Source: Pseudobdellovibrionaceae bacterium (lineage in GTDB: Bacteria; Bdellovibrionota; Bdellovibrionia; Bdellovibrionales; Bdellovibrionaceae). From it: a stretch of DNA of 64,000 nucleotides. Positions 1 to 64,000 of the stretch are shown in pieces. Numbering within the stretch: position 1 is the first letter of the stretch; each line of letters begins with the position of its first letter. The notes below the pieces were generated by a model, which worked only from the letters and a program-made list of their open reading frames with translations, had not been told where the DNA came from and made no database searches. The position numbers were made by a program, and so were the translations under genes. Where the stretch lies: assembly GCA_022843825.1 (NCBI GenBank), contig JALHMX010000006.1, positions 1 to 64,000 of the forward strand, written 5' to 3'.

Positions 1-754
1 ATCTAATCCTGTTTGATCCCCACGCTTTCGGATCTCAGCGTCAGTGTTGGCCCAGTTACCCGCCTTCGCCTCCGGTATTCCTCCTGATATCTACGTATTT
101 CACCACTACACCAGGAATTCCAGTAACCTCTACCACACTCAAGACTTACAGTATCAAATGCACTTCCAGGGTTGAGCCCTGGGATTTCACATCTGACTTA
201 TAAGTCCGCCTACACCCGCTTTACGCCCAATGATTCCGAACAACGCTAGGATCCCTCGTCTTACCGCGGCTGCTGGCACGAAGTTAGCCGATCCTTTCTT
301 GCATGGTACCTTCATTGTGTTAGTCCCATGCGACAGAGCTTTACGACCCGAAGGCCTTCATCACTCACGCGGCGTCGCTGCATCAGGGTTTCCCCCATTG
401 TGCAATATTCCCTACTGCTGCCTCCCGTAGGAGTCTGGACCGTGTCTCAGTTCCAGTGTGACTGATCATCCTCTAAGACCAGTTAGGGATCATAGCCTTG
501 GTGAGCCATTACCTCACCAACTAGCTAATCCCGTATGGACTCATCCTCAAGCGAAAAAACTTTAACCCCTAGATCCGCAGATCCTGTGGTCTTATTCGGT
601 ATTAGCCAATCTTTCGACTGGTTATCCCCAACTCGAGGGCAGATTATCCATATATTCCTCACCCGTGCGCCACTAGTATTACTACTCGTTCGACTTGCAT
701 GTATTAGGCACGCCGCCAGCGTTTGTTCTGAGCCAGAATCAAACTCTCCAGTTA
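1..754 (-). rRNA. rrs: 16S ribosomal RNA, 5' part (runs off the left edge)
   Basis: The minus strand carries the universal 16S start AGAGTTTGATTCTGGCTCAG (positions 747-728), the CTACGGGAGGCAGCAG block near 415-430 and the GTGCCAGCAGCCGCGGTAA block near 260-280. The left edge corresponds to about E. coli position 790, so roughly the first half of the molecule is present. The mature 5' end is placed at 754 by analogy with E. coli, where AGAGTTTG begins at nucleotide 8; it could be off by a few bases. The AACAAACGCTGGCGGCG continuation and short V3 hairpin fit Bdellovibrionota. Open reading frames over this stretch are spurious. Confidence 0.97.
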
Positions 755-876
755 AAAAACTGTTAAGTTTAAATGTATAAAGTTTTTGTAAAACTTTAAA
801 AAAATTGAAACGCCAATATTCTCAAAATTTCTTTTAAGAAGACTGGACGTTAGCCCAAAATCTTTTAGCTATTTAG

Positions 877-890
877 TTTTCAAAGAACCT
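877..890 (-). promoter_or_regulatory. boxA-like antitermination site in the 16S leader
   Basis: The minus strand reads GGTTCTTTGAAAACT around here, close to the boxA motif (T/GCTCTTTGAAAA type) found in bacterial rRNA leaders and bound by NusB-S10 in well-studied species. It lies about 125 nt upstream of the mature 16S 5' end, the expected place. No further proteins of this system are in the window, so the call rests on motif and position only. Confidence 0.5.
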
Positions 891-1002
891 AGCAAGGACG
901 TTAGTTCTAAATGAGTTGAAATTCCACGTCAACAAGTATTTTATTTATTTTCACAAATAAAATAGTGTCAAAAGTATGTGCTATTTAAACCTATTTAGCT
1001 GT

Positions 1003-1078
<76 letters not shown>

Positions 1079-1236
1079 AATACGTTTTTGCTGTGGGAAG
1101 TTTGTCGCCCAACAGTCAAAGAAGTGCAAGTTTTTTTTATTTTATATACGAATTGCTTAAAAAAGCCCATAAAGGCGATCTATTTAGAGTATTTATTTTA
1201 AAAATAGTGCGAAAGCTGCTTTGCGTTTACGCAGTA

Positions 1237-1848
1237 CTAGGCGGTGGCGGCTTTACGATTAAGCATAGATCTCACGAACCAGTTGCGTTCTTCGATCATT
1301 TCAAAACCAACGGCCTCAGCACCTAGTAAAATGCTATGATAAACTTTTGTTAAAATTTCAAGTTCGACTTCAGTTTGATAACCGTCATCTTCGTAGGTTT
1401 CCTCAATCGCTGCAACCACACTTTTTAAATCGACAGTGGTTACAACTTTAGGTATTTTTTGTGAATCAAATCCTACGAGAGCAGTAGGTTTAAAACCAAT
1501 TAATATTTTAGTAATTAGCACCTTACTTCCACCATGAAAATTAACTTGTAAAAAAACTGAACCATCAAAGTCCTGACGGACTAAAACTTTATCTATTTTT
1601 GTAAGGGGAAGAACAATTGTTTTTGAATCTTCTTTTTGAGAAATTTTTAAATTGGTACCACCAACTTTGTATGTAAAACCACTCGTGCAGTCTAAGAAGT
1701 TTACTATTTCATTAATAACGTGATTATTAGGCATATTGTGCCGTCTGCTACTTTCAGACTCATTCGAAATCGATGGATTCTCAACATTTTTTGAAAGTGA
1801 GTCACTATCTTGCTCTTTTGGACTTTGGTGGTTATTATACTTCTTCAA
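1237..1848 (-). CDS. hypothetical protein, 203 aa
   Basis: I do not recognise a family. The first ~45 residues are rich in Ser, Asn, Glu and Lys and look disordered. Residues ~45-203 look like a folded alpha/beta domain with two strand-rich stretches (KTIVLPLTKIDKVLV and SVFLQVNFHGGSKVLITKIL) and an acidic helix near 165. There is no signal peptide or membrane segment. The start is a TTG at 1846-1848 preceded by AGGGGG with a 5-nt spacer; the next ATG is at residue 39 (1734) and lacks a good ribosome site. It diverges from the cupin gene across a short region with a direct repeat, so the two may share a regulator. Confidence 0.6.
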   Translation of the reverse strand: MKKYNNHQSPKEQDSDSLSKNVENPSISNESESSRRHNMPNNHVINEIVNFLDCTSGFTYKVGGTNLKISQKEDSKTIVLPLTKIDKVLVRQDFDGSVFLQVNFHGGSKVLITKILIGFKPTALVGFDSQKIPKVVTTVDLKSVVAAIEETYEDDGYQTEVELEILTKVYHSILLGAEAVGFEMIEERNWFVRSMLNRKAATA

Positions 1849-1914
1849 ATTAGCCCCCTATAAAATCATCGGCTAAAATTTCTATCGACGTTTTCTCTTT
1901 CACACTTTAAAATA

Positions 1915-1951
1915 TTAATGTCTCATTGTATAAATTTAATGTCTCATTGTA
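1915..1951. repeat. two direct 16-bp repeats, 21 bp apart, in a divergent promoter region
   Basis: The 16-mer TTAATGTCTCATTGTA occurs perfectly at 1915-1930 and 1936-1951. The period of 21 bp is two helical turns, so a bound protein would contact one DNA face. A plausible plus-strand promoter (TTTAAA 1906-1911, 17-bp spacer, TATAAA 1929-1934) overlaps the first copy, so occupation would probably repress the cupin gene. The regulator is not identifiable here. Confidence 0.6.
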
Positions 1952-1976
1952 AGATTACAAAAAAGGATCTGTATTT

Positions 1977-2279
1977 ATGAAAATTAATCGTTGGACCGCA
2001 GAACTAAATCCCAATTTTAAAATTATCGAAAATCTATTTGTTAACGAAGGGTTAGAGTATCGCGAAGTAAAAGTAGCCAGCGGAGCCAAAATTGTTAATC
2101 AAAGAGCACCTATGACAGAAGTCATTCAGGTCATTAGTGGCGAACTTATTTTCAACTTATCCGGAAATCAATTTGCTCTTAGACCTGGTGACCGCATTGA
2201 AATGGCCGCTAACACCATGTACTCATATAACAACCTTAAACAAGATGAGAGCACGTTTCTGACCGCCTACAAGCTGTAA
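1977..2279 (+). CDS. small cupin-domain protein, 100 aa
   Basis: A single-domain cupin. Residues ~25-98 carry the beta-barrel signature: a first motif region around GAKIVNQRAPMTEVIQVISG, then LIFNLSGNQFALRPGDRIEMAA containing the typical PGD turn before the second motif. The usual metal-binding His residues are not evident; Glu46 in the TEVIQVISGE stretch is a possible ligand. This argues for a sensory or binding role, or an unusual metal site, rather than a standard dioxygenase. The start has AAGGAT upstream. Substrate and pathway cannot be named from sequence. It diverges from the gene at 1237-1848. Confidence 0.75.
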   Translation: MKINRWTAELNPNFKIIENLFVNEGLEYREVKVASGAKIVNQRAPMTEVIQVISGELIFNLSGNQFALRPGDRIEMAANTMYSYNNLKQDESTFLTAYKL

Positions 2280-2302
2280 CTTAGTATACTCTTTAGGATA
2301 AT

Positions 2303-2332
2303 CATCCCGAATTCTATGTAGAATTCGGGATG
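2303..2332. terminator. perfect 13-bp hairpin after the cupin gene
   Basis: CATCCCGAATTCT (2303-2315) pairs perfectly with AGAATTCGGGATG (2320-2332) around a 4-nt loop, 23 bases after the cupin stop. No T-run follows on either strand, so it is either a non-canonical terminator, an RNA 3'-end stabiliser, or a mobile hairpin repeat. Confidence 0.5.
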
Positions 2333-2376
2333 CAGCAACGAACATAATAAAAATCTTAAAACAAACTGTAAACACT

Positions 2377-2444
2377 ATAGAAATATGCATTTAAAACGAG
2401 TTCGGGCGCAGCCCGATGTTTGAGTTTTAAATGTATATTTCTAT
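2377..2444. repeat. long nested inverted repeat between convergent genes (terminator-like)
   Basis: A 21-bp outer arm (2377-2397 with 2424-2444, one G:T mismatch) encloses a GC-rich inner hairpin (TCGGGC 2402-2407 with GCCCGA 2411-2416). It fills the space between the convergent cupin and FecR genes and ends six bases before the FecR stop codon. It can fold in RNA from either strand and probably ends or stabilises both transcripts. The AT-rich outer and GC-rich inner parts resemble a small palindromic repeat element. Confidence 0.6.
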
Positions 2445-2449
2445 GTGGA

Positions 2450-4006
2450 TTACTCTTGAGCGGGAATACGTTCAAGGTTGTCTTCGTTGATTTGAACTTT
2501 GAAAACATCAACATTTGACCAGTTAGAAAATTCGTCTTTATCTTCTTTACGGACGCGCCAAAAATATTCTCCGCCTTCGACTTGGTCGGTGATGAGTAAT
2601 TTATTACGAGTGGTAAAGACAGATTTGACAACTTGAGTGAATTCTTTATCTCGTGCAATTTCTACACGAAAGCGATTCTCTTCTCCAGATGAGGTCCAGT
2701 TAAGCCATACATATTTTCCCGAGTCCTTCTGGAAAAAATAAAACTTATTAGAAGTTTCCCCTACAATAACTGGCGCTTCTAATGTAAAAACTTTGTCATA
2801 GGTCACTTGACCCACATCAGATGAGCTGATCTTGCGACCTTCAGCATCTAATGCATGGATTTGATAGGAATACTTACCTGGCTTAGGTACTTCGATAACG
2901 CTAGCCGGACTACGAGAATCATATTTTTTTATAGTTTTAGCACTTTTGGGATCTTTAACTTCAACGACGTATTTATCGGCTAAAGGAACTTTAGACCATG
3001 CTACATCGAACTTTTCTTTAGTGCCTCTATCATAGGGGTTTTTAGCGCGATACTCTTTATTCAATTTAGGGTTTTTTATCTTGATTCCTGGGAAATCAAC
3101 CTGAATTTGACCTACCTCTGAGTAGTCGCTAAGTTGACTGTCCTTTCCAATACTGCGTCCTCGAAAAAATACGTTTTTAGCCAGACGACTTAACGATAAT
3201 TGAGTCGTTGTTGGATTGAATTTTTCAATATTTTGAAAATCAGGCGTGTTCGATATTTCTATTTCATATGATTCTGCTTGGGCATCAGGGTTCCACTTTA
3301 AAACCTGATCAGCGCCATTAATAGCACTATATCTGATATTTAAACTATCAAACTGGGGCGGCTGAAGCGAAAGTACGGGGCCAGCTTCTTCACTAGCCAC
3401 AGATCTTTCCAAGTTATCTAAAATTCCTTGATTGGCTATCTCGAGAAAACTTTCAGCAATGTCTTTTGATAGCTTCTGTGCTTTAAATTCTTTGACTGCA
3501 ACTTCTGATTTAGTATCAACGGCTACGCTTCCACATTTTTCAGATTTGTTAAAATTAATGGCACCCTTCTGTTGAGACACGCTATAATCGCGGCCACAGT
3601 CCGATATAATAATGTCTTCAAGAACCTCGTCCATCTGCACGGCTCCGTAAGGAATATCAATGACTAGTTTTTGATTTTTAGTTCTAAATTTAATTAACGA
3701 GTTCGGAGCTACAGTTATAGTTTGCCCGCCCTCGAGCTTAACGATAACACTTGATTCACTTCCAGTAAATATACTGTCACCCGCATTAAGGTTGTCACCT
3801 CTGCCAACGTCTTCCCAAAAATAATTGGCTATATTTTTTTTGCGCACATCTTTTTTAACTTGCTCTAAGATACCAATAGACTGCGATGATGCCGAGGTGA
3901 TCATCTTGAAAAGCGAATCATCTTGAATTAAAAATGCACAAATAGCTGCGATAAGTAAACAAACCACAGTTATAGTTCTATTTTTACGATTGCTCAGAAA
4001 ATTCAT
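2450..4006 (-). CDS. FecR-domain protein with Fn3-like repeats, membrane-anchored
   Basis: An N-terminal hydrophobic segment (residues ~11-27, after NRKNR) anchors or exports the protein. Residues ~68-110 match the FecR fold: RGDNLNAGDSIFTG, then a SSVIVKLEGGQTITVAPNS pattern. The remainder (~215-510) is a series of beta-sandwich repeats with Trp-containing strands such as LKWNPDAQAESYEIEIS and WLNWTS, like Fn3-type modules of envelope proteins. FecR domains in other bacteria relay signals or bind envelope ligands; the ligand here is unknown. The chosen ATG (4004-4006) begins a normal signal-anchor; an upstream in-frame TTG at 4084 would add 26 non-hydrophobic residues. No clear ribosome site precedes the ATG. 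It diverges from the PP2C gene, suggesting a shared role. Confidence 0.8.
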   Translation of the reverse strand: MNFLSNRKNRTITVVCLLIAAICAFLIQDDSLFKMITSASSQSIGILEQVKKDVRKKNIANYFWEDVGRGDNLNAGDSIFTGSESSVIVKLEGGQTITVAPNSLIKFRTKNQKLVIDIPYGAVQMDEVLEDIIISDCGRDYSVSQQKGAINFNKSEKCGSVAVDTKSEVAVKEFKAQKLSKDIAESFLEIANQGILDNLERSVASEEAGPVLSLQPPQFDSLNIRYSAINGADQVLKWNPDAQAESYEIEISNTPDFQNIEKFNPTTTQLSLSRLAKNVFFRGRSIGKDSQLSDYSEVGQIQVDFPGIKIKNPKLNKEYRAKNPYDRGTKEKFDVAWSKVPLADKYVVEVKDPKSAKTIKKYDSRSPASVIEVPKPGKYSYQIHALDAEGRKISSSDVGQVTYDKVFTLEAPVIVGETSNKFYFFQKDSGKYVWLNWTSSGEENRFRVEIARDKEFTQVVKSVFTTRNKLLITDQVEGGEYFWRVRKEDKDEFSNWSNVDVFKVQINEDNLERIPAQE

Positions 4007-4147
4007 AGTCTTATTATCGCCAGATCCAGTAACAAACAGTAGATCTAGTCGGGTCCAGAATGTCTCTCCAGAATGCGACGGCAAAGTCTAGTCCAGTTGA
4101 GCTGGTCCTCGACTTGCCTTTTTTCAATATAAAAAAGATTATTAATA

Positions 4148-5938
4148 ATGATCAAATTCAATAGCTTAAAAGCCAAAATCATTACATTATTAACGACCAC
4201 TTGTCTGACCGTAGCTTTCATACTTTTATACATTTTTATCTCGTTTTATAAAAAAGATAAAATTGCATATATCTTTGAAAATAATGCGGTCATTTTAGAT
4301 ACAGTTGGAGAACAATTCAGACGCGAAGTAGAGTTCAGTTCAGAAATGATCAAGGTTCATTTAGAACATGCCAAAAATAATAAAAAACTTTCTTTATTAC
4401 CTACCAATAATTTGCCCGAAGACTATTTCCTGGATAGCATTGCGGTCTATTTGAAAAAAGACCAGCTTGTCGTCGTAGACAAGTTGAGTAAACCGAGCAA
4501 AGATATCTCAGATTCTTTTGTAGAAAACTTACTAGTGGGTCAAAATACTAATGACGATCAAAGCGTACACATTGATAAACTAACAGTGACTGTAATTTCT
4601 GAATTCAAAAATGAAACGCAAAGTTGGGTACTTGCCTATCAGTTTCAATCCAACACCCTTGCTGATTATTTTAAGAATACGACAACGATTAATACCGCTT
4701 TAATTGATAAAACGGCTGGTGTAAGCCAATTTGATTATCCCCAAATTAGCAACTTGAGCGCCGAGCAAATTAATACTGAGCTGATGACAAATATTATCCC
4801 TTTGCTCAACCAAACATCCGTAACTCGCATGATCACTTTTGATCAGGAAAACTACCTGTTTTCTTCAACAAAACTTTATCAAAGTCAGACCTACCTATCG
4901 ACTTTTGTCAGCGAAAGCAAAATTCTTGAAAATCTAACTAGTTTGATGATCAAGGCCATTCTCTTCTTTATTTTAATCAGCTCCCTCGTCGTACTTTTAA
5001 GCTATTTTTCTTCAGACTATTTAACTCACCGATTACATAAACTGACACAGTCTGCCCAGCGCATTGCCGGGGGACAATTCGATGAAAAAATTCAAGACTC
5101 TGGTAATGACGAAATTTCAACTTTAACCACCGGCTTTAACCAAATGAGCACTGAAATTTCCCGCCTTCTTAACGAGACGGCCAACAAGGCCCGAATGGAA
5201 TCAGAACTTAAAACAGCCCAAATTGTTCAGTCGACATTATTTCCTAAAAGTTCCTATGAATCTGATTTCATACAAATAGAGGGTTACTATACCTCAGCGA
5301 GTGAATGCGGAGGAGACTGGTGGCATTATCATGAAAACGAGAACTATGTTTGGGTATGGATAGCAGATGCTACAGGTCATGGAGCTCCGGCTGCCCTTTT
5401 AACCAGCGCTGCTAAATCGGCTGTTAGTATTATCGAAAACTTAAATTTGCCAATTAAGGAATCTTTTGAACATCTGAACTCGGCGATCTGTAATGTATCA
5501 AAAGAAAACATGATGATGACAAGCTTCGTGGGCGTAATTAACAAAAAAACCTTGGAGCTTCACTATGTCAACGCTTCCCATGAGCCCTCTATCTTAATTA
5601 AAAAAAGCGACTCAATCTCTAAAGATGATCTGATTTTTCTTAACGAATCAACGAATCCGCGACTAGGACAATCAAAAAGTTCTCAATTTATAAGTTCTAC
5701 TGTAAACCTTAACCACGGAGATCGCGTTATATTTTATACTGACGGAGTCATGGACATTCGCAGTCCAGATGACAAGCAATATGGTGAAAGATCTTTTATG
5801 CGGGGCTTAGTAAAAAGTTACAATGAGTCCCAAACATTGACAGAGTTTTATACTCACTATGAAACTAGTCTTAGTGACTTCAGATCTAACACTGAACTTA
5901 TTGATGATGTGACTTACTGTTTTTTTGAAATCAAATAA
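4148..5938 (+). CDS. membrane HAMP-PP2C (RsbU/SpoIIE-type) Ser/Thr phosphatase
   Basis: A sensor phosphatase of 596 aa. TM1 spans residues ~10-32, an extracytoplasmic sensing region ~33-265, TM2 ~268-292, a HAMP linker ~293-345 (QSAQRIAGGQFDEKI, GNDEISTLTTGFNQM), then a short coil and an SpoIIE/RsbU PP2C domain. Metal-binding motifs are present: GGDWW near 388, DATGHGAPAALLT near 407, VNASHEP, and GDRVIFYTDGVMD. Family members dephosphorylate a phosphorylated STAS anti-anti-sigma protein, and a STAS-like gene follows 16 bases downstream. No anti-sigma kinase (RsbW) gene is in the window. It is probably co-transcribed with the next two genes and diverges from the FecR gene. Confidence 0.92.
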   Translation: MIKFNSLKAKIITLLTTTCLTVAFILLYIFISFYKKDKIAYIFENNAVILDTVGEQFRREVEFSSEMIKVHLEHAKNNKKLSLLPTNNLPEDYFLDSIAVYLKKDQLVVVDKLSKPSKDISDSFVENLLVGQNTNDDQSVHIDKLTVTVISEFKNETQSWVLAYQFQSNTLADYFKNTTTINTALIDKTAGVSQFDYPQISNLSAEQINTELMTNIIPLLNQTSVTRMITFDQENYLFSSTKLYQSQTYLSTFVSESKILENLTSLMIKAILFFILISSLVVLLSYFSSDYLTHRLHKLTQSAQRIAGGQFDEKIQDSGNDEISTLTTGFNQMSTEISRLLNETANKARMESELKTAQIVQSTLFPKSSYESDFIQIEGYYTSASECGGDWWHYHENENYVWVWIADATGHGAPAALLTSAAKSAVSIIENLNLPIKESFEHLNSAICNVSKENMMMTSFVGVINKKTLELHYVNASHEPSILIKKSDSISKDDLIFLNESTNPRLGQSKSSQFISSTVNLNHGDRVIFYTDGVMDIRSPDDKQYGERSFMRGLVKSYNESQTLTEFYTHYETSLSDFRSNTELIDDVTYCFFEIK

Positions 5939-5954
5939 ATGAAAAGGATATTAT

Positions 5955-6428
5955 ATGCAAAACACTATAATCAAAGTTAACAATACAGGCGGCGCGACTC
6001 AAATTGATGTTATAGGCGCTATAGATGAAAATTTCAGTCAGTTTACTAAGGATATTCCTAAAGCGGGAAATGTTGAATTCTCATTACAAAGTTTGAAATC
6101 GATAAACTCTACTGGAATTCGTGAGTGGATTAAGCTTATGCAGAGCTTATCCGGAGCTCAAATATCATTTGCCTCATGTCCCAAAATATTTATTGATCAG
6201 GTTAATATGGTTAGTGGTTTTATTCCCGCAAACTCAAAAGTAACGTCTTTTTATGTTCCCTACTATAACGAAGACTTAGATCGTGAATGCTTAGTCCTTT
6301 ATAAGGATGGTGAACACTACAATGGCAGTAACGTTAATGTTCAGGAGAATTATACTGACGCTGAAGGCAACTCGTTCGAATTAGACGTAGTCAAAGCAAA
6401 GTATTTTAAATTTTTACAGGGCGCTTAA
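5955..6428 (+). CDS. STAS-like (anti-sigma antagonist-like) protein, 157 aa
   Basis: The first ~95 residues follow the STAS/RsbV pattern: an opening beta-hairpin, GAIDENF, then LQSLKSINSTGIREWIKLM, where the Ser-Thr pair near residue 50 occupies the site phosphorylated in anti-sigma antagonists, then a second strand-helix unit. The last ~60 residues (from about YVPYYNEDLDREC) are an acidic extension not typical of RsbV. AAGGAT precedes the ATG. Its place right after a PP2C phosphatase supports a substrate relation, inferred from known RsbU-RsbV pairs. The partner that STAS would bind is not in the window. Confidence 0.75.
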   Translation: MQNTIIKVNNTGGATQIDVIGAIDENFSQFTKDIPKAGNVEFSLQSLKSINSTGIREWIKLMQSLSGAQISFASCPKIFIDQVNMVSGFIPANSKVTSFYVPYYNEDLDRECLVLYKDGEHYNGSNVNVQENYTDAEGNSFELDVVKAKYFKFLQGA

Positions 6429-6444
6429 TTAAAACAGGGTAACA

Positions 6445-9402
6445 ATGATCAACACTAATCAGCTAAGTGACAATCAAACTCAATCAGCTCGAAGAGAGCT
6501 TTATGAGATCTATGCTGATAATGCTGTAAAACCGCGCTATAAGAAAAAACTTATCGAAAGCCTTGATGAAATCTATGGATATGATCTTGTTTTTCTGGTG
6601 GGTTTAATTATGCACTCTGAGTTTTCGGGTAACCTTAATGTAATTAGTCAATCAAATGAAATCAGTGGCATCAGCTTCTCAAATGGTAAAATCACAAAAA
6701 TTGATCTTAACGATAAAGAAACATTTATGGGAGAGCTGCTCATCAAAGAAGGCTTTCTGGATAGAAAAAAACTTCTCGATTTATTACAAGATCAAAGTAA
6801 ACCTCTGGGTGAGCTCCTGATCAAAAACAATATCGCAACTAAAGAACAAATTATCGGTGTCTTAGTTAAACAAATGCGACTTCGCCTATCTAAATATATT
6901 AACAATACCAAGTACCGCGTTAATTTTTCAGAAGTCGATGTATCTGATTCAGAACTATCAATTTCTTACCAGGAATATTTAATTTTAGTCCATGATTGGG
7001 TTGCCGGTCGATTTGATGGCGAGTGGCTAAAGCTTCACTATATGGAACTCAGTGAAAGTCTGATCGATAATCCAAAAAACAGCACCGAACAAGAACACAT
7101 TAAAGATTTAGCCCTGTCAAAAGACCTTAAAATAGCTTTGCCATCAAATGACAGTCCGAAAGTTTTTTCTAAGGTCTTCTCAGAAATTAAAAATGAAAAA
7201 GATCAAGAATACTTTCTAAAAAGCTTTCATTATGGGATTATTACTGGACAAGTCTCACTTAGAAAAGATGCTGAAGCAGCTTCTCACTCGGATTCCATTC
7301 TGAAAAATATATATAATGCTTGCAGCAAAAAAACAGGTGCAGAGCTGCTAGAGACGCTGGCGCATATTCTAAAATATAAGCCCACAGAAATTGATGCTAT
7401 ATTTCAAACTATTAGTAACTACGTAGATACTTACACCGGCGATGACCATGATATGAAAAATAATATGTTTCGTATCGTTTTAGAAATGCTTTCCAAAAAA
7501 CAATATTATAACAACGAAATTAATAAAAAATATGCTTCTCAGGTAGACCCCACTAAAAATACCGAAATCTCTAATAAAGTCTCAGAAGTTTACAGAGATC
7601 TATTAGCTAAAAATCTATTTGTAGCAGTTGATAAGCTAAAAAAGCTCAATGAATACGGTTCCCATATATCTAAAATTAAACTTTATATGGTTTGGGCTAA
7701 AGCACTTATGATCCATCAAAATAATATTAGAATTAATGTTTCGGATTTAGAGCGTGATTTTTTACAAATACTACCGGAAGACAAAGACACAGCAGAGTAC
7801 CACTACGTAAAATCCATTTTATTCGTGTTAAAAAAAGATGAAACTGCAGCAAAATCAAGTTTTGACCAGGCCACACGCATGAATGTTGAGCTAAAAAAGT
7901 ATCCACCGTTCAAGGAATCGAGGTCTTTCATTAAAAAATTATTTAAACTTTCGCTGATCTTCGCGGTTTTAGGTGCGCACAGTCCAGATGTAGCATATTC
8001 ACAGCCCAGTTCTCAGTCAGTAGGCGGACATAAATTGCCTTTTGTTTATCTTAATCAGTATTTTAACTATAAAGTTATAGATAAAGACGAATCAATTGCA
8101 ATCAATGAAGTGCTCTTTAGTCTTAAAGATATGAATGTTATTCATACCGAATCTACTTACGAAGTTGAACTTAAAAATTCATTAGAACGATTTAATACAT
8201 CAGCTGAGTTCTCTTTTTTATCTAAAAATGACAAAAAAATGGTAAAAAGCTCCTCAAAATATTTAAATGGTATGCACTCAATAGCTAAAAGTCAGCTCTC
8301 AGCTGATCATCTTTGTCTGCTTCAAAAAAATGAACATACCAACATACAGATATGCAAAAACTTAGTTGAATCAAAATCGGCTGTAGGAATTAGCGTCTTC
8401 ACCATTAATAATCAAAACGTACAAAAAGAGGGTACCGTTATACTTAATGATAAGGCACAGAAAATCAGCTTGAACGCCATGAATAAAATGCAAGATTTCT
8501 TTAAGCTTGAAACTCATCAGCGTGTCATATTGCCTGCTAAAATTGAAAAATCTCCTGATTCTGAAGAATTTGAAATTCAGTTTGTTGACGCAAAAAATTT
8601 GCGGATTGCATGGCAGGAAAATGTGAATATGAATCAAAACTCTTTTCCAATTAAATTGGATAATATAATTACTTTAAGACAGGGTATATTTTTTAATGAT
8701 ATATCGCCTGATTCAGGCATGTCGCAAGTCTACATTGATCGCAGCAAAATACAGACTAAACATTTTAATAAATTTATTGTTGAGCCCATGGCTATTTTCG
8801 AACAAGTCATTGGAAAATCTGAAACCGTCGATGCTACTCTGAGAACTGGCATGGGAAAAGGATTGAGTTTAGCTTATGAACGGCACCTGCAAAGTGGACA
8901 GAATATTTCTGGAGCGCTTTCTTTTTATTCAACAGCAGTCGAAGAAGGGCAAAGCAATGTACTGATTCTTAATGCAGATCATTCGCTGCTCGGCCTGCAG
9001 GCCGGATATAAATACTTTTTTAGTGATAACCTAAATATCACTGGAGTTTTAAGACTCAGAGAAGAACTCTTTTTGAGCCAAGAAAACTCTACAACTGTCG
9101 GCGTTAGCAAAACCTTAGTCGGCATGTTCGGAGCAAGTCTGGATTATGCACTATATAGCGCTCATAAAATTAATGTGGGTGCGGAAGGTGGCGTTTTCGC
9201 CCTGACGCCTAATAGCGTTAAGGGCTCTACACAAACCAGTGTTGGTTTTTCTATTGAAGCGGGAGCTAGGGCCTCATACAAAGTAGATTGGGGACGTATT
9301 AACGCAAGCATGTTATTAGGATCTCGTAATCAAAAAAATAGCGAGTTTGTCTACTCCGCTAGTTACATCGTTTACAAAGCGGGTTTTACGTATCTGTTTT
9401 AG
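6445..9402 (+). CDS. 985-aa fusion: DUF4388/MshEN-like and helical N-terminus, internal hydrophobic segment, C-terminal outer-membrane barrel
   Basis: Residues ~40-90 look like DUF4388 (FSGNLNVIS, GISFSNGKITKID). Residues ~90-155 are two GspE-N/MshEN-type repeats (GELLIKEGFLDRKKLLDLL, LGELLIKNNIATKEQI), a domain that binds cyclic di-GMP in some families. Residues ~250-490 are helical, TPR-like. A hydrophobic stretch (~494-518) ends in VAYSQP, an acceptable signal-peptidase I site. Residues ~520-775 look periplasmic, and ~776-985 alternate like beta-strands and end in YKAGFTYLF, a C-terminal aromatic typical of outer-membrane barrels. One continuous frame covers all of this. No ribosome site or good start was found at the junction that would make two genes. 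It is the third gene after the PP2C and STAS genes. Confidence 0.7.
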   Translation: MINTNQLSDNQTQSARRELYEIYADNAVKPRYKKKLIESLDEIYGYDLVFLVGLIMHSEFSGNLNVISQSNEISGISFSNGKITKIDLNDKETFMGELLIKEGFLDRKKLLDLLQDQSKPLGELLIKNNIATKEQIIGVLVKQMRLRLSKYINNTKYRVNFSEVDVSDSELSISYQEYLILVHDWVAGRFDGEWLKLHYMELSESLIDNPKNSTEQEHIKDLALSKDLKIALPSNDSPKVFSKVFSEIKNEKDQEYFLKSFHYGIITGQVSLRKDAEAASHSDSILKNIYNACSKKTGAELLETLAHILKYKPTEIDAIFQTISNYVDTYTGDDHDMKNNMFRIVLEMLSKKQYYNNEINKKYASQVDPTKNTEISNKVSEVYRDLLAKNLFVAVDKLKKLNEYGSHISKIKLYMVWAKALMIHQNNIRINVSDLERDFLQILPEDKDTAEYHYVKSILFVLKKDETAAKSSFDQATRMNVELKKYPPFKESRSFIKKLFKLSLIFAVLGAHSPDVAYSQPSSQSVGGHKLPFVYLNQYFNYKVIDKDESIAINEVLFSLKDMNVIHTESTYEVELKNSLERFNTSAEFSFLSKNDKKMVKSSSKYLNGMHSIAKSQLSADHLCLLQKNEHTNIQICKNLVESKSAVGISVFTINNQNVQKEGTVILNDKAQKISLNAMNKMQDFFKLETHQRVILPAKIEKSPDSEEFEIQFVDAKNLRIAWQENVNMNQNSFPIKLDNIITLRQGIFFNDISPDSGMSQVYIDRSKIQTKHFNKFIVEPMAIFEQVIGKSETVDATLRTGMGKGLSLAYERHLQSGQNISGALSFYSTAVEEGQSNVLILNADHSLLGLQAGYKYFFSDNLNITGVLRLREELFLSQENSTTVGVSKTLVGMFGASLDYALYSAHKINVGAEGGVFALTPNSVKGSTQTSVGFSIEAGARASYKVDWGRINASMLLGSRNQKNSEFVYSASYIVYKAGFTYLF

Positions 9403-10237
9403 TATCAAACTGTGGCAGAAAAAAACGCGTTTTTAATTCCTCTAGACCAAACTGCTCTATTATCTCAGTCAGTTTTCGTGCGTAACGCGGCCGAGGTTTT
9501 TCAATTTTTTTCGCTATAATCAATTCATTTTTCATTGAATGCTCAAGTCCGACCATCTCTGTCACTGTAACTTGATAACCAAAAGATTCAAGCTGGAGAG
9601 CTCTTAACACATTAGTCAAATGACTTCCAAACTCTCGAGTATGAATGGGGTGGCGATATATTTCAGTTAATGAATCTTTAGATAAATCTTTTTTCGCCTT
9701 TTTCAAAAAACTAGCTACCTCGGCCTGACAACAAGGAATAACTACTATATATTTTGAACCTCGCTGTAAACCAAATTTAATTGCATCATCCGTTGCAGTA
9801 TCGCAAGCATGTAAAGCGGTGACTATATCAATTTCCAAGGGAATCGCCTTAGAGTTCATTGACTCTTCCACCGAAAGATTTAAAAAGTTCATGTTAGAAA
9901 AATTTATTTTTTGAGCTAAAGCTTTAGATTTTTCAACAAGTTCAGCGCGTGTTTCAATACCGTAAAACTGACACTGATCTTGCTGCGACTGATGTTTCGC
10001 AAATAAATCATTCAATATAAACCCTAAATAAGATTTGCCAGCACCGTGATCTATAAGGTTCATTTGATTTTTTTCTTTTAAGACATCTTTCATCAAGGGC
10101 TCTATAAACTGATACAAATGTTTAATCTGTTTTAATTTTCGACGGCTGTCTTGATTAATTTTTCCATCTGAAGTCAAAATATGTAGCTCTTTAAGAAGCT
10201 CGATGGAGTAGCCCGCTTTTAAAATATCATCGCTCAT
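9386..10237 (-). CDS. SAM-dependent methyltransferase, 283 aa
   Basis: A Rossmann-type methyltransferase: motif I at about residue 59 (NLIDHGAGKSYLGFIL), an acidic motif II (YGIETRAELV), DIVTALHACDTATDDAI, and PCCQAEV near 168. The HACDTATD and CCQ motifs are characteristic of the METTL25/methyltransferase_32-like group, whose substrates are poorly defined; rRNA or protein modification is possible. There is no signal peptide, so it is cytoplasmic. It lies 2 bases after rnhA on the same strand, so the two are probably co-transcribed. Its 3' end overlaps that of the convergent 985-aa gene by 17 bases. Confidence 0.85.
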   Translation of the reverse strand: MSDDILKAGYSIELLKELHILTSDGKINQDSRRKLKQIKHLYQFIEPLMKDVLKEKNQMNLIDHGAGKSYLGFILNDLFAKHQSQQDQCQFYGIETRAELVEKSKALAQKINFSNMNFLNLSVEESMNSKAIPLEIDIVTALHACDTATDDAIKFGLQRGSKYIVVIPCCQAEVASFLKKAKKDLSKDSLTEIYRHPIHTREFGSHLTNVLRALQLESFGYQVTVTEMVGLEHSMKNELIIAKKIEKPRPRYARKLTEIIEQFGLEELKTRFFLPQFDTKTDT

Positions 10238-10239
10238 TT

Positions 10240-10968
10240 TTATTTACCCCAAGATTTTAAAAGAGCAGCTTCTTCATCAGCAGAGGTCACCTTTTTAAAC
10301 TTCACACCAGGACGGCCTTTAACTTGGGCTTCACACTCTGGCCAGGTGCTGTAACGAGTGACGACGCCGTTAATAAGACTTAAATACCAAGTTGTCTTTT
10401 TCTCTTCATTGGTTTTTTTCCATTGACCTTCTGGCAGCGGTTCAGTTTTAGCTGGGGCTCGTACATCAAAAATATAACTACTAGCAGGACCATGATAAAG
10501 TTCAACAAAATCATTTTTAGAATACGCGACCGCTATCCGATCGCAACGATCATTACCGGGATCATTACTGTGGCCACGCACATAGTCCCATTTAATTTTA
10601 CTCGGCATTTTCTGAATCAACTGAGCAAGCTTTTTCCACTCTTCGGGGTTGGCAACTGGCTCTCCAGCGGCATTTTTCCAATTGTTCTTCATCCAGCCAA
10701 ATATCCACTGTGTGGCTCCGCGGATAACATACACGCTATCTGTGTAGATCTGCACTTCACAGGCGCCTTTAGTGTTAGACAAAATATGATCTAGACCCTC
10801 AATAACAGCTTGAAGCTCCATGCGATTGTTGGTGGTCTGCAAATCTCCGCCGCCTAACTCATGCACGTATTTGAAATCCTCGATAACGATTGCACCATAG
10901 CCACCCGGCCCAGGATTCCCCGAGCACGCACCATCGGTATAGAGAACAAATTTTTGGGTTAAATTCAT
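10240..10968 (-). CDS. rnhA: ribonuclease HI with C-terminal hybrid-binding domain
   Basis: Residues ~5-150 are a complete RNase HI domain that degrades RNA in RNA-DNA hybrids. The four acidic catalytic positions sit in YTDGACSGNPGPGGYG, NRMELQAVIEGL, IYTDSVYV and GNDRCDRIA, and the HGHS-equivalent is RGHSNDPGN. A linker leads to a C-terminal ~45-residue module (WYLSLINGVVTRYSTWPEC, QVKGRPGVKFKK, then an acidic helix) resembling the hybrid-binding domain (caulimovirus VI-like). In most RNases H carrying it, that domain is at the N-terminus. At 242 aa the protein is about 90 aa longer than E. coli RNase HI. Confidence 0.93.
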   Translation of the reverse strand: MNLTQKFVLYTDGACSGNPGPGGYGAIVIEDFKYVHELGGGDLQTTNNRMELQAVIEGLDHILSNTKGACEVQIYTDSVYVIRGATQWIFGWMKNNWKNAAGEPVANPEEWKKLAQLIQKMPSKIKWDYVRGHSNDPGNDRCDRIAVAYSKNDFVELYHGPASSYIFDVRAPAKTEPLPEGQWKKTNEEKKTTWYLSLINGVVTRYSTWPECEAQVKGRPGVKFKKVTSADEEAALLKSWGK

Positions 10969-11021
10969 AAAACCACGTTACCGCACAAGCGGGAAAAAAG
11001 GCAACCCAGGAGTCTTAAAAT

Positions 11022-11055
11022 AAAAAAGCCGTAAACTTTCGTTTACGGCTTTTTT
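11022..11055. terminator. bidirectional rho-independent terminator
   Basis: GCCGTAAAC/GTTTACGGC with loop TTTC is flanked by A6 on the left and T6 on the right (stem 11022-11036 and 11041-11055). The hairpin with a T-tract is readable on both strands. It lies 28 bases after the stop codon of the metalloprotease gene, which it should terminate on the minus strand. The rnhA promoter must then lie between it and 10968. Confidence 0.9.
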
Positions 11056-11083
11056 AAAGATGATAATGGCAACGGCTAACTAA

Positions 11084-14000
11084 CTAATTACCTACACCTA
11101 AGTTTGGATCAACTAAACGTGTGAAATATGTTAGACGATCTATAATATCTAAAATACGAGGCTGTGATTGCTGCATTGAAACCCCATCCATCATACTGCC
11201 AATAACTTCAGAACCGGCAATCACCTGACCATTCTTCAAAGTGATATTGACACCTGACAACCCTTCAACAAGGAAGGCCTGAGCGTACCCTATTAAAGGT
11301 ACTGCGCTTAATTGATCATTCACTGGTCGTATTTTCTGAATCTCTGTTACAACTTTTTGAATTTCTGCATTTAGGGTCTCTGGCGCTGCTTTTTCTAGAA
11401 TGCTTTTATAACCCATAAAAAGCTGCAACTGATTAAACATAAATTTGCGCATTTCAATAACTTGAGATTCAAATTGATAAACTCCGTACTGTGGATCATC
11501 ATAAACTTTCGGCATAATGCCGCCCAGTTCGTTATATTCTCTAATACGTACAAGCAATGCTGCCGCCATTTGATCAGCGTCCGCCTTAGCCGCTTGAACC
11601 ACAGGGTCTTCTTGATCTCGGCCCATATGTTTTAAGTCAGCTGTTAACATATTATTGAGTAAGCTCACCATATGAGCCTTATTAGTTAAATAAACATCTG
11701 CATTCGCCGCACTTTGTATTAATGCCTGTGATGCAATACCATTTTGTGTCGCGAAATAGACAAGGGTGTCTGGTCTTGTGCGATCCTCACCCATTCGCGC
11801 AACATTAAGTCGATACTTAGGCGCAGAGGCTAAGCGGGACGAGCTTAGCTTAAAGCTTTCGGCAAAGGCATCAAATGAACTCCATTTCGACTCGTAAAAT
11901 CCAATGACTGCACCCACAGCGGCCTGCTGATCTATATATTGATTACTAGGAACTTTAATTCCTGTCTCAATAAATGTACCGGATGGACTGAAAAATCCAC
12001 TTGATAAATTGTCTGTCATAACTTCGTACATCAAGTTTACAATCAGTGACTGTGAAGGATCCGACATGCCTAAAATGTATTGCTCGAAGTCTTTAAATGA
12101 GAAAACACTTTGTTGAGCATCACTTGTTACATCAACTGATGAAGCTGACATTAAAAAATTTAATGCAAACATCTTATCATAAACAATACCCATCGTATCA
12201 ACTTTATCACGACTTAGGCCCACATCCCATACTGGGCGTGCCTCTACAATTTTTACATCTTTTACAGTTTTCTCAATTTGATTTCCAGCGCTGTCAACTT
12301 CGATCGTTTTGTACTGAAATGGAAATACAGTATAACGATTGTCATTTAAATAGCCGCTATTAGTTGTAGGCGTACGAATAACATCTTGAAAAAATTTGTA
12401 TCCCTCAAAAGCAGCATACAATAAATCGTTCGTTATTTGCTGTTCTACATTTTGAGGTCGACCAGACCCGTAGATGAAAGCCACTGAGAACGCTTCATCC
12501 AAAAATGCACGAATTTGCGCAAAAGTTTGAATATTTCTTATGATAATCTGAATTTTTTGCGGCCATCCGAAAACAATTTTATCAGAAACATAGTTTCTTG
12601 TAGCAAACGATCGATTGTAATCTGCTATCATGGTATTTACAATTTCAACTGCAGATCCGCCTGTATCAAATCGATTACACATAATTGACGTGTAAGTCCC
12701 GCCATCACTACATTGTTCATAGTGTTTGATGATTCCGTCGATATTTAAGGTATCTTTAGTAAAATGTACTAGCGAGTTTACACCCTTAACTTTCATTATA
12801 TCTTTTATATGAATCATATTTTTGTTAATTAACTTAATACCTAATGATTCAAATGCCTTTGCGTTAGCTGCAGCGACACGTGCATCCATTTCTACGTATC
12901 CCGTATAAGCTGCACGAATGGCATGCGCATCATATGGGCCGGGTCCAGCATAATACTGATCGATATCAGATACGTAATCCATGATAGACGAATAGTTACG
13001 TCCGGTTTTTTCTCCTGGGAATTCATAATTAGCCTTATCTGTAGAGGCTTTGAAATTATGCATTAGTCCAAAAGCATGTCCTAATTCATGTGATAATGTA
13101 CTCATCACGCCTTGTTTAAAGTTCAACATTAAATTTTTATGTGGATCTGGATCCATAGCAAGCGCCATATCATTGATTTCATTTCTTGAGTACAAGAAAC
13201 AACCTGGGCGATTTTGAGTCGCGCGATCAAACCGCACTGACATAGCTAAGATTTGCTGTCTTCTATTTACTAAGCTTTTAACATCTTCAGACAGTCCGCC
13301 ATGAGCTAAGAACATGTCGTTAATTCTGAATTCGAACTCACGCTCGTTCTGCATAAGCCGTTTATTCATAGCCATATCAGCTATTTTCTTAATCATCGTT
13401 GACGAATTTGTGGGTAAATTAACTTTATCAGAGCGCGAACCACGCTTCAATACGTTTTTATCTATTTTGGTATTCAGTTTCAATTGTGGAGTAGCGGTTG
13501 AAGTCATGCCACTGAGCATATTACGTACGTTCTGCTTGTCTAAATCAAAGTACTTAATCATATCTTTAAGATATTTTTTATTGTCACTTGTCAGTTGATT
13601 AATTTCTTTTACAATTCCGCCACCAATAGAACCTTGCTCAGTCTGGCCTACGTCCAATGACCCATTTTCTTTAAGCTCTTTTAAAGCTTTAGTTTTCATT
13701 TGCTCGATTTTCTTTTCATAGTCACGGGCAAGTTCAGTCATCTTTAACAAGATTTTAGTTTGTTCGTATGTATTACCTGTATAAACGATAGCATTAGCCG
13801 ATTCAATAACACCAGAACGTGGATTCGCGGCTGGCTGCGCAACCCCAAGTAATCCATTGTCAGCAGGGATTTCATTCAACCAAATATAATTTCTATCCAG
13901 GTCTCCTAATCTTCCCGTTTCCTTTCCTGGCTCTTCGATAACTAATTCAAGATAATCTCCAGATCTTTCTAAAGTAGTACCCTTGAAAGCATAAGCAAAA

Positions 14001-16090
14001 ATTCTGTTCCATTCGTCAACAACTTGCTTAGTGGCTTCGACTAAAAGCTGACGACGCTCTGGATTAGTCGCCTCAGGATTATTAATTCCGCCTAAATACC
14101 ACTTCATCGTTTTGCCATTACGCAAATCGTGAATCATTGGGAGATACTTTTCGCTGCCATCACGGTTATTTAAGGCGCCACTTTCATTATTTTTATCTGC
14201 TAAAGTAAATACGCCGTAGTTGAACGCTTCTTGAGCCATATGAGAAATATTCTCAGTAAATTGTATATCTGCAGTGCCTTTGTGTTTAACAAACGAAATA
14301 CGTTCAATCACATTGAAGTTTAGCTGCGCTAAAGCAGCCCAGTAAGCTGCATTCACATCTTTAATAGCAGCACATGACGTGTCCACAGTATGGGAGCTGC
14401 TGATAGAGAAATTAAGCACTCCATCATTTGCCAATCGCATGTCCATACCAGTAACTTTTTTCGACGAATCAGCAATAAAACAGCTTCCAGCATCATAAAA
14501 TGCCAAAGGTGATGACGCATCTGGAATCGTGTTTCTAGTCCAATCCAGTTTAATGTAATTGGCTTTCTCTTTAGTCGTTTCAACTAGATTTTTTAAGACC
14601 AGATTACTTCCATGAGCATCTTGTACTTCAACGTAATAGTATTTAACTGGAATAGACATTAATTCTTCGCGGTCTTTAGCGCCCTGACCAGTGTACTTGA
14701 TTAATGACATTTGATTTCTAACGACTAAACGATCTTCTTCAAGCTCAAATTTGATGATGTTCATGTCACTTGAAGTACCAGTTCGACCAATAAAGCTTGT
14801 CGCCGCGTCTTCTAAAGTACGACGAAACATAAATTCGCCTTTAAGATCTTCAATTCGAATCGAACTGTCCGGATCTAACAAACCCGTCACTTCATATTGA
14901 CGAGCAGTAGAATTTTCTAAAATTTCAACCATACCTACGCTTTGAGATTTAGGTACTTGAATAGACTGTACAGTTGCCGAAGTAGTTCCATTAGGGTCAG
15001 TTAATGATAACTCTAACTTTTTATACGCAACTGGTACGCCGGCAACTAAAACGATCACACAAGTCTGAGGTGGATTTGAAATCACACCTTTAAGTTCGAC
15101 ATCATTACAAGATACTACCCGACCACCCGAACCACCATTTTTGTATATACGGACTTGTTCTTCAGTTAACTTTGATAAATCGGTAACTTCATAAACCAAT
15201 AAAGCATCTGGAGAAAGCTTGGTTACTACCTGAGCTTTAGGATTTAAGAATTTGATACCAATTTTTAGTTCTTCGGCTAACTGCTCAACTGTTAACAGAC
15301 GCTTATCAATTTTATCTTGTCTAAATAGCTGTTTCATTTCACGAACCTGATCCGCACTTAGTCCTATAACCTTACGAGCATCTGTTCGCGAGTTGATTTT
15401 AATGTGGGTAGCTTGTGACCAGTCTGTCTCTTTAAGTCTTAGGACCGAAGTCTGTTCCTTTAATTCATTTTTAGTGCGCTCTAAAATACCGTACGCTGCG
15501 ATTTCATACTTAAACATTGGAACAAGTAATGTTCCGGTTGCTTTACCAGCTTTAATTAGCTCACGTTCTTGCGCCGCGCTTTTTTGCTCTTGAGCTAAAG
15601 TTTTTGCCTCGTTTTTCTTAGAGACAATGATTTTACTTATTAAATTCGCTTCCCGGGCCGAAATGGCTATGCTTTTCTCGATCGCATTAAGCAACTGAGC
15701 ATCATTAACAACTTTATATGCAGTAATGTTATTTTTATCGACCGAAAAAGAAATGTTGAATTGCTTATCGGTTCTGCTCGTTAATGGTAAACTATCAAAC
15801 ATAAACTTGATGCGTCCCGGAACATTAACATCTTCAGATGAAAGCCTTTGTGCTTCATCAAAATCCAAGATTTGAATTTTATCCGGATTGGATGCCTCAT
15901 CCACCAAACTTACATTCGCGGAAAAAGCCGAGCTTTCTTGAGGAGCACCGAACATTGATATTTCATAAACATCTGGGGCTATATCTTCAGGCAACTCCGC
16001 ATTTCTGCTTTTAGTGCAGGAAGTAATAGCAAATACTGCAAGTATTACTAAAAATCCCAGTGTTTTGTCCTTATTTATAATCTGTCTCAT
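11084..16090 (-). CDS. giant metzincin-type zinc metalloprotease lipoprotein, 1668 aa
   Basis: The N-terminus is a lipoprotein signal with lipobox ITSC (Cys ~26) followed by TKSRNAE, so the product should be lipidated. At residues 1001-1011 it has HELGHAFGLMH, the extended metzincin zinc motif HExxHxxGxxH, and about 35 residues later SSIMDY supplies the Met-turn. These predict an active zinc endopeptidase. The ~970 residues before it contain beta-rich stretches and a Lys/Gln-rich helical stretch (~130-175). The last ~600 residues are mostly helical. Related large zinc-dependent proteases are known in Bacteroidetes, Myxobacteria and Bdellovibrio; the substrate is unknown. In a predatory bacterium prey-protein digestion is a reasonable guess, but only a guess. 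It follows a barrel gene by 32 bases. Confidence 0.85.
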   Translation of the reverse strand: MRQIINKDKTLGFLVILAVFAITSCTKSRNAELPEDIAPDVYEISMFGAPQESSAFSANVSLVDEASNPDKIQILDFDEAQRLSSEDVNVPGRIKFMFDSLPLTSRTDKQFNISFSVDKNNITAYKVVNDAQLLNAIEKSIAISAREANLISKIIVSKKNEAKTLAQEQKSAAQERELIKAGKATGTLLVPMFKYEIAAYGILERTKNELKEQTSVLRLKETDWSQATHIKINSRTDARKVIGLSADQVREMKQLFRQDKIDKRLLTVEQLAEELKIGIKFLNPKAQVVTKLSPDALLVYEVTDLSKLTEEQVRIYKNGGSGGRVVSCNDVELKGVISNPPQTCVIVLVAGVPVAYKKLELSLTDPNGTTSATVQSIQVPKSQSVGMVEILENSTARQYEVTGLLDPDSSIRIEDLKGEFMFRRTLEDAATSFIGRTGTSSDMNIIKFELEEDRLVVRNQMSLIKYTGQGAKDREELMSIPVKYYYVEVQDAHGSNLVLKNLVETTKEKANYIKLDWTRNTIPDASSPLAFYDAGSCFIADSSKKVTGMDMRLANDGVLNFSISSSHTVDTSCAAIKDVNAAYWAALAQLNFNVIERISFVKHKGTADIQFTENISHMAQEAFNYGVFTLADKNNESGALNNRDGSEKYLPMIHDLRNGKTMKWYLGGINNPEATNPERRQLLVEATKQVVDEWNRIFAYAFKGTTLERSGDYLELVIEEPGKETGRLGDLDRNYIWLNEIPADNGLLGVAQPAANPRSGVIESANAIVYTGNTYEQTKILLKMTELARDYEKKIEQMKTKALKELKENGSLDVGQTEQGSIGGGIVKEINQLTSDNKKYLKDMIKYFDLDKQNVRNMLSGMTSTATPQLKLNTKIDKNVLKRGSRSDKVNLPTNSSTMIKKIADMAMNKRLMQNEREFEFRINDMFLAHGGLSEDVKSLVNRRQQILAMSVRFDRATQNRPGCFLYSRNEINDMALAMDPDPHKNLMLNFKQGVMSTLSHELGHAFGLMHNFKASTDKANYEFPGEKTGRNYSSIMDYVSDIDQYYAGPGPYDAHAIRAAYTGYVEMDARVAAANAKAFESLGIKLINKNMIHIKDIMKVKGVNSLVHFTKDTLNIDGIIKHYEQCSDGGTYTSIMCNRFDTGGSAVEIVNTMIADYNRSFATRNYVSDKIVFGWPQKIQIIIRNIQTFAQIRAFLDEAFSVAFIYGSGRPQNVEQQITNDLLYAAFEGYKFFQDVIRTPTTNSGYLNDNRYTVFPFQYKTIEVDSAGNQIEKTVKDVKIVEARPVWDVGLSRDKVDTMGIVYDKMFALNFLMSASSVDVTSDAQQSVFSFKDFEQYILGMSDPSQSLIVNLMYEVMTDNLSSGFFSPSGTFIETGIKVPSNQYIDQQAAVGAVIGFYESKWSSFDAFAESFKLSSSRLASAPKYRLNVARMGEDRTRPDTLVYFATQNGIASQALIQSAANADVYLTNKAHMVSLLNNMLTADLKHMGRDQEDPVVQAAKADADQMAAALLVRIREYNELGGIMPKVYDDPQYGVYQFESQVIEMRKFMFNQLQLFMGYKSILEKAAPETLNAEIQKVVTEIQKIRPVNDQLSAVPLIGYAQAFLVEGLSGVNITLKNGQVIAGSEVIGSMMDGVSMQQSQPRILDIIDRLTYFTRLVDPNLGVGN

Positions 16091-16122
16091 AGTTGCTCCT
16101 CTTAATTATTAAAAAATCAAAT

Positions 16123-17019
16123 CTAAATTCTTATTCCTATAGTTAAATAAATAGCTGAGTTGTCTTCATCAACAATCTGAACGTTTGATTCATATCCGTT
16201 AGCTTCTAAAACCGAAGCGGCATCATTAGTATGACCGATGGTCGTGTAAAAATTGTCATTAAACGCGTAGGAAATTTCCTGAACGGTCACAAACGACTGA
16301 CGGATATTATTCTGATAGGTCCACCGTGATCGATTTGTATAGTCAAATGAAAGAGTCCAATATTCCCAAGCGTAGCCTACAGAAATAGTTTGGTTTGAGG
16401 AATATTGGCTTAACACCTGACCATTGATATCTTCTTCATATGAATGGAAGCTCCGTCCAGCAGTTACAGCTAGAGCTGCACTTAACCCATTAGCACGAAT
16501 ATCGCCAACGCTCTTGGGATAAATTCCTACACCTAAACCTAATGAAACTGCACCTTGCAATTGATTCTTTTTAACTGAAATGTCTGAAAGAGGAATAATT
16601 GTGGTAATAGATGGTGCTAAAATCAACTGCTTCCATTCCCAATCATAAGTCGGGTAAGAATTTGAGTAGCTAACTAAAACATCTGCAAATCCATTCTCAA
16701 TATTTTCAACATCACGCAGATCTTCGCCGTAAGTCGCCTTTAACGAAAACAAACCAATATGGGTAGCCAATGATGGATTAATTAAAAAACTTAGATCATC
16801 TGAACGAGAACCATCTTGATGATCATACAATCCTGTACTTCGTGTAATTTCAAAAATAGATGAGAAGGAAATTTGAGAGCGTTCTTCTTTTATAGTCGTT
16901 TTTTCTGTTAATTTTAACTCTGACTGAGGTGGTGTGCCGATCGATGAAGTCTGAGCATAGCCTTGGCCATAAACAACAAGAAATAATAGTGTCGTCAAAG
17001 CTTTTGCAATTATTCCCAT
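16123..17019 (-). CDS. outer-membrane beta-barrel protein, 298 aa
   Basis: A signal peptide (residues ~1-22, ending GQGYAQ) is followed by alternating polar/hydrophobic strands throughout, such as SISVGYAWEYWTLSFDYTN-type pairs, and the chain ends YLTIGIRI. This fits an outer-membrane barrel of about 12 strands. I do not recognise a specific family. It is the first gene of a two-gene unit with the metzincin lipoprotein, so it may help place or use that protease at the outer membrane (inference from adjacency only). Confidence 0.75.
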   Translation of the reverse strand: MGIIAKALTTLLFLVVYGQGYAQTSSIGTPPQSELKLTEKTTIKEERSQISFSSIFEITRSTGLYDHQDGSRSDDLSFLINPSLATHIGLFSLKATYGEDLRDVENIENGFADVLVSYSNSYPTYDWEWKQLILAPSITTIIPLSDISVKKNQLQGAVSLGLGVGIYPKSVGDIRANGLSAALAVTAGRSFHSYEEDINGQVLSQYSSNQTISVGYAWEYWTLSFDYTNRSRWTYQNNIRQSFVTVQEISYAFNDNFYTTIGHTNDAASVLEANGYESNVQIVDEDNSAIYLTIGIRI

Positions 17020-17271
17020 GTTTCTGTCCTATATCCTTTAATTTAAATAGGCGCAGTTTGACCCCAAACGTCACCAGACTAAGGTCTATGCGATCCGTGT
17101 ACCAGTGGGTACGACTATTTTGGGCCCAGTGCAAGAAAAGATTACACTTAAGCCTTTAAATTGATTGAGCTTTTATTATAAGGTTAATAAATCTTAAGCA
17201 TAAATAAATCTTATAATGAGAATTGAGCGCGCTTTTTTACGCTGTCGTCTAAAAGTACGACATCAGCTTGG

Positions 17272-20250
17272 CTATAAACTTTCTAAAGAATTAAAGGAAA
17301 CTTCCTGAATCACGGTTTTTTGCTCAAAGGCATATAGTACTACCAGTAAGACTTTATGCTCAGATTGTATAAATTGCATTTTCTTCAAACTCTCTGCGTA
17401 CCTTAACAATTGCTGAAAAGCTTTATCTGAATAAGCTGAACTTCCTGTCTTATAATCCAAAATATAAACATGATCATCATGGATGGCCCACAGATCTATT
17501 TGCCCTTGGAGAACACCTAACTGCGTTTGTAAACCAAAACCCCATTCGGTGTGACCCTTCATTAATATTTCTTTAAAGGGAATTTCCTTTAAAGATAGTA
17601 GCCATTTTAAAACTAACTGCTCTTCCGCTGAAGCCTTGGACATGATTACGGACTCAGACAAATATTTTATAGACTCGAATAGACGATGCAAATCGGTGCC
17701 CTTCTGAGCCTTGCTTAGATTATCGATCATTTTTTCTTGGAGTAATATCGCTGAGGCCTCACGAGAAATAGTCTCTGTCACTGAAACAGTGTCCATAGTA
17801 GCAGAAGACGTCGTTACTGTATTAAGCCTTGGCTTCACCCGCAGTGGCACAGCAGAGTTATCCCGGTAGACAGGAGTTTCATCTACATAATCGATGCTTT
17901 CCGCTGAGTAACTTTCGAAATGATGAACACCAGGTGCCGGCCATTGCATTTTAGCGAACCAGCTATCAGTTGCAGGTTTCTTTGATTGATCCAGAATAAA
18001 GGACACGCTTTCTTGAGCTCGTGTGATGGCCACATAAAATAGTCTTTCATACTCTAGATACTCTTTAACATTAAGTGCTTCGCGCTGTTGCTTACCCCAT
18101 AGCGACCAAGATAGTTTCATCTCTTTATCCATAATCGGTATGCTGTATAAAGATGATAACGGATCCGCTATAAATTGCATGACCAGGGTCGCCTTAGGAC
18201 GAGAGCAAATACCCGGAACCAAAACATGTTTAAACTGAAGACCCTTAGACCCATGCACTGTCATAACAGATACACGATTCCCGCTGAATAAAGCTATGGA
18301 TTCATTCAAATTAGAAGTAAGGTCCTCTTGGAAAGAGTTAAACTGCGCCGAAAGATAGTCATTTAAAATAAATTGCTCTGATTTTAAATTTTCCTTTAGG
18401 TTAGCCATAAACTTATAAATATTAGCTTCACGTTTCCCCGTAGGATCCAACAATAAACTGCTTTTTAAAAATTGAGATTCTAAAATAAATTTTTCTAAAG
18501 CTTCCATGACTCCCTTTTGCTGGTATGTCATTAAATGCTGATTAAGAACTTTAGAAACAGTATGTTGTGACAGCTTAAGCTGCTGCCAACAACTCTGATA
18601 GGACTGTTGACGAATCTTAAATATTTCCTCATCGCTGATGTCACACCATGGACTGCGCAACAAAGTGATTAAGTTAAGATTGTCATAGGGATTCACCAAA
18701 AATTTTAAATAAGCGACTAAATCCAAGATCTCTCTTTTTTGATCAAAACCTGCTGCAATCATCGATTGTACAGGGATATTGTGTTTCAAGGCTGCTTTTG
18801 AGAAATCAAAAATGTCGTTATTTTTATTGAATAATACGCAAATATCTCCGAACTGAACACCACGCTGAACAAGATGCAAAATATGGTGAATAATTCCAGA
18901 AAATTCGTCAGCAGCCCTGATATAATAGACCTGAGGCTGCAATTTTTCCGACTTTAGCGAAACTGGCTTCGGAACCATAGGAAGGAATTGTGTTGAAAAG
19001 TTTTTGGTGATTTCATTTAGACCATTCATTAGTCGATGGTCGGAACGATAATTCGTATCTAAACGAATTAATTCGTGTCCACTTTGCTTTACCTCTTGCT
19101 CTTTATTTATGAAGACTTCCGAACGCGCCCCACGAAACAAATAAATACTCTGTTGTGGGTCTCCAACGGTAAATTGTGATTTATTTTTAATAAGAGCGTT
19201 TAATATTTTCACTTGCAGCGGAGACGTGTCTTGGTATTCATCAACCATAAAATAATCATATTGATCGGCGAAGGCCTGAACCTGCGCGGGAAACTCTTGA
19301 ATGAGTTTCAAAGAAAGCGTTTCTAAATCAGCTATTGATATCTGCCCTGCTGTTTTTTTATATTCGATAGCCCGCTGGTGAAATTGCAGAGCTAATTGAT
19401 GGAAGAGTTGGTTAATAGATTGGTGCGTAGATATAAATTCATCAGAATCCAGATCCGATATAAAACGAGATTTAGAAGAGAAGTATTTTGAGACGAGATC
19501 ATTAATTTCGGGGTCAAATAAAGGCTTATCCTGAGAAAATGGAGGCTTCTTGGCTGGTTTTTGTTCAAATAGGGATTTTAATTTATCTATGTCGGGATTT
19601 TTTTGTTTTAAGACTTCATAAAATGATTTAATAAAATCAAAATATGCACTCCATTGCTTATGCACGACGACTTTGGGCCCTGCTGCAAAAATTAAACTTA
19701 TATCTTGAAGTGCTTCATTGATTTTTTCCTGACGAAGCTTGAATAGAAATTGTTGATCTATGAAATTCATTCTTTGTTCGGATTCGCAATCGTGAAACTT
19801 AATCACCAAACGCACAACGTCCTTAAAGCTATAATGCTCTAAAAGTTCCAGATATTTAGGCTGAGCCTTAAAAATGACTTTTAGTTCACGATAGTAGACT
19901 TTGTATAAAGTTTTGTGATCAGTAACTTTTAAATCGCTAGAAAGCCCCAGCAAGTCATGATTCTTGGAGAGCATAAGACTTAACACGCCATGAATAGTTG
20001 AAATATGAACCATGGATTTCTTATTAATATATTGAAACAAATCGATATCTGAATTTAAGGCCTTATGCAGTAGCCTTTCCTTGACCTCTTGCGTGGCTTT
20101 TCGAGTAAAAGTAGTAATAATTATTCTTGGATATTTATTGTTTTTTTGTCGATAGAAACTGACAAAGTCAAAAAACGTATTTATTAGTGTTGTTGTTTTG
20201 CCTGCTCCGGCCCCGGCCCTAATAAAACGCGATGGAAACTGTGACGTCAT
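17272..20250 (-). CDS. addA: AddA-type UvrD-family helicase-nuclease
   Basis: A 992-aa superfamily 1 helicase with the full motif set: Walker A IRAGAGAGKTTTL (~10-23), Ia ITTFTRKAT, II FMVDEYQDTSPLQ, III VGDPQQSIYLFRGARSE, IV DTNYRSDHRL, V VMTVHGSKGLQF, VI YERLFYVAITRAQE. The C-terminus has a PD-(D/E)XK nuclease (GQIDLWAIHDDHVYILDYKTGSS) ending in QLLRYAESL. This is the arrangement of AddA, which with AddB resects double-strand breaks and loads RecA. Its ATG overlaps the stop of the upstream addB-like gene (ATGA), so the two are translationally coupled. Confidence 0.9.
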   Translation of the reverse strand: MTSQFPSRFIRAGAGAGKTTTLINTFFDFVSFYRQKNNKYPRIIITTFTRKATQEVKERLLHKALNSDIDLFQYINKKSMVHISTIHGVLSLMLSKNHDLLGLSSDLKVTDHKTLYKVYYRELKVIFKAQPKYLELLEHYSFKDVVRLVIKFHDCESEQRMNFIDQQFLFKLRQEKINEALQDISLIFAAGPKVVVHKQWSAYFDFIKSFYEVLKQKNPDIDKLKSLFEQKPAKKPPFSQDKPLFDPEINDLVSKYFSSKSRFISDLDSDEFISTHQSINQLFHQLALQFHQRAIEYKKTAGQISIADLETLSLKLIQEFPAQVQAFADQYDYFMVDEYQDTSPLQVKILNALIKNKSQFTVGDPQQSIYLFRGARSEVFINKEQEVKQSGHELIRLDTNYRSDHRLMNGLNEITKNFSTQFLPMVPKPVSLKSEKLQPQVYYIRAADEFSGIIHHILHLVQRGVQFGDICVLFNKNNDIFDFSKAALKHNIPVQSMIAAGFDQKREILDLVAYLKFLVNPYDNLNLITLLRSPWCDISDEEIFKIRQQSYQSCWQQLKLSQHTVSKVLNQHLMTYQQKGVMEALEKFILESQFLKSSLLLDPTGKREANIYKFMANLKENLKSEQFILNDYLSAQFNSFQEDLTSNLNESIALFSGNRVSVMTVHGSKGLQFKHVLVPGICSRPKATLVMQFIADPLSSLYSIPIMDKEMKLSWSLWGKQQREALNVKEYLEYERLFYVAITRAQESVSFILDQSKKPATDSWFAKMQWPAPGVHHFESYSAESIDYVDETPVYRDNSAVPLRVKPRLNTVTTSSATMDTVSVTETISREASAILLQEKMIDNLSKAQKGTDLHRLFESIKYLSESVIMSKASAEEQLVLKWLLSLKEIPFKEILMKGHTEWGFGLQTQLGVLQGQIDLWAIHDDHVYILDYKTGSSAYSDKAFQQLLRYAESLKKMQFIQSEHKVLLVVLYAFEQKTVIQEVSFNSLESL

Positions 20251-22943
20251 AGATGTGCCGCCCTACACAAAGTATTCCAATCACACTTATCACAAATTTT
20301 TGTATCATAGGGAACTGCCGAAAAAAGACCTTGGTTAAGTCGCTCTTCAAGATTTTCTATATATTCTCTAAACTGTAATTTTAAGTTCTGATAACTTTCT
20401 GAATCTATAACGGCTTTCTTTCTAGGTTCAATAGATTCGTAATAATCAACGTCCTCGGCAGCCGCCTGATCTATTAACCCCTTATAAATCTCCATATTCT
20501 TATAAAAGAAATAATAGGCGCCACGATCAGGCCCAAGCTTCATGTCTTGCGCTGCCAGAATATAAAAAAGCATCTGAAACTCATGCTTATCAATCCAGTT
20601 ACAGCCATAGGAAGTCGTATCTCCGTTGGAGCGCTTGTAATCATAAATTATTACTGATTGATCAGGGTATTGATCTATGCGATCTATTCGCCCTGATAGG
20701 GTCAGAGTTTTTAGTGGAAGTTTGAACTCAGCCTCAAGAAAATGCTTAAGCCCTAAGCCACCGATACGCTTTTTTTCAAATTCGCAAAATCTTTTTGCCG
20801 TATCAAGAAGTTTTGATTTCTGAGCGCCCCAAAAATTATCCATTTGAATATATAATTTAAATTCTTTTCGTTTATCCTCTAAGAAAGTCTCGGTTTGTAG
20901 GGGGTCATAGCTTTGATATCGGTTCTCTGTGATCAGGAATTCAAACAGTGCATGTATTATAGAGCCCCTTTGTCGGTGATCAAGATCAATGGAATGCACC
21001 GGATAGTCTTTCAGTCGAAATCCCTTAGCTGCTAATAATTTAAAACCGCAGTGATCAAAATTAATAAAGTCCGTCATAGATAACTCGGTAGGCTTATAAA
21101 AGGGTATTTTTATTTCATGTTGAAAAGATTCATTTTTTAGCTTCTCTGTGGGCTCAACACGAGCAAATTCGATTTGTAATGAGTCTATACGTGTTGCGTT
21201 TTCACTGACTTCAAACACAATGTCAGGATTAATATTATTTTCTAAAATCAGCGCTGATGCATTTAAAGGTTCGGCTTGAGAACTCATGACTGAGCATGTA
21301 AATATCTGCTCTTTAAAAAGATATTCCGAAAACCATCTGATATTGAATTCGGTATGGCTTTCCTCAGGATAATTTATAGGAAAATCAAAATTAAACTTAA
21401 GATGTTCTATGTCATCAATAGGTATAAGAGTATTTAAACTTTTTTTAAAACCACTTTCATCCAACCCAAACCAAATCATGTATTCAACATTCATCAAGTG
21501 ATTGGCATTCACTGATCCTATATCCACACCTTTTAAACTGGCCTTTTGCAAGGAAAGTTCTTTTTGCGACAATGCTGACGAAAATATCTTTATCCATTGA
21601 TCAAGATACAATTCCGTTTCAATGGTGCGACTGAGAAAGTCTTTAAAAGCAATATCCAAAACATTCTGCGGCATTAATGCATCAGTGCTGACTTCAGAAA
21701 CCAGTTTCATTTCAGTCCATAGCTTAAACAGCACGGCTAAAAATTGAAGTCGGCTGACTTTGTCTTTTAAATTAATTTTATTGAAAAAGATTTTTTTAAT
21801 TTCATCATTGCGCGCCAGATCCTCGGCGTCAGTCAACTCTATAAACTGGGATTTAAATTTTTCATATTCAATAGTAATCTCGTTATTAGAATCACCATAA
21901 TATGTTTGCTCTAAGGACTCCCAAGAAACATCACGGGTTAAGCTTTTAAAACGTGAAAGTAAGGATTGAAAACTGCCTAAACTATTAAGTGCAGTCACGT
22001 TTTTTTTATTATAGCTAATACCTTCTTCGTCGAGATGCAATTTTAACAATGGCCAGTAATCTTCTAAACGAGGAGAAACCAGTCCTATGTTTTCCAGCAA
22101 CACTCCTTGTTCTATCCATGAGCGAAGACGACTAACTATGAACTTAACTTCTAACGCCTCAGTTGCTAAACGGCTGTATTGATTTGTTAGCGATGGCTGC
22201 GAGGCTTGTGATCCGTTACCAACTACTGTTTTTGAATACCCTTTGTTCAGTGCATACGTATTGAGTAAAAATTTATACTTATCTTTCCAAGAGGGATCAG
22301 GAACAAAAACTGTAACGTTCGTCTTTTGAGCTATCTGAGTAAATAGTCCCATTTCCACGGACGTCATTTCTGAACCTAGATCTAAATATATATGTTTGCT
22401 CCATTGAATTAGATTTACATCAGCGTTCTGAAGCAAACTTGAAACCCAACGGCTTTCAACAACTTTTTTTTCTTTGACCAAATAATTCAGACACAGCCGA
22501 GCGACAAAATACCATTTAAACCAAGATTTGTTTTTATTTTTCATCCACTCTTGAATAATTTCATCTGATTGAGGGCTTAGAATAATAGGCGCAAGTTCAG
22601 TCATGTAGTTATAGATGGTGGAGTACTGATGCTCTTCTAAGTCTATCTGATGAGATATAGATTTAATTTGCTCGGAGTTCATAAAATTTTGCACTAAAAT
22701 TTTTATAAAATCTGAGCTTACCACCGCAATTTCTGGATAGAGTCGACGCAACCATAGTCGCCAAAAATCACTGATTCTTAAAATAGAATCGTCTAAATAA
22801 TATCCACACTGTTGTAAACATTGATTTTGAATATCTGTTTTTGATTTTAAATCCGAAACTATCCACGTCGAGCTGTGTAAATCAAAACGATCGACATACT
22901 CTTTAACTTCAATGGGAGTTTTGATATTTACAAAGCTCAGCAT
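20247..22943 (-). CDS. addB: AddB-type nuclease subunit (PD-(D/E)XK with predicted 4Fe-4S)
   Basis: An 898-aa protein. The C-terminal third has a PD-(D/E)XK nuclease: HRQRGSIIHALFEFL, then GRIDRIDQYPDQSVIIYDYKRS, and QMLFYILA. Cys at FDHCGFKLLA plus three in ICDKCDWNTLC form the C...CxxCx5C iron-sulfur set known from AddB/Cas4-type nucleases. The N-terminal ~600 residues are a degenerate helicase-like region without a Walker A motif, so they would not hydrolyse ATP. Partner of AddA, with ATGA overlap. Sequence similarity to Bacillus AddB is not obvious by eye, so the assignment rests on the nuclease/Fe-S architecture and gene pairing. Confidence 0.85.
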   Translation of the reverse strand: MLSFVNIKTPIEVKEYVDRFDLHSSTWIVSDLKSKTDIQNQCLQQCGYYLDDSILRISDFWRLWLRRLYPEIAVVSSDFIKILVQNFMNSEQIKSISHQIDLEEHQYSTIYNYMTELAPIILSPQSDEIIQEWMKNKNKSWFKWYFVARLCLNYLVKEKKVVESRWVSSLLQNADVNLIQWSKHIYLDLGSEMTSVEMGLFTQIAQKTNVTVFVPDPSWKDKYKFLLNTYALNKGYSKTVVGNGSQASQPSLTNQYSRLATEALEVKFIVSRLRSWIEQGVLLENIGLVSPRLEDYWPLLKLHLDEEGISYNKKNVTALNSLGSFQSLLSRFKSLTRDVSWESLEQTYYGDSNNEITIEYEKFKSQFIELTDAEDLARNDEIKKIFFNKINLKDKVSRLQFLAVLFKLWTEMKLVSEVSTDALMPQNVLDIAFKDFLSRTIETELYLDQWIKIFSSALSQKELSLQKASLKGVDIGSVNANHLMNVEYMIWFGLDESGFKKSLNTLIPIDDIEHLKFNFDFPINYPEESHTEFNIRWFSEYLFKEQIFTCSVMSSQAEPLNASALILENNINPDIVFEVSENATRIDSLQIEFARVEPTEKLKNESFQHEIKIPFYKPTELSMTDFINFDHCGFKLLAAKGFRLKDYPVHSIDLDHRQRGSIIHALFEFLITENRYQSYDPLQTETFLEDKRKEFKLYIQMDNFWGAQKSKLLDTAKRFCEFEKKRIGGLGLKHFLEAEFKLPLKTLTLSGRIDRIDQYPDQSVIIYDYKRSNGDTTSYGCNWIDKHEFQMLFYILAAQDMKLGPDRGAYYFFYKNMEIYKGLIDQAAAEDVDYYESIEPRKKAVIDSESYQNLKLQFREYIENLEERLNQGLFSAVPYDTKICDKCDWNTLCRAAHL

Positions 22944-22956
22944 CCCACTATATTAA

Positions 22957-24060
22957 CTATCTTCTTTGCAATAGTCTTCTTTTTTTACCTGACTCGGTTC
23001 TCAGTTTAAACGCTTGATCAAAATCTAAGTTCAAGCTTATGCTGGCCTGATAGCGATCACTGCGTCTTTCCCCGATGTAGCTGCCCATTTCTTCACTATA
23101 AGCTGCAGCGTCAATCGTAATCAGCCATAAATCCACCCCTGCGCCGTAACTAAGGTATCCTTGAGACAAACCTGCGCGTACATCTACAAAACCTAAGTTC
23201 ACCTCTGCGCCTATGTGAAGTTTTTTAGAAATGTCCACACCCGTCAGACGAATGTGATCGTATTGAAAGGCATAGGTCACATCAAATAATGAGTGCTTAG
23301 CAATTTTTGATACCCCAAAAGATAAATTGTCATGCTGACGCTCAGGCCCGTCACCTGCATCGGCGGTGAAGGCGGTATTTCCAATATCTTTCCAAACCAC
23401 GGCAAAATCTATATTTTCTTGTGGTAAGGAAAATAGAAACGAAACATCCAGAGCATTTCCTGTTCCTTTATCTTGAAAGCGTGATTCTATAAGATCCTTA
23501 TCCGTTGTTCCGATAAGATCTGTAACCAAAATATCTTCATTCCCGCTCCAGCGCTTCATATGCCGACCTGTTATACCTAAAGCCGCTTGCGGACCTATGG
23601 GAACGGCTCCAGCAATGATGTAGCCATATTCACTTAAAAAATCGACATTAAAAGTGGGGAAGACTGGATTATTAAAAATTTCGGTGGTGTAGTTAGAACT
23701 GTAAACACCAAAGCCAAAGTAAGGAAACACCATTCCTGCCTGGAGCGACGATTCTACAAAATATGTTTCACCGTAAAGACCTTGCAAACTTTCTGCAGTT
23801 AAAGGATCTCCTCCGTTTTGTTGCTGGTCTAGTAACCGCTGAGAATTTGATGAAGCCGCAACATTTGCACCTAAGATTTTAAAACTATAACCCTCTACCC
23901 GAGATAAGTAGGACGCATTATTAAATAAGGCATCCACTCCACGGGCCGTAGTAATATTGGTTCCGCCCATGGCACGGGCCCTAGCGTTCATGTTGGGAAC
24001 AAACACATTATTGGCTAAAGCGATATTCGCGGTGAAAAGAATAAAAAATATTACGGGCAT
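22957..24060 (-). CDS. PorV/UPF0164-like outer-membrane barrel, 367 aa
   Basis: A short signal peptide (MPVIFFILFTANIALA) is followed by NARARAMGGTNITTARGVDALFNNASYLS. This 'AMGG...D..A.F.NPA' opening is typical of the UPF0164/PorV/TraF-like barrel group. Strand-like alternation continues to RYQASISLNLDF, and a basic tail KKRRLLQRR follows. Role unknown; PorV-like proteins bind outer-membrane partners and FadL relatives move hydrophobic molecules. It overlaps the preceding lipoprotein gene by 10 bases and is related to the barrel at 24865-25977, making a barrel-lipoprotein-barrel unit. Confidence 0.75.
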   Translation of the reverse strand: MPVIFFILFTANIALANNVFVPNMNARARAMGGTNITTARGVDALFNNASYLSRVEGYSFKILGANVAASSNSQRLLDQQQNGGDPLTAESLQGLYGETYFVESSLQAGMVFPYFGFGVYSSNYTTEIFNNPVFPTFNVDFLSEYGYIIAGAVPIGPQAALGITGRHMKRWSGNEDILVTDLIGTTDKDLIESRFQDKGTGNALDVSFLFSLPQENIDFAVVWKDIGNTAFTADAGDGPERQHDNLSFGVSKIAKHSLFDVTYAFQYDHIRLTGVDISKKLHIGAEVNLGFVDVRAGLSQGYLSYGAGVDLWLITIDAAAYSEEMGSYIGERRSDRYQASISLNLDFDQAFKLRTESGKKRRLLQRR

Positions 24061-24863
24061 GCGCTTGGAATCATAGCAGGATTCCCCCCCGTTGAGTATA
24101 CTCCGATGCCATGCTCCACCGTATTCGCTAAATCACGAAAAGCCAATCGCATGGTCGGCGTAATTTCTGAAGCGTCTGTAACCTCACAAGTCTCAGCCCC
24201 GAACTGAGCCGTACAAGTGGCTCCGACGTTAGCTAAGCTAGTGTTACTAAATGATCCAATTAAACTGTCATTAACATATGAAAGATTTTTATTAAAATGT
24301 CCAAACCCAATTAACATGTTATCAACTTCGTCATCGGTAACAGCAGCGCAAATATCTACATCAGCTATTCCATTTCCGAAAACAGGACTGATATCTGCTG
24401 ATGTTCGTAAAGTAGAGCCTAACAAAACCATTCCAACTATGGCGGCGAAGGTATTTTGATTTACAGTTCGAAGCTCTGTGGGCCCTAAAGACTCTATTAT
24501 TAATAAAGATTGACGGCAAAAATCAGGCAGAGCTGTGCGACCTATAAAAGGGTACATTGTTAAGTACATAGGAGAGCCTGAAGAAAGTTGTGCCAGTCTA
24601 GAAGTATAATCTAAAAAATTTAAACCGCATTTACCGGCATAAGCACTGGCCAATAATTCACGCGATTTTACTTGCGCTTGTCCTGCTGGTGACATCTGTT
24701 GATTAATAATACCAATTGAATCGTCATAGCGCTCTTCATTTAAAGCTTCTAAGGCATTACTGTAATGTTTATCGTCAGCATCGTGACTGCCAAAGCCATC
24801 CATTAGATTGTTTTGACAAGCTTGAGTTAATACTAAAAAAATTATCAAAATAATTTTATTCAT
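24051..24863 (-). CDS. lipoprotein, 270 aa, unknown function
   Basis: Lipoprotein signal with lipobox LTQAC (Cys16) followed by QNNLMDG. Residues ~35-75 are TPR-like (HYSNALEALNEERYDDSIGIINQ). The rest is helical with several cysteines (about seven in the mature protein), suggesting periplasmic disulfides. There is no recognisable family. It lies 1 base after the upstream barrel gene and overlaps the next one, so the three are surely co-transcribed and may form one outer-membrane assembly (inference). Confidence 0.7.
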   Translation of the reverse strand: MNKIILIIFLVLTQACQNNLMDGFGSHDADDKHYSNALEALNEERYDDSIGIINQQMSPAGQAQVKSRELLASAYAGKCGLNFLDYTSRLAQLSSGSPMYLTMYPFIGRTALPDFCRQSLLIIESLGPTELRTVNQNTFAAIVGMVLLGSTLRTSADISPVFGNGIADVDICAAVTDDEVDNMLIGFGHFNKNLSYVNDSLIGSFSNTSLANVGATCTAQFGAETCEVTDASEITPTMRLAFRDLANTVEHGIGVYSTGGNPAMIPSACP

Positions 24864-24864
24864 A

Positions 24865-25977
24865 TTAAAACCTTACGCCTATTCTCATGCTATAACGACG
24901 ATCTTCCCTTGGCGCATCCTTAGTACCAACCTCTTCTCCGTAGGTGGCCAACTGCCAACTCCATCTTTCACCAGAAATTTCAAATCCCGCTGTTAAATAA
25001 GTTTGATTCGCTCCTAATCTAAAATACAAAACATCACGCCATACAAACTCAGTACCAACATGGATTCTTTTTTGAGTAAAATCCTCTTCGCGCGCGTCGG
25101 CCACGTCTCGATACTCGACTGCAAAAACTCCGCGGGCCGTGTTAGAGAATATAGGACTTAGTGAAAAGCCTACGTCTATTGTTTGCTTAACATCTAAAGG
25201 CTCTGTGGAAGTACTTAAGCGCAAACCAGCCGCGCTAAATTTTGTATCTCCTACATCGCGAGCGACAATAGCTAATGTAGGAAAATAAATAACTGGGGCT
25301 TGAAACATTAAACCCACGTCAGCCCCAAAAGCATTTCCTTCACTAGCGATCGTGTCCATATTTAAAGGTCCTGTTACATCCAACTGTGGATTGTCGACCT
25401 CTATACGATTGATGGCTTTAGCCGTGACTCCGAATTTAATTCGGCCTTCCCACAAGCTATAATTAAATCCAATGAGCGCCCCAACATCACTATGATATAT
25501 TGTGTCCATTTCCGTAGCTGCTGCGTTCATCAAAGCACTAATCTCTTCCTTATATATTAAGCCAAAAGAAAAATTTCTTAACGAAAAAGTCGGCGTCAGC
25601 TGCATCTTACCGTAATAGTAGGTGCCGGGATCACCACTTAATGTCTCTTCAACTTTTTTAAGGTCAGTCAACGCGGACGCAAATTTACTCTGTACCGCGC
25701 TTGAAAATTCGATTTCAGGATCGAGCGCCATAATATAGGCGTCTCGAAAACTTCCCAATGTTGAGGGATTTCTAAATAAACTAGTGTCATCACTATTAAC
25801 GGCAATCTTGGCCCCGCCCATTGCATTTGAACGACTATTATTATAGAACTCTCGCCACTCGCGCGAAAAAGATTTAACAGAAAAAAGCATAATTAACACA
25901 CCTATAAAGAAATTTAAGGTGCGTCTCGTTTTGATGCATGTACTGCTTTTTGTAAATAGCTTTAAGAACAACTTCAT
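24865..25977 (-). CDS. PorV/UPF0164-like outer-membrane barrel, 370 aa
   Basis: After a long, basic N-terminal region and a hydrophobic signal segment (NFFIGVLIMLFSVKSFS) it shows NSRSNAMGGAKIAVNSDDTSLFRNPSTLG, the same opening motif as the barrel at 22957-24060, then strand-rich sequence ending RYSMRIGVRF with a terminal Phe. The chosen ATG (25975-25977) is nine codons inside a longer frame that would start with TTG at 26004; neither has a clear ribosome site. A later ATG just before LFSVKSFS would give too short a signal. First gene of the barrel-lipoprotein-barrel-addB-addA series. Confidence 0.75.
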   Translation of the reverse strand: MKLFLKLFTKSSTCIKTRRTLNFFIGVLIMLFSVKSFSREWREFYNNSRSNAMGGAKIAVNSDDTSLFRNPSTLGSFRDAYIMALDPEIEFSSAVQSKFASALTDLKKVEETLSGDPGTYYYGKMQLTPTFSLRNFSFGLIYKEEISALMNAAATEMDTIYHSDVGALIGFNYSLWEGRIKFGVTAKAINRIEVDNPQLDVTGPLNMDTIASEGNAFGADVGLMFQAPVIYFPTLAIVARDVGDTKFSAAGLRLSTSTEPLDVKQTIDVGFSLSPIFSNTARGVFAVEYRDVADAREEDFTQKRIHVGTEFVWRDVLYFRLGANQTYLTAGFEISGERWSWQLATYGEEVGTKDAPREDRRYSMRIGVRF

Positions 25978-26078
25978 GACTTTTATATCGGTAAAGAAAT
26001 CCAATTACTTAAGTCATTTCAAATATTTTGATGATTTTTTTTACAGGACTTAAGCCCTAAAATCTAGACTTAAGTTGG

Positions 26079-26666
26079 TTAAAGATTCTCTAAAAAGTAA
26101 TCAACGGCTTGAATAAGCTCATAGTCTGGTCCTGAATTATCTATACAAAAATCGGCGCGTTTAATTTTATAAGATAAAGGAAGTTGTGCATTTATTCGCA
26201 ACAAAGCCTCGACTTCAGTCAAGCGACTACGTTTAATTAATCGCTGAAGTTGAGTAGCGGCATCACACCAAACAACAACTGTCATATCAAAATCACTTTC
26301 CATATTTTTTTCAAACAATAGCGGTACATCATAAAATACCACAGCCACACCTTGAGACTTGTATTTATCTTTCAAACTTTGCACTTCTTCACGAATCAGC
26401 GGATGTAAAAAGCTCTCTAACTGCTCTTTTTTACTGGCAGATTCAAAAACAACTTGTCCTAGTTTTTTTCGATCTATGTTTAACCGGTCATCTAAAATAT
26501 CTTCGCCGAAATAAGATAAAATTCGATCGTAACCCTCTGACTGAATTTGAGTGACCTGATGTGAGACCTGATCTGCATCAATAACTTTGTAACCTCGACT
26601 TTCGATGAGTCTAGCTACTGTTGATTTCCCTGTTGCGATACCACCCGTAAGTCCTATCCATTTCAT
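26079..26666 (-). CDS. coaE: dephospho-CoA kinase
   Basis: Catalyses the last step of coenzyme A synthesis, ATP-dependent phosphorylation of dephospho-CoA. The P-loop GLTGGIATGKSTVARL is at residues ~5-20, followed by VIDADQVSHQ, the CoaE-specific HPLIREEV and VFYDVPLLFEKNME, and the RL lid RLIKRSRLTEVEAL. Length (195 aa) is normal for the family. It stands alone on the minus strand, divergent from the kinase gene across about 60 bases. Confidence 0.96.
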   Translation of the reverse strand: MKWIGLTGGIATGKSTVARLIESRGYKVIDADQVSHQVTQIQSEGYDRILSYFGEDILDDRLNIDRKKLGQVVFESASKKEQLESFLHPLIREEVQSLKDKYKSQGVAVVFYDVPLLFEKNMESDFDMTVVVWCDAATQLQRLIKRSRLTEVEALLRINAQLPLSYKIKRADFCIDNSGPDYELIQAVDYFLENL

Positions 26667-26729
26667 AAGCCCGTATTTTTACATATATTTATTTAAAGAT
26701 CGACTCTTTTTTAGCCGATAGTTTTAGTG

Positions 26730-28559
26730 ATGTCGAAGGTCGAAAACTTTGGAAAATATTTATTACTCGAAAAGCTGGCGGTGGGCGGCATGGCCGAGGT
26801 GTATCTAGCGAAATCTGCTGGGGCAAATGGCTTGGCTAAGCTTGTGGCACTCAAACGCATACTTCCTCAGTTCACTAACAATCCTGATTTTATTTCGATG
26901 TTTAAAGAAGAAGCTAAGGTCGCTATTAATCTTAATCACTCCAACATAGTCTCGATCTATGATTTTGGAATTGAAGACAGTCAGTTTTATCTTGTTATGG
27001 AGTTTGTTGACGGACGTAACTTAAGACAAATCATCAATGAGATGAAAAAGTTGAATAAATCTTTCTCTATCGATCAAGCTGTATATATCATTAAAGAGGC
27101 TGCGGCCGGACTTAATCACGCGCATCGTTGTGTCGACTCACATTCCGGGAAACCTTTAAATATCACTCACAGAGACATGAGTCCTCAAAATATTATGATT
27201 TCATTTGAAGGCGAAACGAAAGTCATTGATTTTGGTATTGCTAAAGCGGAAACAGAGGCCGAGGCCACCAAAGCCGGTACCCTAAAGGGAAAGTTTTCTT
27301 ATATGAGTCCCGAGCAAGCTGAGGGCTACCCTATTGATCCACGCACAGATGTTTTTGCCCTAGGAATTATACTTTGGGAACTTCTAGCTAATGATCGACT
27401 ATTTACAGGCAGTAATGAAGGCGCAATTCTTCGAAAAATTCGTGATGGACAAGTGCCTGCCATTCGTAAAATTAATCCCACTGTTCCACCTGAACTTGAG
27501 CGTATCGTTATGAAAGCCTTGGCTAAAGATAAAAATGTACGCTATCAAACAGCAGCTAATTTTCATAAAGATCTAAATTTATTTTTAAATACTCAATATC
27601 CTGATTTTTCTACTCATGATTTTAGTATGTTCGTAAGAGAGTGCTTTAAAGTAGGTTATGCTGAGGGCAAAGAAAAACTTATCGCCTACGCTAAGATACA
27701 GCCTCCGCCTATAGAACCATACCCTTCCGAAGTTATAAGTGGAACAAAGACTACATCAGAGCCTTTACCTTTACCACCAATAGGCATAGCGAAGCAAAAC
27801 GTCAGCTGGGATGGTTTAAAATCAGCTTCATTATCTAAAAGACCAATGTCGCATGACACGCGGGCAGGTGTATCCATACATTCAACATCAAATACACAGT
27901 TAAAATACAAAAAAGTTAAGCGCACTAGTCCGTTAAAAGATGTAATACCTAAAATAGCATTACTTGGAGTCATTGCCTTTGCAGGATTCGTTGGCTATAA
28001 AAATTATTTTTTAAATACAAAAAAAGGACCCTCTCAAAAAGCTGTGTCTGTGACCAAGAAAGCACCTGTTGATAAATCAAATGAGACGCAAATTGATATG
28101 GCAGCTACCGCTTCAACGCGACTATCTGTATCCAGTGAACCACCAGGAGCAAGAATATTTGTAGATGGTCAAAGCACAAATCAATTCTCTCCGGCTATTG
28201 TAACTGTCACTGTCAATAAACCCGTTACTATTACTTTAATTAAAGACGGGTTCTATAAATATCAAATATCAAAAGAATTTAATAACGCCTCTTCGTTAAA
28301 AGCTGTACTTACAGCAATGCCTCCTATGGGTTACATTAATGTTCATGTCGCAAATGGCGGAACCGATTCTATAATCACAGTGGATGGCGTTCGCCTTGAT
28401 TCTCGCCCACCCATTAAAAATTACGCCATTCCTGCTGGTAAAGAAATCGAAATTAAAGCTTTTAATCCAATGAACAATCTGGAAGGCCGTACAAAAGTTC
28501 GAGTTACTCCAAACAAAATTCAAGACGTACAAATTATACTTAAGCGCATAAAAAAATGA
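26730..28559 (+). CDS. membrane Ser/Thr protein kinase with C-terminal PEGA domains
   Basis: A Hanks-type kinase domain (~1-280): G-loop LAVGGMAEVYLA, VALKR lysine ~42, catalytic loop HRDMSPQN near 145, DFGIAK near 165, and the activation region GTLKGKFSYMSPEQ. A Pro-rich linker (~310-370) leads to one transmembrane helix (~405-425, IALLGVIAFAGFVGY) and two periplasmic PEGA modules (SVSSEPPGARIFVDG and a weaker second with ITVDGVRL). PEGA domains usually bind surface components, so the kinase probably senses the envelope. Start: ATG at 26730 chosen over the GTG just before it. Its stop overlaps the start of the acyl-CoA synthetase (ATGA), implying coupled expression. Confidence 0.93.
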   Translation: MSKVENFGKYLLLEKLAVGGMAEVYLAKSAGANGLAKLVALKRILPQFTNNPDFISMFKEEAKVAINLNHSNIVSIYDFGIEDSQFYLVMEFVDGRNLRQIINEMKKLNKSFSIDQAVYIIKEAAAGLNHAHRCVDSHSGKPLNITHRDMSPQNIMISFEGETKVIDFGIAKAETEAEATKAGTLKGKFSYMSPEQAEGYPIDPRTDVFALGIILWELLANDRLFTGSNEGAILRKIRDGQVPAIRKINPTVPPELERIVMKALAKDKNVRYQTAANFHKDLNLFLNTQYPDFSTHDFSMFVRECFKVGYAEGKEKLIAYAKIQPPPIEPYPSEVISGTKTTSEPLPLPPIGIAKQNVSWDGLKSASLSKRPMSHDTRAGVSIHSTSNTQLKYKKVKRTSPLKDVIPKIALLGVIAFAGFVGYKNYFLNTKKGPSQKAVSVTKKAPVDKSNETQIDMAATASTRLSVSSEPPGARIFVDGQSTNQFSPAIVTVTVNKPVTITLIKDGFYKYQISKEFNNASSLKAVLTAMPPMGYINVHVANGGTDSIITVDGVRLDSRPPIKNYAIPAGKEIEIKAFNPMNNLEGRTKVRVTPNKIQDVQIILKRIKK

Positions 28560-30289
28560 AAAAAGCAAAAAAACCAGTTTATATAGATTCGATACATCAA
28601 TGGATTTCTGAGCTTAAAGATAGAAAAGATCTTATTGCTGTAAAATATAAAAAAGGCAATAAATGGCAGTCCGTGACTTGGCCAGAATATTTGAAAAAAA
28701 TTGTCTTTATTGCAGAGTTACTTCAAAAAATAAAAACAAAGAAAAAAATTACTCGCAAACAAAATAACATCGCTTTAATGAGTGGTACTCGTTGGGAGTG
28801 GAGCGCCATCGACATCGCGACCGTGGGTAATAATGATGTCCTCGTTCCGCTTTACCCCAATCAAACGGACTCGGATTTAATCTATATTCTTGAAAACTGT
28901 CGACCCGCAGTTTTAGTCGTCGAAAATAAAAAATCTGCTGAGCAAGTTAAGCGTATCCAATTAAAACTTAGCTTTAAACTTGAAGTACTTATTATCGAAG
29001 ATATGAAAGTAAAAACAACGAATATAAAAGAAAAAAATGTAAATGCTTTTCTTAAAAATTTATCATTGGCTAAACCTGAAGACACCATGACAATTATTTA
29101 TACTTCGGGCACGACAGGTCACCCTAAGGGAGTAGTTCTTCAACACAAAGCACTTATTTCTGAGATCACCGAAACGTTTAGCTTGTTTGACCTTTTTGAA
29201 AATGATGGAGAACAAAAATCTTCACTCGCTTTTTTACCTTTTGCTCACGTCATGGGAAGAATTGAACATTGGGGAAGTTGTTATGCAAAATACACACTGG
29301 CCTTTGCAGAATCAATTGACACTTTAAAACATGATTTGGCCGACGTACAACCCGATTTTTTAGTCGCAGTTCCCCGAATATTTGAAAAAATCTATGCGGG
29401 CATTATCAATAAAGTTGAAACTCAACCATTAAAGAAGAAACTTTTCGATTACACATTGGATTTAGCCAAACAAGTTGATTATCATCGATCCACTGGACAA
29501 GTCATGGGCCTCAGTCTGATTTTGCAGTACCAAGTGCTGTCACGTTTAGTATTTAAACCTATTCAAGATGTTTTTGGTGGCAAACTTAAGTTCGCCATTT
29601 GTGGTGGAGCTCCTTTAAGCGAAGATTTAGGAAAACTTTTTTCACTTATCGGCATTGAAGTCCTAGTGGGCTACGGTTTAACTGAAACTTTTGCAGCCGT
29701 CGCTATTAATACAACGAAAAATCAAAAATCTGGAACTGTGGGAAAACCTGTGGGTGATGTGGAATTAAAGTTTGAAACCGATGGTGAAATTCTGATCCGC
29801 ACTCAAAAATTAATGAAAGAATATTACAAAAATCCAGAGGCCACCGCTGAAGTCATAGACAAGCAAGGTTTCTTCCGCACTGGAGACATCGGAGAGCTTA
29901 CGCCTGACGGATATTTAAAAATTACAGATCGCAAAAAAGATCTAATAAAAACCTCAGGTGGAAAATACGTAGCCCCTCAAAAAATTGAAAATTTATTAAA
30001 ACAAAATCCGCTCATTTCCCAGATCTTAGTCATTGGCGACCAGCAAAAGTACATTTCAGCCATCATCAGCGTTGAAAAAGATGAAATTAGTCCTGAAGAT
30101 ATCAACGAAATCAAAAAATCCATCCATCAAGTCAACTCCATATTGCCTAGCTACGAATCCATCAAAAAATTCGAAATAGTCAATGAAGCGTGGACGACGG
30201 CCAATAGTAGCTTAACCCCATCCATGAAAGTTAAGCGCAAGTTCTTAGAAAAAAAATACTCAAGCCTCATTCAAAAAATGTATTCTTAA
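28556..30289 (+). CDS. AMP-forming long-chain acyl-CoA synthetase
   Basis: An adenylate-forming enzyme of 577 aa that activates a fatty acid with ATP and CoA. The P-loop is TIIYTSGTTGHPKGVVLQH, motif A5 is GYGLTETFA, the hinge is TGDIGELTPDGYLKITDRKKDLIKTSGGKYVAPQ, and the C-terminal Lys region is present. The large N-terminal domain and 'LKITDRKKDLIKTSGGK' wording are typical of the FadD15/AMP-binding group of bacterial long-chain synthetases. It overlaps the kinase gene by 4 bases, and a REP-like hairpin begins right after its stop codon. Chain-length preference cannot be read. Confidence 0.92.
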   Translation: MKKAKKPVYIDSIHQWISELKDRKDLIAVKYKKGNKWQSVTWPEYLKKIVFIAELLQKIKTKKKITRKQNNIALMSGTRWEWSAIDIATVGNNDVLVPLYPNQTDSDLIYILENCRPAVLVVENKKSAEQVKRIQLKLSFKLEVLIIEDMKVKTTNIKEKNVNAFLKNLSLAKPEDTMTIIYTSGTTGHPKGVVLQHKALISEITETFSLFDLFENDGEQKSSLAFLPFAHVMGRIEHWGSCYAKYTLAFAESIDTLKHDLADVQPDFLVAVPRIFEKIYAGIINKVETQPLKKKLFDYTLDLAKQVDYHRSTGQVMGLSLILQYQVLSRLVFKPIQDVFGGKLKFAICGGAPLSEDLGKLFSLIGIEVLVGYGLTETFAAVAINTTKNQKSGTVGKPVGDVELKFETDGEILIRTQKLMKEYYKNPEATAEVIDKQGFFRTGDIGELTPDGYLKITDRKKDLIKTSGGKYVAPQKIENLLKQNPLISQILVIGDQQKYISAIISVEKDEISPEDINEIKKSIHQVNSILPSYESIKKFEIVNEAWTTANSSLTPSMKVKRKFLEKKYSSLIQKMYS

Positions 30290-30348
30290 AAAGGTGCCTG
30301 GCTACTTTTAGATATGCACCGCGTTCCTAAAAGTAGCCTGGCACCTTT
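30290..30348. repeat. REP-like inverted repeat (22-bp arms)
   Basis: AAAGGTGCCTGGCTACTTTTAG (30290-30311) and its complement (30327-30348) differ at one central position and enclose a 15-nt loop. It starts at the stop codon of the acyl-CoA synthetase. There is no T-run, so it looks more like an extragenic palindrome than a classical terminator. A related single arm, AAAGTAGCCTGACCCCTTTTAG, lies at 39177-39198 next to the RAYT-type transposase. Confidence 0.75.
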
Positions 30349-30422
30349 AGTCACCGCTGTAAAAATTTTTTACAGGTAGATTCTTCAGGATGCCCTATAT
30401 CCTATCTTAGACCGTGGAGAGG

Positions 30423-30450
30423 TTGGAATACGGTATGCTTAGATTATAAG
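30423..30450 (+). promoter_or_regulatory. candidate sigma-70-type promoter of the Gly/Tyr-rich lipoprotein gene
   Basis: TTGGAA (30423-30428), a 16-bp spacer and TATAAG (30445-30450), 20 bases upstream of the ATG. Fair matches to both hexamers; start site not determined. Confidence 0.4.
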
Positions 30451-30469
30451 TATTGAATTGGAGAGATTT

Positions 30470-31060
30470 ATGAAAAGCTTTAAATCGATTACATTTTTAG
30501 GTTCGATCTTGGTGTCATTAGTGGTGATGAGCTCTTGTCAAAAAAATGAGAGTGGCTCTTCTCAGCCCGCTCACATCAACAACACCTGTATAAATAACCC
30601 AAGCTTATGCCAACCAAACATTTATCAACAAGGATCAGGTTTCTATCCTTATGGATACGGCGGTTATGGTAGTGGCTATCCGTATGGAGTAAACAGCTTT
30701 CACTATATGAATAATTCAGCCTACTTATGTAGCTGTCCTGCCGGCACCGTGCCGACTTACAATAACTATGGCGGTTTAGGTTGCGTAAACGCTGGGTACA
30801 CTTATGGCGGTGGAGCGTACGCTTACTTCGGCTGGGGAACATCAGGCGCGACTAACAATCAATGGGTAAATATCCCGCAAATCAGTAACCACACTGGCTA
30901 TAACCAATCTAATTGCTATAACGGTGTAGTTCAATCCTGCTTTGTTGACCAACCGAGTACTTGTAGCGCTGGATTCACATGCCAAGCGACATCTGCACAA
31001 ACCCGATTAGGGCTATGCGTCTCGAACAACGCTATTAATACTGGCGGCGGACCTCGGTAA
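30470..31060 (+). CDS. Gly/Tyr- and Cys-rich lipoprotein, 196 aa
   Basis: A lipoprotein signal ends in VMSSC (lipobox), followed by QKNESGSS. The mature part has a low-complexity Tyr/Gly tract (YPYGYGGYGSGYPYG) around residues 55-70, and then Cys-containing segments (LCSCPAGTVPTY, NCYNGVVQSCFVD, STCSAGFTCQA, LGLC) that look like small disulfide-bonded, EGF-like loops. No family was recognised. The ATG at 30470 has GGAGAG seven bases upstream; a TTG four codons earlier is unlikely. Probably a surface-exposed envelope protein (inference from lipobox and composition). Confidence 0.75.
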   Translation: MKSFKSITFLGSILVSLVVMSSCQKNESGSSQPAHINNTCINNPSLCQPNIYQQGSGFYPYGYGGYGSGYPYGVNSFHYMNNSAYLCSCPAGTVPTYNNYGGLGCVNAGYTYGGGAYAYFGWGTSGATNNQWVNIPQISNHTGYNQSNCYNGVVQSCFVDQPSTCSAGFTCQATSAQTRLGLCVSNNAINTGGGPR

Positions 31061-31082
31061 TTTTAGCTGATAATTAAGCGCG

Positions 31083-31141
31083 TGAAATCTCGACAGAGAA
31101 TAGGCTGAATGCTAGCCTATTTCTTTAAATAGGAGATTTCA
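31083..31141 (+). promoter_or_regulatory. structured 5' leader that can hide the ribosome site of the M3 peptidase gene
   Basis: TGAAATCTC (31083-31091) pairs perfectly with GAGATTTCA (31133-31141), which contains part of the AGGAG ribosome site and the first base of the ATG. Inside it is a second hairpin, AATAGGCT (31099-31106) with AGCCTATT (31114-31121), followed by TTCTTT. The inner hairpin could also be a terminator for the upstream lipoprotein gene. The outer stem would block translation initiation unless opened. Confidence 0.5.
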
Positions 31142-33195
31142 TGACTAGTCTAAATCCTTTACTGCAACCCTTTACCAACAAAGACCAAACCGTCCCCTTT
31201 GATCAAATTAAAACGGAACACTATATTCCCGCTTTAAACTCGGCTATTGCTGAAGCTCAAGAGCGTTTTAAACAAATTAAACAGAATAAAGACACCACTT
31301 TTGAAAACACCATTTTAGCTTTAGAGCAGATGTCTGAAAAGGTCGACAGGATTTCAAGTGTTTACTTTAATTTATTTTCCTCTGAGGCTGATGCGTCCAT
31401 GCAGGCTCTTGCTCAACAGATCTCTCCATTACTTTCTAATTTTTCGTCAGATATTTCTTTAGACTCAACCTTATTTCAAAAAATAAAGTTCATCTATGAT
31501 CACCGTAAGGATTTAAATCTTGTTGGCGAAGATCTCAAGCTAACGGAAAAAATGTACAAAGATTTTTCTAGAAACGGTGCCTTGCTTTCAGATAAAGACA
31601 AAGAATCTTTAAGAAAAATTGATCAAGAGCTTTCTGTCCTTTCCCCGCAGTTCTCTGAAAACGTGTTAAAAGCCACAAATGCCTATGAACTATGGATTGA
31701 CAATAAAGAGGATCTAAAAGGGCTTCCAGAAGGCGCCATAGAAGCTGCGGCTATGTCCGCAGAACAAAAAGGCAATGTAGGTAAATGGTTATTCACTTTA
31801 CAAGCACCTTCTTTAATTCCTTTTTTGACCTATGCAGATTCTCGACCTTTACGCGAGAAAATATGGAGAGCCAATGCAAGTAAAGCGTTTGGCGGCGAAT
31901 ATGATAATCAAGAGATTATTTTAAAAATAATTAAACTTAAGTATGACCGCGCGATTTTGTTAGGCTTTAAAAACCATGCTGATTATGTCTTGCAAGAGCG
32001 AATGGCTGAAAAACCAGAGGCCGTTTTTAATTTTTTGAATAAAATTTTAGAGCCCTCTAAAAAAGCAGCCGAAAAGGACTTGGCGGAGGTGCGAAGTTTC
32101 AAAAAAGAACTTGAGAGAAATGATGACATCAAGCCCTGGGACTTTGCCTATTATTCAGAAAAATTAAAAGAGAAAAAATATGCTTTTAATGAAGAAGAGC
32201 TTCGTCCTTATTTTAAGTTAGAAAATGTAATTGAAGGCGTTTTTAAACATGCTGAACAACTCTATGGATTAAAATTTATCGCCTCTAATGAATACTCGAC
32301 TTATCATCCTGACGTAAAAACTTTTGAAGTTTACGATCACTCACATGGCAAAAATAACACGCCTGAAAATTATATCGGTGTTTTTTATATGGACTTCTTC
32401 CCGCGCGAAACTAAAAAAGGTGGCGCGTGGATGACCAGTTATCGCGAACAAGGCTTATGGGGAAAAGATATTAAACGCCCCCATGTTAGTATCGTTTGTA
32501 ATTTCACCAAGCCGACACCAACCAAACCTTCACTGCTTGATTATAACGAAGTAACAACTTTATTTCATGAATTTGGACATGCCCTTCATGGCTTGTTATC
32601 AAAATGTAAATATCGTTCGTTGAGTGGCACCAATGTTTATTGGGATTTCGTAGAGCTTCCCTCTCAAATTATGGAAAACTGGGCTAGGGAAAAAGAGGGC
32701 TTGGATTTATTCGCTAAGCATTACGAAACTCAAGAGCCTTTACCCGCTGAGCTTATAGCTAAAATTAAAAAAGCTGAACAGTTTCAAAGTGGCTGGATGA
32801 GCCTGAGACAAGTTTCCTTTGGGCTACTAGACATGAAGTGGTACACGACGCCGCCAAGTCAAATCACTGACGTGGATGAGTTTGAAACTCAAGCGGCCGC
32901 TGCAACTCGCATTATTCCTAAAGAGCCCAACACTAATATGTCATGCAGTTTTAGCCACATTTTTGCTGGTGGGTATTCAGCGGGCTATTATTCTTATAAA
33001 TGGGCTGAAGTATTAGATGCTGACGCTTTTGAATACTTCAAACAAGAAGGCTTGTTTAATAAAGCCGTAGCTAGTCAGTTTAAAAACTCTATTCTTAGTC
33101 GCGGAGGCACAGAGCACCCCATGAAGCTTTACATTGATTTTAGAGGACGCGAGCCCGATGCCGAATCATTACTTCGAAGAGACGGACTGCTCTAA
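31141..33195 (+). CDS. M3-family zinc oligopeptidase
   Basis: A 684-aa thimet-oligopeptidase-fold enzyme (OpdA/PrlC or Dcp type). The zinc motif is TLFHEFGHALHGLLS with the first His at residue 476, and the third ligand Glu lies in the ELPSQIMENW block about 30 residues later. Further family blocks are GVFYMDFFPRETKKGGAW and GGYSAGYYSYKWAEVLDADAF. There is no signal peptide, so it is cytoplasmic and probably degrades short peptides. OpdA and Dcp cannot be separated by eye. GGAG precedes the ATG. Its stop is directly followed by the nadK ATG. Confidence 0.93.
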   Translation: MTSLNPLLQPFTNKDQTVPFDQIKTEHYIPALNSAIAEAQERFKQIKQNKDTTFENTILALEQMSEKVDRISSVYFNLFSSEADASMQALAQQISPLLSNFSSDISLDSTLFQKIKFIYDHRKDLNLVGEDLKLTEKMYKDFSRNGALLSDKDKESLRKIDQELSVLSPQFSENVLKATNAYELWIDNKEDLKGLPEGAIEAAAMSAEQKGNVGKWLFTLQAPSLIPFLTYADSRPLREKIWRANASKAFGGEYDNQEIILKIIKLKYDRAILLGFKNHADYVLQERMAEKPEAVFNFLNKILEPSKKAAEKDLAEVRSFKKELERNDDIKPWDFAYYSEKLKEKKYAFNEEELRPYFKLENVIEGVFKHAEQLYGLKFIASNEYSTYHPDVKTFEVYDHSHGKNNTPENYIGVFYMDFFPRETKKGGAWMTSYREQGLWGKDIKRPHVSIVCNFTKPTPTKPSLLDYNEVTTLFHEFGHALHGLLSKCKYRSLSGTNVYWDFVELPSQIMENWAREKEGLDLFAKHYETQEPLPAELIAKIKKAEQFQSGWMSLRQVSFGLLDMKWYTTPPSQITDVDEFETQAAAATRIIPKEPNTNMSCSFSHIFAGGYSAGYYSYKWAEVLDADAFEYFKQEGLFNKAVASQFKNSILSRGGTEHPMKLYIDFRGREPDAESLLRRDGLL

Positions 33196-34086
33196 ATGAA
33201 AGAACGAAAGCTCAGTTTAAAATCGAATAAAAAAATTGCTTTAGTTTATCGTATTCATTCACCGGAAGCTGTGCGCATGGCCAAGAAAGTGGCTGAAAAA
33301 TTAAAATCTAAAAGGTATGATGTATTCACAGCTCCTGAGCAAAAAGCTATTGCAGGCACCAAAACAGTAGTGAGTTCTAATGAGCTAAAAGATATGAGCT
33401 TGATCATCGTATTAGGCGGAGATGGTACTTACTTGCGTGCCGTACGACTGCTCCGTGGCCATCCTGTACCCATTCTCGGCTTCAACATGGGATCACTGGG
33501 TTTTTTAACTTCTCACCCTGTCAGCGAAGTTTTTAAGGTTATAGACGAAACTTTAAAAAATAATATGGTTACAGAGCAACGAAGTCGCCTTCACACCTCA
33601 GTTCATTTGAAATCGGGTAAGAAAGTTACTTTTGATGCCCTAAATGATATTGTGATTGAGCGTGGATCTTTTTCGCAATTGATCAGTACCTCGGTTTATT
33701 TTAATAAGGCTTATGTTAATGATATTAAGGCGGATGGTATTATTATTTCCACGCCAACAGGATCAACAGCTTATAATTTGGCTGCCGGGGGACCAATTCT
33801 TCATCCAGAAGTCCAAGCTTTAGTAGTTACCTCAGTAGCGCCCCATTCGCTCAGCAGTCGCCCGTTGATTTTTCCTGATCATCATAAATTAACTTTAAAA
33901 GTACAAACCTCATCGGCCCATTTAATTATTGATGGCCAAAAAGTTTTGGATCTTTCACCCGACGATGAAGTAACTATCTCTCGCTGTGAGAAGGACCATT
34001 TAATGATACGCAAACCTAAATTTAATTTTTTCAACTTACTTAAAGAAAAGCTAAAGTTTGGAGACCGATATGTTACAGGAGCTTAA
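33196..34086 (+). CDS. nadK: NAD kinase
   Basis: ATP-dependent NAD phosphorylation to NADP. The family GGDGT motif is in LIIVLGGDGTYLRAV, followed by PILGFNMGSLGFLT, NDIVIERG, and the NAD-binding ADGIIISTPTGSTAYNLAAGGPI, then VAPHSLSSRPLIFP. Length (296 aa) is normal. The ATG abuts the M3 peptidase stop with no gap, and the last 17 bases overlap recN, so the three are one transcription unit. Confidence 0.96.
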   Translation: MKERKLSLKSNKKIALVYRIHSPEAVRMAKKVAEKLKSKRYDVFTAPEQKAIAGTKTVVSSNELKDMSLIIVLGGDGTYLRAVRLLRGHPVPILGFNMGSLGFLTSHPVSEVFKVIDETLKNNMVTEQRSRLHTSVHLKSGKKVTFDALNDIVIERGSFSQLISTSVYFNKAYVNDIKADGIIISTPTGSTAYNLAAGGPILHPEVQALVVTSVAPHSLSSRPLIFPDHHKLTLKVQTSSAHLIIDGQKVLDLSPDDEVTISRCEKDHLMIRKPKFNFFNLLKEKLKFGDRYVTGA

Positions 34087-35785
34087 AGTTTCCCAGTTTG
34101 CTATTATTGATTCTTTACACATCGAATTTCAAAATGGGTTAAATATCCTATCCGGAGAGACAGGTTCTGGAAAATCTGTGTTACTTAAAAGCTTGGCCTT
34201 ATTAATGGGTGAGAAGGCTTCCTCTGACACTATCCGCACCGGAGCAGCCCAAGCCACGGTTGAGGGTGTGTTCAACCTAAAATATCGCCCTGACTTAAAG
34301 GAAAGAATGGTCGATCTAGGATTAGAAATTGAAGATGACCGACTTATCGTTCGTCGAGTTATTTCTTCCGGAGATAAATCCAAAGTTTTCTTAAATGGAG
34401 CTTTAAGTCCTTTAGCGCAACTGCGTGATTTTGTGGCGCCATTAATAGAAGTGACTGGGCACAGCGCCCCTTTGATTGAAATGACCGGACAGCATGACAA
34501 TAGAAATTTGTTATCTAAAACTTATCACCTCGATCTGTTAGACCAATATGCAGGATCTTGGGATAAGCGACATGCTTATGAACGCGTCTACCACGAACAT
34601 TCATTGATGCAAGCTAAGATTACTGATTTTGAGAAGAATTTAGCTTATAAAAGTGAACGGTTAGATTTTTTAAAGTTTCAAATTAAAGAATTTAAAAATT
34701 TGAATATTAACGTAGAAAAAGACAGTCAGCTTGAGAATGAAATCAAACTCTTAAAAAATTCCAGCAAAGTAATTCAGTTTTCTAGCCTTTGTGACCAATT
34801 GATTTACCAGGATGACGATAGTGTTTCATCGCGTATTAAAAATTTAGTTAAAAAATCCATAGAGCTGGCTCATGTCGATGAAAAGCTGTCCCAAAAGATT
34901 GAGGGGCTGAACCAAGCCATGACATTAATTGATGAAACCATTTATGATATTCAAAACTACTCTAAAAAAATTGATTCTGATCCAGCCACTTTGGAAGAAA
35001 AAGAGTCGCGTCTGAGTCAAATTCGCAAATTACAAAAAAAGCACGGCGATGATTTAAATGGGCTTCAGTCACACTTTTTAAAAATGGAAAATGAAATCCA
35101 TGAGCTAGAAAATGCAGAGGCCCATATAGAACAACTGAGGAAGCAAGCTGGCATCTTACATCTTGAATTAAAATCTAAAGCAGAAGACTTACATAAAATA
35201 CGAAGTAAAAAGTCTTCGCAATTGACGGATAAAGTGAATGAGCAGTTGTTGGATTTAAATATGAAAGGCGTTACTTTTCATGTTCAAGTAAATAAACTAG
35301 ATCATTTAATGGTCAGTGGGGCTAATGAGGTCGAATTTTTATCTCAAACTTCACCAAAAGACCCAAAACGTCCTATTTCTAAAGTCGCCTCGGGCGGCGA
35401 ACTTTCGCGCATTCTATTAGCTTTGAAAACTGCAGTCGGAAAGGTTGCCAGCTTACAAGATCTTCCACGCACTTATTTGTTTGATGAGGTTGATACCGGG
35501 GTTAGCGGGCCAACCGCAGAAAAAGTAGGTAAGAAGCTAAAAGAAATTGCGAAAGGCCAGCAAGTTATCTGCGTGACCCATCTTCCGCAAGTGGCTGCTT
35601 ATGGTGATGTGCATTTTTCAATTCAAAAAACGACGAGCAAAGGTCATGCGGAAATGACAATCATCGAATTGAATAAAAAGTCCAGAGTAGAAGAGATTGC
35701 TAAACTTATTTCAGGTGAAAAGATTTCGAAGACATCTTTAGCCCATGCTGAGCAACTTCTTAAAGAAAGCTCAGGTGCCTTCTAG
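34070..35785 (+). CDS. recN: DNA repair protein RecN (SMC-like)
   Basis: A 571-aa double-strand break repair ATPase. Walker A is LNILSGETGSGKSVLLKSL near the N-terminus. A long coiled-coil middle (~150-390) leads to the ABC signature SKVASGGELSRILLALK, Walker B RTYLFDEVDTGVSGPTAEKVG, and a VTHLPQVAAYGD His switch. Start: ATG at 34070 with GGAGA just upstream; an in-frame ATG four codons earlier lacks one. Oddity: a short tandem repeat, APLIEVTGHS then APLIEMTGQH (residues ~126-145), where the family normally has one copy. It overlaps nadK by 17 bases. Confidence 0.95.
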   Translation: MLQELKVSQFAIIDSLHIEFQNGLNILSGETGSGKSVLLKSLALLMGEKASSDTIRTGAAQATVEGVFNLKYRPDLKERMVDLGLEIEDDRLIVRRVISSGDKSKVFLNGALSPLAQLRDFVAPLIEVTGHSAPLIEMTGQHDNRNLLSKTYHLDLLDQYAGSWDKRHAYERVYHEHSLMQAKITDFEKNLAYKSERLDFLKFQIKEFKNLNINVEKDSQLENEIKLLKNSSKVIQFSSLCDQLIYQDDDSVSSRIKNLVKKSIELAHVDEKLSQKIEGLNQAMTLIDETIYDIQNYSKKIDSDPATLEEKESRLSQIRKLQKKHGDDLNGLQSHFLKMENEIHELENAEAHIEQLRKQAGILHLELKSKAEDLHKIRSKKSSQLTDKVNEQLLDLNMKGVTFHVQVNKLDHLMVSGANEVEFLSQTSPKDPKRPISKVASGGELSRILLALKTAVGKVASLQDLPRTYLFDEVDTGVSGPTAEKVGKKLKEIAKGQQVICVTHLPQVAAYGDVHFSIQKTTSKGHAEMTIIELNKKSRVEEIAKLISGEKISKTSLAHAEQLLKESSGAF

Positions 35786-35791
35786 GCACCT
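35773..35791. terminator. short hairpin over the stop codons of convergent genes
   Basis: AGGTGCC (35773-35779) and GGCACCT (35785-35791) form a 7-bp GC-rich stem with a 5-nt loop. The recN stop codon (TAG) lies in the loop/3' arm and the convergent gene's stop lies at 35790-35792. No T-run follows, so termination is plausible but unproven. Confidence 0.4.
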
Positions 35792-36287
35792 ACCAAGTTT
35801 CAATACGTTCGATCCCGGCAGGATCTCCACTACTATCATAGCGAGCGTACGCATATGCATTGGTAATCACTTTTTGAGTATCCATATCGCGTGTTTCATA
35901 CATATTGGCTGGCGATAAATAATACATCTGAACTTTTTTGACCCGACGATCACTTCCAAAAATAGAATATTTATACAGGTAGTGTACAGAAAGAATCATA
36001 TCATTATTCGTCGTTGATTTTGCTGACAGCTCGACGACTGCGACAGGTCCTTTTTTAAGAATACTTACTTTTGATTTATTCAGTTTATCAACTGCAATTG
36101 CTTTTGGCGCTTCGCTGTCGTTTTCTAATCCATAAACTACGTGAGTGAATGTTGTATCAGACAAAACACGAAGATGCATGATTCCTGTTTGCGTCGTATC
36201 TACATCTGTTTGTATCGTTAACATTTTCAAGTCTTGGGCCTGAGCTTGAAAAGTTAATAGCGCAATAGTTAATAACAGTGCCTTCAT
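35790..36287 (-). CDS. exported protein of unknown function, 165 aa
   Basis: A clear signal peptide (MKALLLTIALLTFQAQA) and an excellent AAAAGGAG ribosome site. The mature ~147 residues are beta-rich (TIQTDVDTTQTGIMHLRVL, VAVVELSAKS, ILSVHYLYKYSIFG) and contain no cysteine, so they look like a small periplasmic beta-sandwich. No family was recognised. It converges on recN with stops about 5 bases apart and stands alone on its strand. Confidence 0.75.
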   Translation of the reverse strand: MKALLLTIALLTFQAQAQDLKMLTIQTDVDTTQTGIMHLRVLSDTTFTHVVYGLENDSEAPKAIAVDKLNKSKVSILKKGPVAVVELSAKSTTNNDMILSVHYLYKYSIFGSDRRVKKVQMYYLSPANMYETRDMDTQKVITNAYAYARYDSSGDPAGIERIETW

Positions 36288-36500
36288 AGGAACTCCTTTT
36301 ATAAAGGTGGTGGGTGGTCACATACAATTTTGAAGACACTTGCTGCCTTTTCCAATTCATTAATGAATTACAAAAGTGTTCTAGACATAAGACTGAAATC
36401 ATTACTACTTTGGTCTGACTTAAGTTAAGACTAGACGCCCGCTTCTTGAAATTAAGTGCTAGTATTTATTGTGTATTTCTGAAAGAACGCAGGAGGATTT

Positions 36501-37292
36501 TTGAGGATCAGCAAAATTTTTGTTATTTTTATGAGTTCTTTCTTACTGTTTGCCAACTACGCTGATGCTCAACGCAGAACCCGACCGGTACGCACCAAGC
36601 CATCTATGACAAGTCCTAACTCACCTAATGCCTCTCGTAAAGTGGTCCGCGGCGAGCTTTTTGCGATAGGTGGAGGTATTGGCTTTAACTCTATAGATCA
36701 AACTGATATTAACCGAGCCATTCGCAGTGCTAAAATGTCTGCTAACGCAAATACCCCTGAACTCAAGACCGCGATGGAATATATGGGATTTGTATCTTAT
36801 CGCTTTGCTAAGTACCCAGTTTCTGTACAACTCCGGTCAACTTATTTTACTCAAGTCACCACAGGCTCTGGCACTGGCGGCAACTATAACTACGACGTCA
36901 TAGGTTATACCTTTAGTCCACTAGTTCGCTATATTCCATTTACTACTTCACAGTTTGATGTGTTCATTCAGGCCGGATTTAGTTATGCGATGCTCGATGG
37001 AAAAATCACCAATGCTACTCGTCGGGTTTCATTTAGTGGTGCAAACTTCGGAACATTGGTGGGCGCAGGCTTGGATTTTTGTTTTTTTCCTAACCACTGC
37101 ATTGGCGGAGAAGGTAATTATCGTTATTTAAGTATCGATAAAAATAAAATTAAAAGTGCCAGCGGGCAAGTTCCCTACGGCCTTCATGATGACACCGCCA
37201 ACGGTCGCGAATTAAAAAATGAGATCGGAAACAATATCTCAACTTTTTTAACCGGCTTGAATGGAATAATTAGTTATACATTCTATTTTTAA
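36501..37292 (+). CDS. outer-membrane beta-barrel protein, 263 aa (TTG start)
   Basis: The start is a TTG, decided by a perfect AGGAGG (36491-36496) four bases upstream and by the signal peptide that follows (RISKIFVIFMSSFLLFANYADA). A basic Pro/Thr-rich linker precedes a barrel-like region with Gly/aromatic-rich strands (GELFAIGGGIGFNSI, FMGFVSYRFAKYPVSVQLRSTYF, DVFIQAGFSYAMLDGK) ending in IISYTFYF, a classic outer-membrane C-terminal Phe. It resembles OmpA-like or 'outer membrane beta-barrel' porins of 8 strands. Its stop overlaps the convergent apt stop by 4 bases. Confidence 0.8.
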   Translation: MRISKIFVIFMSSFLLFANYADAQRRTRPVRTKPSMTSPNSPNASRKVVRGELFAIGGGIGFNSIDQTDINRAIRSAKMSANANTPELKTAMEYMGFVSYRFAKYPVSVQLRSTYFTQVTTGSGTGGNYNYDVIGYTFSPLVRYIPFTTSQFDVFIQAGFSYAMLDGKITNATRRVSFSGANFGTLVGAGLDFCFFPNHCIGGEGNYRYLSIDKNKIKSASGQVPYGLHDDTANGRELKNEIGNNISTFLTGLNGIISYTFYF

Positions 37293-37807
37293 TACTGAAT
37301 CAATGATTTAACAGGCCCCGAGTTGAACTTCATTTGATTTAAAAAAGTAAGATCAATCAAAACTAAAACATCCTGCACTTGAAACCCTGCCGCAGAAACC
37401 AGCTCTACGGCTGCATTCAATGTTCCGCCTGTTGCAAGCACGTCATCACAAATAATGACTCGATTTTTTCCAGCTATGCGCGAGTGAGCCATTTCTAAAG
37501 TCGCTTCACCGTATTCAAGCTGGTAGGTTTTTTTAACTGTGGGTGGAGGAAGTTTTCCGACTTTTCTTAACGGGACAAATCCTTTATTAAGCTTTGCAGC
37601 AAGTAACGATGCGAAAATAAAACCTCGTGATTCAATTCCAACAAAAGCGTCTACTTGGTTTAAATCGATTAGCTTAGAGAAATCCTGAATCATTTGTTGT
37701 AAGGCTTGGGCGTCCTGCAATAGTGGACTGACATCACGAAATAGAACGCCTGGAATAGGAAAGTCAGGCGTCTCTATAATTAGTTTTTTGTAATCTATTC
37801 TTTCCAT
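37289..37807 (-). CDS. apt: adenine phosphoribosyltransferase
   Basis: Salvages adenine with PRPP to AMP. The PRPP-binding loop VIICDDVLATGGTLNAAVELV is complete. FVGIESRGFIFASLLAAKLNKGFVPLRKVGKLP is the Apt-specific block, and the N-terminus PDFPIPGVLFRDVSPLL matches the family hood. Length (172 aa) is typical. It is followed on the same strand by a small exported-protein gene upstream (37845-38207), 37 bases away, probably unrelated. Confidence 0.96.
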   Translation of the reverse strand: MERIDYKKLIIETPDFPIPGVLFRDVSPLLQDAQALQQMIQDFSKLIDLNQVDAFVGIESRGFIFASLLAAKLNKGFVPLRKVGKLPPPTVKKTYQLEYGEATLEMAHSRIAGKNRVIICDDVLATGGTLNAAVELVSAAGFQVQDVLVLIDLTFLNQMKFNSGPVKSLIQY

Positions 37808-37844
37808 AACTTTTTATACTTCAAAAACAGACTATAAAAAACTG

Positions 37845-38207
37845 TTATTCTAAGTAAGTAGTGTATCGACCTTCTATACGACAGTTTTTATCAGGTGATA
37901 CAATAAGCACTTCTTGTTTTACTCCAGAATATTCCGTTGTTTCTAAAAGATAAAAACTTATCTTGCCATCAGCTCCAGCTTTTTCTGCAGCATCTTTGCG
38001 ATCTTCTAGGTCAAGATAATAGCTTTTGGAAATCATTTTTTCGGCCTCAGACCAAGTTAGCTCTACAAGGCGCATAAAACCACGCTCAGACTGAATTAAT
38101 TCAACAGTTAGGGGCATTGTGCAGCCGCAGTTGGACGCCGCTGACGGGCTTGCCACAGCGTAACTTGATGCGACAACAGTTAGTAAAGCAATGATAAATT
38201 TTTTCAT
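37845..38207 (-). CDS. small exported protein, 120 aa
   Basis: Signal peptide MKKFIIALLTVVASSYAVA, then ~100 residues with a CGC pair near the new N-terminus and a second Cys near the end (PDKNCRIEG), so one or two disulfides are possible. A middle helix (WSEAEKMISKSYYLDLEDRKDAAEKAGADG) lies between strands. AAGGAG-like sequence lies just upstream of the ATG. Not recognised. Confidence 0.7.
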   Translation of the reverse strand: MKKFIIALLTVVASSYAVASPSAASNCGCTMPLTVELIQSERGFMRLVELTWSEAEKMISKSYYLDLEDRKDAAEKAGADGKISFYLLETTEYSGVKQEVLIVSPDKNCRIEGRYTTYLE

Positions 38208-38478
38208 AAAAACTCCTTAAGAGGGGTGCTAGGTTTACGCCACTATAAGGGATTTCGGCATTTTTTACGAGTACCGTCATGCCACCAGATAAAAGTTTCT
38301 GTCCTGTAAAAAAGTTAGACGGTGTTGAGGGTTATCACCCTTCTATTCCGCGTATCGTTTTTCTTCACGCCTTATTATATGGTTTATACCCCCTCGCCCC
38401 TATCTGGAGCTTGCAACTCCACTCCTGTGAGTATCTCAACGGCCATATCCAATCAGATCAGATCAGGAGGTATCACCT

Positions 38479-39123
38479 ATGAAATCTAAACAATTGTTGC
38501 TAATTCCAGCTAAAACGAACAAACGATTCTTCGGCGGATCACTGCTAGTAGGTAAGCGAAAGACCCCTCGCCCCATTAACACCAAAGAACCTATTCACTT
38601 TGTCTTAAGATCTCAATTTGCGAGTGGGGTTAGATCATTTCGCACAGTCAGAAATCATAAAAATATAGAGTCCATATTAAACAAAACCGCCGCAAAGTAC
38701 GGAATTCGAATTTATCGCAAAGCTATTCAATCTAATCACATTCATCTGATTATAAAAGTTCCGTCCAAATATGCGTATAAATGCTTTATATCGATGATCA
38801 CCGGAAAAATTGCGTCCTTTACGATGAACTACATGAGCTTTAAAGATTTTCTGCTGAATTTGGCATTAGATTCTGTTTCTGATCGTCACAAGCGGGGCGA
38901 GGGGTACCAAACACCTTACAAAGGACAGGCATTCTGGGAGTATAGACCGTTTTCAAGACTACTGCATTGGGGAAAAGATTATAAGACAGCATTAAGCTAT
39001 CTTTTACAAAACACTTTAGAAGCGCTGGGGTTTATTCCTTATACACCGAGAAAGGTGAGCTCTGCTTATCGGAGGAGTATGATGAACTCTGCCATTCTGG
39101 AACGAAAAAAATCACTGCGTTGA
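38479..39123 (+). CDS. RAYT-type (REP-associated) Y1/HUH transposase, 214 aa
   Basis: Single-stranded DNA transposase family (Y1_Tnp, HUH nuclease). The HUH motif is HIHLIIKVP near residue 93 (AIQSNHIHLII), preceded by HFVLRSQFASGVRSFR. The C-terminal part has aromatic residues that could supply the nucleophile (ALSYLLQNTL). The Arg/Lys-rich chain and the absence of a TnpB gene fit REP-associated tyrosine transposases, which are domesticated or act on REP hairpins. AGGAGG is six to eight bases upstream of the ATG. A REP-like half-site lies 54 bases downstream (39177-39198), and a degraded inverted match (AGGGGT...AGG) may lie near 38220-38240. Confidence 0.85.
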   Translation: MKSKQLLLIPAKTNKRFFGGSLLVGKRKTPRPINTKEPIHFVLRSQFASGVRSFRTVRNHKNIESILNKTAAKYGIRIYRKAIQSNHIHLIIKVPSKYAYKCFISMITGKIASFTMNYMSFKDFLLNLALDSVSDRHKRGEGYQTPYKGQAFWEYRPFSRLLHWGKDYKTALSYLLQNTLEALGFIPYTPRKVSSAYRRSMMNSAILERKKSLR

Positions 39124-39176
39124 CACGCGCGTCTTCACGAATAAATACAAGTTGTATATAACACGATGCTTACAGG

Positions 39177-39198
39177 AAAGTAGCCTGACCCCTTTTAG
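39177..39198. repeat. REP-like half-site near the transposase
   Basis: AAAGTAGCCTGACCCCTTTTAG matches the right arm of the 30290-30348 inverted repeat (CTAAAAGTAGCCTGGCACCTTT) over the core AAAGTAGCCTG and the trailing CC-TTT. It overlaps the rpoN stop codon (39195-39197). Confidence 0.55.
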
Positions 39199-40661
39199 AA
39201 AAACTTTTTACGTTGGCTGGAGGGAAGGATGCGGAGGATTTCGCGGTACTTAGCGACGGTACGGCGGGCGATGTCGACCCCGTCCTTTTTGAGTAAATCC
39301 ACAAGCTTTTGATCTGAAAGTGGTTTTTTAGGGTCTTCTTTAGAGACTAAATCTTTAATTTTTAGTTTTACTGATTCAGAGGCTAATGAGTCTCCGCCAT
39401 CAGATGAAGAGATCCCTGAATTAAAGAAATACTTCAATTCGTATATACCCTGTGGGGTATGCATATACTTCGACGTGGTAACGCGACTGACGGTAGATTC
39501 ATGCATTCCGATGTCCGCGGCAATGTCCCGCAAGATCATTGGCTTAAGGAAGGCAGCGCCCTTATCAAAGAATTCTTTTTGATGCTTAACAATACTGTCA
39601 GCAACTTTATAAATTGTACGCTGTCTTTGGTGTATAGATTTAATCAACCAAACCGCTGATTTTACTTTTTCTGAAATATAGTTGGCTGCATCTGCATCAC
39701 CTGTAGGAGTAGTTCCACCTTTAAGCATATTTTTATAGAAATTAGAAATTCTTAACTTTGGCAGTCCATCTTCATTTAAAGATACGGTGTAATCGTCACC
39801 TACTTTATAAACATAAACATCTGGAGTCACATAGTGAGTATCATTTCCGGCATAGGCTCGGCCCGGCTTAGGATCCATTGAATAAATTATTTTACTCATT
39901 TGAATCACTTCTTCAAGCGGCTTATTCAAGGCTTTGGCTATAGCCTCATAATTTTTCTTCTCTAGATCTTTTAGATGATTTTGTATCAGCTGAACTAAAT
40001 CATTGGTGTCTTCTTCAAGATGTTTCGCTTGAATCAATAAACACTCTTTAAGATCGCGAGCACCGACCCCTGCAGGATCAAACTCGTGAATAAGCGTAAG
40101 CGTGTCTTCCAATACCGAAAGATTAAATTTTTCTTCTTCTGCAATTTGGGACAAGGGTGTTTTTAAATAGCCATCATCATCGATATAAGAAATCAGGGCA
40201 TCGGCCATAAGCTCTTCTTCTTTAGAAAAGCCCACCATTTTTACTTGCCAATATAGATAATCATGTAATGTCTGCGTAGCGGTGATGACATTTTCGTAAT
40301 TCATGATCTCTTCATTGCCATGTGAAGCTTCGCGCGGCATTTTATGCTGAGTTTCCAGATACGATTCCCACTCGAACTCATCTATTTTTTGAGGATCTTG
40401 CTGTTCATTTTGTTGCTCTTGAGTGTCTAAAATATTTGATTCAATATGACCTTCGCCGACCTGGGCCTCAGCTTCTTTAGTGCGCTCAAAATCTTCTTCT
40501 TTTAAAATTTCGGCCTCTTCAAGGATAGGATTTTCTTCAAGTTCATTTCTAACTTGAGTTTCAAGTTCAAGACGAGACATCTGTAGTAATTTAATCGCCT
40601 GCTGAAGTTGCGGCGTAATTACCAAGTTCTGACTTAAATTCATCGTCTGTCTTAATGCCAT
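39195..40661 (-). CDS. rpoN: RNA polymerase sigma-54 factor
   Basis: A 488-aa sigma-54. The Gln/Leu-rich activator-interacting region is at residues ~1-50 (LVITPQLQQAIKLLQMSRLELETQV, split here by its own length), followed by an acidic region II, the core-binding domain, an HTH with MHESTVSRVTTSKYMHTPQG, and the RpoN box ARRTVAKYREILRILPS near the C-terminus. Last gene of the kdsC-glt-agl-lpt-rpoN series, 11 bases after lptB, as in many Proteobacteria where lptB-rpoN are neighbours. A sigma-54 activator gene lies at 59620-60876. Confidence 0.97.
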   Translation of the reverse strand: MALRQTMNLSQNLVITPQLQQAIKLLQMSRLELETQVRNELEENPILEEAEILKEEDFERTKEAEAQVGEGHIESNILDTQEQQNEQQDPQKIDEFEWESYLETQHKMPREASHGNEEIMNYENVITATQTLHDYLYWQVKMVGFSKEEELMADALISYIDDDGYLKTPLSQIAEEEKFNLSVLEDTLTLIHEFDPAGVGARDLKECLLIQAKHLEEDTNDLVQLIQNHLKDLEKKNYEAIAKALNKPLEEVIQMSKIIYSMDPKPGRAYAGNDTHYVTPDVYVYKVGDDYTVSLNEDGLPKLRISNFYKNMLKGGTTPTGDADAANYISEKVKSAVWLIKSIHQRQRTIYKVADSIVKHQKEFFDKGAAFLKPMILRDIAADIGMHESTVSRVTTSKYMHTPQGIYELKYFFNSGISSSDGGDSLASESVKLKIKDLVSKEDPKKPLSDQKLVDLLKKDGVDIARRTVAKYREILRILPSSQRKKFF

Positions 40662-40672
40662 TATCTTCCCTT

Positions 40673-41416
40673 TTAAAGCTTAAAATTCTCTCCCAAATAA
40701 AACTTTCGAGCCAATGCAGAATTTGAAATTTCCTCAGCATTTCCGCTGACTTGAATTTGCCCATCCTTCAATATATAAGCATAATCGCAAATTCCTAAAG
40801 TCTCACGCACGTTATGATCTGTAATCAAAACTCCTATACCTTTGGCCTTAAGATCAAGAATAATATTCTGAATTTCACCCACGGCAATCGGGTCTATGCC
40901 CGCAAATGGTTCATCAAGCAAAATAAAATCCGGTGAACCTGCTATGGCACGCGCAATCTCAACACGTCGCCTTTCGCCGCCGGATAATGCAGCGCCAAGT
41001 GAATCACGAATATGATTAATACGAAAGTCTTGCAATAAAGATTCTAACCGCTTCGACTGATCTTGGGAGTCAAATCCATGGGCCTCTAAAGCCACCAGGA
41101 TATTGTCTTCGACACTCATACGACGAAATATACTGGGCTCTTGAGCTAGATAGCTTAAACCTGCTTTCGCACGCTTATACATAGGAAATTGCGTAATATC
41201 TAAATCATTATACATAATGCGACCAGCGTCAGGATTGACTAATCCAACCACCATATAAAATGAAGTTGTTTTGCCGGCCCCATTTGGACCCAATAATCCA
41301 ACAACTTGGCCTGCCTTGACTTCAAACGTCACGTCGTTAACGACCTTCCGTGTTTTAAAACTTTTAGATATATTCTCTATTTTTAATTTTGCGTCCATTG
41401 AATGTGTTTCTGTCAT
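40673..41416 (-). CDS. lptB: LPS export ABC transporter ATPase LptB
   Basis: A 247-aa ABC ATPase that powers LPS extraction from the inner membrane with LptFG. Walker A is [13 protein letters not shown]-loop LAQEPSIF, signature [14 protein letters not shown], Walker [14 protein letters not shown]-loop [10 protein letters not shown]. The [16 protein letters not shown] and [12 protein letters not shown] wording is LptB-specific. It overlaps the upstream lptC/A stop (ATGA) and is followed by rpoN, the conserved arrangement. LptF/LptG are not in the window. Confidence 0.97.
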
Positions 41417-42426
41417 TGAGTGCTTCTTTCAAGTTTCATCTGACGAATACTTACTTTCTTACCTTTGTCTGAAAAAATAATTTGATCTCCTTGAATTTCA
41501 TCCTTATCAATTCTAATTTTTGGCATTCCGTTCATCGTCATTGTATCGTTAACTAAATTTACAATCAGCTCTTCACAGGTTCCAGTTTTATTATTATCCA
41601 ATAGATTGACTTTCCCAAATGCTCGGACAATTTGCAATGCGCCCTTTGCTTTTGATTTTTTAGCAGCATACTTAAACTCTGCAAAGTTAGATTTTAATCT
41701 CATACTATCATATTGTAACCGAACATTTCCAGAAAACAAAGCTTCACGATCTTTATTTGAAAAAACGGATGAATTTGAGTTAATTCTAAACTCTTTTCCG
41801 TCGACAATTTTATGAGACTCTACTTGATCTAATATTTTGATTTTACTTTCAGCAACTAATATCTCTAACCCTTGCCCTGTTAACTCTAATCCTTTGCCAT
41901 CTTGGTCATCTGGCCCTTTCATTTTAACAGAGTCTGAGCTGTGCAACTTTTTGTATTTAGCTTCGTATCTTAATTCAGTTGTTTGAAAGTAATAGCCATT
42001 AGAGCTTTCAGTCACGACGTTACCGCGAATAATCATATCCTTAGTTTGGCCATTAACTTCTCCCACATCCCCCATAACTGTAAAACTAGATTCGTCGTCT
42101 GTATAAAATCGGACTTTAACTTTTTTTAAAACCCATTGTTCATCTCGAGAACCCGAAGCCTCTTCTGCAAACAGCTCCCACCCCTTTTGATCAAGATCAT
42201 TTTCCAGCAGATGGACACCTTTCATGTTCTGCTCAATAGTCTTTTTTTCCGGCTGATTTTTTAAGGCTTCAAAATGAGAACTGACTGCTGGCGCTGCCAT
42301 CCAATCATTATTTTTGATGGAGGGAATAAAGAAATAAATTTGAAGAACTATAAATATTAAAAAAGTCGTGTAAACGAAAAACGCTTTATTAAGTCTTTTA
42401 CTGAGTTTTCTTTTCAGTTGCTGCAT
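41413..42426 (-). CDS. LptC-LptA fusion, LPS transport bridge protein
   Basis: One inner-membrane helix (~15-35, [19 protein letters not shown]) and then an LptC-type region (~50-200) with [30 protein letters not shown] and [10 protein letters not shown]. From ~residue 205 an LptA/OstA-type region follows: [49 protein letters not shown]. In E. coli these are separate proteins of 191 and 185 aa that stack into the LPS bridge; here 337 aa carry both, and no separate lptA lies before lptB. The start at 42426 is the ATG with GGAA seven bases upstream; longer frames reach back to 42480. It overlaps aglS by 29 bases and lptB by 4. Confidence 0.8.
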
Positions 42427-43006
42427 CTTGTTCCACATCTTTAGCCACAGCAAAGTTGATCGGACCACCGCCCGCTTCATAAATCGAATACATAATTTTC
42501 TTTAAACTTAGATAATCTATATTTTTATCAGCTTGCAGTGTGACTTTTCTCCATGCATTCGGATCCTCAAGATCCTCTTTACCTAAAGTTTTGTCTACTG
42601 CATTTTTGATTCTATTTTGCAGCTTGGCATCTTGCTCCAACTTAGCTTTTTCGAGCAGCACTCTAACTTGATCACGCAAATTGGGAATGACCCAGTCCGT
42701 CGCGGCTTCGACCTCTTCAAAAGTCGCTACCTTAGTTCTGTCGATGAGTACTTCCTTAGAGGAAATAGTAACAACTACTGACGGTTTAAGATCATTAACA
42801 CGATTCGCTTTCGGTAAAATGACTTCTTTAGGAATGAAAATAATCTCGCCGGTCGTGCTGTAACTTTGAAGTAAGAAAATAACCAAAACCGTAAATAAGT
42901 CCACCATGGCGGTGAGTGATAAAATAGCGGTCACTCCACGTTTAGTTGATTTTCTTTTTAGTAGATTATGATAGCGATGCCGTTGGCCAGGCTTATAAAT
43001 TGCCAT
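42398..43006 (-). CDS. aglS: TolR/ExbD-family gliding motor protein AglS
   Basis: A 202-aa stator-type protein. One TM helix (~25-50) carries the membrane Asp at residue 36 (LTAMVDLFTVLVIFLLQSY), the expected proton-pathway residue of TolR/ExbD. The periplasmic domain (~60-200) ends in VTLQADKNIDYLSLKKIMYSIYEAGGGPINFAV, typical of this family. In Myxococcus AglRQS is the motor of gliding (Agl-Glt) and also drives spore-coat assembly. Its start shares a base with the aglQ stop, and it overlaps lptC/A. The periplasmic insert (~105-150) is longer than in AglQ here. Confidence 0.85.
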   Translation of the reverse strand: MAIYKPGQRHRYHNLLKRKSTKRGVTAILSLTAMVDLFTVLVIFLLQSYSTTGEIIFIPKEVILPKANRVNDLKPSVVVTISSKEVLIDRTKVATFEEVEAATDWVIPNLRDQVRVLLEKAKLEQDAKLQNRIKNAVDKTLGKEDLEDPNAWRKVTLQADKNIDYLSLKKIMYSIYEAGGGPINFAVAKDVEQDAATEKKTQ

Positions 43007-43476
43007 TAGTTTGGCCCCCCTGTTAATAACTCTGGAGAAAACCCTGTATCAAGTCCAATATCCATAACAGCGACGACGTGATCATAAATAATTTTATCTT
43101 CGATCGCTAATTTAATACCACCCTTATCCGGGTACATTTGCTTTATTTTTGTTAAATCGTCTCTGAGTGTTTCACGGTCGTACTCTCCGTTAACTTTTGG
43201 AATCGATCGCACATCTTTACCGACGAATAAGACGTATCCGCCCTCTTTAATATCTAGACGCAGCACTAGACTTTCTAAAGGTGGAGGAGTAACAGGAGTT
43301 TCATCCAATCGTGGTGAAGCGAACGAGGCGCCCAACTGTATCATTGATACTTGTGTCCAAACAGCAGAGATAAGGAGAAAGGTAATCAATACAGACATTA
43401 AATCGATGAAGGGAACTAGATTTAAATCGACGTTGGATCTTCTGCCGCCCCGACTGCCTGATTCTATATGTGCCAT
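43006..43476 (-). CDS. aglQ: TolR/ExbD-family gliding motor protein AglQ
   Basis: A 156-aa TolR/ExbD homologue. The TM segment (NLVPFIDLMSVLITFLLISAVW) holds Asp25, equivalent in position to the essential Asp of Myxococcus AglQ. The periplasmic part ends in MDIGLDTGFSPELLTGG. It differs from TolR by its short length and its pairing with a second ExbD-type gene. Immediately upstream is the TolQ-type aglR (54-base gap), and downstream aglS overlaps by one base. Confidence 0.85.
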   Translation of the reverse strand: MAHIESGSRGGRRSNVDLNLVPFIDLMSVLITFLLISAVWTQVSMIQLGASFASPRLDETPVTPPPLESLVLRLDIKEGGYVLFVGKDVRSIPKVNGEYDRETLRDDLTKIKQMYPDKGGIKLAIEDKIIYDHVVAVMDIGLDTGFSPELLTGGPN

Positions 43477-43530
43477 GGTAACTTACCTTTCGTTTCTTTC
43501 AAAAAATTAATCGCAATTTAATCTAAAAAA

Positions 43531-44214
43531 TTAGTCTTTGATTTTGTCGCGATTAGAGGCTACCAAATTCAATAAACTCATACTGCTTTCGATCATTTCA
43601 TTTTCAGATTTTTGAATCATGTGTTGAAATAACCCGTAAAACACAATGGCTATAATTGCTACTCCAAGACCAAATCCCGTACAGTTTAAAGCGTGGGAAA
43701 TACCCTGAGATAACAATGTTGCTTTGGTTGCTGGATCGGCAGAAGAAATCGCACGGAATGATCCGATCATACCGATGATTGTTCCTAGTAGACCCGCAAG
43801 TACGGCGATATTACCAAATACGGCTAAGAAAGAAGTCCATCCTTCTAAACGTGGAGTCTCACGCATGACTGCAGCATCCATAGCCACTTGAATTTCTTCG
43901 TCAGGTCTTTTGTTTAAGGCCTGCACTAAGCCGGCTTTAACGGTATTCGAAAGTGGTGCTGGCTTTGAATCGCAAAAAGAAATCGCCTGTCTTAAGTCAC
44001 CATTTAAAACCATGCGAAAAATATTATCGTTAAATTCTTTTTTATCGATACGCAAAGATTTTAAAACTAAAAATCTTTCGATCACTACAAAAAGAGTCAG
44101 CACACCTATTATTAAAATAATGTACATGACTGGTCCGCCTTCATTGAATGCCCGAACTATCGGATTTACATTCTCTGCTGTTGTTACTACTGCTGCTGCT
44201 GTTGTTGGTTCCAC
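43531..44214 (-). CDS. aglR: MotA/TolQ/ExbB-family gliding motor protein AglR
   Basis: A 227-aa TolQ/ExbB-type channel protein with three TM regions: ~27-51 (GPVMYIILIIGVLTLFVVIERFLVL), ~125-160 (FLAVFGNIAVLAGLLGTIIGMIGSF) and ~180-205 (GFGLGVAIIAIVFYGLFQHMI). It has the typical cytoplasmic loop and PRLEGW. With AglQ and AglS it should form a proton-driven motor. Start is GTG (44214-44212) with a perfect AGGAGG six bases upstream. It follows gltG by 68 bases; the ordering glt genes then aglRQS supports gliding rather than Tol-Pal function. Confidence 0.88.
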   Translation of the reverse strand: MEPTTAAAVVTTAENVNPIVRAFNEGGPVMYIILIIGVLTLFVVIERFLVLKSLRIDKKEFNDNIFRMVLNGDLRQAISFCDSKPAPLSNTVKAGLVQALNKRPDEEIQVAMDAAVMRETPRLEGWTSFLAVFGNIAVLAGLLGTIIGMIGSFRAISSADPATKATLLSQGISHALNCTGFGLGVAIIAIVFYGLFQHMIQKSENEMIESSMSLLNLVASNRDKIKD

Positions 44215-44282
44215 TCGTTCCTCCTGTTGAACAAAATGTCTTTAGTTTATTAACCTTATATACTTAACCTAAAAATCTTTCC

Positions 44283-46325
44283 CTACTTTTGCGCCGAGAA
44301 GAAGAAGGGGAATACTACTTCTGCTACTGTTCCTGGCGGTGGCTCTGGAAAGCGAATCGCCAAAACTCTTTCTCTGATACAATTTTCTACCGCCGCATTA
44401 CCCAAAGTTGTTTTATCTTTTACAACTCGCGATTTTTTAGCAACGCCTCTTTCATGAATTTCCCAAGCGATGACCACTTTACCCTCAAGTCGAGTATCTC
44501 GCTTAAGTTCTCTTTCATAACAAGATCGATAAGCTGCTCGGGCTGAGATAACGGCGCGGCGTACAGCGTCTCTGTCAATAGAACCCACAAACTCTTCTTC
44601 TGCTCCACCCGCTTGAATAGCAACTTGATCTTTACTACCCAAACCTGTTCCCGTCCCAAAAGCGCTCATACCAGTTCCGCGACCTTTTGTTCCAACTCCC
44701 GCAATACCTTGAGTTGCTGTACCTTTGCCGCCTGCTCCAGTATCTCTAAACTTAGAACCGAGATCATCTCCTGCACGATTTTCATTAAAACCCGAAGCTC
44801 CTGTCGCTTTCGAACCTGCACCTAAAAGTTCACCGGAACCACTGTAAGCTTTATCCAACTTGCTTCGCGCTCCGCCGCCTCCAAACGCTGCCAATAAGCC
44901 TGCATTCGTTGGATCTGGATCTTTACTTTTCATATTAGCGCCTGCAGTATCTCCTGTTTTAATTGCTCCACCCTGTTTGGTCGACGTAAACATTTTTGCC
45001 TTAAGCTTTGGATCTTTCGGCGCAACTTCAGCGGCTCGCCCAGCTTTTTGAGCTTGCTGAGCTTTAGCATCAGGCTTTGTGACATCACCTTTGTTTTTTT
45101 CCTCTTGGCTGTCTTTAGCCATAACCACCTGTTTTGGCTGCGGCGGAGGTGTCTTGACTTCTTCTTTAACCTCAGGCTGCTCTACGGGCGGCGGCGGAGC
45201 TAATGGCCTTAAAGCAGGAGGGGGCTTGTTAAAAATAACTTGTGCCACCCGCTGAACTTCTTCTTCTTCTATATTAACACGTGGAGTGTAAACCGACACG
45301 ATAAGACTCATTAGCGACGCTATTATCAAGGCACATAAAATACCTGTTAATTCAGAAGAAGACAAAATAATCGGTGAGTCCATTATTACCTGGTTACCGC
45401 CCGTTGCATAACGGATTGCCAACTGAATACCATTTGGAAACGTCAGGTAAACAACTTCGTCTTGAGACAATTTGTAACGCGAATCTTGAATAGCACTTAA
45501 TGCATTTTCTCGCTTAACCTCTGACTGCGCCTCTTTAGGCAAATTAATAACAACGCCAGCTGAACAATCCAAAAGAACAAAGCTTGAAGACAAAGTGCCC
45601 GGTGGCATCTGTATTTGCTGACCCACGCCTGCTTTATATGACCCTTCGGCCTTAAAAGATAAAGTTTCTAATACACGGCCTTTCCATGAGATAAGAACCT
45701 GTACAGTATCACCCCGACCAGTGCGAATAAATTCATTTAAATTATGATAAGCGCTGACCGGAGCAAACGTTTTATCATACTTACTTTTTTTAGATCTAAA
45801 GCTAGGGGCAATTTTTCCTGGAACTCTTTGCGGCGCAAAAGTATTTTGAATGACCGGCTTACTGGGAGCAGGCGCGGGCTTAACCGGAGGCACGTTGGGC
45901 TTTTTTACAGCTGCAACAGGCTCAACCTTAGGCTTCGATGGTTCTACTATTGGCGCTGCAGGTGTAGGTGTTGCAACGGAAGCTGTCGCACTAGAGCTAG
46001 CTTGCGGCATCAATAAAAAAACTATTTTAAATGGACCTACTTGGATTTCATCGCCTGGGCCGATTTTCTCATCGATAACCTGAGTGCCATTCTTAAATGT
46101 TCCTTGGGTTGACCCAAGGTCGCACACATAAAAATCTGTTCCTCTTTTTTCAACAAGGCAATGAATCGTAGATACTTCCGTCGAATCTAATTGAATATCG
46201 ACTTGTGATCCCAACTGTCCATCTTTATCAGCTTGTCCAATAACAATTTGCTCTTTATCTGTAAACTGCTTTACAAACTGAATTTGATCATTTTTGAATA
46301 CTCTAAATATAATCGGAGATTTCAA
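44283..46325 (-). CDS. gltG: GltG: FHA-TM-Pro-rich-TonB/AgmX-type envelope linker
   Basis: A 680-aa protein: FHA domain (~6-107, with CDLGSTQGTFKNG binding loop), Pro-rich linkers, one TM helix (~335-355, LTGILCALIIASLMSLIVSVY), a long periplasmic Pro/Gly/Ala-rich region and a C-terminal TonB/AgmX-like domain (~585-680: AVRRAVISARAAYRSCYERELKRD split, then GKVVIAWEIHERG, FPEPPPG). This layout matches Myxococcus GltG (PglI), which links the cytoplasmic FHA input to periplasmic Glt proteins. Order gltD-E-F-G matches Myxococcus. It overlaps gltF by 4 bases. Confidence 0.9.
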   Translation of the reverse strand: MKSPIIFRVFKNDQIQFVKQFTDKEQIVIGQADKDGQLGSQVDIQLDSTEVSTIHCLVEKRGTDFYVCDLGSTQGTFKNGTQVIDEKIGPGDEIQVGPFKIVFLLMPQASSSATASVATPTPAAPIVEPSKPKVEPVAAVKKPNVPPVKPAPAPSKPVIQNTFAPQRVPGKIAPSFRSKKSKYDKTFAPVSAYHNLNEFIRTGRGDTVQVLISWKGRVLETLSFKAEGSYKAGVGQQIQMPPGTLSSSFVLLDCSAGVVINLPKEAQSEVKRENALSAIQDSRYKLSQDEVVYLTFPNGIQLAIRYATGGNQVIMDSPIILSSSELTGILCALIIASLMSLIVSVYTPRVNIEEEEVQRVAQVIFNKPPPALRPLAPPPPVEQPEVKEEVKTPPPQPKQVVMAKDSQEEKNKGDVTKPDAKAQQAQKAGRAAEVAPKDPKLKAKMFTSTKQGGAIKTGDTAGANMKSKDPDPTNAGLLAAFGGGGARSKLDKAYSGSGELLGAGSKATGASGFNENRAGDDLGSKFRDTGAGGKGTATQGIAGVGTKGRGTGMSAFGTGTGLGSKDQVAIQAGGAEEEFVGSIDRDAVRRAVISARAAYRSCYERELKRDTRLEGKVVIAWEIHERGVAKKSRVVKDKTTLGNAAVENCIRERVLAIRFPEPPPGTVAEVVFPFFFSAQK

Positions 46326-46606
46326 TGTCCCCCCCGGACTCGCTGTACGTCTTCTGTTGTTTTTCGCATCTCGGGCAAAAAGTTTTCGCGTAATTTTATA
46401 AGTCTTTTATAGTTAAAATTTTTCTTTTGAAAAATATAAAATAAATCTGGCTTTTGGACATTACCTTCGATTAATTCGTCTTCAAAGTTTAAAGTTTGAA
46501 TTCGGCCCGATTTAGGATCAACTTTTATATTAGAAGCCTCTGGCGTTTGAGCATGCGCTTGAACGACAAATAAACTTGCCAGAAATAATAAAACTTTTAA
46601 GTTCAT
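46322..46606 (-). CDS. gltF: GltF-type small periplasmic gliding protein, 94 aa
   Basis: Signal peptide MNLKVLLFLASLFVVQAHA, then ~75 residues with SGRIQTLNFEDELIEGNVQKPDLFYIFQKK. The small exported protein lies exactly between the gltE-like TPR lipoprotein and gltG, as gltF does in Myxococcus. Sequence alone would not identify it, so the name depends mostly on position and size. Its start is 13 bases after gltE's stop. Confidence 0.7.
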   Translation of the reverse strand: MNLKVLLFLASLFVVQAHAQTPEASNIKVDPKSGRIQTLNFEDELIEGNVQKPDLFYIFQKKNFNYKRLIKLRENFLPEMRKTTEDVQRVRGGH

Positions 46607-46619
46607 ATAAGCCTCATAT

Positions 46620-47465
46620 CTATTTTAAACCAGCTTTCGCTTTGTTTTCCAAATCCTTTATTATATTTCTTGCTTCATCAGGCACGCCTACAAACTTTAG
46701 TCTGCTTATTAGGTCTAAGCCTTGCTTGTAATCCTTCACATTCTCTACCAAATGGATGGAATAGTTTAACATAATCTCGCGAGAACTTGAATGATCAGCT
46801 AAAAGTCTCTTATAAACTCGCGTTGCTTCGTCGTACTTTCTGTTACCAGCTAATGCCGTTGCATAGTTAACTCCGACTTTTAAGTCCTTGCTGCCCCGTC
46901 TGTAAACCGTCTCTAAAGCAATTTCAGCATTGGCATAATCTTTTTGTAATGCATAAATTGAACCTATATTTGTTAGCAATGCGATATCATTAGATTTACG
47001 ATTCAAGCCTTCCTTAAAAAAAGTTACCGCCTCGCGAGTCTCTGACTGCGCAAGTTTAACTAAGCCAAGATTGTTGTATAGCGCTGACTCATTCGGATGG
47101 CTCTTCAATGCTTTATTAAAAAAGTACTCAGCTGCTCTGTATTTTCCATTTTTGTAATTAACTACACCTAAAGCATTTAAAGCTTTTAAATGCGTCGAAT
47201 TAATCATCAACAATTCGTTCGCCACAGAAACTATTTCATTATCATTTTGTTTTTTTATAGCTTGATTCAAAGGCTCTTCCGCCGCAGAAGAGACCTTCTT
47301 CTGCACCGGTTTAACTTCAGGAGCACTTTCCGTCGATGCTACAGTCGCTGATCCTGAGCTATCTAATTGTTCAGACGAAACATCTCCACTGCTGGCACAG
47401 CTTACAAAAAATAGTGAAGCTGACAAGACACAAGTCAATTTACAAAATTTTATTAATGCTTCCAT
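46620..47465 (-). CDS. gltE: GltE-type TPR lipoprotein
   Basis: Lipoprotein signal with lipobox FFVSC followed by ASS, then Ser-rich linker and about six TPR repeats from residue ~75 (HLKALNALGVVNYKNGKYRAAEYF cut into two motifs, NESALYNNLGLVKLAQSE, DIALLTNIGSIYALQ, DLKVGVNYATALAG, EIMLNYSIHLVE). Outer-membrane lipoprotein with TPR fits Myxococcus GltE (AglT). Start ATG at 47465 has GGGGA five bases upstream; a GTG/ATG four codons earlier is less good. Adjacent to gltD with almost no gap. Confidence 0.85.
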   Translation of the reverse strand: MEALIKFCKLTCVLSASLFFVSCASSGDVSSEQLDSSGSATVASTESAPEVKPVQKKVSSAAEEPLNQAIKKQNDNEIVSVANELLMINSTHLKALNALGVVNYKNGKYRAAEYFFNKALKSHPNESALYNNLGLVKLAQSETREAVTFFKEGLNRKSNDIALLTNIGSIYALQKDYANAEIALETVYRRGSKDLKVGVNYATALAGNRKYDEATRVYKRLLADHSSSREIMLNYSIHLVENVKDYKQGLDLISRLKFVGVPDEARNIIKDLENKAKAGLK

Positions 47466-47478
47466 TATCGTCCCCATA

Positions 47479-50400
47479 CTAATTTCCCAACCAATTTATT
47501 AAACGGGTGTCATATGTGATTTCACCCTTATCATAGTATAAATCAGGCTCTTTTTGACTTAATTTAGTGTAGGAATTTCTATAAGCATCATTATAAACAT
47601 TGAGATCCCTGCCTCGTTCTACTGCGAGCTTATAACTTTCTACGGCTTTCTTTAAAAATGGATCAGCAATCTTTGCTACCTCTTCTTGGTATATTGCTTT
47701 TTGCTCCTCTTTGAGCTCTCGAGGCAATGGAGTAGAAAGTATAGAGTTGCCCATGTGTTCATTGGCATCCCCAAGCATATTAATCGATCTGATGATTTGC
47801 TCTGCCGAATCAAGTTTGATGATTTCTGTTAAGTCTGTGCTCAGCTTAGTAATAAGCTCCAGTTTTTTGTCTACAGCAGTTTTTTGTTTTTTAGGATCAG
47901 CAGGAATTTTTATTTTACGGAACTCATTATACATAACTTCTGCTTCTGCATATCTAATTTTTGCAGCATATGGCGCAGCCTTCGCTTTTTCGTCTCCTGA
48001 TAGTCGTCTATGCATAGAGATAATCCGGTTTCGATCTTTCTTCTTTTCATCTTCGGGCTTACGCTCATATGTCATTATATAGTCTAAGGCTTCAACTTTT
48101 CGGCTACTGTCTGCTGCGCGAGCAATAAATTCTTTATATTCTTCAACTGCAAGTCGTCTAGAATTCATTCGCTTATATATTTCAGCTTTAGCGAAGATAG
48201 CATCAGTTTTGTCTTTATTGCTTCTGCTGAGACTAATAAAGTCGTTATATGCTCTAATCGCTTTATGACCTTCACCTAATGCTTCATACATGACAGCAGC
48301 ATTGTAGGTGTAATTCGATGCAAGTGCATCTTTAGGATTTTCTTTAGCCAATGATTCAAATAATTTTGCAGACTCTTCTAATCGTCCCGCATCTTGATAT
48401 AATTTAGCTAATAACTGTCGCGCTTTTGGTTTTAAGCTATCTACTTTTTTATCTGTTGAACTAACTACTTTTTGGTAGTTTTGACTGGCTTTTAAGGTCT
48501 CCCCTGCGCGCTCATAGTTAACACCTGCATTAAATAATGCCATACCTGCTAATTCCGAGTTAGGATACTTCTTAACGAAAGTATCATATTGCTCGGCGGA
48601 CTTAAGATAATTTTTGGCTACTTCTAGCTCTTGAGCTCTTTTAAAGTCTGCTCTTTCAAGGACATTTCTAATATCACTTCCCGTTTGCGATGATGATATT
48701 GAGCTGTCTGATAAAAGTTCTGTTCCCATTTTTGACAAGCCTTCATAGTCCTTTTTAAGATTATAAATATCCAGTAAAAGATTGGCTGAATACTCAGAAT
48801 ATTTTGTTCGCGGATGTTTTTTGATAACTTCCTTAAAAACAACTTCTGCTTCATTAAAATGATTTGATTGATAATACAATCGCCCAATTCTAAATCGAAT
48901 TTCAGCAGCTCTTTCGTTATTTGGAAACTTATTTAAGTAACCCGTACCGGCTTTAATAAAACGCTCTACCTTTGGATCTAAAGGCATCTTATCAACGGAG
49001 TCACCGACACGCTTTTGCAAGTCTTCATCTTTCGGCAACGCTCGTTCTATAGCTAGTAGAATATTTTGACCTGCTTTAGATGCAAATTTATTATTCGGAG
49101 CATTGTCCACGACCCACGTGTATTGAAGAGAAGCCTCATCATAGCGACCCATATCATATAAAAGTTCTCCGTAAAAGAAGCGCATATCGGCCGAATTTGG
49201 ATTGTCAGGAAATTCCTGAAAATACATAGCATACCCATCAAGCGCAGACTGTTGAGAAAATTTCGCACGCGAGTTTTGCGCGGTCTGATGCTGCTGCAGT
49301 ATGTAGTTTCGTAAAGTTTGCTCTTGAAGTTTAAAGGCATTTTCTACAAAAGCCGTGTCCGATTTATTAGTATCATACCAGTTCGATTTTTTTCCATAGG
49401 TCGCTATCCATCGATATAACTCCTCTTTAAACTGAGGCGAGTTTTTGGCATAAAAGTAGTTTTGCACGATTTGATACTGATACTCGAAGGCTTTTTTTGA
49501 GTTTGGATTTTCTCGAATCAAATAATGCAAAATTGTAGCGGAGCTTTCGCGATTTCCTTTGTCTGCATAAAAGTATCCAAGTTTTTCCAATGCGCTAAGT
49601 TTTGCTTCAGGAGTACCATTTCTGCTAAAATAATCGATCGCTCTTTGAGATTCACCAAGATCCGCAAAGAAGACAACAATATCGCGTGCCGCTTCGACCT
49701 CAAGTCGATTCTTATTTACATTTTTGCCCGTGCCCTCACTGCCAGAGCCGCCCTTAGTTTTAATAATATGATCCATGTATTTTATAGCATCTTCAGTGCG
49801 ACCCAACCTGAATAAGGTCCAGGCGCTTTTATACATGGCAAAAGTGTTCAGGCGATGCTTAGGTCTTTTGATCAAATAAGCATACTCTTTATACGCATTA
49901 GCCCACTGCTCTTTTTCAAAGTAGGACTCACCCAAGGCGAAATAGGCCTCGCCGACATAGGGGCTTCGTGGAAATTTACGCGTCAACTCGTTATAGTACT
50001 GCTGACCTTTTTCTGAGTTTCCTAGCTCAAAATAGTTATAGCCTAAGAAAAAAAGCGCCTGACTTTGTTTTTCATCCTTTGGAAACTCTTTTAAAAACCA
50101 TTCATACAATTGGATAGCTTGTCTGTTGTATTGCTGGGCCTCTTTTGTGTCTAGGACAGGCTTGTTTTTAATTTTTTTCTCTAGATACTGTTTAAGTTGC
50201 CTATCGTATATTTCTTGTTTTCTATAATCTACTAAGGCTGCTTTCTCTACATAAAGCTCTGCCAAGCGCAGCCACAACTCTCCACGAGCGGGATTCTTTG
50301 CATGTCTTTGGGTTAACTTATAAAGCTCTTGAATCTGACGATCGAGTGTGCGTTCGTACTCAACCTCATTTCCGCTACGAGTTGGGCTTAATATTTCTGT

Positions 50401-50658
50401 GGATCTTGGCGGTCTAACTGTTCTTAAATTGATATCTGAGCTACCACGCTTTTCAAACGTCAGCTTGGTATCAGGTACTGCAGTTTTAGACTTTGCTGCC
50501 TGCTGCAGCTTGCCGCCGCGGCTAGTTTCTCTAGCTTTTTTAAAAAGTTCCCCAATAGTAACTTTTTTAGTTTTTTTTGCGTTTCTGTTCTGGGCAATAG
50601 CATTTGCACTCAGACCAGATAATATTAAAGGCACTAAAATTATATTTATAATTTTCAT
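47479..50658 (-). CDS. gltD: GltD-type large periplasmic TPR protein
   Basis: A ~1059-aa exported protein. The signal peptide (IINIILVPLILSGLSANAIA) and a basic stretch are followed by more than a dozen TPR-like helical hairpins along the whole chain (for example ALFFLGYNYFELGNSEKGQ, EAYFALGESYFEKEQWAN, AALFNAGVNYERAGE). The architecture corresponds to Myxococcus GltD (AgmU), a periplasmic TPR protein of the gliding complex. The ATG at 50658 was chosen; a GTG at 50670 is also in frame, and neither has a strong ribosome site. It overlaps the gltC stop region, and gltE follows. Confidence 0.88.
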   Translation of the reverse strand: MKIINIILVPLILSGLSANAIAQNRNAKKTKKVTIGELFKKARETSRGGKLQQAAKSKTAVPDTKLTFEKRGSSDINLRTVRPPRSTEILSPTRSGNEVEYERTLDRQIQELYKLTQRHAKNPARGELWLRLAELYVEKAALVDYRKQEIYDRQLKQYLEKKIKNKPVLDTKEAQQYNRQAIQLYEWFLKEFPKDEKQSQALFFLGYNYFELGNSEKGQQYYNELTRKFPRSPYVGEAYFALGESYFEKEQWANAYKEYAYLIKRPKHRLNTFAMYKSAWTLFRLGRTEDAIKYMDHIIKTKGGSGSEGTGKNVNKNRLEVEAARDIVVFFADLGESQRAIDYFSRNGTPEAKLSALEKLGYFYADKGNRESSATILHYLIRENPNSKKAFEYQYQIVQNYFYAKNSPQFKEELYRWIATYGKKSNWYDTNKSDTAFVENAFKLQEQTLRNYILQQHQTAQNSRAKFSQQSALDGYAMYFQEFPDNPNSADMRFFYGELLYDMGRYDEASLQYTWVVDNAPNNKFASKAGQNILLAIERALPKDEDLQKRVGDSVDKMPLDPKVERFIKAGTGYLNKFPNNERAAEIRFRIGRLYYQSNHFNEAEVVFKEVIKKHPRTKYSEYSANLLLDIYNLKKDYEGLSKMGTELLSDSSISSSQTGSDIRNVLERADFKRAQELEVAKNYLKSAEQYDTFVKKYPNSELAGMALFNAGVNYERAGETLKASQNYQKVVSSTDKKVDSLKPKARQLLAKLYQDAGRLEESAKLFESLAKENPKDALASNYTYNAAVMYEALGEGHKAIRAYNDFISLSRSNKDKTDAIFAKAEIYKRMNSRRLAVEEYKEFIARAADSSRKVEALDYIMTYERKPEDEKKKDRNRIISMHRRLSGDEKAKAAPYAAKIRYAEAEVMYNEFRKIKIPADPKKQKTAVDKKLELITKLSTDLTEIIKLDSAEQIIRSINMLGDANEHMGNSILSTPLPRELKEEQKAIYQEEVAKIADPFLKKAVESYKLAVERGRDLNVYNDAYRNSYTKLSQKEPDLYYDKGEITYDTRLINWLGN

Positions 50659-50662
50659 ATTT

Positions 50663-52273
50663 TTACTCACAACTTTGTTTACCTAAATAGTGATAATTCC
50701 CAATTTCATCCAACCAAAACTCTCCTTGGAATGGATAGTACTCGTAACCGTTTTTAGCGTAGAAGCTACGGTTTCTCTCATCCGTCTGAGTAGAATCGTT
50801 AATATCTTTTTCTACTATACGCTTTTTAAGAGTCTCTTTTTTACCATTAATCATCTCATAGCGAGCAAAACTGGCTTGCTCATTTAAATCCGCCAACTCA
50901 GTCGCCATATTTTGTAAGTGCGCCTTAACCATATTTCCAGTGTTTAGTTTGGCACCTTTCAAACGATTATTAAGCAACTTTAAAGAGTAAGCCCCGATAG
51001 ATAAGCTGCGTATACGTGAATCTTCCTCAATCAGCTTCTTCTCTTGAACCACTTTTTGAATATAACCTAAAGACCGTCTTACGTTTCCTTCATTTGTAAT
51101 TTGTCGTGTGACTAAGTACGGAAGGCGTCCCTTAACTTGTTTGCCGCCGCCGAAGCGATACGCATAAGCCTTTTCGACTTCTTGATAATAGCTTTCCGCA
51201 GTGTTCCGCCCGCTTATAAAGCCGCGTATTTGTTTTTCGACTGAAGCATACTGCTTGTCATATAATGAGAGCACTTTTTCCATCTCGTCGTATTTACAAA
51301 TATAAAGGTAAACAATAGAACGTAGTAAAAGCGATTCAGGAATGTAAAAATCATCATAGTAGCTAGAATGAAGTGTCTGAGCATTACTTAGTGCCGAACG
51401 AAAGCGTGCGGCTCTTAGCATCGCCCAGCTTTGTTCAAATACAGCGTCATGCCATAATGTATGATCACGTGGAATCTGAGAGTAGGCTTCAATAGAACCA
51501 TCCCAATCTTTTTTCTGATATAATGTACGCGCAATAGCCATTTGGGCTGCGACCTTTGTGGTATCTGTAACACTGGCGCTTGCACGCGTATTAACTAATC
51601 TTCTAAATGTGCTTAACGCCAGCTCTGTTTGGCCTGCTTCCGCCTGTGTTAAGCCTAAATTGTATAGAGCATTTAAATGGTAACGACTTTTAGAGCTGAC
51701 TCTTGAATAGTACTTATTGGCTTCAGAATATTGTTTAGCTTTTTGTTTGATCTCGCCTAAACGAAAGAACAGCAAATCCTGATTTTGCTTCGGCAAACTA
51801 TTAACATCAATTCTTTGGATGGTGTAATTTAATAGGGTCTCATCGCCCAGTTTATCAGTAACTATAAGCAATTTTTCTAAGGCACGGCGAACGAATCTTT
51901 GATCACCGCTTTTAATAGCGTCTACGAACTGAAATGCCGCCACTTGATTAAGGTTTAACTCCATAAGAGTTACGCCTAACAAAAATTTGATTTGAGCGCG
52001 ATCTTTTTTAAGCTCATTACGTCGGCTTAAAGCCAACAAGTTATTCGCTGCTGCCAAGTATTGACCACCTCGGATTTGACTAACTGCTGCTGCAATTGAA
52101 TTTTTGGTCACAGGACGACGAGCAACAGGCTTCTTCGCGGGCGCCTTCTTAGTTTGCGCCGCCTTCTTTTGAGCCGTTTTCTTCACCGTCTTAGACGTTG
52201 CACGTTGAGCAAATACGTCAGGCGTGATTGCAATTGAAATAGTAATTAAGAATAAAAATATTTTTTTTCTCAT
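50663..52273 (-). CDS. gltC: GltC-type periplasmic TPR protein
   Basis: A 536-aa exported protein. The signal peptide ends TPDVFAQ and is followed by a Lys/Ala-rich linker (residues ~27-55, histone-like composition), then TPR-like repeats (QYLAAANNLLALSRR, ALYNLGLTQAEAGQTELAL, IARTLYQKKDWDGSI, LLRSIVYLYICKY). Ends in a Trp/Tyr-rich segment (YPFQGEFWLDEIGNYHYL) and a final Cys-Glu. Position between gltB and gltD and the TPR content match GltC of Myxococcus. Its start overlaps the gltB stop by 4 bases. Confidence 0.85.
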   Translation of the reverse strand: MRKKIFLFLITISIAITPDVFAQRATSKTVKKTAQKKAAQTKKAPAKKPVARRPVTKNSIAAAVSQIRGGQYLAAANNLLALSRRNELKKDRAQIKFLLGVTLMELNLNQVAAFQFVDAIKSGDQRFVRRALEKLLIVTDKLGDETLLNYTIQRIDVNSLPKQNQDLLFFRLGEIKQKAKQYSEANKYYSRVSSKSRYHLNALYNLGLTQAEAGQTELALSTFRRLVNTRASASVTDTTKVAAQMAIARTLYQKKDWDGSIEAYSQIPRDHTLWHDAVFEQSWAMLRAARFRSALSNAQTLHSSYYDDFYIPESLLLRSIVYLYICKYDEMEKVLSLYDKQYASVEKQIRGFISGRNTAESYYQEVEKAYAYRFGGGKQVKGRLPYLVTRQITNEGNVRRSLGYIQKVVQEKKLIEEDSRIRSLSIGAYSLKLLNNRLKGAKLNTGNMVKAHLQNMATELADLNEQASFARYEMINGKKETLKKRIVEKDINDSTQTDERNRSFYAKNGYEYYPFQGEFWLDEIGNYHYLGKQSCE

Positions 52274-53148
52274 CTGTAACTTGCCTCCGGAAAGAAGAAA
52301 CTAAACCCCGCAGTTAAAACTTGATCGTAGTAGCTATTTTTTGCCGCTGTGCCTGCCGTGCCTGTAGTTTCAGAAGTCGCCTGGAAGGCACTAATCCCAT
52401 AATCCCAGCGAAAAGCCATGGATTTGGTTATGGAAAAAATTTGACCGGCTGCAATTTTAATAGTGGAAACTTCTTTTTCCTTCGAATTAGTCGTTGAAAT
52501 TCCGCCACCCAATGAAAAGTACATTTCATAGTTTATTATTTTTTCGTTGTTATACGTAATCTTTCCGTAAACAGGTGACCAAACCAGATCTAATCCGTAG
52601 TAGCCCTTTGTGTAGATGAACTGATTGGCCTCTACGTTGTTATTGTCTTTAATCTCTTTAGCCACTTCACGCGGAGAAGATGTTATAAATAGTGTCGACA
52701 ACTCGATACCGAAGGACTCGATAAAATTATATCCTAAATTAAGTTTTGCTCCATAATTGTTATACCAAGGCGTATTTGTTGCCAAACCCAAGCCCGCAAA
52801 AAGCTGAAAGCGCCCAGTTTTCGGCATAAATTTTTTCTGAATAACTGAAATTTCACTGAAGGGCACTAAGCGACTTAAGTCTTTCAGTTCTTGAACACGA
52901 AGCTCTTCCTGCTTCACTTCTGCCTCAACGACTATCGCATCCTCTGGAGTCGTCGTTGATTCAGTTGCATCAACTGGTGTAGATGGGGCTTGCGAGCGTT
53001 GCATTTGAGTCTCTTGCGTTTTGTAGAGTTGCTCAAGATCAATCACTTCTAAATCTTCATCACTTACTGCGGCAGAGGCCCGCGGCAACTCTGTCACCGA
53101 AGCTACTAAAAGAATCATCAATAATTTAGATACAATGTTAAATCTCAT
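52270..53148 (-). CDS. gltB: GltB-type outer-membrane beta-barrel protein
   Basis: A 292-aa exported protein: signal peptide ending PRASAA, a linker with Thr/Ser/Pro (~30-75) and Glu-rich stretch, then a barrel from ~100 (RFQLFAGLGLATNTPWYNNYG, NLGYNFIESFGIELS, LVWSPVYGKITYNNE). The 'FGIE...SP.YGK....I.Y.......G' core is shared with the gltA product, so the two are paralogues. Myxococcus GltA/GltB are outer-membrane barrels needed for gliding. It starts 11 bases after gltA. Confidence 0.85.
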   Translation of the reverse strand: MRFNIVSKLLMILLVASVTELPRASAAVSDEDLEVIDLEQLYKTQETQMQRSQAPSTPVDATESTTTPEDAIVVEAEVKQEELRVQELKDLSRLVPFSEISVIQKKFMPKTGRFQLFAGLGLATNTPWYNNYGAKLNLGYNFIESFGIELSTLFITSSPREVAKEIKDNNNVEANQFIYTKGYYGLDLVWSPVYGKITYNNEKIINYEMYFSLGGGISTTNSKEKEVSTIKIAAGQIFSITKSMAFRWDYGISAFQATSETTGTAGTAAKNSYYDQVLTAGFSFFFPEASYR

Positions 53149-53159
53149 TTTCTATCCTT

Positions 53160-53927
53160 TTAAAATAAGTAATTCAAACCTAAATACAAATTTGTAGTGT
53201 AAGTAACTCGCTCAGAGAAACTATCTAGTGCTGGAATTGGATCTGTTTGAAAATTGGCTCCTTCGCTACCATCTCTTAACGCTCCTGCCTTAAAAGGGAT
53301 AGGAGCCTGATGGGCAAATACTTTAAAATCAAGTTTTAATGAAAGATGTTTTCCAAAATAAAATCTTTCTCCAATTCCTAAAGCAAGTGCAGGATATGAC
53401 TTATGTTCGTATTTAATCATCCCTAAAGCTCCCGATCCATAAATAGTTGTATTTATTACGGTGTCGCCCGTCACAGAAAGTTTCCCATAAAAGGGCGAGT
53501 AATTGTAATCCAACATCATAGTATTTAATGGTTTTGGTGCACGATTAAAATCTAAACCAAAATCATTTTTTAATCCCTGAGCATCTTTAGACAATCCCGA
53601 ACTATTTAAACTGTAGGCTGCACCCAAAGAGTGATTCTCGCTAAAATGATAGTTGGCTTCAATACCAAACTTAGTGGTTTGGGCAATCGGCTCCGTTAAA
53701 GCAAGGCCTCCAAAAATTCCGACATCGATACGACCTTCTTTAGCTACGTTTCTGTTTTTAACACTGACGGTGGTATCAAAAACTGGAAGCACGGATTCAC
53801 GTGCAAGTTCATCTTCTGGCACTTCAAGCTTTTCATCCTGCGCTGCTGCAGTTAAGCTTAGCAGCAGTGCTGCTGCGATTAAGCAAACTTTTTTCATTTC
53901 TAAACTCTTTGAAATAAACTTTTTCAT
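53160..53927 (-). CDS. gltA: GltA-type outer-membrane beta-barrel protein
   Basis: A 255-aa exported protein: signal peptide (VCLIAAALLLSLTAAAQ) after a short N-terminal stretch, an acidic linker, then a barrel (~65-255) with GRIDVGIFGGLALTEPI, FGIEANYHFSENHSLGAAY, YSPFYGKLSVTGDTVIN, and C-terminal LYLGLNYLF ending in Phe. Paralogue of gltB. The ATG at 53927 has AGAGGT upstream; an ATG 11 codons in lacks one. It starts 10 bases after the kdsC stop, so the gliding cluster is joined to the LPS gene without a visible promoter. Confidence 0.85.
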   Translation of the reverse strand: MKKFISKSLEMKKVCLIAAALLLSLTAAAQDEKLEVPEDELARESVLPVFDTTVSVKNRNVAKEGRIDVGIFGGLALTEPIAQTTKFGIEANYHFSENHSLGAAYSLNSSGLSKDAQGLKNDFGLDFNRAPKPLNTMMLDYNYSPFYGKLSVTGDTVINTTIYGSGALGMIKYEHKSYPALALGIGERFYFGKHLSLKLDFKVFAHQAPIPFKAGALRDGSEGANFQTDPIPALDSFSERVTYTTNLYLGLNYLF

Positions 53928-53937
53928 AATACCTCTA

Positions 53938-54444
53938 TTAATCCTTATTAGAGTAAAAACCGTATTTTAAAATATAATCACAAACTTCACGTACAGCTCC
54001 GTTGCCGGCAGGTCGCTTTGTGATGTACTGAACTGAACTGACGACATCATCCATCGCGTCTGGCACTGTGGCTGAAAACTGAACCTGATTCAAAATGGGT
54101 AAATCAAAATAGTCGTCTCCCATGTAGGCCATCTCTTCAGGCATGATTCCGGACTCCTGCTGCAATTTTTCAAAGGCCGGCAACTTATCCACTGAACCCT
54201 CGTAAAGATAATGAATACCCAATGACTTCACCCTTGTGCGAATATCGACGGCATTTGATCCAGTAATGATCGCCACCTTGTAATTCGCTTCTATCAAGGC
54301 TTTGATTCCCATGCCGTCACGAACAGAAAAGTATCTTTTCCATTCTCCGTCTGAACCCAAAAAAACGCGACAGTCGGTTAAAATTCCGTCTACGTCTAAA
54401 ATGAGCATTTTAATATTCTTCAGTTTTTTTACATCTATAGCCAC
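53938..54444 (-). CDS. kdsC: KdsC-type 3-deoxy-D-manno-octulosonate 8-phosphate phosphatase
   Basis: HAD-family phosphatase that releases Kdo from Kdo-8-P. Motif I MLILDVDGILTD (nucleophile Asp), KRYFSVRDGMGIKAL, motif II AIITGSNAVDI, motif III lysine region, motif IV MAYMGDDYFDLPIL and FSATVPDA; the C-terminal PAGNGAVREVCDYIL is KdsC-specific. The start is uncertain: a GTG at 54444 gives the family length (~168 aa); the open frame extends further to a TTG at 54540. The gene ends 10 bases before gltA. Confidence 0.93.
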   Translation of the reverse strand: MAIDVKKLKNIKMLILDVDGILTDCRVFLGSDGEWKRYFSVRDGMGIKALIEANYKVAIITGSNAVDIRTRVKSLGIHYLYEGSVDKLPAFEKLQQESGIMPEEMAYMGDDYFDLPILNQVQFSATVPDAMDDVVSSVQYITKRPAGNGAVREVCDYILKYGFYSNKD

Positions 54445-54654
54445 GTATGTATTGTCCAGAATATTTTCAGCAGCGGCAACACAGCCCACAGTCAATGGTC
54501 TAGAAAACGAGGGATAATTTTGTGAATAAGTTATAATCAAATATTATGTTGCCCTGCACCTGTACTAAGATCGGGGTTTTTAGTGACACAAATGAAGTTT
54601 TTTCAATGCGACCCTCAAATAGCCAATTCCCTTGAATACATGATCTTTTTTAAT

Positions 54655-54749
54655 ATTCATTATATGAATTTTAACTATTCATTTCATGAATTTTACAATA
54701 CATGCTATGCGTACTAAAACGGTCTCAGGTTTTTACCTGAGGAGAAAAT
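54655..54749 (+). promoter_or_regulatory. double-palindrome promoter and ribosome-site hairpin of the 54750 gene
   Basis: Two palindromes, ATTCATTATATGAAT (54655-54669) and ATTCATTTCATGAAT (54677-54691), are 22 bp apart. A candidate promoter (TTAACT 54671-54676, 17-bp spacer, TACAAT 54694-54699) has the second palindrome exactly in its spacer and the first directly upstream. The transcript leader holds a hairpin, CTCAGGT (54724-54730) with ACCTGAG (54735-54741), whose 3' arm covers the first bases of the AGGAG ribosome site (54740-54744). Confidence 0.6.
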
Positions 54750-55382
54750 ATGAAAAAAATAATATTAGTGACAGTGGCTCTGGCAACAGCTTTAAGTGCA
54801 AATGCGATTCAAACATCCGCAACAAAAAATAAAAACCTAAAAGTTTTTATAACCAAGGATGCGTACTCTCAGACACTTCGAGAGGGCGTTGTTCATGATC
54901 AAATTCTTAAAAGTGACGCGGACCAAGCTGCTTTAGTCGTTTTAGCAAGAAAAGCTAAGGCCGCCGGATTTCCCATCCGCACTAAGAGACTAGATATATA
55001 CACCCCGATTCAGGTCATTACGATTGCTACAAACGCAACTCACACTATAGAAATTGAAGGGCATCCGAAATCAGAGGCGGCCTATGCCTTGGTCGTCAGT
55101 TCAAAATCTAATGCCAAGTTGTTGGATGTGTTAACTGAAGTGAATATTCCCGCTTTAACCACACTGACGCTAAAAGGTCAAATGGCTAAAGACTTAAAAG
55201 CCGCTTTAGTCAAAATGGGACTTACCGAAGGACAGCGTGGTGTGGTTAGCATTTTTGGTAGTAGCAATATTTACGAGGTTTCCTTCCGTTCAAATGCTGC
55301 AGTTACTTCCGATGCAATGTGCGGTGATATCGACGGATCCGGACAAGAAAAATGTATTATCTATAACAATAGTGTTAAGTAG
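54750..55382 (+). CDS. exported protein of unknown function, 210 aa, inserted between kdsD and kdsC
   Basis: Signal peptide MKKIILVTVALATALSANA. The mature part is alpha/beta with TLTLKGQMAKDLKAALVKMG near 150 and a short C-terminal segment with two Cys (MCGDIDGSGQEKCIIY), possibly a disulfide around a DxDGSG turn like a calcium-binding loop, though it is too short for a firm claim. The family is not recognised. The only plus-strand gene between engB and rpoN, it splits the kdsD-kdsC pair and has its own palindromic operator and strong ribosome site. Confidence 0.75.
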   Translation: MKKIILVTVALATALSANAIQTSATKNKNLKVFITKDAYSQTLREGVVHDQILKSDADQAALVVLARKAKAAGFPIRTKRLDIYTPIQVITIATNATHTIEIEGHPKSEAAYALVVSSKSNAKLLDVLTEVNIPALTTLTLKGQMAKDLKAALVKMGLTEGQRGVVSIFGSSNIYEVSFRSNAAVTSDAMCGDIDGSGQEKCIIYNNSVK

Positions 55383-55386
55383 ACGT

Positions 55387-56373
55387 CTATTTCCCTGACA
55401 ATAAATCTTGATAAGCAATCATCCCTACAGGTCGGCGCGGATGCGCCGACTTAGAGTCTTGAACAATAAGTACCTGAATTTTATTTTTTTCCATTAACTG
55501 TAAAGCTTTCTCGACCGCCTCATGGGCATCTATAGTTTTTGGATTCTTCGTCATAATGTCTTCGGCTTTGGCTTCAAAAGGCTTATCATTTTTTTCCAAG
55601 AAGCGACGAATATCCCCGTCAGTAATAATTCCCACCAGATCCTTATTTTGATCGACGATGCCTGCGGCTCCCCGCACGCTATGACTAGTCATCTTTGTTA
55701 AAATTTCTTTCATGGAGGTGTTTGGCTGCAGAAAGGGAATCGCATCTTCACCCTTCATCATGTCCTTAATTTTACGTAACCGCATACCTAAAGACCCTGA
55801 AGGGTGGAACTCTGCAAAGTTGTTAGTATCAAACCCGCGTTGATCTAAAACCGCCATAGCCAAAGCATCGCCCATCGCTAAAGTGGCCGTGCTGGAAGAG
55901 GTCGGGGCTAAACTTAATGGCCCAGCCTCTTTAGAAACTGAAATATTTAAAACGAGGTTGGCTGATTTTCCTAAAGTGCTCTCTGGCTTACCAGTTAATC
56001 CGATGATTTTAATGTCGTAGCGATTTGAAAAATGAATAATTGAATTCAGTTCAGCGGCCTCGCCGCCATAAGAAATCGCAATAACTAAATCATTTTTTGA
56101 AATAACGCCTAAATCACCATGACTGCTCTCTGCAGGATGAAGAAAGACCGATGCCGTTCCTGTACTGGAAAAAGTACTAGAAATTTTTCTTCCAATATGA
56201 CCGGATTTTCCAATCCCTGTGACAACTACTTTACCGCGGCAATCTAAAATCATCTTAACTGCCTTACAAAAGCTTTCATCTAAACGCTGCACAAGGGCCA
56301 GTACACTTTCAGATTCGATTTGTAGGACTTCTTTGGCGACCTGGATGATTTTCTGATTTTGCGTCATGTTCAT
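55387..56373 (-). CDS. kdsD: D-arabinose-5-phosphate isomerase (SIS + 2 CBS)
   Basis: Makes arabinose-5-phosphate, the first precursor of Kdo. The SIS domain (~40-185) has [35 protein letters not shown] and SYGGEAAEL, and two CBS repeats (~205-328) with [23 protein letters not shown] and QVLIVQDS. Length 328 aa is normal for KdsD. Its ATG overlaps the pyrG stop (ATGA). The stop codons of this gene and of the convergent 54750 gene lie in a palindrome TAGACGTCTA (55380-55389). Confidence 0.95.
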
Positions 56374-57998
56374 ATTTTAATACTCGCTTTGACAAATGAG
56401 ACAAATAAGGGATGTGGACTTAAGGGTTTTGATTTAAATTCAGGATGAAACTGCACCCCTACGAACCAGGGGTGTTTCGGATTTTCTATTATTTCAACGA
56501 GGTTGCGATCAGGATTCATGCCTGAGAAGTGTAAGCCCGATTTTTCTAGAATAGATTTGTATTTATTATTAAACTCGTAACGATGACGATGGCGCTCTGA
56601 AATTAATGTTTTTTTGTATATTTTGGCAGCTAAACTATTTTTTGACAGCTTACACTTATAGGCGCCCAATCGCATGGTGCCACCTTTGTCCACCATGTTC
56701 CGTTGCTCTATCATAGCATCAATAACTAAATCTGATTGAACTTTAGATTTTTTCGATCCCTTCAGAAATTCTCGCGACGTAGCCTTTGGTAAATCACAGA
56801 CATTGCGTGCAAATTCAATAGCTGCTAACTGCATTCCAAAACATATCCCAAAAAATGGAATGTTGTTCTCGCGCGCATATTGGATAGCAGAAATTTTTCC
56901 CTCTATTCCACGAGGTCCAAATCCGCCGGGAACCAAAATCCCTTCAACCCCACTAAGCAAATTTTTAACATTTTGCTGACGAACTTTTTCGGAATCTATG
57001 TACTTAATAACCAGCTCGGCTTTATTGGCTATTCCAGCATGAATTAAGGACTCGTGTAAAGATTTATAGGATTCTTTTAAATCTACATATTTTCCTACAA
57101 TAGCAATCGTAACTTTTTTCTGTGGATTTTTTTGAATAGCGACAACTTTTTTCCAGCCACTTAGATTAGCTCGACGCGAATTTAATTTAAGTTGTTTAAC
57201 GACAAGCTCATCAAATTTTTCACTATTTAAAGCCAATGGAACTTCATAAATCGAGCTGGAATCTTTAGCTGAAATTACATTTTCTTTTTTTATCGAACAA
57301 AACAAACCAATTTTAGCCTTTAAATTGTCATCAATGGTTTTTTCACTGCGACATATAAGAAAATCCGGTTGCAAACCAATTTCACGTAACTCTTTCACTG
57401 AGTGCTGAGTGGGCTTACTTTTTAACTCTCCAGCGACGGCTATGTAAGGAACGTACGTCACGTGGGCTAATAGGGTATTTTCTGTGCCCATTTCTAAACG
57501 TAATTGGCGAATAGCTTCGAAAAACGGTTGGGCTTCAATGTCGCCAACTGTTCCACCAATTTCTACAATCGTTATTTGATTTTTATTTTCTTTGGCTACC
57601 TCATAAACCCGATTTTTAATTTCGTCAGTTATATGTGGAATAACTTGGACTGTTCCGCCTAAGTAGTCGCCACGACGTTCACGCGAAATAACTCGATCAT
57701 AGATTTGACCTGCGCTAACGGAATTGGCGCGCTTTAAAACCGCATTGGTAAAACGCTCGTAGTGGCCCAAGTCCATATCAGTTTCAGCGCCATCTTCAGT
57801 GACAAACACTTCCCCGTGCTGAAGCGGAGACATCGTTCCCGGGTCAACATTCAAGTACGGATCAAATTTCATCAAATTAACTTTAAATCCACGAGCTTCC
57901 AGCAATGATCCCAAGCTGGCCGCTGTTAAGCCTTTTCCAATGGATGAAACCACGCCGCCGGTAATAAAAATAAACTTGCCTTTAACTTTACTTTTCAT
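56370..57998 (-). CDS. pyrG: CTP synthase
   Basis: Aminates UTP to CTP using glutamine. The synthetase domain opens with [22 protein letters not shown] and includes [23 protein letters not shown] cut as [11 protein letters not shown] and [11 protein letters not shown]; the glutamine amidotransferase domain has [20 protein letters not shown] (nucleophile Cys) and [11 protein letters not shown]. ~542 aa, typical. An ATG at 58010 is also in frame, but the ATG at 57998 has GGAAA upstream. It overlaps kdsB and kdsD, so CTP supply is tied to CMP-Kdo synthesis. Confidence 0.97.
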
Positions 57999-58761
57999 TT
58001 GTTTTTCCATTGTTTTGTAATAAATGTTCTACTTTTTTTAAATCTTCTATCGTGTCTATGCCGTAGGTTGGCTGGGAAACAGTAATAACCTTAATCTGGG
58101 TTCCCATATCCAAAGCGCGCAATTGTTCTAAGCTTTCGCTTTTTTCCATAAATGTCGGTGCTTGTTTACAAAACTTCTGCAAAAAACTTGTACTGTAGCC
58201 GTATAAACCAATATGTTTTTGAATGGATTTATTTTTTCCTAGCGCCTCTACATTTTTTTCGCGCGAGAAAGGAATAGGTAGCCGACTAAAGCAAACTGCA
58301 TATTGTTTTTGATTAATTAAAACTTTAACCGCATTTAAATTGTCCAGATCTTCAGTAGTCAGCGGGTGAGACAACGTGGCCATCTCTAAGCCAGGGTCAT
58401 TATTAAAGGCTTGCACCAATAAATCAATATACTCCACAGGCAGTAAAGGTTCATCACCCTGTATATTAATAACTGCATCAAAATCCACACCTAAAGATTT
58501 AATCTTCTGACTGGCCTCATAGACCCGATCAGTTCCCGTGCTGGCCGATTCGGAAGTCATAATGCATTTTACATTTAACTTTTTACAAAGATCCGCAATT
58601 CCCTGGTGGTCAGTGGCCACATAAAAATCACTTAGAGTTTTACACTGCTGAACTATTTCTACCACCCACTGCAGTAAGGGTTTACCGTTCAATAGCTGTA
58701 ATGGTTTGCCATGAAACCGAGTCGATGCAAAGCGCGCCGGAATGATTCCTATGACCTTCAT
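57988..58761 (-). CDS. kdsB: 3-deoxy-manno-octulosonate cytidylyltransferase (CMP-Kdo synthetase)
   Basis: Activates Kdo with CTP. Nucleotide-binding start [50 protein letters not shown], and the family block [15 protein letters not shown] followed by SLEQLRAL and [12 protein letters not shown]. Length 257 aa is typical. Its start overlaps the engB stop by 4 bases and its end overlaps pyrG. Confidence 0.96.
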
Positions 58762-59390
58762 GTTTCATCCTCGACAGGATCATCTGCGCCATAGTTTTCT
58801 TTATAAGCTACTTCTTGAGTTTGAATCCATTCTTTATAGATATAATCTTCTAGTTCTTCATGGCCACTTTTTCGAGTATTAGAAATAACAAACACTGCAT
58901 TTATTTTTGAGTCTTTTTTATGTTTAGCCACGGCTTTTTGTATTTCAGGTTTAGATATTTTATCCGCCTTGGTTAAGGCAATTGCAACAGGTCGTCCATG
59001 AGTATGAACGAACTGCACCAAAACAAGTTCTTCTTTAGTCCACTTACGGCGAATATCCATAACTAACACCAGCCCGGCCAAACACGGACGTTCAGAAAGA
59101 AATTCTTCGATCATAGGCTGCCATTGTTCAACTTCATCACCACTACGAGACGCATAGCCATAACCCGGCATATCCACCAGAACGTAACTGTCATTAAAAT
59201 TAAAAAAATTAAGTAGCCGGGTTTTTCCCGGTGTTTGACTGACTTTGGCAATTTTAGAGTTGGACATATTATTAATCAGTGAAGATTTTCCGGCATTAGA
59301 GCGACCCATAAAGGCCACTTCGAACTTATCGTGTTGTGGGTAATCCTTAGGTAAAACCGCACTTTTTATAAAACTTACCTTAGCTGCCAT
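58758..59390 (-). CDS. engB: ribosome biogenesis GTPase EngB (YsxC/YihA)
   Basis: A 210-aa GTPase needed for large-subunit assembly: G1 GRSNAGKSSLIN (~30-41), G2 SQTPGKT, G3 VDMPGYGYA, G4 LTKADK, and G5-like region VISN. The SQTPGKTR and MPGYGYA wording is the EngB signature. It is the first gene of the engB-kdsB-pyrG-kdsD series and diverges from the sigma-54 activator. Confidence 0.96.
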   Translation of the reverse strand: MAAKVSFIKSAVLPKDYPQHDKFEVAFMGRSNAGKSSLINNMSNSKIAKVSQTPGKTRLLNFFNFNDSYVLVDMPGYGYASRSGDEVEQWQPMIEEFLSERPCLAGLVLVMDIRRKWTKEELVLVQFVHTHGRPVAIALTKADKISKPEIQKAVAKHKKDSKINAVFVISNTRKSGHEELEDYIYKEWIQTQEVAYKENYGADDPVEDET

Positions 59391-59619
59391 ATATGCAACT
59401 TAATATAGTCTATTCATCTGTCATCGTCATTTTCTTATTTAAAAGATGCTGATTCTCATTTTTTAGAAATGATCATCAAAAATTAGCCTGGGCTGCAACG
59501 AGTAAGACCCTATAGTTTTGATTTCGCCTCCGAAGCGGTCCGCCATTTGAAACTCTCCCCATTTATGCCGGCTAACAATTGCTGGAATGCTTAAAAATAA
59601 CGCCTAAAAAGGAGAAATC

Positions 59620-60876
59620 ATGTCATTTAAAATTGAGCTTTTTGATGGATCTCAAAAATCATGGACCTTAGACGCCCAAACCGAAGCTTACGCCAATATG
59701 GGTAAAAACACATGCTGCCAGATCCATTTAGATCACCCCAGTATAGAGGAACGACATTGCCGACTAGAAACTAAAAATCAAAAGTTATACATAAAGGATC
59801 TTCGATCAAGTCGTGGAACTTTCATCAATGGAGCCAAAGTTATAGAAGCTGAATTAAAAGATGGCGATATCATGACACTCGGCGAACTTGAATTTGTTAT
59901 TCATGATCTTAATCAATCGAAACCTAAATTTCCTTTAATGAGTAAGTCTGAAAAATGGAATAATCAGCTTAAAACTTTAGAATCAGTTTGTTTGACTAAT
60001 AACACCGTACTACTGCTCGGAGCTTCCGGTGCAGGTAAAGATGTTATTGCGCGTACCTTACATGAACATTCAGTTCGACGGAACCAACCCTTTCAAAGTG
60101 TCAACTGTTCGGCACTAACGGAAACCCTTATTGAAAGCGAGTTATTCGGACACGTAAAAGGCAGCTTTACTGGCGCCATTAGTGACCGTAAAGGTGCTTT
60201 TGAAGCAGCTCGCGGAGGAACTTTGTTTTTAGACGAGATCGGTGATTTGTCATATACACTACAAGCCAAGCTATTAAGAGCCTTAGAAAATGAAGAAATT
60301 CGTCCCGTTGGATCTGACAAAATAATTCAAACTGATGTTCGAGTTATTGCAGCCACCCATCAAAATCTTTACACCAAAATTCAAGAAGGATCCTTTCGAT
60401 CTGACTTATTTTATCGATTAAACATAATAAATATTGAAGTTCCTAATTTAAAAGACCGCATGGAAGACTTCGATGATCTTATTTATTCATTTGCTCGTTT
60501 ACAACGAGTCCGATTTTCATTTCAAGCTATACAAAAACTAAAAAAGTATGACTGGCCAGGAAATATTCGCGAACTTAAAAATGTAGTGACTCGAGCAGCA
60601 ACGCTATATCCCAAAATGTATATCACCGATACCATCATTGATCAGCTGATCAACCGTTCAGGGTATGCCGCAGATTCATATGCATCCTCTAACAAAGCAG
60701 GCTCGACGGAATCAGTTATCAAAGAAATTGAAAAACAGATGATTATAAAAAGACTATCCGCCAATCGCGGCAGTCAAAAATTAACGGCGTCCGATTTGGG
60801 CATGCCGAAATCAACTTTACATGATCGGCTGAAGAACTATAACATTGATGTTAATCAGTTTAAAAATCCGAACTAG
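59620..60876 (+). CDS. FHA-domain sigma-54-dependent transcription activator
   Basis: A 418-aa bacterial enhancer-binding protein with an FHA input domain (~20-105; ERHCRLET, LRSSRGTFINGAKV) instead of a receiver. The AAA+ domain (~125-345) has Walker A LLGASGAGKDVIA, the sigma-54 contact loop GSFTGA (a GAFTGA variant), Walker B GGTLFLDEIGDL and the arginine-finger region. C-terminal Fis-like HTH (~375-412, KLTASDLGMPKSTLHDRLKNY). FHA domains read phospho-threonine, so it is probably controlled by a Ser/Thr kinase; a kinase gene lies at 26730 but no direct link is seen. GGAG precedes the ATG. Its stop overlaps the convergent FliL-like gene by 4 bases. Confidence 0.95.
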   Translation: MSFKIELFDGSQKSWTLDAQTEAYANMGKNTCCQIHLDHPSIEERHCRLETKNQKLYIKDLRSSRGTFINGAKVIEAELKDGDIMTLGELEFVIHDLNQSKPKFPLMSKSEKWNNQLKTLESVCLTNNTVLLLGASGAGKDVIARTLHEHSVRRNQPFQSVNCSALTETLIESELFGHVKGSFTGAISDRKGAFEAARGGTLFLDEIGDLSYTLQAKLLRALENEEIRPVGSDKIIQTDVRVIAATHQNLYTKIQEGSFRSDLFYRLNIINIEVPNLKDRMEDFDDLIYSFARLQRVRFSFQAIQKLKKYDWPGNIRELKNVVTRAATLYPKMYITDTIIDQLINRSGYAADSYASSNKAGSTESVIKEIEKQMIIKRLSANRGSQKLTASDLGMPKSTLHDRLKNYNIDVNQFKNPN

Positions 60877-61640
60877 TTTTTAAGAATAAAGGTGGAATAC
60901 ATCACCTTTCGGACTTGTCCTGTGGTCAGACCTGCATTGTAGGCGTCAGCTATTTTTTCAGATAAATAAATTTTACCGTCGGTGGTAACGAGCTCGTCAT
61001 ACGAAAACTCTTCTGCTACGCGAGCTGCTAAATCGACAAACTCTGATTCGCGATCTTTAAGCTCTACAACCACTTCACGGGACAGGCCTTCTACAGTAAT
61101 CGAAAAGGCTAACATGGGATTATCCCCTGAATCTGCAGAGGGCTTAAGATTCACAAAAATTTTTTTGAGTTCAATAAAATTTTTAGATAAACGCGGATTA
61201 TCAAAAAAATACTGAGTATCATTTATAGGGTTGTATTCAGTAATCGGAATTTTCAAATCCTTAAATGAAGTCATATATAGTGACCAGCGCCAGTCCCAGA
61301 GTCTGGTTTGAAAAGCAAAATAAATTGTAAATACCACCATCAATACAGACGACCAAAACATCACGAACGCACGACGATTGTTCTTAAAATCGATCGTTCT
61401 TAAAATATTTTCTTTTGAAAAAAAATCGGCCTCAGATAAGTCAGGAGTCTCAACAGCATATTCATCCATCATCATGCACGCCGTATTATCAATCTCGATG
61501 CTTGTAAGATCCTTAGTAAATTCAGGGTCTTCTTGTTCAAGAGAGGCATCAATTTGCTTAAGCACTTCCTCTTCAACATTAGCTTTTATATCGTCCTCGC
61601 TCACGCAGCCATCCCTTTTATATATGCTTACCCTATTCAA
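60873..61640 (-). CDS. membrane protein with FliL-like periplasmic domain, 255 aa
   Basis: Residues ~1-95 are an acidic cytoplasmic region. One TM helix follows NNRR at ~95-112 (AFVMFWSSVLMVVFTIYFAF). The C-terminal ~90 residues have the FliL pattern: MLAFSITVEGLSREVVVELKDRES, then VAEEFSYDELVTTDGKIYLSEKI and a VRKVMYSTFILKN end, like 'EL.T.EGK..L...I....N..L..G.V..V.FT.F...'. FliL associates with flagellar stators (MotAB) and some bacteria have FliL-like partners of other motors. At 255 aa it is larger than FliL, and there are no flagellar genes nearby. Role unknown; a stator partner is an inference from the domain. Confidence 0.65.
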   Translation of the reverse strand: MNRVSIYKRDGCVSEDDIKANVEEEVLKQIDASLEQEDPEFTKDLTSIEIDNTACMMMDEYAVETPDLSEADFFSKENILRTIDFKNNRRAFVMFWSSVLMVVFTIYFAFQTRLWDWRWSLYMTSFKDLKIPITEYNPINDTQYFFDNPRLSKNFIELKKIFVNLKPSADSGDNPMLAFSITVEGLSREVVVELKDRESEFVDLAARVAEEFSYDELVTTDGKIYLSEKIADAYNAGLTTGQVRKVMYSTFILKN

Positions 61641-61773
61641 TCTAGATTTTATCTCTGCTAAAATCCAGTTATATTTGCTATTTTCGGCCGCTATGAACTA
61701 TCTTTTGTCTAGGAGATGAGATTTATCTACGTCCTGACTTATCATTAAAGGAAAAAATCAATATAATTTAGAT

Positions 61774-62436
61774 ATGAAATACTATCTTATAATATTGCTT
61801 TTTACTCAATTTGTGTTCTCTTGTGCATACCCTGTTAAAACTGCGGATCGACCTGAGTTAACAAAAGAAACCGAGCAAGTTATCGTCACGCGCTCAGGCA
61901 CAACCCCCAGTGTAGACACTCCAACTAAAATGTCTGAAACAGATTTAAAAAAATATGCCTTCGAGCTTGGTTTTAATCCTGATCAGGGAATTTCCGATGA
62001 GCAGCGCAGGCAAATCCTCAGTCGTTACAAAGTACGCGCACTAGAACGCACTTTAGATTCAGAAAAAGAAAGAAAACATTATTCCAAAGTTCTTCCCTAT
62101 TTAGAGTCAGATCAGGAAAAAGTAGATTATCTATCTATTCCAAGTATAGAGGGCCGCCAGGCCTGGGTTATTCGGAATAAAATTTGGTCCCGCGCTAAAA
62201 CTGATAAGGATTTTTTAGACGTGGTTGAGTCTCAAGACTTAACCCTAGGAATGAATCAAGAATTAGTCAAAAAATCCTGGGGCGATCCAGAATCTGTCGA
62301 ATACAGTGGAAACCCCATTTACCGTAATGAAAAATGGCGCTACGTACGCGATGTTCCATCGGCTCATGGCTACAAGCGCCAACTTCGTCATGTCTTCTTC
62401 GAAGGTGGTCGCGTCGTCGGCTGGGAAACAGAATAG
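61774..62436 (+). CDS. lipoprotein with SmpA/BamE-like C-terminus, 220 aa
   Basis: Lipobox FVFSC (Cys17) followed by AYPVKTAD. Residues ~60-145 are helical and charged. The last ~60 residues (LTLGMNQELVKKSWGDPESVEYSG, then NEKWRYVRD and RHVFFEGGRVVGWETE) match the beta-rich layout of the SmpA/OmlA/BamE-like domain, a common small envelope module. Function otherwise unknown. No close neighbour on the same strand. Confidence 0.75.
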   Translation: MKYYLIILLFTQFVFSCAYPVKTADRPELTKETEQVIVTRSGTTPSVDTPTKMSETDLKKYAFELGFNPDQGISDEQRRQILSRYKVRALERTLDSEKERKHYSKVLPYLESDQEKVDYLSIPSIEGRQAWVIRNKIWSRAKTDKDFLDVVESQDLTLGMNQELVKKSWGDPESVEYSGNPIYRNEKWRYVRDVPSAHGYKRQLRHVFFEGGRVVGWETE

Positions 62437-62449
62437 GCGTCGCCTATTC
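62431..62449. terminator. short perfect hairpin between convergent genes
   Basis: GAATAGGC (62431-62438) with GCCTATTC (62442-62449) form an 8-bp stem with a 3-nt loop. The lipoprotein stop TAG (62434-62436) lies in the left arm, and the eno stop lies at 62450-62452 right after it. The T-run is short, so termination is uncertain. Confidence 0.45.
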
Positions 62450-63718
62450 TTAACGAAAGCCGGCTTTGTCCCAGTAGATACCAACACCACCTAGATCTTC
62501 TTCAATACGTAATAACTGATTATACTTAGCGATGCGCTCCGAACGACAGAGGCTTCCGGTTTTTATTTGGCTGCAGTTTAGGGCCACGGCTAAATCAGCA
62601 ATGGTGGTATCTTCTGTTTCTCCACTACGATGAGACATTACTGTTTTCATATTATTTCTTTGGGCCAGGCTAACGGCCTCAGCGGTCTCTGTTAAAGTTC
62701 CGATTTGATTCACCTTAACGAGCAAAGCATTCGCTGCCTTTTTCTCTAAGCCCATGCGTAAGCGTTTTGGGTTAGTCACAAATAGATCATCACCGACGAG
62801 CTGCACGCGAGAGCCCAAAGCTGACGTCGCACTCACCCAAGAGTCCCAATCGTCTTCAGAAAAGCCATCTTCAATACTGATCAAGGGATACTTCTCACTC
62901 CATTTTTTGTAAACATTTTGCAATTCATCACCAGAAAGATTTGTTCCTTCCCAGTGATAGTGCCCATCTTTAAAAAATTCTGTGGCCGCGCAATCTAAGG
63001 CTAAAAAAACATTCTGACCGGCTTCATAACCCGCTTCCAAAATGGCTTGCATTAATAATTCTAAAGCTTGCTCGTTAGATTTGAGAACTGGAGCAAAACC
63101 ACCTTCATCACCCACAGCTGTAGACAAACCTTTTTTGTGAAGAATCTTTTTTAAGGTATGGAATATTTCAGCGCCGGCGCGCAAACTTTCTGCAAATGAG
63201 TTATTAACCGTAGGTACAATCATAAACTCTTGAATGTCTAATCCGTTGTTAGCATGGGCACCGCCATTCAATAAGTTCATTAGCGGCACGGGCAATCGGT
63301 TAGCTTGTGATCCACCAACATAGCGATAAAGCGGAAGGCCCGCTGACTTAGCCGCTGCGTGGGCCACTGCTAATGAAACTCCTAAAATCGCATTAGCTCC
63401 CATTTTGGATTTATTTTCAGTGCCATCTACTTCACGAAGAATTTTATCTATGTAAACTTGCTCGTAAACATTAAGCCCAATAATTTCAGGTGCAATTTTT
63501 TCCCGAACGTTATCTACTGCTTTAAAAACGCCTTTTCCGAAATAGCGTTTGGCATCGCCATCACGAAGCTCGTAAGCTTCATGGGCGCCGGTGCTCGCTC
63601 CTGAAGGAACAGCGGCGCGACCGATATGTCCTGATGCGGTTTTAACTTCAACTTCAACTGTTGGATTACCACGGCTATCCAAAATTTCTCGAGAAACTAA
63701 ACTGACGATTTCAGACAT
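62450..63718 (-). CDS. eno: enolase
   Basis: Converts 2-phosphoglycerate to phosphoenolpyruvate. Conserved blocks: [97 protein letters not shown] and [19 protein letters not shown]. Length 422 aa is normal. GGGGCAC lies upstream of the ATG. It is followed on its upstream side by the partial gene at the right edge with a 12-base gap. Confidence 0.97.
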
Positions 63719-63730
63719 AATGTGCCCCTT

Positions 63731-64000
63731 CTATTTCTTATTATCTAATTTATTAACTTTTTTTAAAATCTCTAAACTTTCTAAAATAATTTGTGGGTAC
63801 TGCGCTTTCACAATGTCCCAATCCACTTTATGAAAGGCTTGCTTGATCCCAGGGCTTTGCTTCTGTCCTGCGGTTAATAAGACCACCAGTTGATGAGCAC
63901 GCACCATATAGTCATGCAATTTTGATAAATTTTGTGCCACCTGATGGACAGGCTTATTCATAAATTCAAATTCAATATCATCTCGATTTTCAAATTGATT
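63731..64000 (-). CDS. C-terminal part of an unidentified protein (runs off the right edge)
   Basis: The frame that contains the ATG at 63961 is open without a stop to the window edge, so the true start is probably outside. The visible ~89 residues are helical (VHQVAQNLSKLHDYMVRAHQL, then a region ending ILKKVNKLDNKK). No family was recognised. The ATG at 63961 could also be the real start of a 76-aa protein; there is no good ribosome site before it. It lies 12 bases before enolase and is probably co-transcribed with it. Confidence 0.45.
   Translation of the reverse strand, partial: NQFENRDDIEFEFMNKPVHQVAQNLSKLHDYMVRAHQLVVLLTAGQKQSPGIKQAFHKVDWDIVKAQYPQIILESLEILKKVNKLDNKK

Follow-up and report, generated by a model that had tools for sequence, protein, structure and literature searches.

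A candidate RsbU/RsbV/RsbW-type partner switch with a displaced kinase gene and a regulator fused to a putative outer-membrane barrel in a Pseudobdellovibrionaceae bacterium

Introduction

What does a membrane phosphatase with a STAS protein control when neither a kinase nor a sigma factor gene lies beside the pair? In the canonical partner switch the phosphatase activates the STAS protein and the RsbW kinase phosphorylates and inactivates it (available text of PMC8256260). Other outputs have been described: in SiaABCD the phosphorylation of the switch protein controls a non-sigma effector (excerpted text of PMC7278518), and the STAS switches SypE-SypA of Vibrio fischeri and BtrV of Bordetella have non-canonical or unknown targets (PMC8256260, same portion).

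The locus studied here lies in the window, by which we mean the whole 64,000-nucleotide stretch of DNA that was analysed, taken from contig C6 of the genome G000 (2.40 Mb, 33 contigs, 99.5% complete). A previous sequence-only reading had described there a FecR-like gene divergent from a three-gene unit encoding a sensor PP2C phosphatase, its likely STAS substrate and a cytoplasm-to-barrel fusion with MshEN-like domains, followed by neither an RsbW kinase nor a sigma factor. We have followed up this description by comparing the locus with those of related genomes (G001, G004, G005, G007, G010, G011, G013, G018 and G044 designate the relatives cited individually below).

Results

ORF calling on the window recovered the four genes at the positions that had been claimed for them. 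Their features are as follows:

2450-4084, minus strand: FecR-like, Fn3/Ig-like envelope protein with a hydrophobic N-terminal anchor, 544 aa from a TTG start (ORF call, Pfam, phmmer)
4148-5938, plus strand: membrane HAMP-SpoIIE (PP2C) phosphatase, RsbU/SiaA-like (Pfam, NCBIfam, motif alignment)
5955-6428, plus strand: RsbV-like STAS protein extended by a C-terminal segment (hhalign, Foldseek, alignment)
6445-9402, plus strand: 985-aa fusion of a REC-less half derived from a DUF4388/MshEN/TPR protein and a barrel-like half (ORF call, homologues)
6580-7014, plus strand: DUF4388 (PATAN) match, residues 46-190 of the fusion (Pfam, 23.6 bits, cut-off 25)
6727-6873, plus strand: pair of MshEN-like repeats within the DUF4388 match, residues 95-143 (NCBIfam NF053729)
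7927-8004, plus strand: internal signal-peptide-like segment FIKKLFKLSLIFAVLGAHSPDVAYSQ, residues 495-520 (hydropathy peak)
8005-9399, plus strand: periplasmic segment and putative outer-membrane beta-barrel, residues 521-985, ending in YKAGFTYLF

The four-gene arrangement is kept in G007, with 57% identity over the fusion, and is therefore not due to chance. Furthermore, in 40 neighbourhoods that were fetched and in which ORFs were called, and from which the ancestral layout was read, many family members have the FecR gene divergent from the PP2C gene, which is followed by STAS and then by the DUF4388 protein; conservation of the neighbourhood in related genomes, proposed as a check by the sequence-only reading, was found across the family. 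At its 3′ end the fusion gene shares 17 bases (9386-9402) with the 3′ end of a methyltransferase gene that converges on it.

For the FecR-like gene, an ATG at 4006 is a likelier start than the TTG. The protein diverges from the other three as had been described, although its FecR domain scores 13.8 bits, under the Pfam cut-off of 24, and its Fn3 matches are weak (Pfam); we keep the FecR label because relatives score over that cut-off (29.6 bits in G018 and 26.8 in G044, with 20.7 in G004 and 19.7 in G001 under it). Its phmmer homologues adjoin PP2C genes in relatives. The protein also matches weakly the LIC11435 family (6.6e-4, far under the cut-off).

The phosphatase has clear SpoIIE (8.6e-33) and HAMP (2.2e-12) domains in Pfam, and its metal-binding Asp motifs (ECGGDWW, DATGHG, YTDG and DD) are all intact in an alignment of 19 sequences, one of which ends early at its contig end. 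Its best NCBIfam model is SiaA (2.4e-21, 75.9 bits vs a cut-off of 700). The window STAS protein had no match in Pfam or NCBIfam, and a Pfam scan of its family gave nothing meaningful. It aligned to the Pfam-STAS proteins of relatives with an hhalign probability of 93% over residues 2-74, and the best PDB match of a two-row predicted model of medium confidence (pLDDT 55) in Foldseek was the RsbV of an RsbV/RsbW complex (E 3.9e-4), while a profile search of the PDB gave only weak matches (TM1442, 0.3; a Haliangium STAS protein, 1.1). These data support an assignment as an RsbV-like STAS protein, in which the predicted phospho-acceptor Ser52, in the motif INSTGIREW, is invariant in the 22 aligned sequences. 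The proposed pair of a sensor PP2C and its probable STAS substrate is supported. G000 has a single gene of this STAS family, and no PF01740 protein was found in that genome.

The statement that no RsbW kinase follows was correct for the locus but not for the genome. Many relatives encode, between PP2C and STAS, a protein of ~270 aa for which there was no meaningful Pfam match and only chance-level matches in a PDB profile search. The boxes ExxxN, D..G and G-A-G-x-G are conserved in this family, hhalign gave 92% against HATPase domains of relatives (drawn from a PF13581 search that yielded mainly frames of histidine-kinase length), and the top NCBIfam model for the G000 copy was SpoIIAB, below threshold at 0.0047. 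By its sequence, the Pfam-less protein proves to be a diverged, RsbW-like GHKL ATPase. A profile search of G000 found exactly one such gene, a diverged orthologue on contig C7 (1686-2492, L102). The three PF13581 (HATPase_c_2) matches of G000 had been considered as candidates for a canonical RsbW and were rejected, all being ordinary HisKA-type histidine kinases according to their translations.

In 22 of the 25 genomes that have a strong copy, at most 200 bp separate the RsbW-like gene from STAS, the only exceptions being G000 and its close relatives G007 and G011, the last of which has a contig starting at the RsbW-like gene and no STAS that we could find. In the kinase tree the copies of these three genomes form a clade inside the module-kinase clade of the genus (100/100), apart from the second copy of G010, which argues that they represent the module kinase, moved out of the operon. 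The sequence-only reading had taken a pairing of the STAS protein with an RsbW kinase encoded elsewhere as evidence against its proposal, and in part this is what the sequences indicate, because the module kinase sits on another contig in G000. Within the genus, RsbW-like genes occur in 8/8 genomes with STAS and in 1/6 without it, counts that are uncorrected for relatedness. The RsbW-like protein may not be the sole kinase of the switch, since among the 40 STAS genomes there are 16 without a strong copy, which carry an Hpt-HATPase kinase instead.

The G000 kinase gene comes after an HPRT-like gene and before thymidylate-synthase-like and DHFR-like genes, names that are a reading of the translations; genes of matching size surround it in G007 and come after it in G011. 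Weak matches to the RsbW-like family were also seen in frames of ~480-600 aa of many relatives, and in a 557-aa protein (L112, 3514-5187) with a cyclic-nucleotide-binding domain and a weak REC.

Turning to the fusion, DUF4388 scores just under the Pfam cut-off in the window protein, and both DUF4388 and the NCBIfam c-di-GMP_motif model match all 10 genus homologues scanned (E<=0.1), a set that includes one fragment and leaves out the G014 copy. A REC domain was found by Pfam in 28/28 DUF4388 homologues outside the genus and in 0/10 inside; in the former, Asp14, Ser87 and Lys111 of REC are invariant and Asp57 is present in at least 90%. Judged by these homologues, the 985-aa protein is the descendant of a REC-DUF4388/MshEN-TPR response regulator that lost REC. 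Half of the REC-DUF4388 proteins (14/28; A9 set, loci L046-L073) also match a DnaJ domain in Pfam, which is odd for a response regulator.

The family module has a second partner, a PAS-PAS-Hpt-HATPase kinase with a CheA-like HATPase region, whose gene lies beyond FecR or after STAS. It is present (E<=1e-30) in 23/23 family genomes of other genera and in 0/14 of the own genus, and its loss together with that of REC suggests that this kinase served the REC domain of the DUF4388 regulator. As the DUF4388 half is more widespread than STAS (53/59 vs 42/59 genomes) and is found in many STAS-less genomes, it need not be the STAS target.

The MshEN-like repeats of the fusion score 26.3 bits with NF053729 (residues 95-143, cut-off 38). 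Such repeats follow the pattern RLGxx(L/V/I)(L/V/I)xxG..LxxxLxxQ (PMC5013675, accessible portion). In the window repeats, FMGELLIKEGFL...Q and PLGELLIKNNIA...Q, the Gln is kept in both, the Arg of RLGxx is absent from both (FMG and PLG) and the later Gly is absent from the second. The G013 homologue has an Arg in its first repeat. The MshEN-like domains that had been claimed for the fusion are in this way supported as repeats below the cut-off, but cyclic di-GMP binding by them is doubtful because of the Arg replaced in both and the Gly missing from the second.

Of the 14 genus genomes 8 have the barrel-like half, and the 45 further genomes searched gave no match. It is a separate gene with a signal peptide in four genomes, directly following the DUF4388 gene in G010 and G004 and STAS in G005 and G013, the last two having their DUF4388 gene convergent to the module; it is fused in-frame in G000 (985 aa), G007 (1000 aa) and G001 (848 aa), and the contig of G011 ends inside it. 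The last residue is F in seven of the eight aligned copies. Neither a fold nor a family could be matched to this half, with 0 matches in a PDB profile search, and the AlphaFold model of the fusion from a two-row alignment was unusable (pLDDT 32), so that the description of residues 521-985 as a periplasmic segment and a putative outer-membrane beta-barrel comes from the signal peptide, the C-terminus and the strand-like pattern. In the genus, the barrel tracks STAS more clearly (7 genomes with both, 5 with neither, 2 discordant) than the DUF4388 half (7, 3 and 4), G011 with its broken assembly being one discordance in each comparison and the counts being uncorrected for relatedness. G001 has a second module (L035, contig C64) with PP2C, RsbW-like, STAS and ATPase-like genes and a separate barrel gene, and no DUF4388 half.

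The cytoplasm-to-barrel fusion with MshEN-like repeats is borne out by its recurrence in G007 and G001, the barrel being putative. This recurrence (57% identity in G007) rules out an assembly error joining two genes, and a chance ORF was rejected because the frame is open through 985 codons, its halves having dN values of 0.20 and 0.52; the synonymous distance was not computable and was read as saturated. The tree needs two changes to explain the history of the fusion, G001 is on a long branch, and a single origin is not supported by the tree.

Discussion

The composition of the module, with its intact catalytic and phospho-site residues, makes it probable that we are dealing with a partner switch of the RsbU/RsbV/RsbW type, in a diverged form, whose output is most likely the 985-aa fusion and not a sigma factor; as had been claimed, the four genes include none for a sigma factor (Pfam), and the Pfam-scanned module neighbours have none either. 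The membrane PP2C would read the state of the envelope, perhaps with the divergent FecR-like protein, whose share in sensing is a guess, and would dephosphorylate the STAS protein at Ser52. The Pfam-less RsbW-like GHKL kinase, with its gene outside the operon in the G000 species group, would rephosphorylate it, a pairing and a direction of regulation that we infer from the canonical arrangement. The phosphorylation state of STAS would then set its partner, either the kinase or another protein. The likeliest output is the co-encoded REC-less protein, which is joined through its internal signal-peptide-like segment to a barrel-like protein and would have the cytoplasmic and envelope topology that this implies.

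Two alternatives to this switch were considered. STAS could act directly on the fusion, with the relocated GHKL protein serving another pathway in the G000 species group, as the position of the kinase gene away from STAS in G000 and G007 might suggest; we find this unlikely, since Ser52 and the PP2C active site are still intact, the relocated kinase clusters with module kinases in the tree, and the matches examined in G000 include neither a second RsbW-like protein nor a stand-alone HATPase as a candidate. It has to be asked as well whether the main input comes from cyclic di-GMP bound at the MshEN-like repeats, which would leave the STAS module as a mere neighbour. The c-di-GMP_motif model does match every genus homologue scanned, the best at 4.5e-14, but the window score is below the cut-off, both repeats have lost the Arg and the second also the Gly, and in MshE a part in binding has been reported for Arg9 (PMC5013675, accessible portion); we judge this input to be quite improbable. 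The partner switch acting on the fusion is the reading that we favour.

As to the fate of the fusion protein, we tentatively consider a bacterial polyprotein, in which signal peptidase I would cut the internal signal peptide and so give two products, an outer-membrane barrel and a regulator that is either free or anchored in the membrane; the fusion would then only couple expression, and the halves would work as they do when split. The junction is the top 12-residue hydropathy peak in all three fusions (2.13-2.32), which keep a short hydrophobic core of ~10-11 residues like the signal peptides of the split genes; by the -3/-1 rule, and in our own reading, the cleavage-like sites are good in G000 (AYS/Q) and G007 (GYA/Q), and the split halves are encoded back to back in G010 and G004. 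However, most split copies have a slightly more hydrophobic core (2.23-3.19), the DUF4388 half of G000 has a second peak of 1.95, the junction ranks only third in G001 with a 19-residue window, the site of G001 is poor (NYC/DE), and folded cytoplasmic domains before an export signal make an unusual Sec substrate. Cutting of a membrane regulator by signal peptidase is known for RsiP (PMC8844934, as far as its available text goes). The protein could instead stay intact as a trans-envelope rod of cytoplasmic DUF4388/TPR domains, membrane helix, periplasmic segment and outer-membrane barrel, through which a signal would pass across the envelope. The single open frame in three genomes would fit, and the stretch of ~270 residues that separates the helix from the barrel-like C-terminal part might be long enough to cross the periplasm, but the signal peptides of the split homologues look cleavable and a stable helix would call for a longer hydrophobic core, so we judge a rod to be rather improbable. 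Least credible, to the point of being very unlikely, is separate translation of the barrel half from a non-canonical start inside the gene, with no true fusion product: in G000 a GAGG lies six bases before an ATT (residue 496) that shortly precedes the hydrophobic core, but the codon is ATC in G007, with no clear Shine-Dalgarno sequence, G001 has no match, no ATG, GTG or TTG start upstream of the core is common to the three fusions, and the frame is continuous through the junction. Taking the polyprotein together with the switch, a STAS-controlled former response regulator, with REC and its histidine kinase lost, would be tied one-to-one to a surface barrel by an internal cleavable signal peptide, a combined proposal that we regard as possible though somewhat doubtful.

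The module shares with RsbU-RsbV-RsbW and SpoIIE-SpoIIAA-SpoIIAB a membrane PP2C, a STAS protein with a conserved Ser and a GHKL kinase, and in many relatives also the order PP2C-kinase-STAS. It differs from these in that its four genes in the window include no sigma factor, its STAS protein has an extra C-terminal segment, and its kinase is ~270 aa long, unrecognised by Pfam and on another contig in the G000 species group. Likewise, SiaABCD of Pseudomonas aeruginosa has a non-sigma effector and its SiaA model is the one that the window PP2C matches best, but the score is far from the SiaA cut-off, the four genes have no diguanylate cyclase (no GGDEF match in Pfam) and the predicted fold of the switch protein is RsbV-like. 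PATAN (DUF4388) response regulators share the DUF4388 half, with an N-terminal REC in the relatives outside the genus, whereas the genus copies lack REC and that of the window is fused to a barrel-like protein; MshEN/GSPII cyclic di-GMP receptors share the two-repeat segment, which in the window scores below the cut-off and lacks the motif Arg. Unlike in the SypE-SypA and BtrV systems, the candidate STAS target here is an envelope fusion, and neither of these systems is known to have a barrel half. That the combination matches no described system, as the sequence-only reading had put it, agrees with the open-access literature in the portions available, where we found none, although an absence there is weak.

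Since the STAS family is present in 68 of 114 sampled phylum genomes (E<=1e-15), the switch is of a phylum-wide kind, and what is local is the relocation of the kinase, the loss of REC and the barrel fusion. The family may be viewed as a natural rewiring experiment, in which a two-kinase module (a CheA-like Hpt kinase with a REC effector, and an RsbW-like kinase with STAS) has lost, in one genus, the CheA-like kinase and REC and has gained an outer-membrane-type protein, with gene fusion as the end point. The comparison also identifies a diverged RsbW family that is invisible to Pfam, and offers the C7 kinase and the window STAS protein as a concrete pair for testing. Provided that its internal signal peptide is functional, the fusion would represent an unusual way of producing a cytoplasmic regulator together with an envelope protein in a fixed ratio.

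Two further features of the window lie outside the module. A 116-aa ORF at 976-1326 (plus strand) is probably spurious, with a tRNA-Ala gene on the opposite strand at 1003-1078. The gene at 11084-16090 (minus strand) encodes a protein of 1668 aa, probably a lipoprotein, which carries a Met-zincin domain (DUF4953, 6.2e-09), and a 1130-aa Met-zincin protein is encoded in the same context in G011 (L042).

Follow-up and report, generated by a model that had tools for sequence, protein, structure and literature searches.

An in-frame fusion of a cytoplasmic DUF4388/TPR protein and a predicted outer-membrane barrel in Pseudobdellovibrionaceae: a candidate internal-signal polyprotein

Introduction

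The fbcH gene of Bradyrhizobium and relatives encodes a cytochrome b/cytochrome c1 precursor, which is cut by signal peptidase at an internal signal peptide. The open reading frame (ORF) described here likewise encodes, as a single gene, two proteins that are normally separate, and the signal peptide of the second has become internal. However, both fbcH products reside in the inner membrane, whereas here a cytoplasmic protein is joined to an outer-membrane barrel in a chain whose cleavage we infer. A literature search, with subscription journals largely outside its range, returned no bacterial internal-signal polyprotein or single-chain trans-envelope barrel protein, and a cytoplasmic/outer-membrane pair within an internal-signal polyprotein is, as far as found, new. 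The case amounts to a naturally occurring test of signal peptide function and cleavage behind 490 cytoplasmic residues with a product bound for the outer membrane, for which the split relatives are ready-made controls.

The separate DUF4388/TPR and barrel pair of Pseudobdellovibrionaceae (e.g. G010 C79, G004 C12 and G018 C1) comprises the same two proteins in the same SpoIIE-STAS-DUF4388 neighbourhood and with the signal peptide at the same position, but as two genes, each with its own start and stop, unlike the fused ORF. The surrounding genes recall the SiaABC(D) module, in which a HAMP + SpoIIE phosphatase likewise lies beside a STAS-like protein (for an example of SiaABC-type phosphorylation switches, see PMC7647112). 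Unlike in that module, the conserved third partner here is a DUF4388 protein and the fourth a barrel protein.

Results and discussion

Architecture of the fused protein

The window, i.e. the whole stretch of 64,000 nucleotides that was analysed, derives from a Pseudobdellovibrionaceae bacterium (G000) and contains the intact fused ORF, with the following parts:

6445-9402, + strand: fused ORF of 985 residues, from an ATG start to a ...YLF end, without internal stops
6445-7923, + strand: N-half, residues 1-493, a cytoplasmic DUF4388/TPR protein (separate gene in G010, G004, G013, G005 and the rest of the order)
6580-7014, + strand: DUF4388-like region, residues 46-190 (profile match below the curated cutoff)
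6727-6873, + strand: degenerate MshEN-like helical insert, residues 95-143 (profile match below the curated cutoff; motif test)
7537-7932, + strand: TPR-like helical domain, residues 365-496 (model, and TPR matches in relatives)
7912-7932, + strand: possible remnant of the old gene 2 start site, AAGGAATCGAGG - TCTTTC - ATT (codon 496), absent from G007 and G001
7924-8001, + strand: junction, residues 494-519, where the basic tail of gene 1 meets what was the gene 2 signal peptide (hydrophobic core and c-region)
Within 7924-8001, + strand: proposed signal peptidase I cut, AYS519↓Q520
8026-8754, + strand: predicted periplasmic all-beta region, about residues 528-770, opening with the conserved PFVYLNQYF (model)
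8755-9399, + strand: predicted ten-stranded outer-membrane barrel, residues 771-985, ending in ...FTYLF (model and structure comparison)

The N-half (residues 1-493) lacks a signal peptide. Its AlphaFold2 model, computed from a 17-row alignment with a mean pLDDT of 81, is mixed alpha/beta in its N-terminal part and helical thereafter; residues 365-496 resemble TPR repeats by structure comparison, helical matches of such size being common. Foldseek with the N-half returned nothing below an E of 0.001 and TPR-type similarity only, and TPR matches were also found in the N-half proteins of relatives. The DUF4388 profile (PF14332) scored 23.6 bits with the window protein, against a Pfam gathering score of 25, and 25.4 bits with the orthologue at L051 3181-5130. 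The GspE-N/MshEN match (MshE-type c-di-GMP motif) reached 26.3 against an NCBIfam cutoff of 38. MshEN receptors of c-di-GMP are defined by two 24-residue motifs of the form RLGxx(LVI)(LVI)xxG(LVI)(LVI)xxxxLxxxLxxQ (PMC5013675), and this published pattern, strict or relaxed, had no match in the window protein. Thus, of the domains that the earlier note had named in the N-half, the TPR-like helices stood and DUF4388 came close to its cutoff, whereas GspE-N/MshEN stayed well below its own; a c-di-GMP-type sensor is a weak proposal given the degenerate motif, and c-di-GMP sensing was set aside on this ground. The N-half was also found not to be Bd2492, the TPR protein of Bdellovibrio that binds MglA: Bd2492 has 353 residues and belongs to the tamAB operon (PMC3983030).

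Residues 516-985 were modelled with AlphaFold2 from a nine-row alignment (mean pLDDT 84.8), which yielded about 240 residues of beta domains followed by a barrel of the ten-stranded OpcA/OmpT type (model residues 256-470, protein residues 771-985). This barrel matched pOmpT (7xw0; Z 20.7, rmsd 2.7, 203 residues aligned) and OpcA (2vdf; Z 20.6, rmsd 2.5, 198 residues aligned), the latter also by Foldseek with an E of 1.8e-6. The shared barrel fold (Z about 20.6) is a likeness of fold only, as sequence identity is just 8-15%, and the approximately 240 periplasmic residues ahead of the barrel are a difference from OpcA/OmpT. The closed antiparallel barrel of the model and the terminal aromatic residue (FTYLF) characterise a predicted outer-membrane beta-barrel, as the earlier note had read from the sequence of the C-terminus ending in YLF. 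A signal peptide at the N-terminus, which the separate homologues possess, is missing from the fused protein, where the signal-like segment is internal (494-519).

Fused and split relatives

The same single ORF was found in two further genomes of the same genus, namely G007 (L025 6899-9901, - strand; 1000 residues, 57% identical to the window protein; contig JACMMZ010000036.1, a Pseudobdellovibrionaceae MAG) and G001 (L016 645-3191, + strand; 848 residues, 27% identical). G011 was kept outside the fused count, its barrel end lying at a contig edge. All these genomes are draft assemblies, so that an assembly or sequencing artefact at the junction comes to mind; yet three separate assemblies of species diverged to 57% and 27% identity agree on the same junction, which leaves an artefact scarcely credible. 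Assembly error was rejected on this basis, and with it the frameshift that the earlier note had feared.

Homologues with the halves as separate genes, proposed in the earlier note as a check, were found in G010, G004 and across the family. In G010, the N-half gene (512 residues) and the barrel gene (494 residues) are separated by 1 nt, and in G004 the two genes overlap by ATGA; both barrel genes have ordinary signal peptides of their own (MNKIVLLAILCVSFFAQA↓Q and MKLFNGVLFLSFMVPFCVLA↓Q, respectively). In G013 and G005, the STAS gene is followed by the barrel gene, towards which the N-half gene is oriented. In G005, these two convergent genes are separated by a small REP-type transposase-like ORF (L020 7740-8261). 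Other family members have at this locus an N-half gene of 640-660 residues near an exported barrel-type gene of 540-610 residues, usually convergent and adjacent, and always beside SpoIIE and STAS genes. Outside the window's genus, the N-half proteins scanned possess an extra N-terminal receiver domain, which the window's genus has lost, as exemplified by:

L049 12578-14506: receiver-bearing N-half protein
L050 7474-9459: receiver-bearing N-half protein
L051 3181-5130: receiver-bearing N-half protein

The N-half family is present in 118 of the 141 genomes of the order, and only three have the fusion. Except in these three, its open frames do not exceed 766 residues, and open frames matching the barrel-half profile, whose conservation is too low for a pattern scan, extend to at most 737 residues outside the fused genes. 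Because the frames are this short elsewhere, the comparison indicates that the fusion is a derived, lineage-restricted joining of two linked genes, limited within this sample to a single genus. When the window protein was used for a scan, only the G007 contig matched, and a plasmid search gave no matches. In a tree built for one versus two fusion events, G001 sits on a long branch. Halves that are separate in relatives and fused in frame here are one hallmark of an internal-signal polyprotein.

The junction

In the separate N-half proteins, the C-terminus is a short amphipathic tail with basic residues (YFKKILKFMGIKK, LSKIKKFLGVT). The fused proteins read SFIKKLFK, SFIKNLFK or SKFKNVFK at this position, and what used to be the hydrophobic core of the signal peptide follows directly. 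To produce this arrangement, one indel would be enough at an overlap like the ATGA of G004. Residues 499-509 are the most hydrophobic 11-mer of the window protein (Kyte-Doolittle mean 2.42) and are followed by D-V-A-Y-S↓Q-P, in agreement with the hydrophobic segment at about 494-518 ending in VAYSQP that was pointed out in the earlier note. The top 11-mer of each fused protein lies in the junction, with values of 2.35-2.61 compared with 2.4-3.2 for the signal peptides of separate barrels. G000 (AYS↓Q) and G007 (GYA↓Q) retain Gln at +1 and a small residue at -1 at the place that aligns with cleavage in the separate proteins (AQA↓Q in G010, VLA↓Q in G004); the residues around the cut are thus preserved in two of the three fused proteins, and the site of G001 is poor (NYC↓D). 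A hydrophobic segment plus a signal peptidase I site, a second hallmark of an internal-signal polyprotein, can accordingly be read in the sequences of G000 and G007 and weakly in that of G001.

Gln or Asp/Glu at +1 is the rule in the barrel family: in its exported proteins (G000, G007, G010, G018, G024, G019 and others) this residue is nearly always Gln and otherwise Asp/Glu. The ORF at 16123-17019 of the window also has Gln at +1 (GYA↓QTS). This habit may resemble the Gln rule at the signal peptidase site reported for Bacteroidetes (PMC5837995).

A home-made signal-peptide score was trained without this family on 41 putative signal peptides, among them some lipoproteins and anchors, and is therefore rough. 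Its two top-ranking sites in the complete G000 chain, and its top three in G007, all fall in the junction. Against cleavage at the proposed point, the score slightly favoured VLGA511↓H over AYS519↓Q in G000, and in G001 the junction was not the top-scoring place of the chain. Between G000 and G007, the junction displays a codon-position pattern of 0.45/0.23/0.61, i.e. that of translated, constrained sequence.

The earlier note had left two alternatives, a trans-envelope chain and an internal-signal polyprotein, and the comparative evidence speaks for the second. In the uncut chain, the segment would be a permanent inner-membrane anchor, and the protein would run from the cytoplasmic DUF4388/TPR part through the periplasm to the outer-membrane barrel. 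Cytoplasm and cell surface would then be covalently linked, in an arrangement that could carry signals or tether membranes. The lysines before the segment (inside-positive orientation), the degraded cleavage motif of G001, and the approximately 240 periplasmic residues of beta domains, preceded in G000 and G007 by a longer linker than the separate proteins have, are all compatible with such a chain. However, the junction 19-mer of the fused proteins (1.28-1.50) is less hydrophobic than the real anchors of the window (2.2-2.8) and so resembles a signal peptide more than a membrane anchor, the cleavage-site residues are kept in G000 and G007, and the separate relatives imply that function needs no covalent link. 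We therefore regard an uncut chain as rather unlikely.

As to the polyprotein, the barrel gene is a separate, adjacent gene in relatives, with its signal peptide exactly at the internal segment, and signal-type hydrophobicity and cleavage residues in two of the three fused proteins point the same way. An internal Sec signal and signal peptidase I cutting into two proteins, after AYS here and after GYA in G007, is thus the reading towards which we lean, with somewhat better than even confidence. It must be weighed that the -3/-1 rule is easily satisfied by chance, and that, for Sec engagement behind about 490 cytoplasmic residues, the core is short and its hydrophobicity rather low. The G001 protein, given its poor cleavage point, may be cut badly or stay whole.

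Alternatively, ribosomes might also start within the fused frame, at the ATT of codon 496 behind AAGGA/GAGG, and yield some lone barrel with an N-terminal signal peptide. In G000, a Shine-Dalgarno-like sequence and a near-start codon do occur where the old start is expected, and the separate gene of G010 has AGGAG at its start; by its sequence, the element at 7912-7932 resembles a former ribosome-binding site, with ATT now in place of the start codon. Nevertheless, ATT is a very poor start, G007 has neither ATG/GTG/TTG near the junction nor a 4-base Shine-Dalgarno match in the right place, and G001 offers TTG/GTG codons alone, the best of them preceded by a 4-base match. Matches of at least 4 bases precede about 23% of random codon positions, and the junction codons evolve like ordinary coding sequence. 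Internal initiation is accordingly improbable, and an internal start as the main route was discarded, there being nothing comparable in G007 or G001 to the G000 element.

Maintenance of the barrel half

A further alternative holds that the chain is made but its barrel half is not exported and drifts, so that only the N-half matters. Between G000 and G007, the barrel half is less conserved (34% identity) than the N-half (72%), and a further barrel gene, separate from the fusion, exists in G001 (L022 5448-6998), both of which would fit a degenerate fusion. Yet barrel halves are poorly conserved among the separate genes as well, no other barrel copy was found in G000 or G007, and the ORF is open in three genomes, with the fold and the ...YLF terminus kept, the latter in all three fused proteins. 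In addition, the barrels of G007 and G011 differ with a dN of 0.28 and a dS of 1.43, i.e. a low dN/dS of about 0.2. We thus consider degeneration highly improbable. At the second locus of G001, where this separate barrel gene lies, it and the STAS gene flank an ATPase-like ORF of 397 residues (L022 4103-5296).

The preserved fold and end motif of the barrel half make it most likely, as judged from the sequences, that the junction has remained an internal Sec signal. The segment probably works, because a barrel that did not cross the inner membrane would be of no use and the chain shows no other export signal.

Proposed processing

Comparison shows that two functionally linked genes were joined when the stop codon between them was lost. 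Gene 1 encodes the cytoplasmic DUF4388/TPR protein that goes with the SpoIIE-phosphatase/STAS module. The product of gene 2 is exported to the outer membrane and is predicted to consist of periplasmic beta domains and a ten-stranded barrel. To judge from the alignment, the basic amphipathic tail of gene 1, SFIKKLFK, would serve as a new n-region for the old signal peptide of gene 2. During synthesis, the N-half would stay in the cytoplasm, and the internal segment would enter SecYEG lysine side in, with the C-half passed to the periplasm. Signal peptidase I would then cut after AYS519 and so release the barrel half, which would be inserted in a BAM-dependent manner. The N-half would remain cytoplasmic and probably retain the signal segment, a short tail held at the inner membrane. 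The two ancestral proteins would thereby arise from one message and one chain in a fixed ratio, presumably in equal amounts.

Gene neighbourhood

Upstream of the fused ORF, the window contains:

2450-4084, - strand: FecR-like gene, divergent (named by sequence inspection)
4148-5938, + strand: HAMP + SpoIIE phosphatase, SiaA-like, in the same cluster (SiaA profile E 2.4e-21, below the cutoff)
5955-6428, + strand: STAS-like gene of 157 residues, beside the N-half gene across the family (named by sequence inspection)

The STAS-like gene had no match in a Pfam and NCBIfam search, and neither a SiaB kinase nor a SiaD diguanylate cyclase was recognised in the cluster. The FecR-like gene also adjoins the SpoIIE gene in G007, G010, G013, G016, G014 and G047. 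Across the family, the N-half and barrel genes are neighbours, usually convergent, next to the SpoIIE-phosphatase/STAS operon. As fusion joins proteins that tend to work together, the fusion and this family-wide neighbourhood tie an uncharacterised barrel to a cytoplasmic SpoIIE/STAS/DUF4388 module in Bdellovibrio-type bacteria. We would guess that the module links cytoplasmic control to the state of the envelope or the surface.

Many relatives have a 265-residue gene without Pfam or NCBIfam match between SpoIIE and STAS (e.g. L017 3681-4505). Its homologue is found on another contig in G000 (C7 1812-2489), G007 and G011, and it could be the kinase of the switch. Elsewhere in the window, positions 11084-16090 encode a putative lipoprotein of 1668 residues with the zinc-protease motif HELGHAFGLMH; the same place in G007 and G011 is occupied by a protein of about 1130 residues, 24-28% identical over part of its length, between well-conserved flanking genes.
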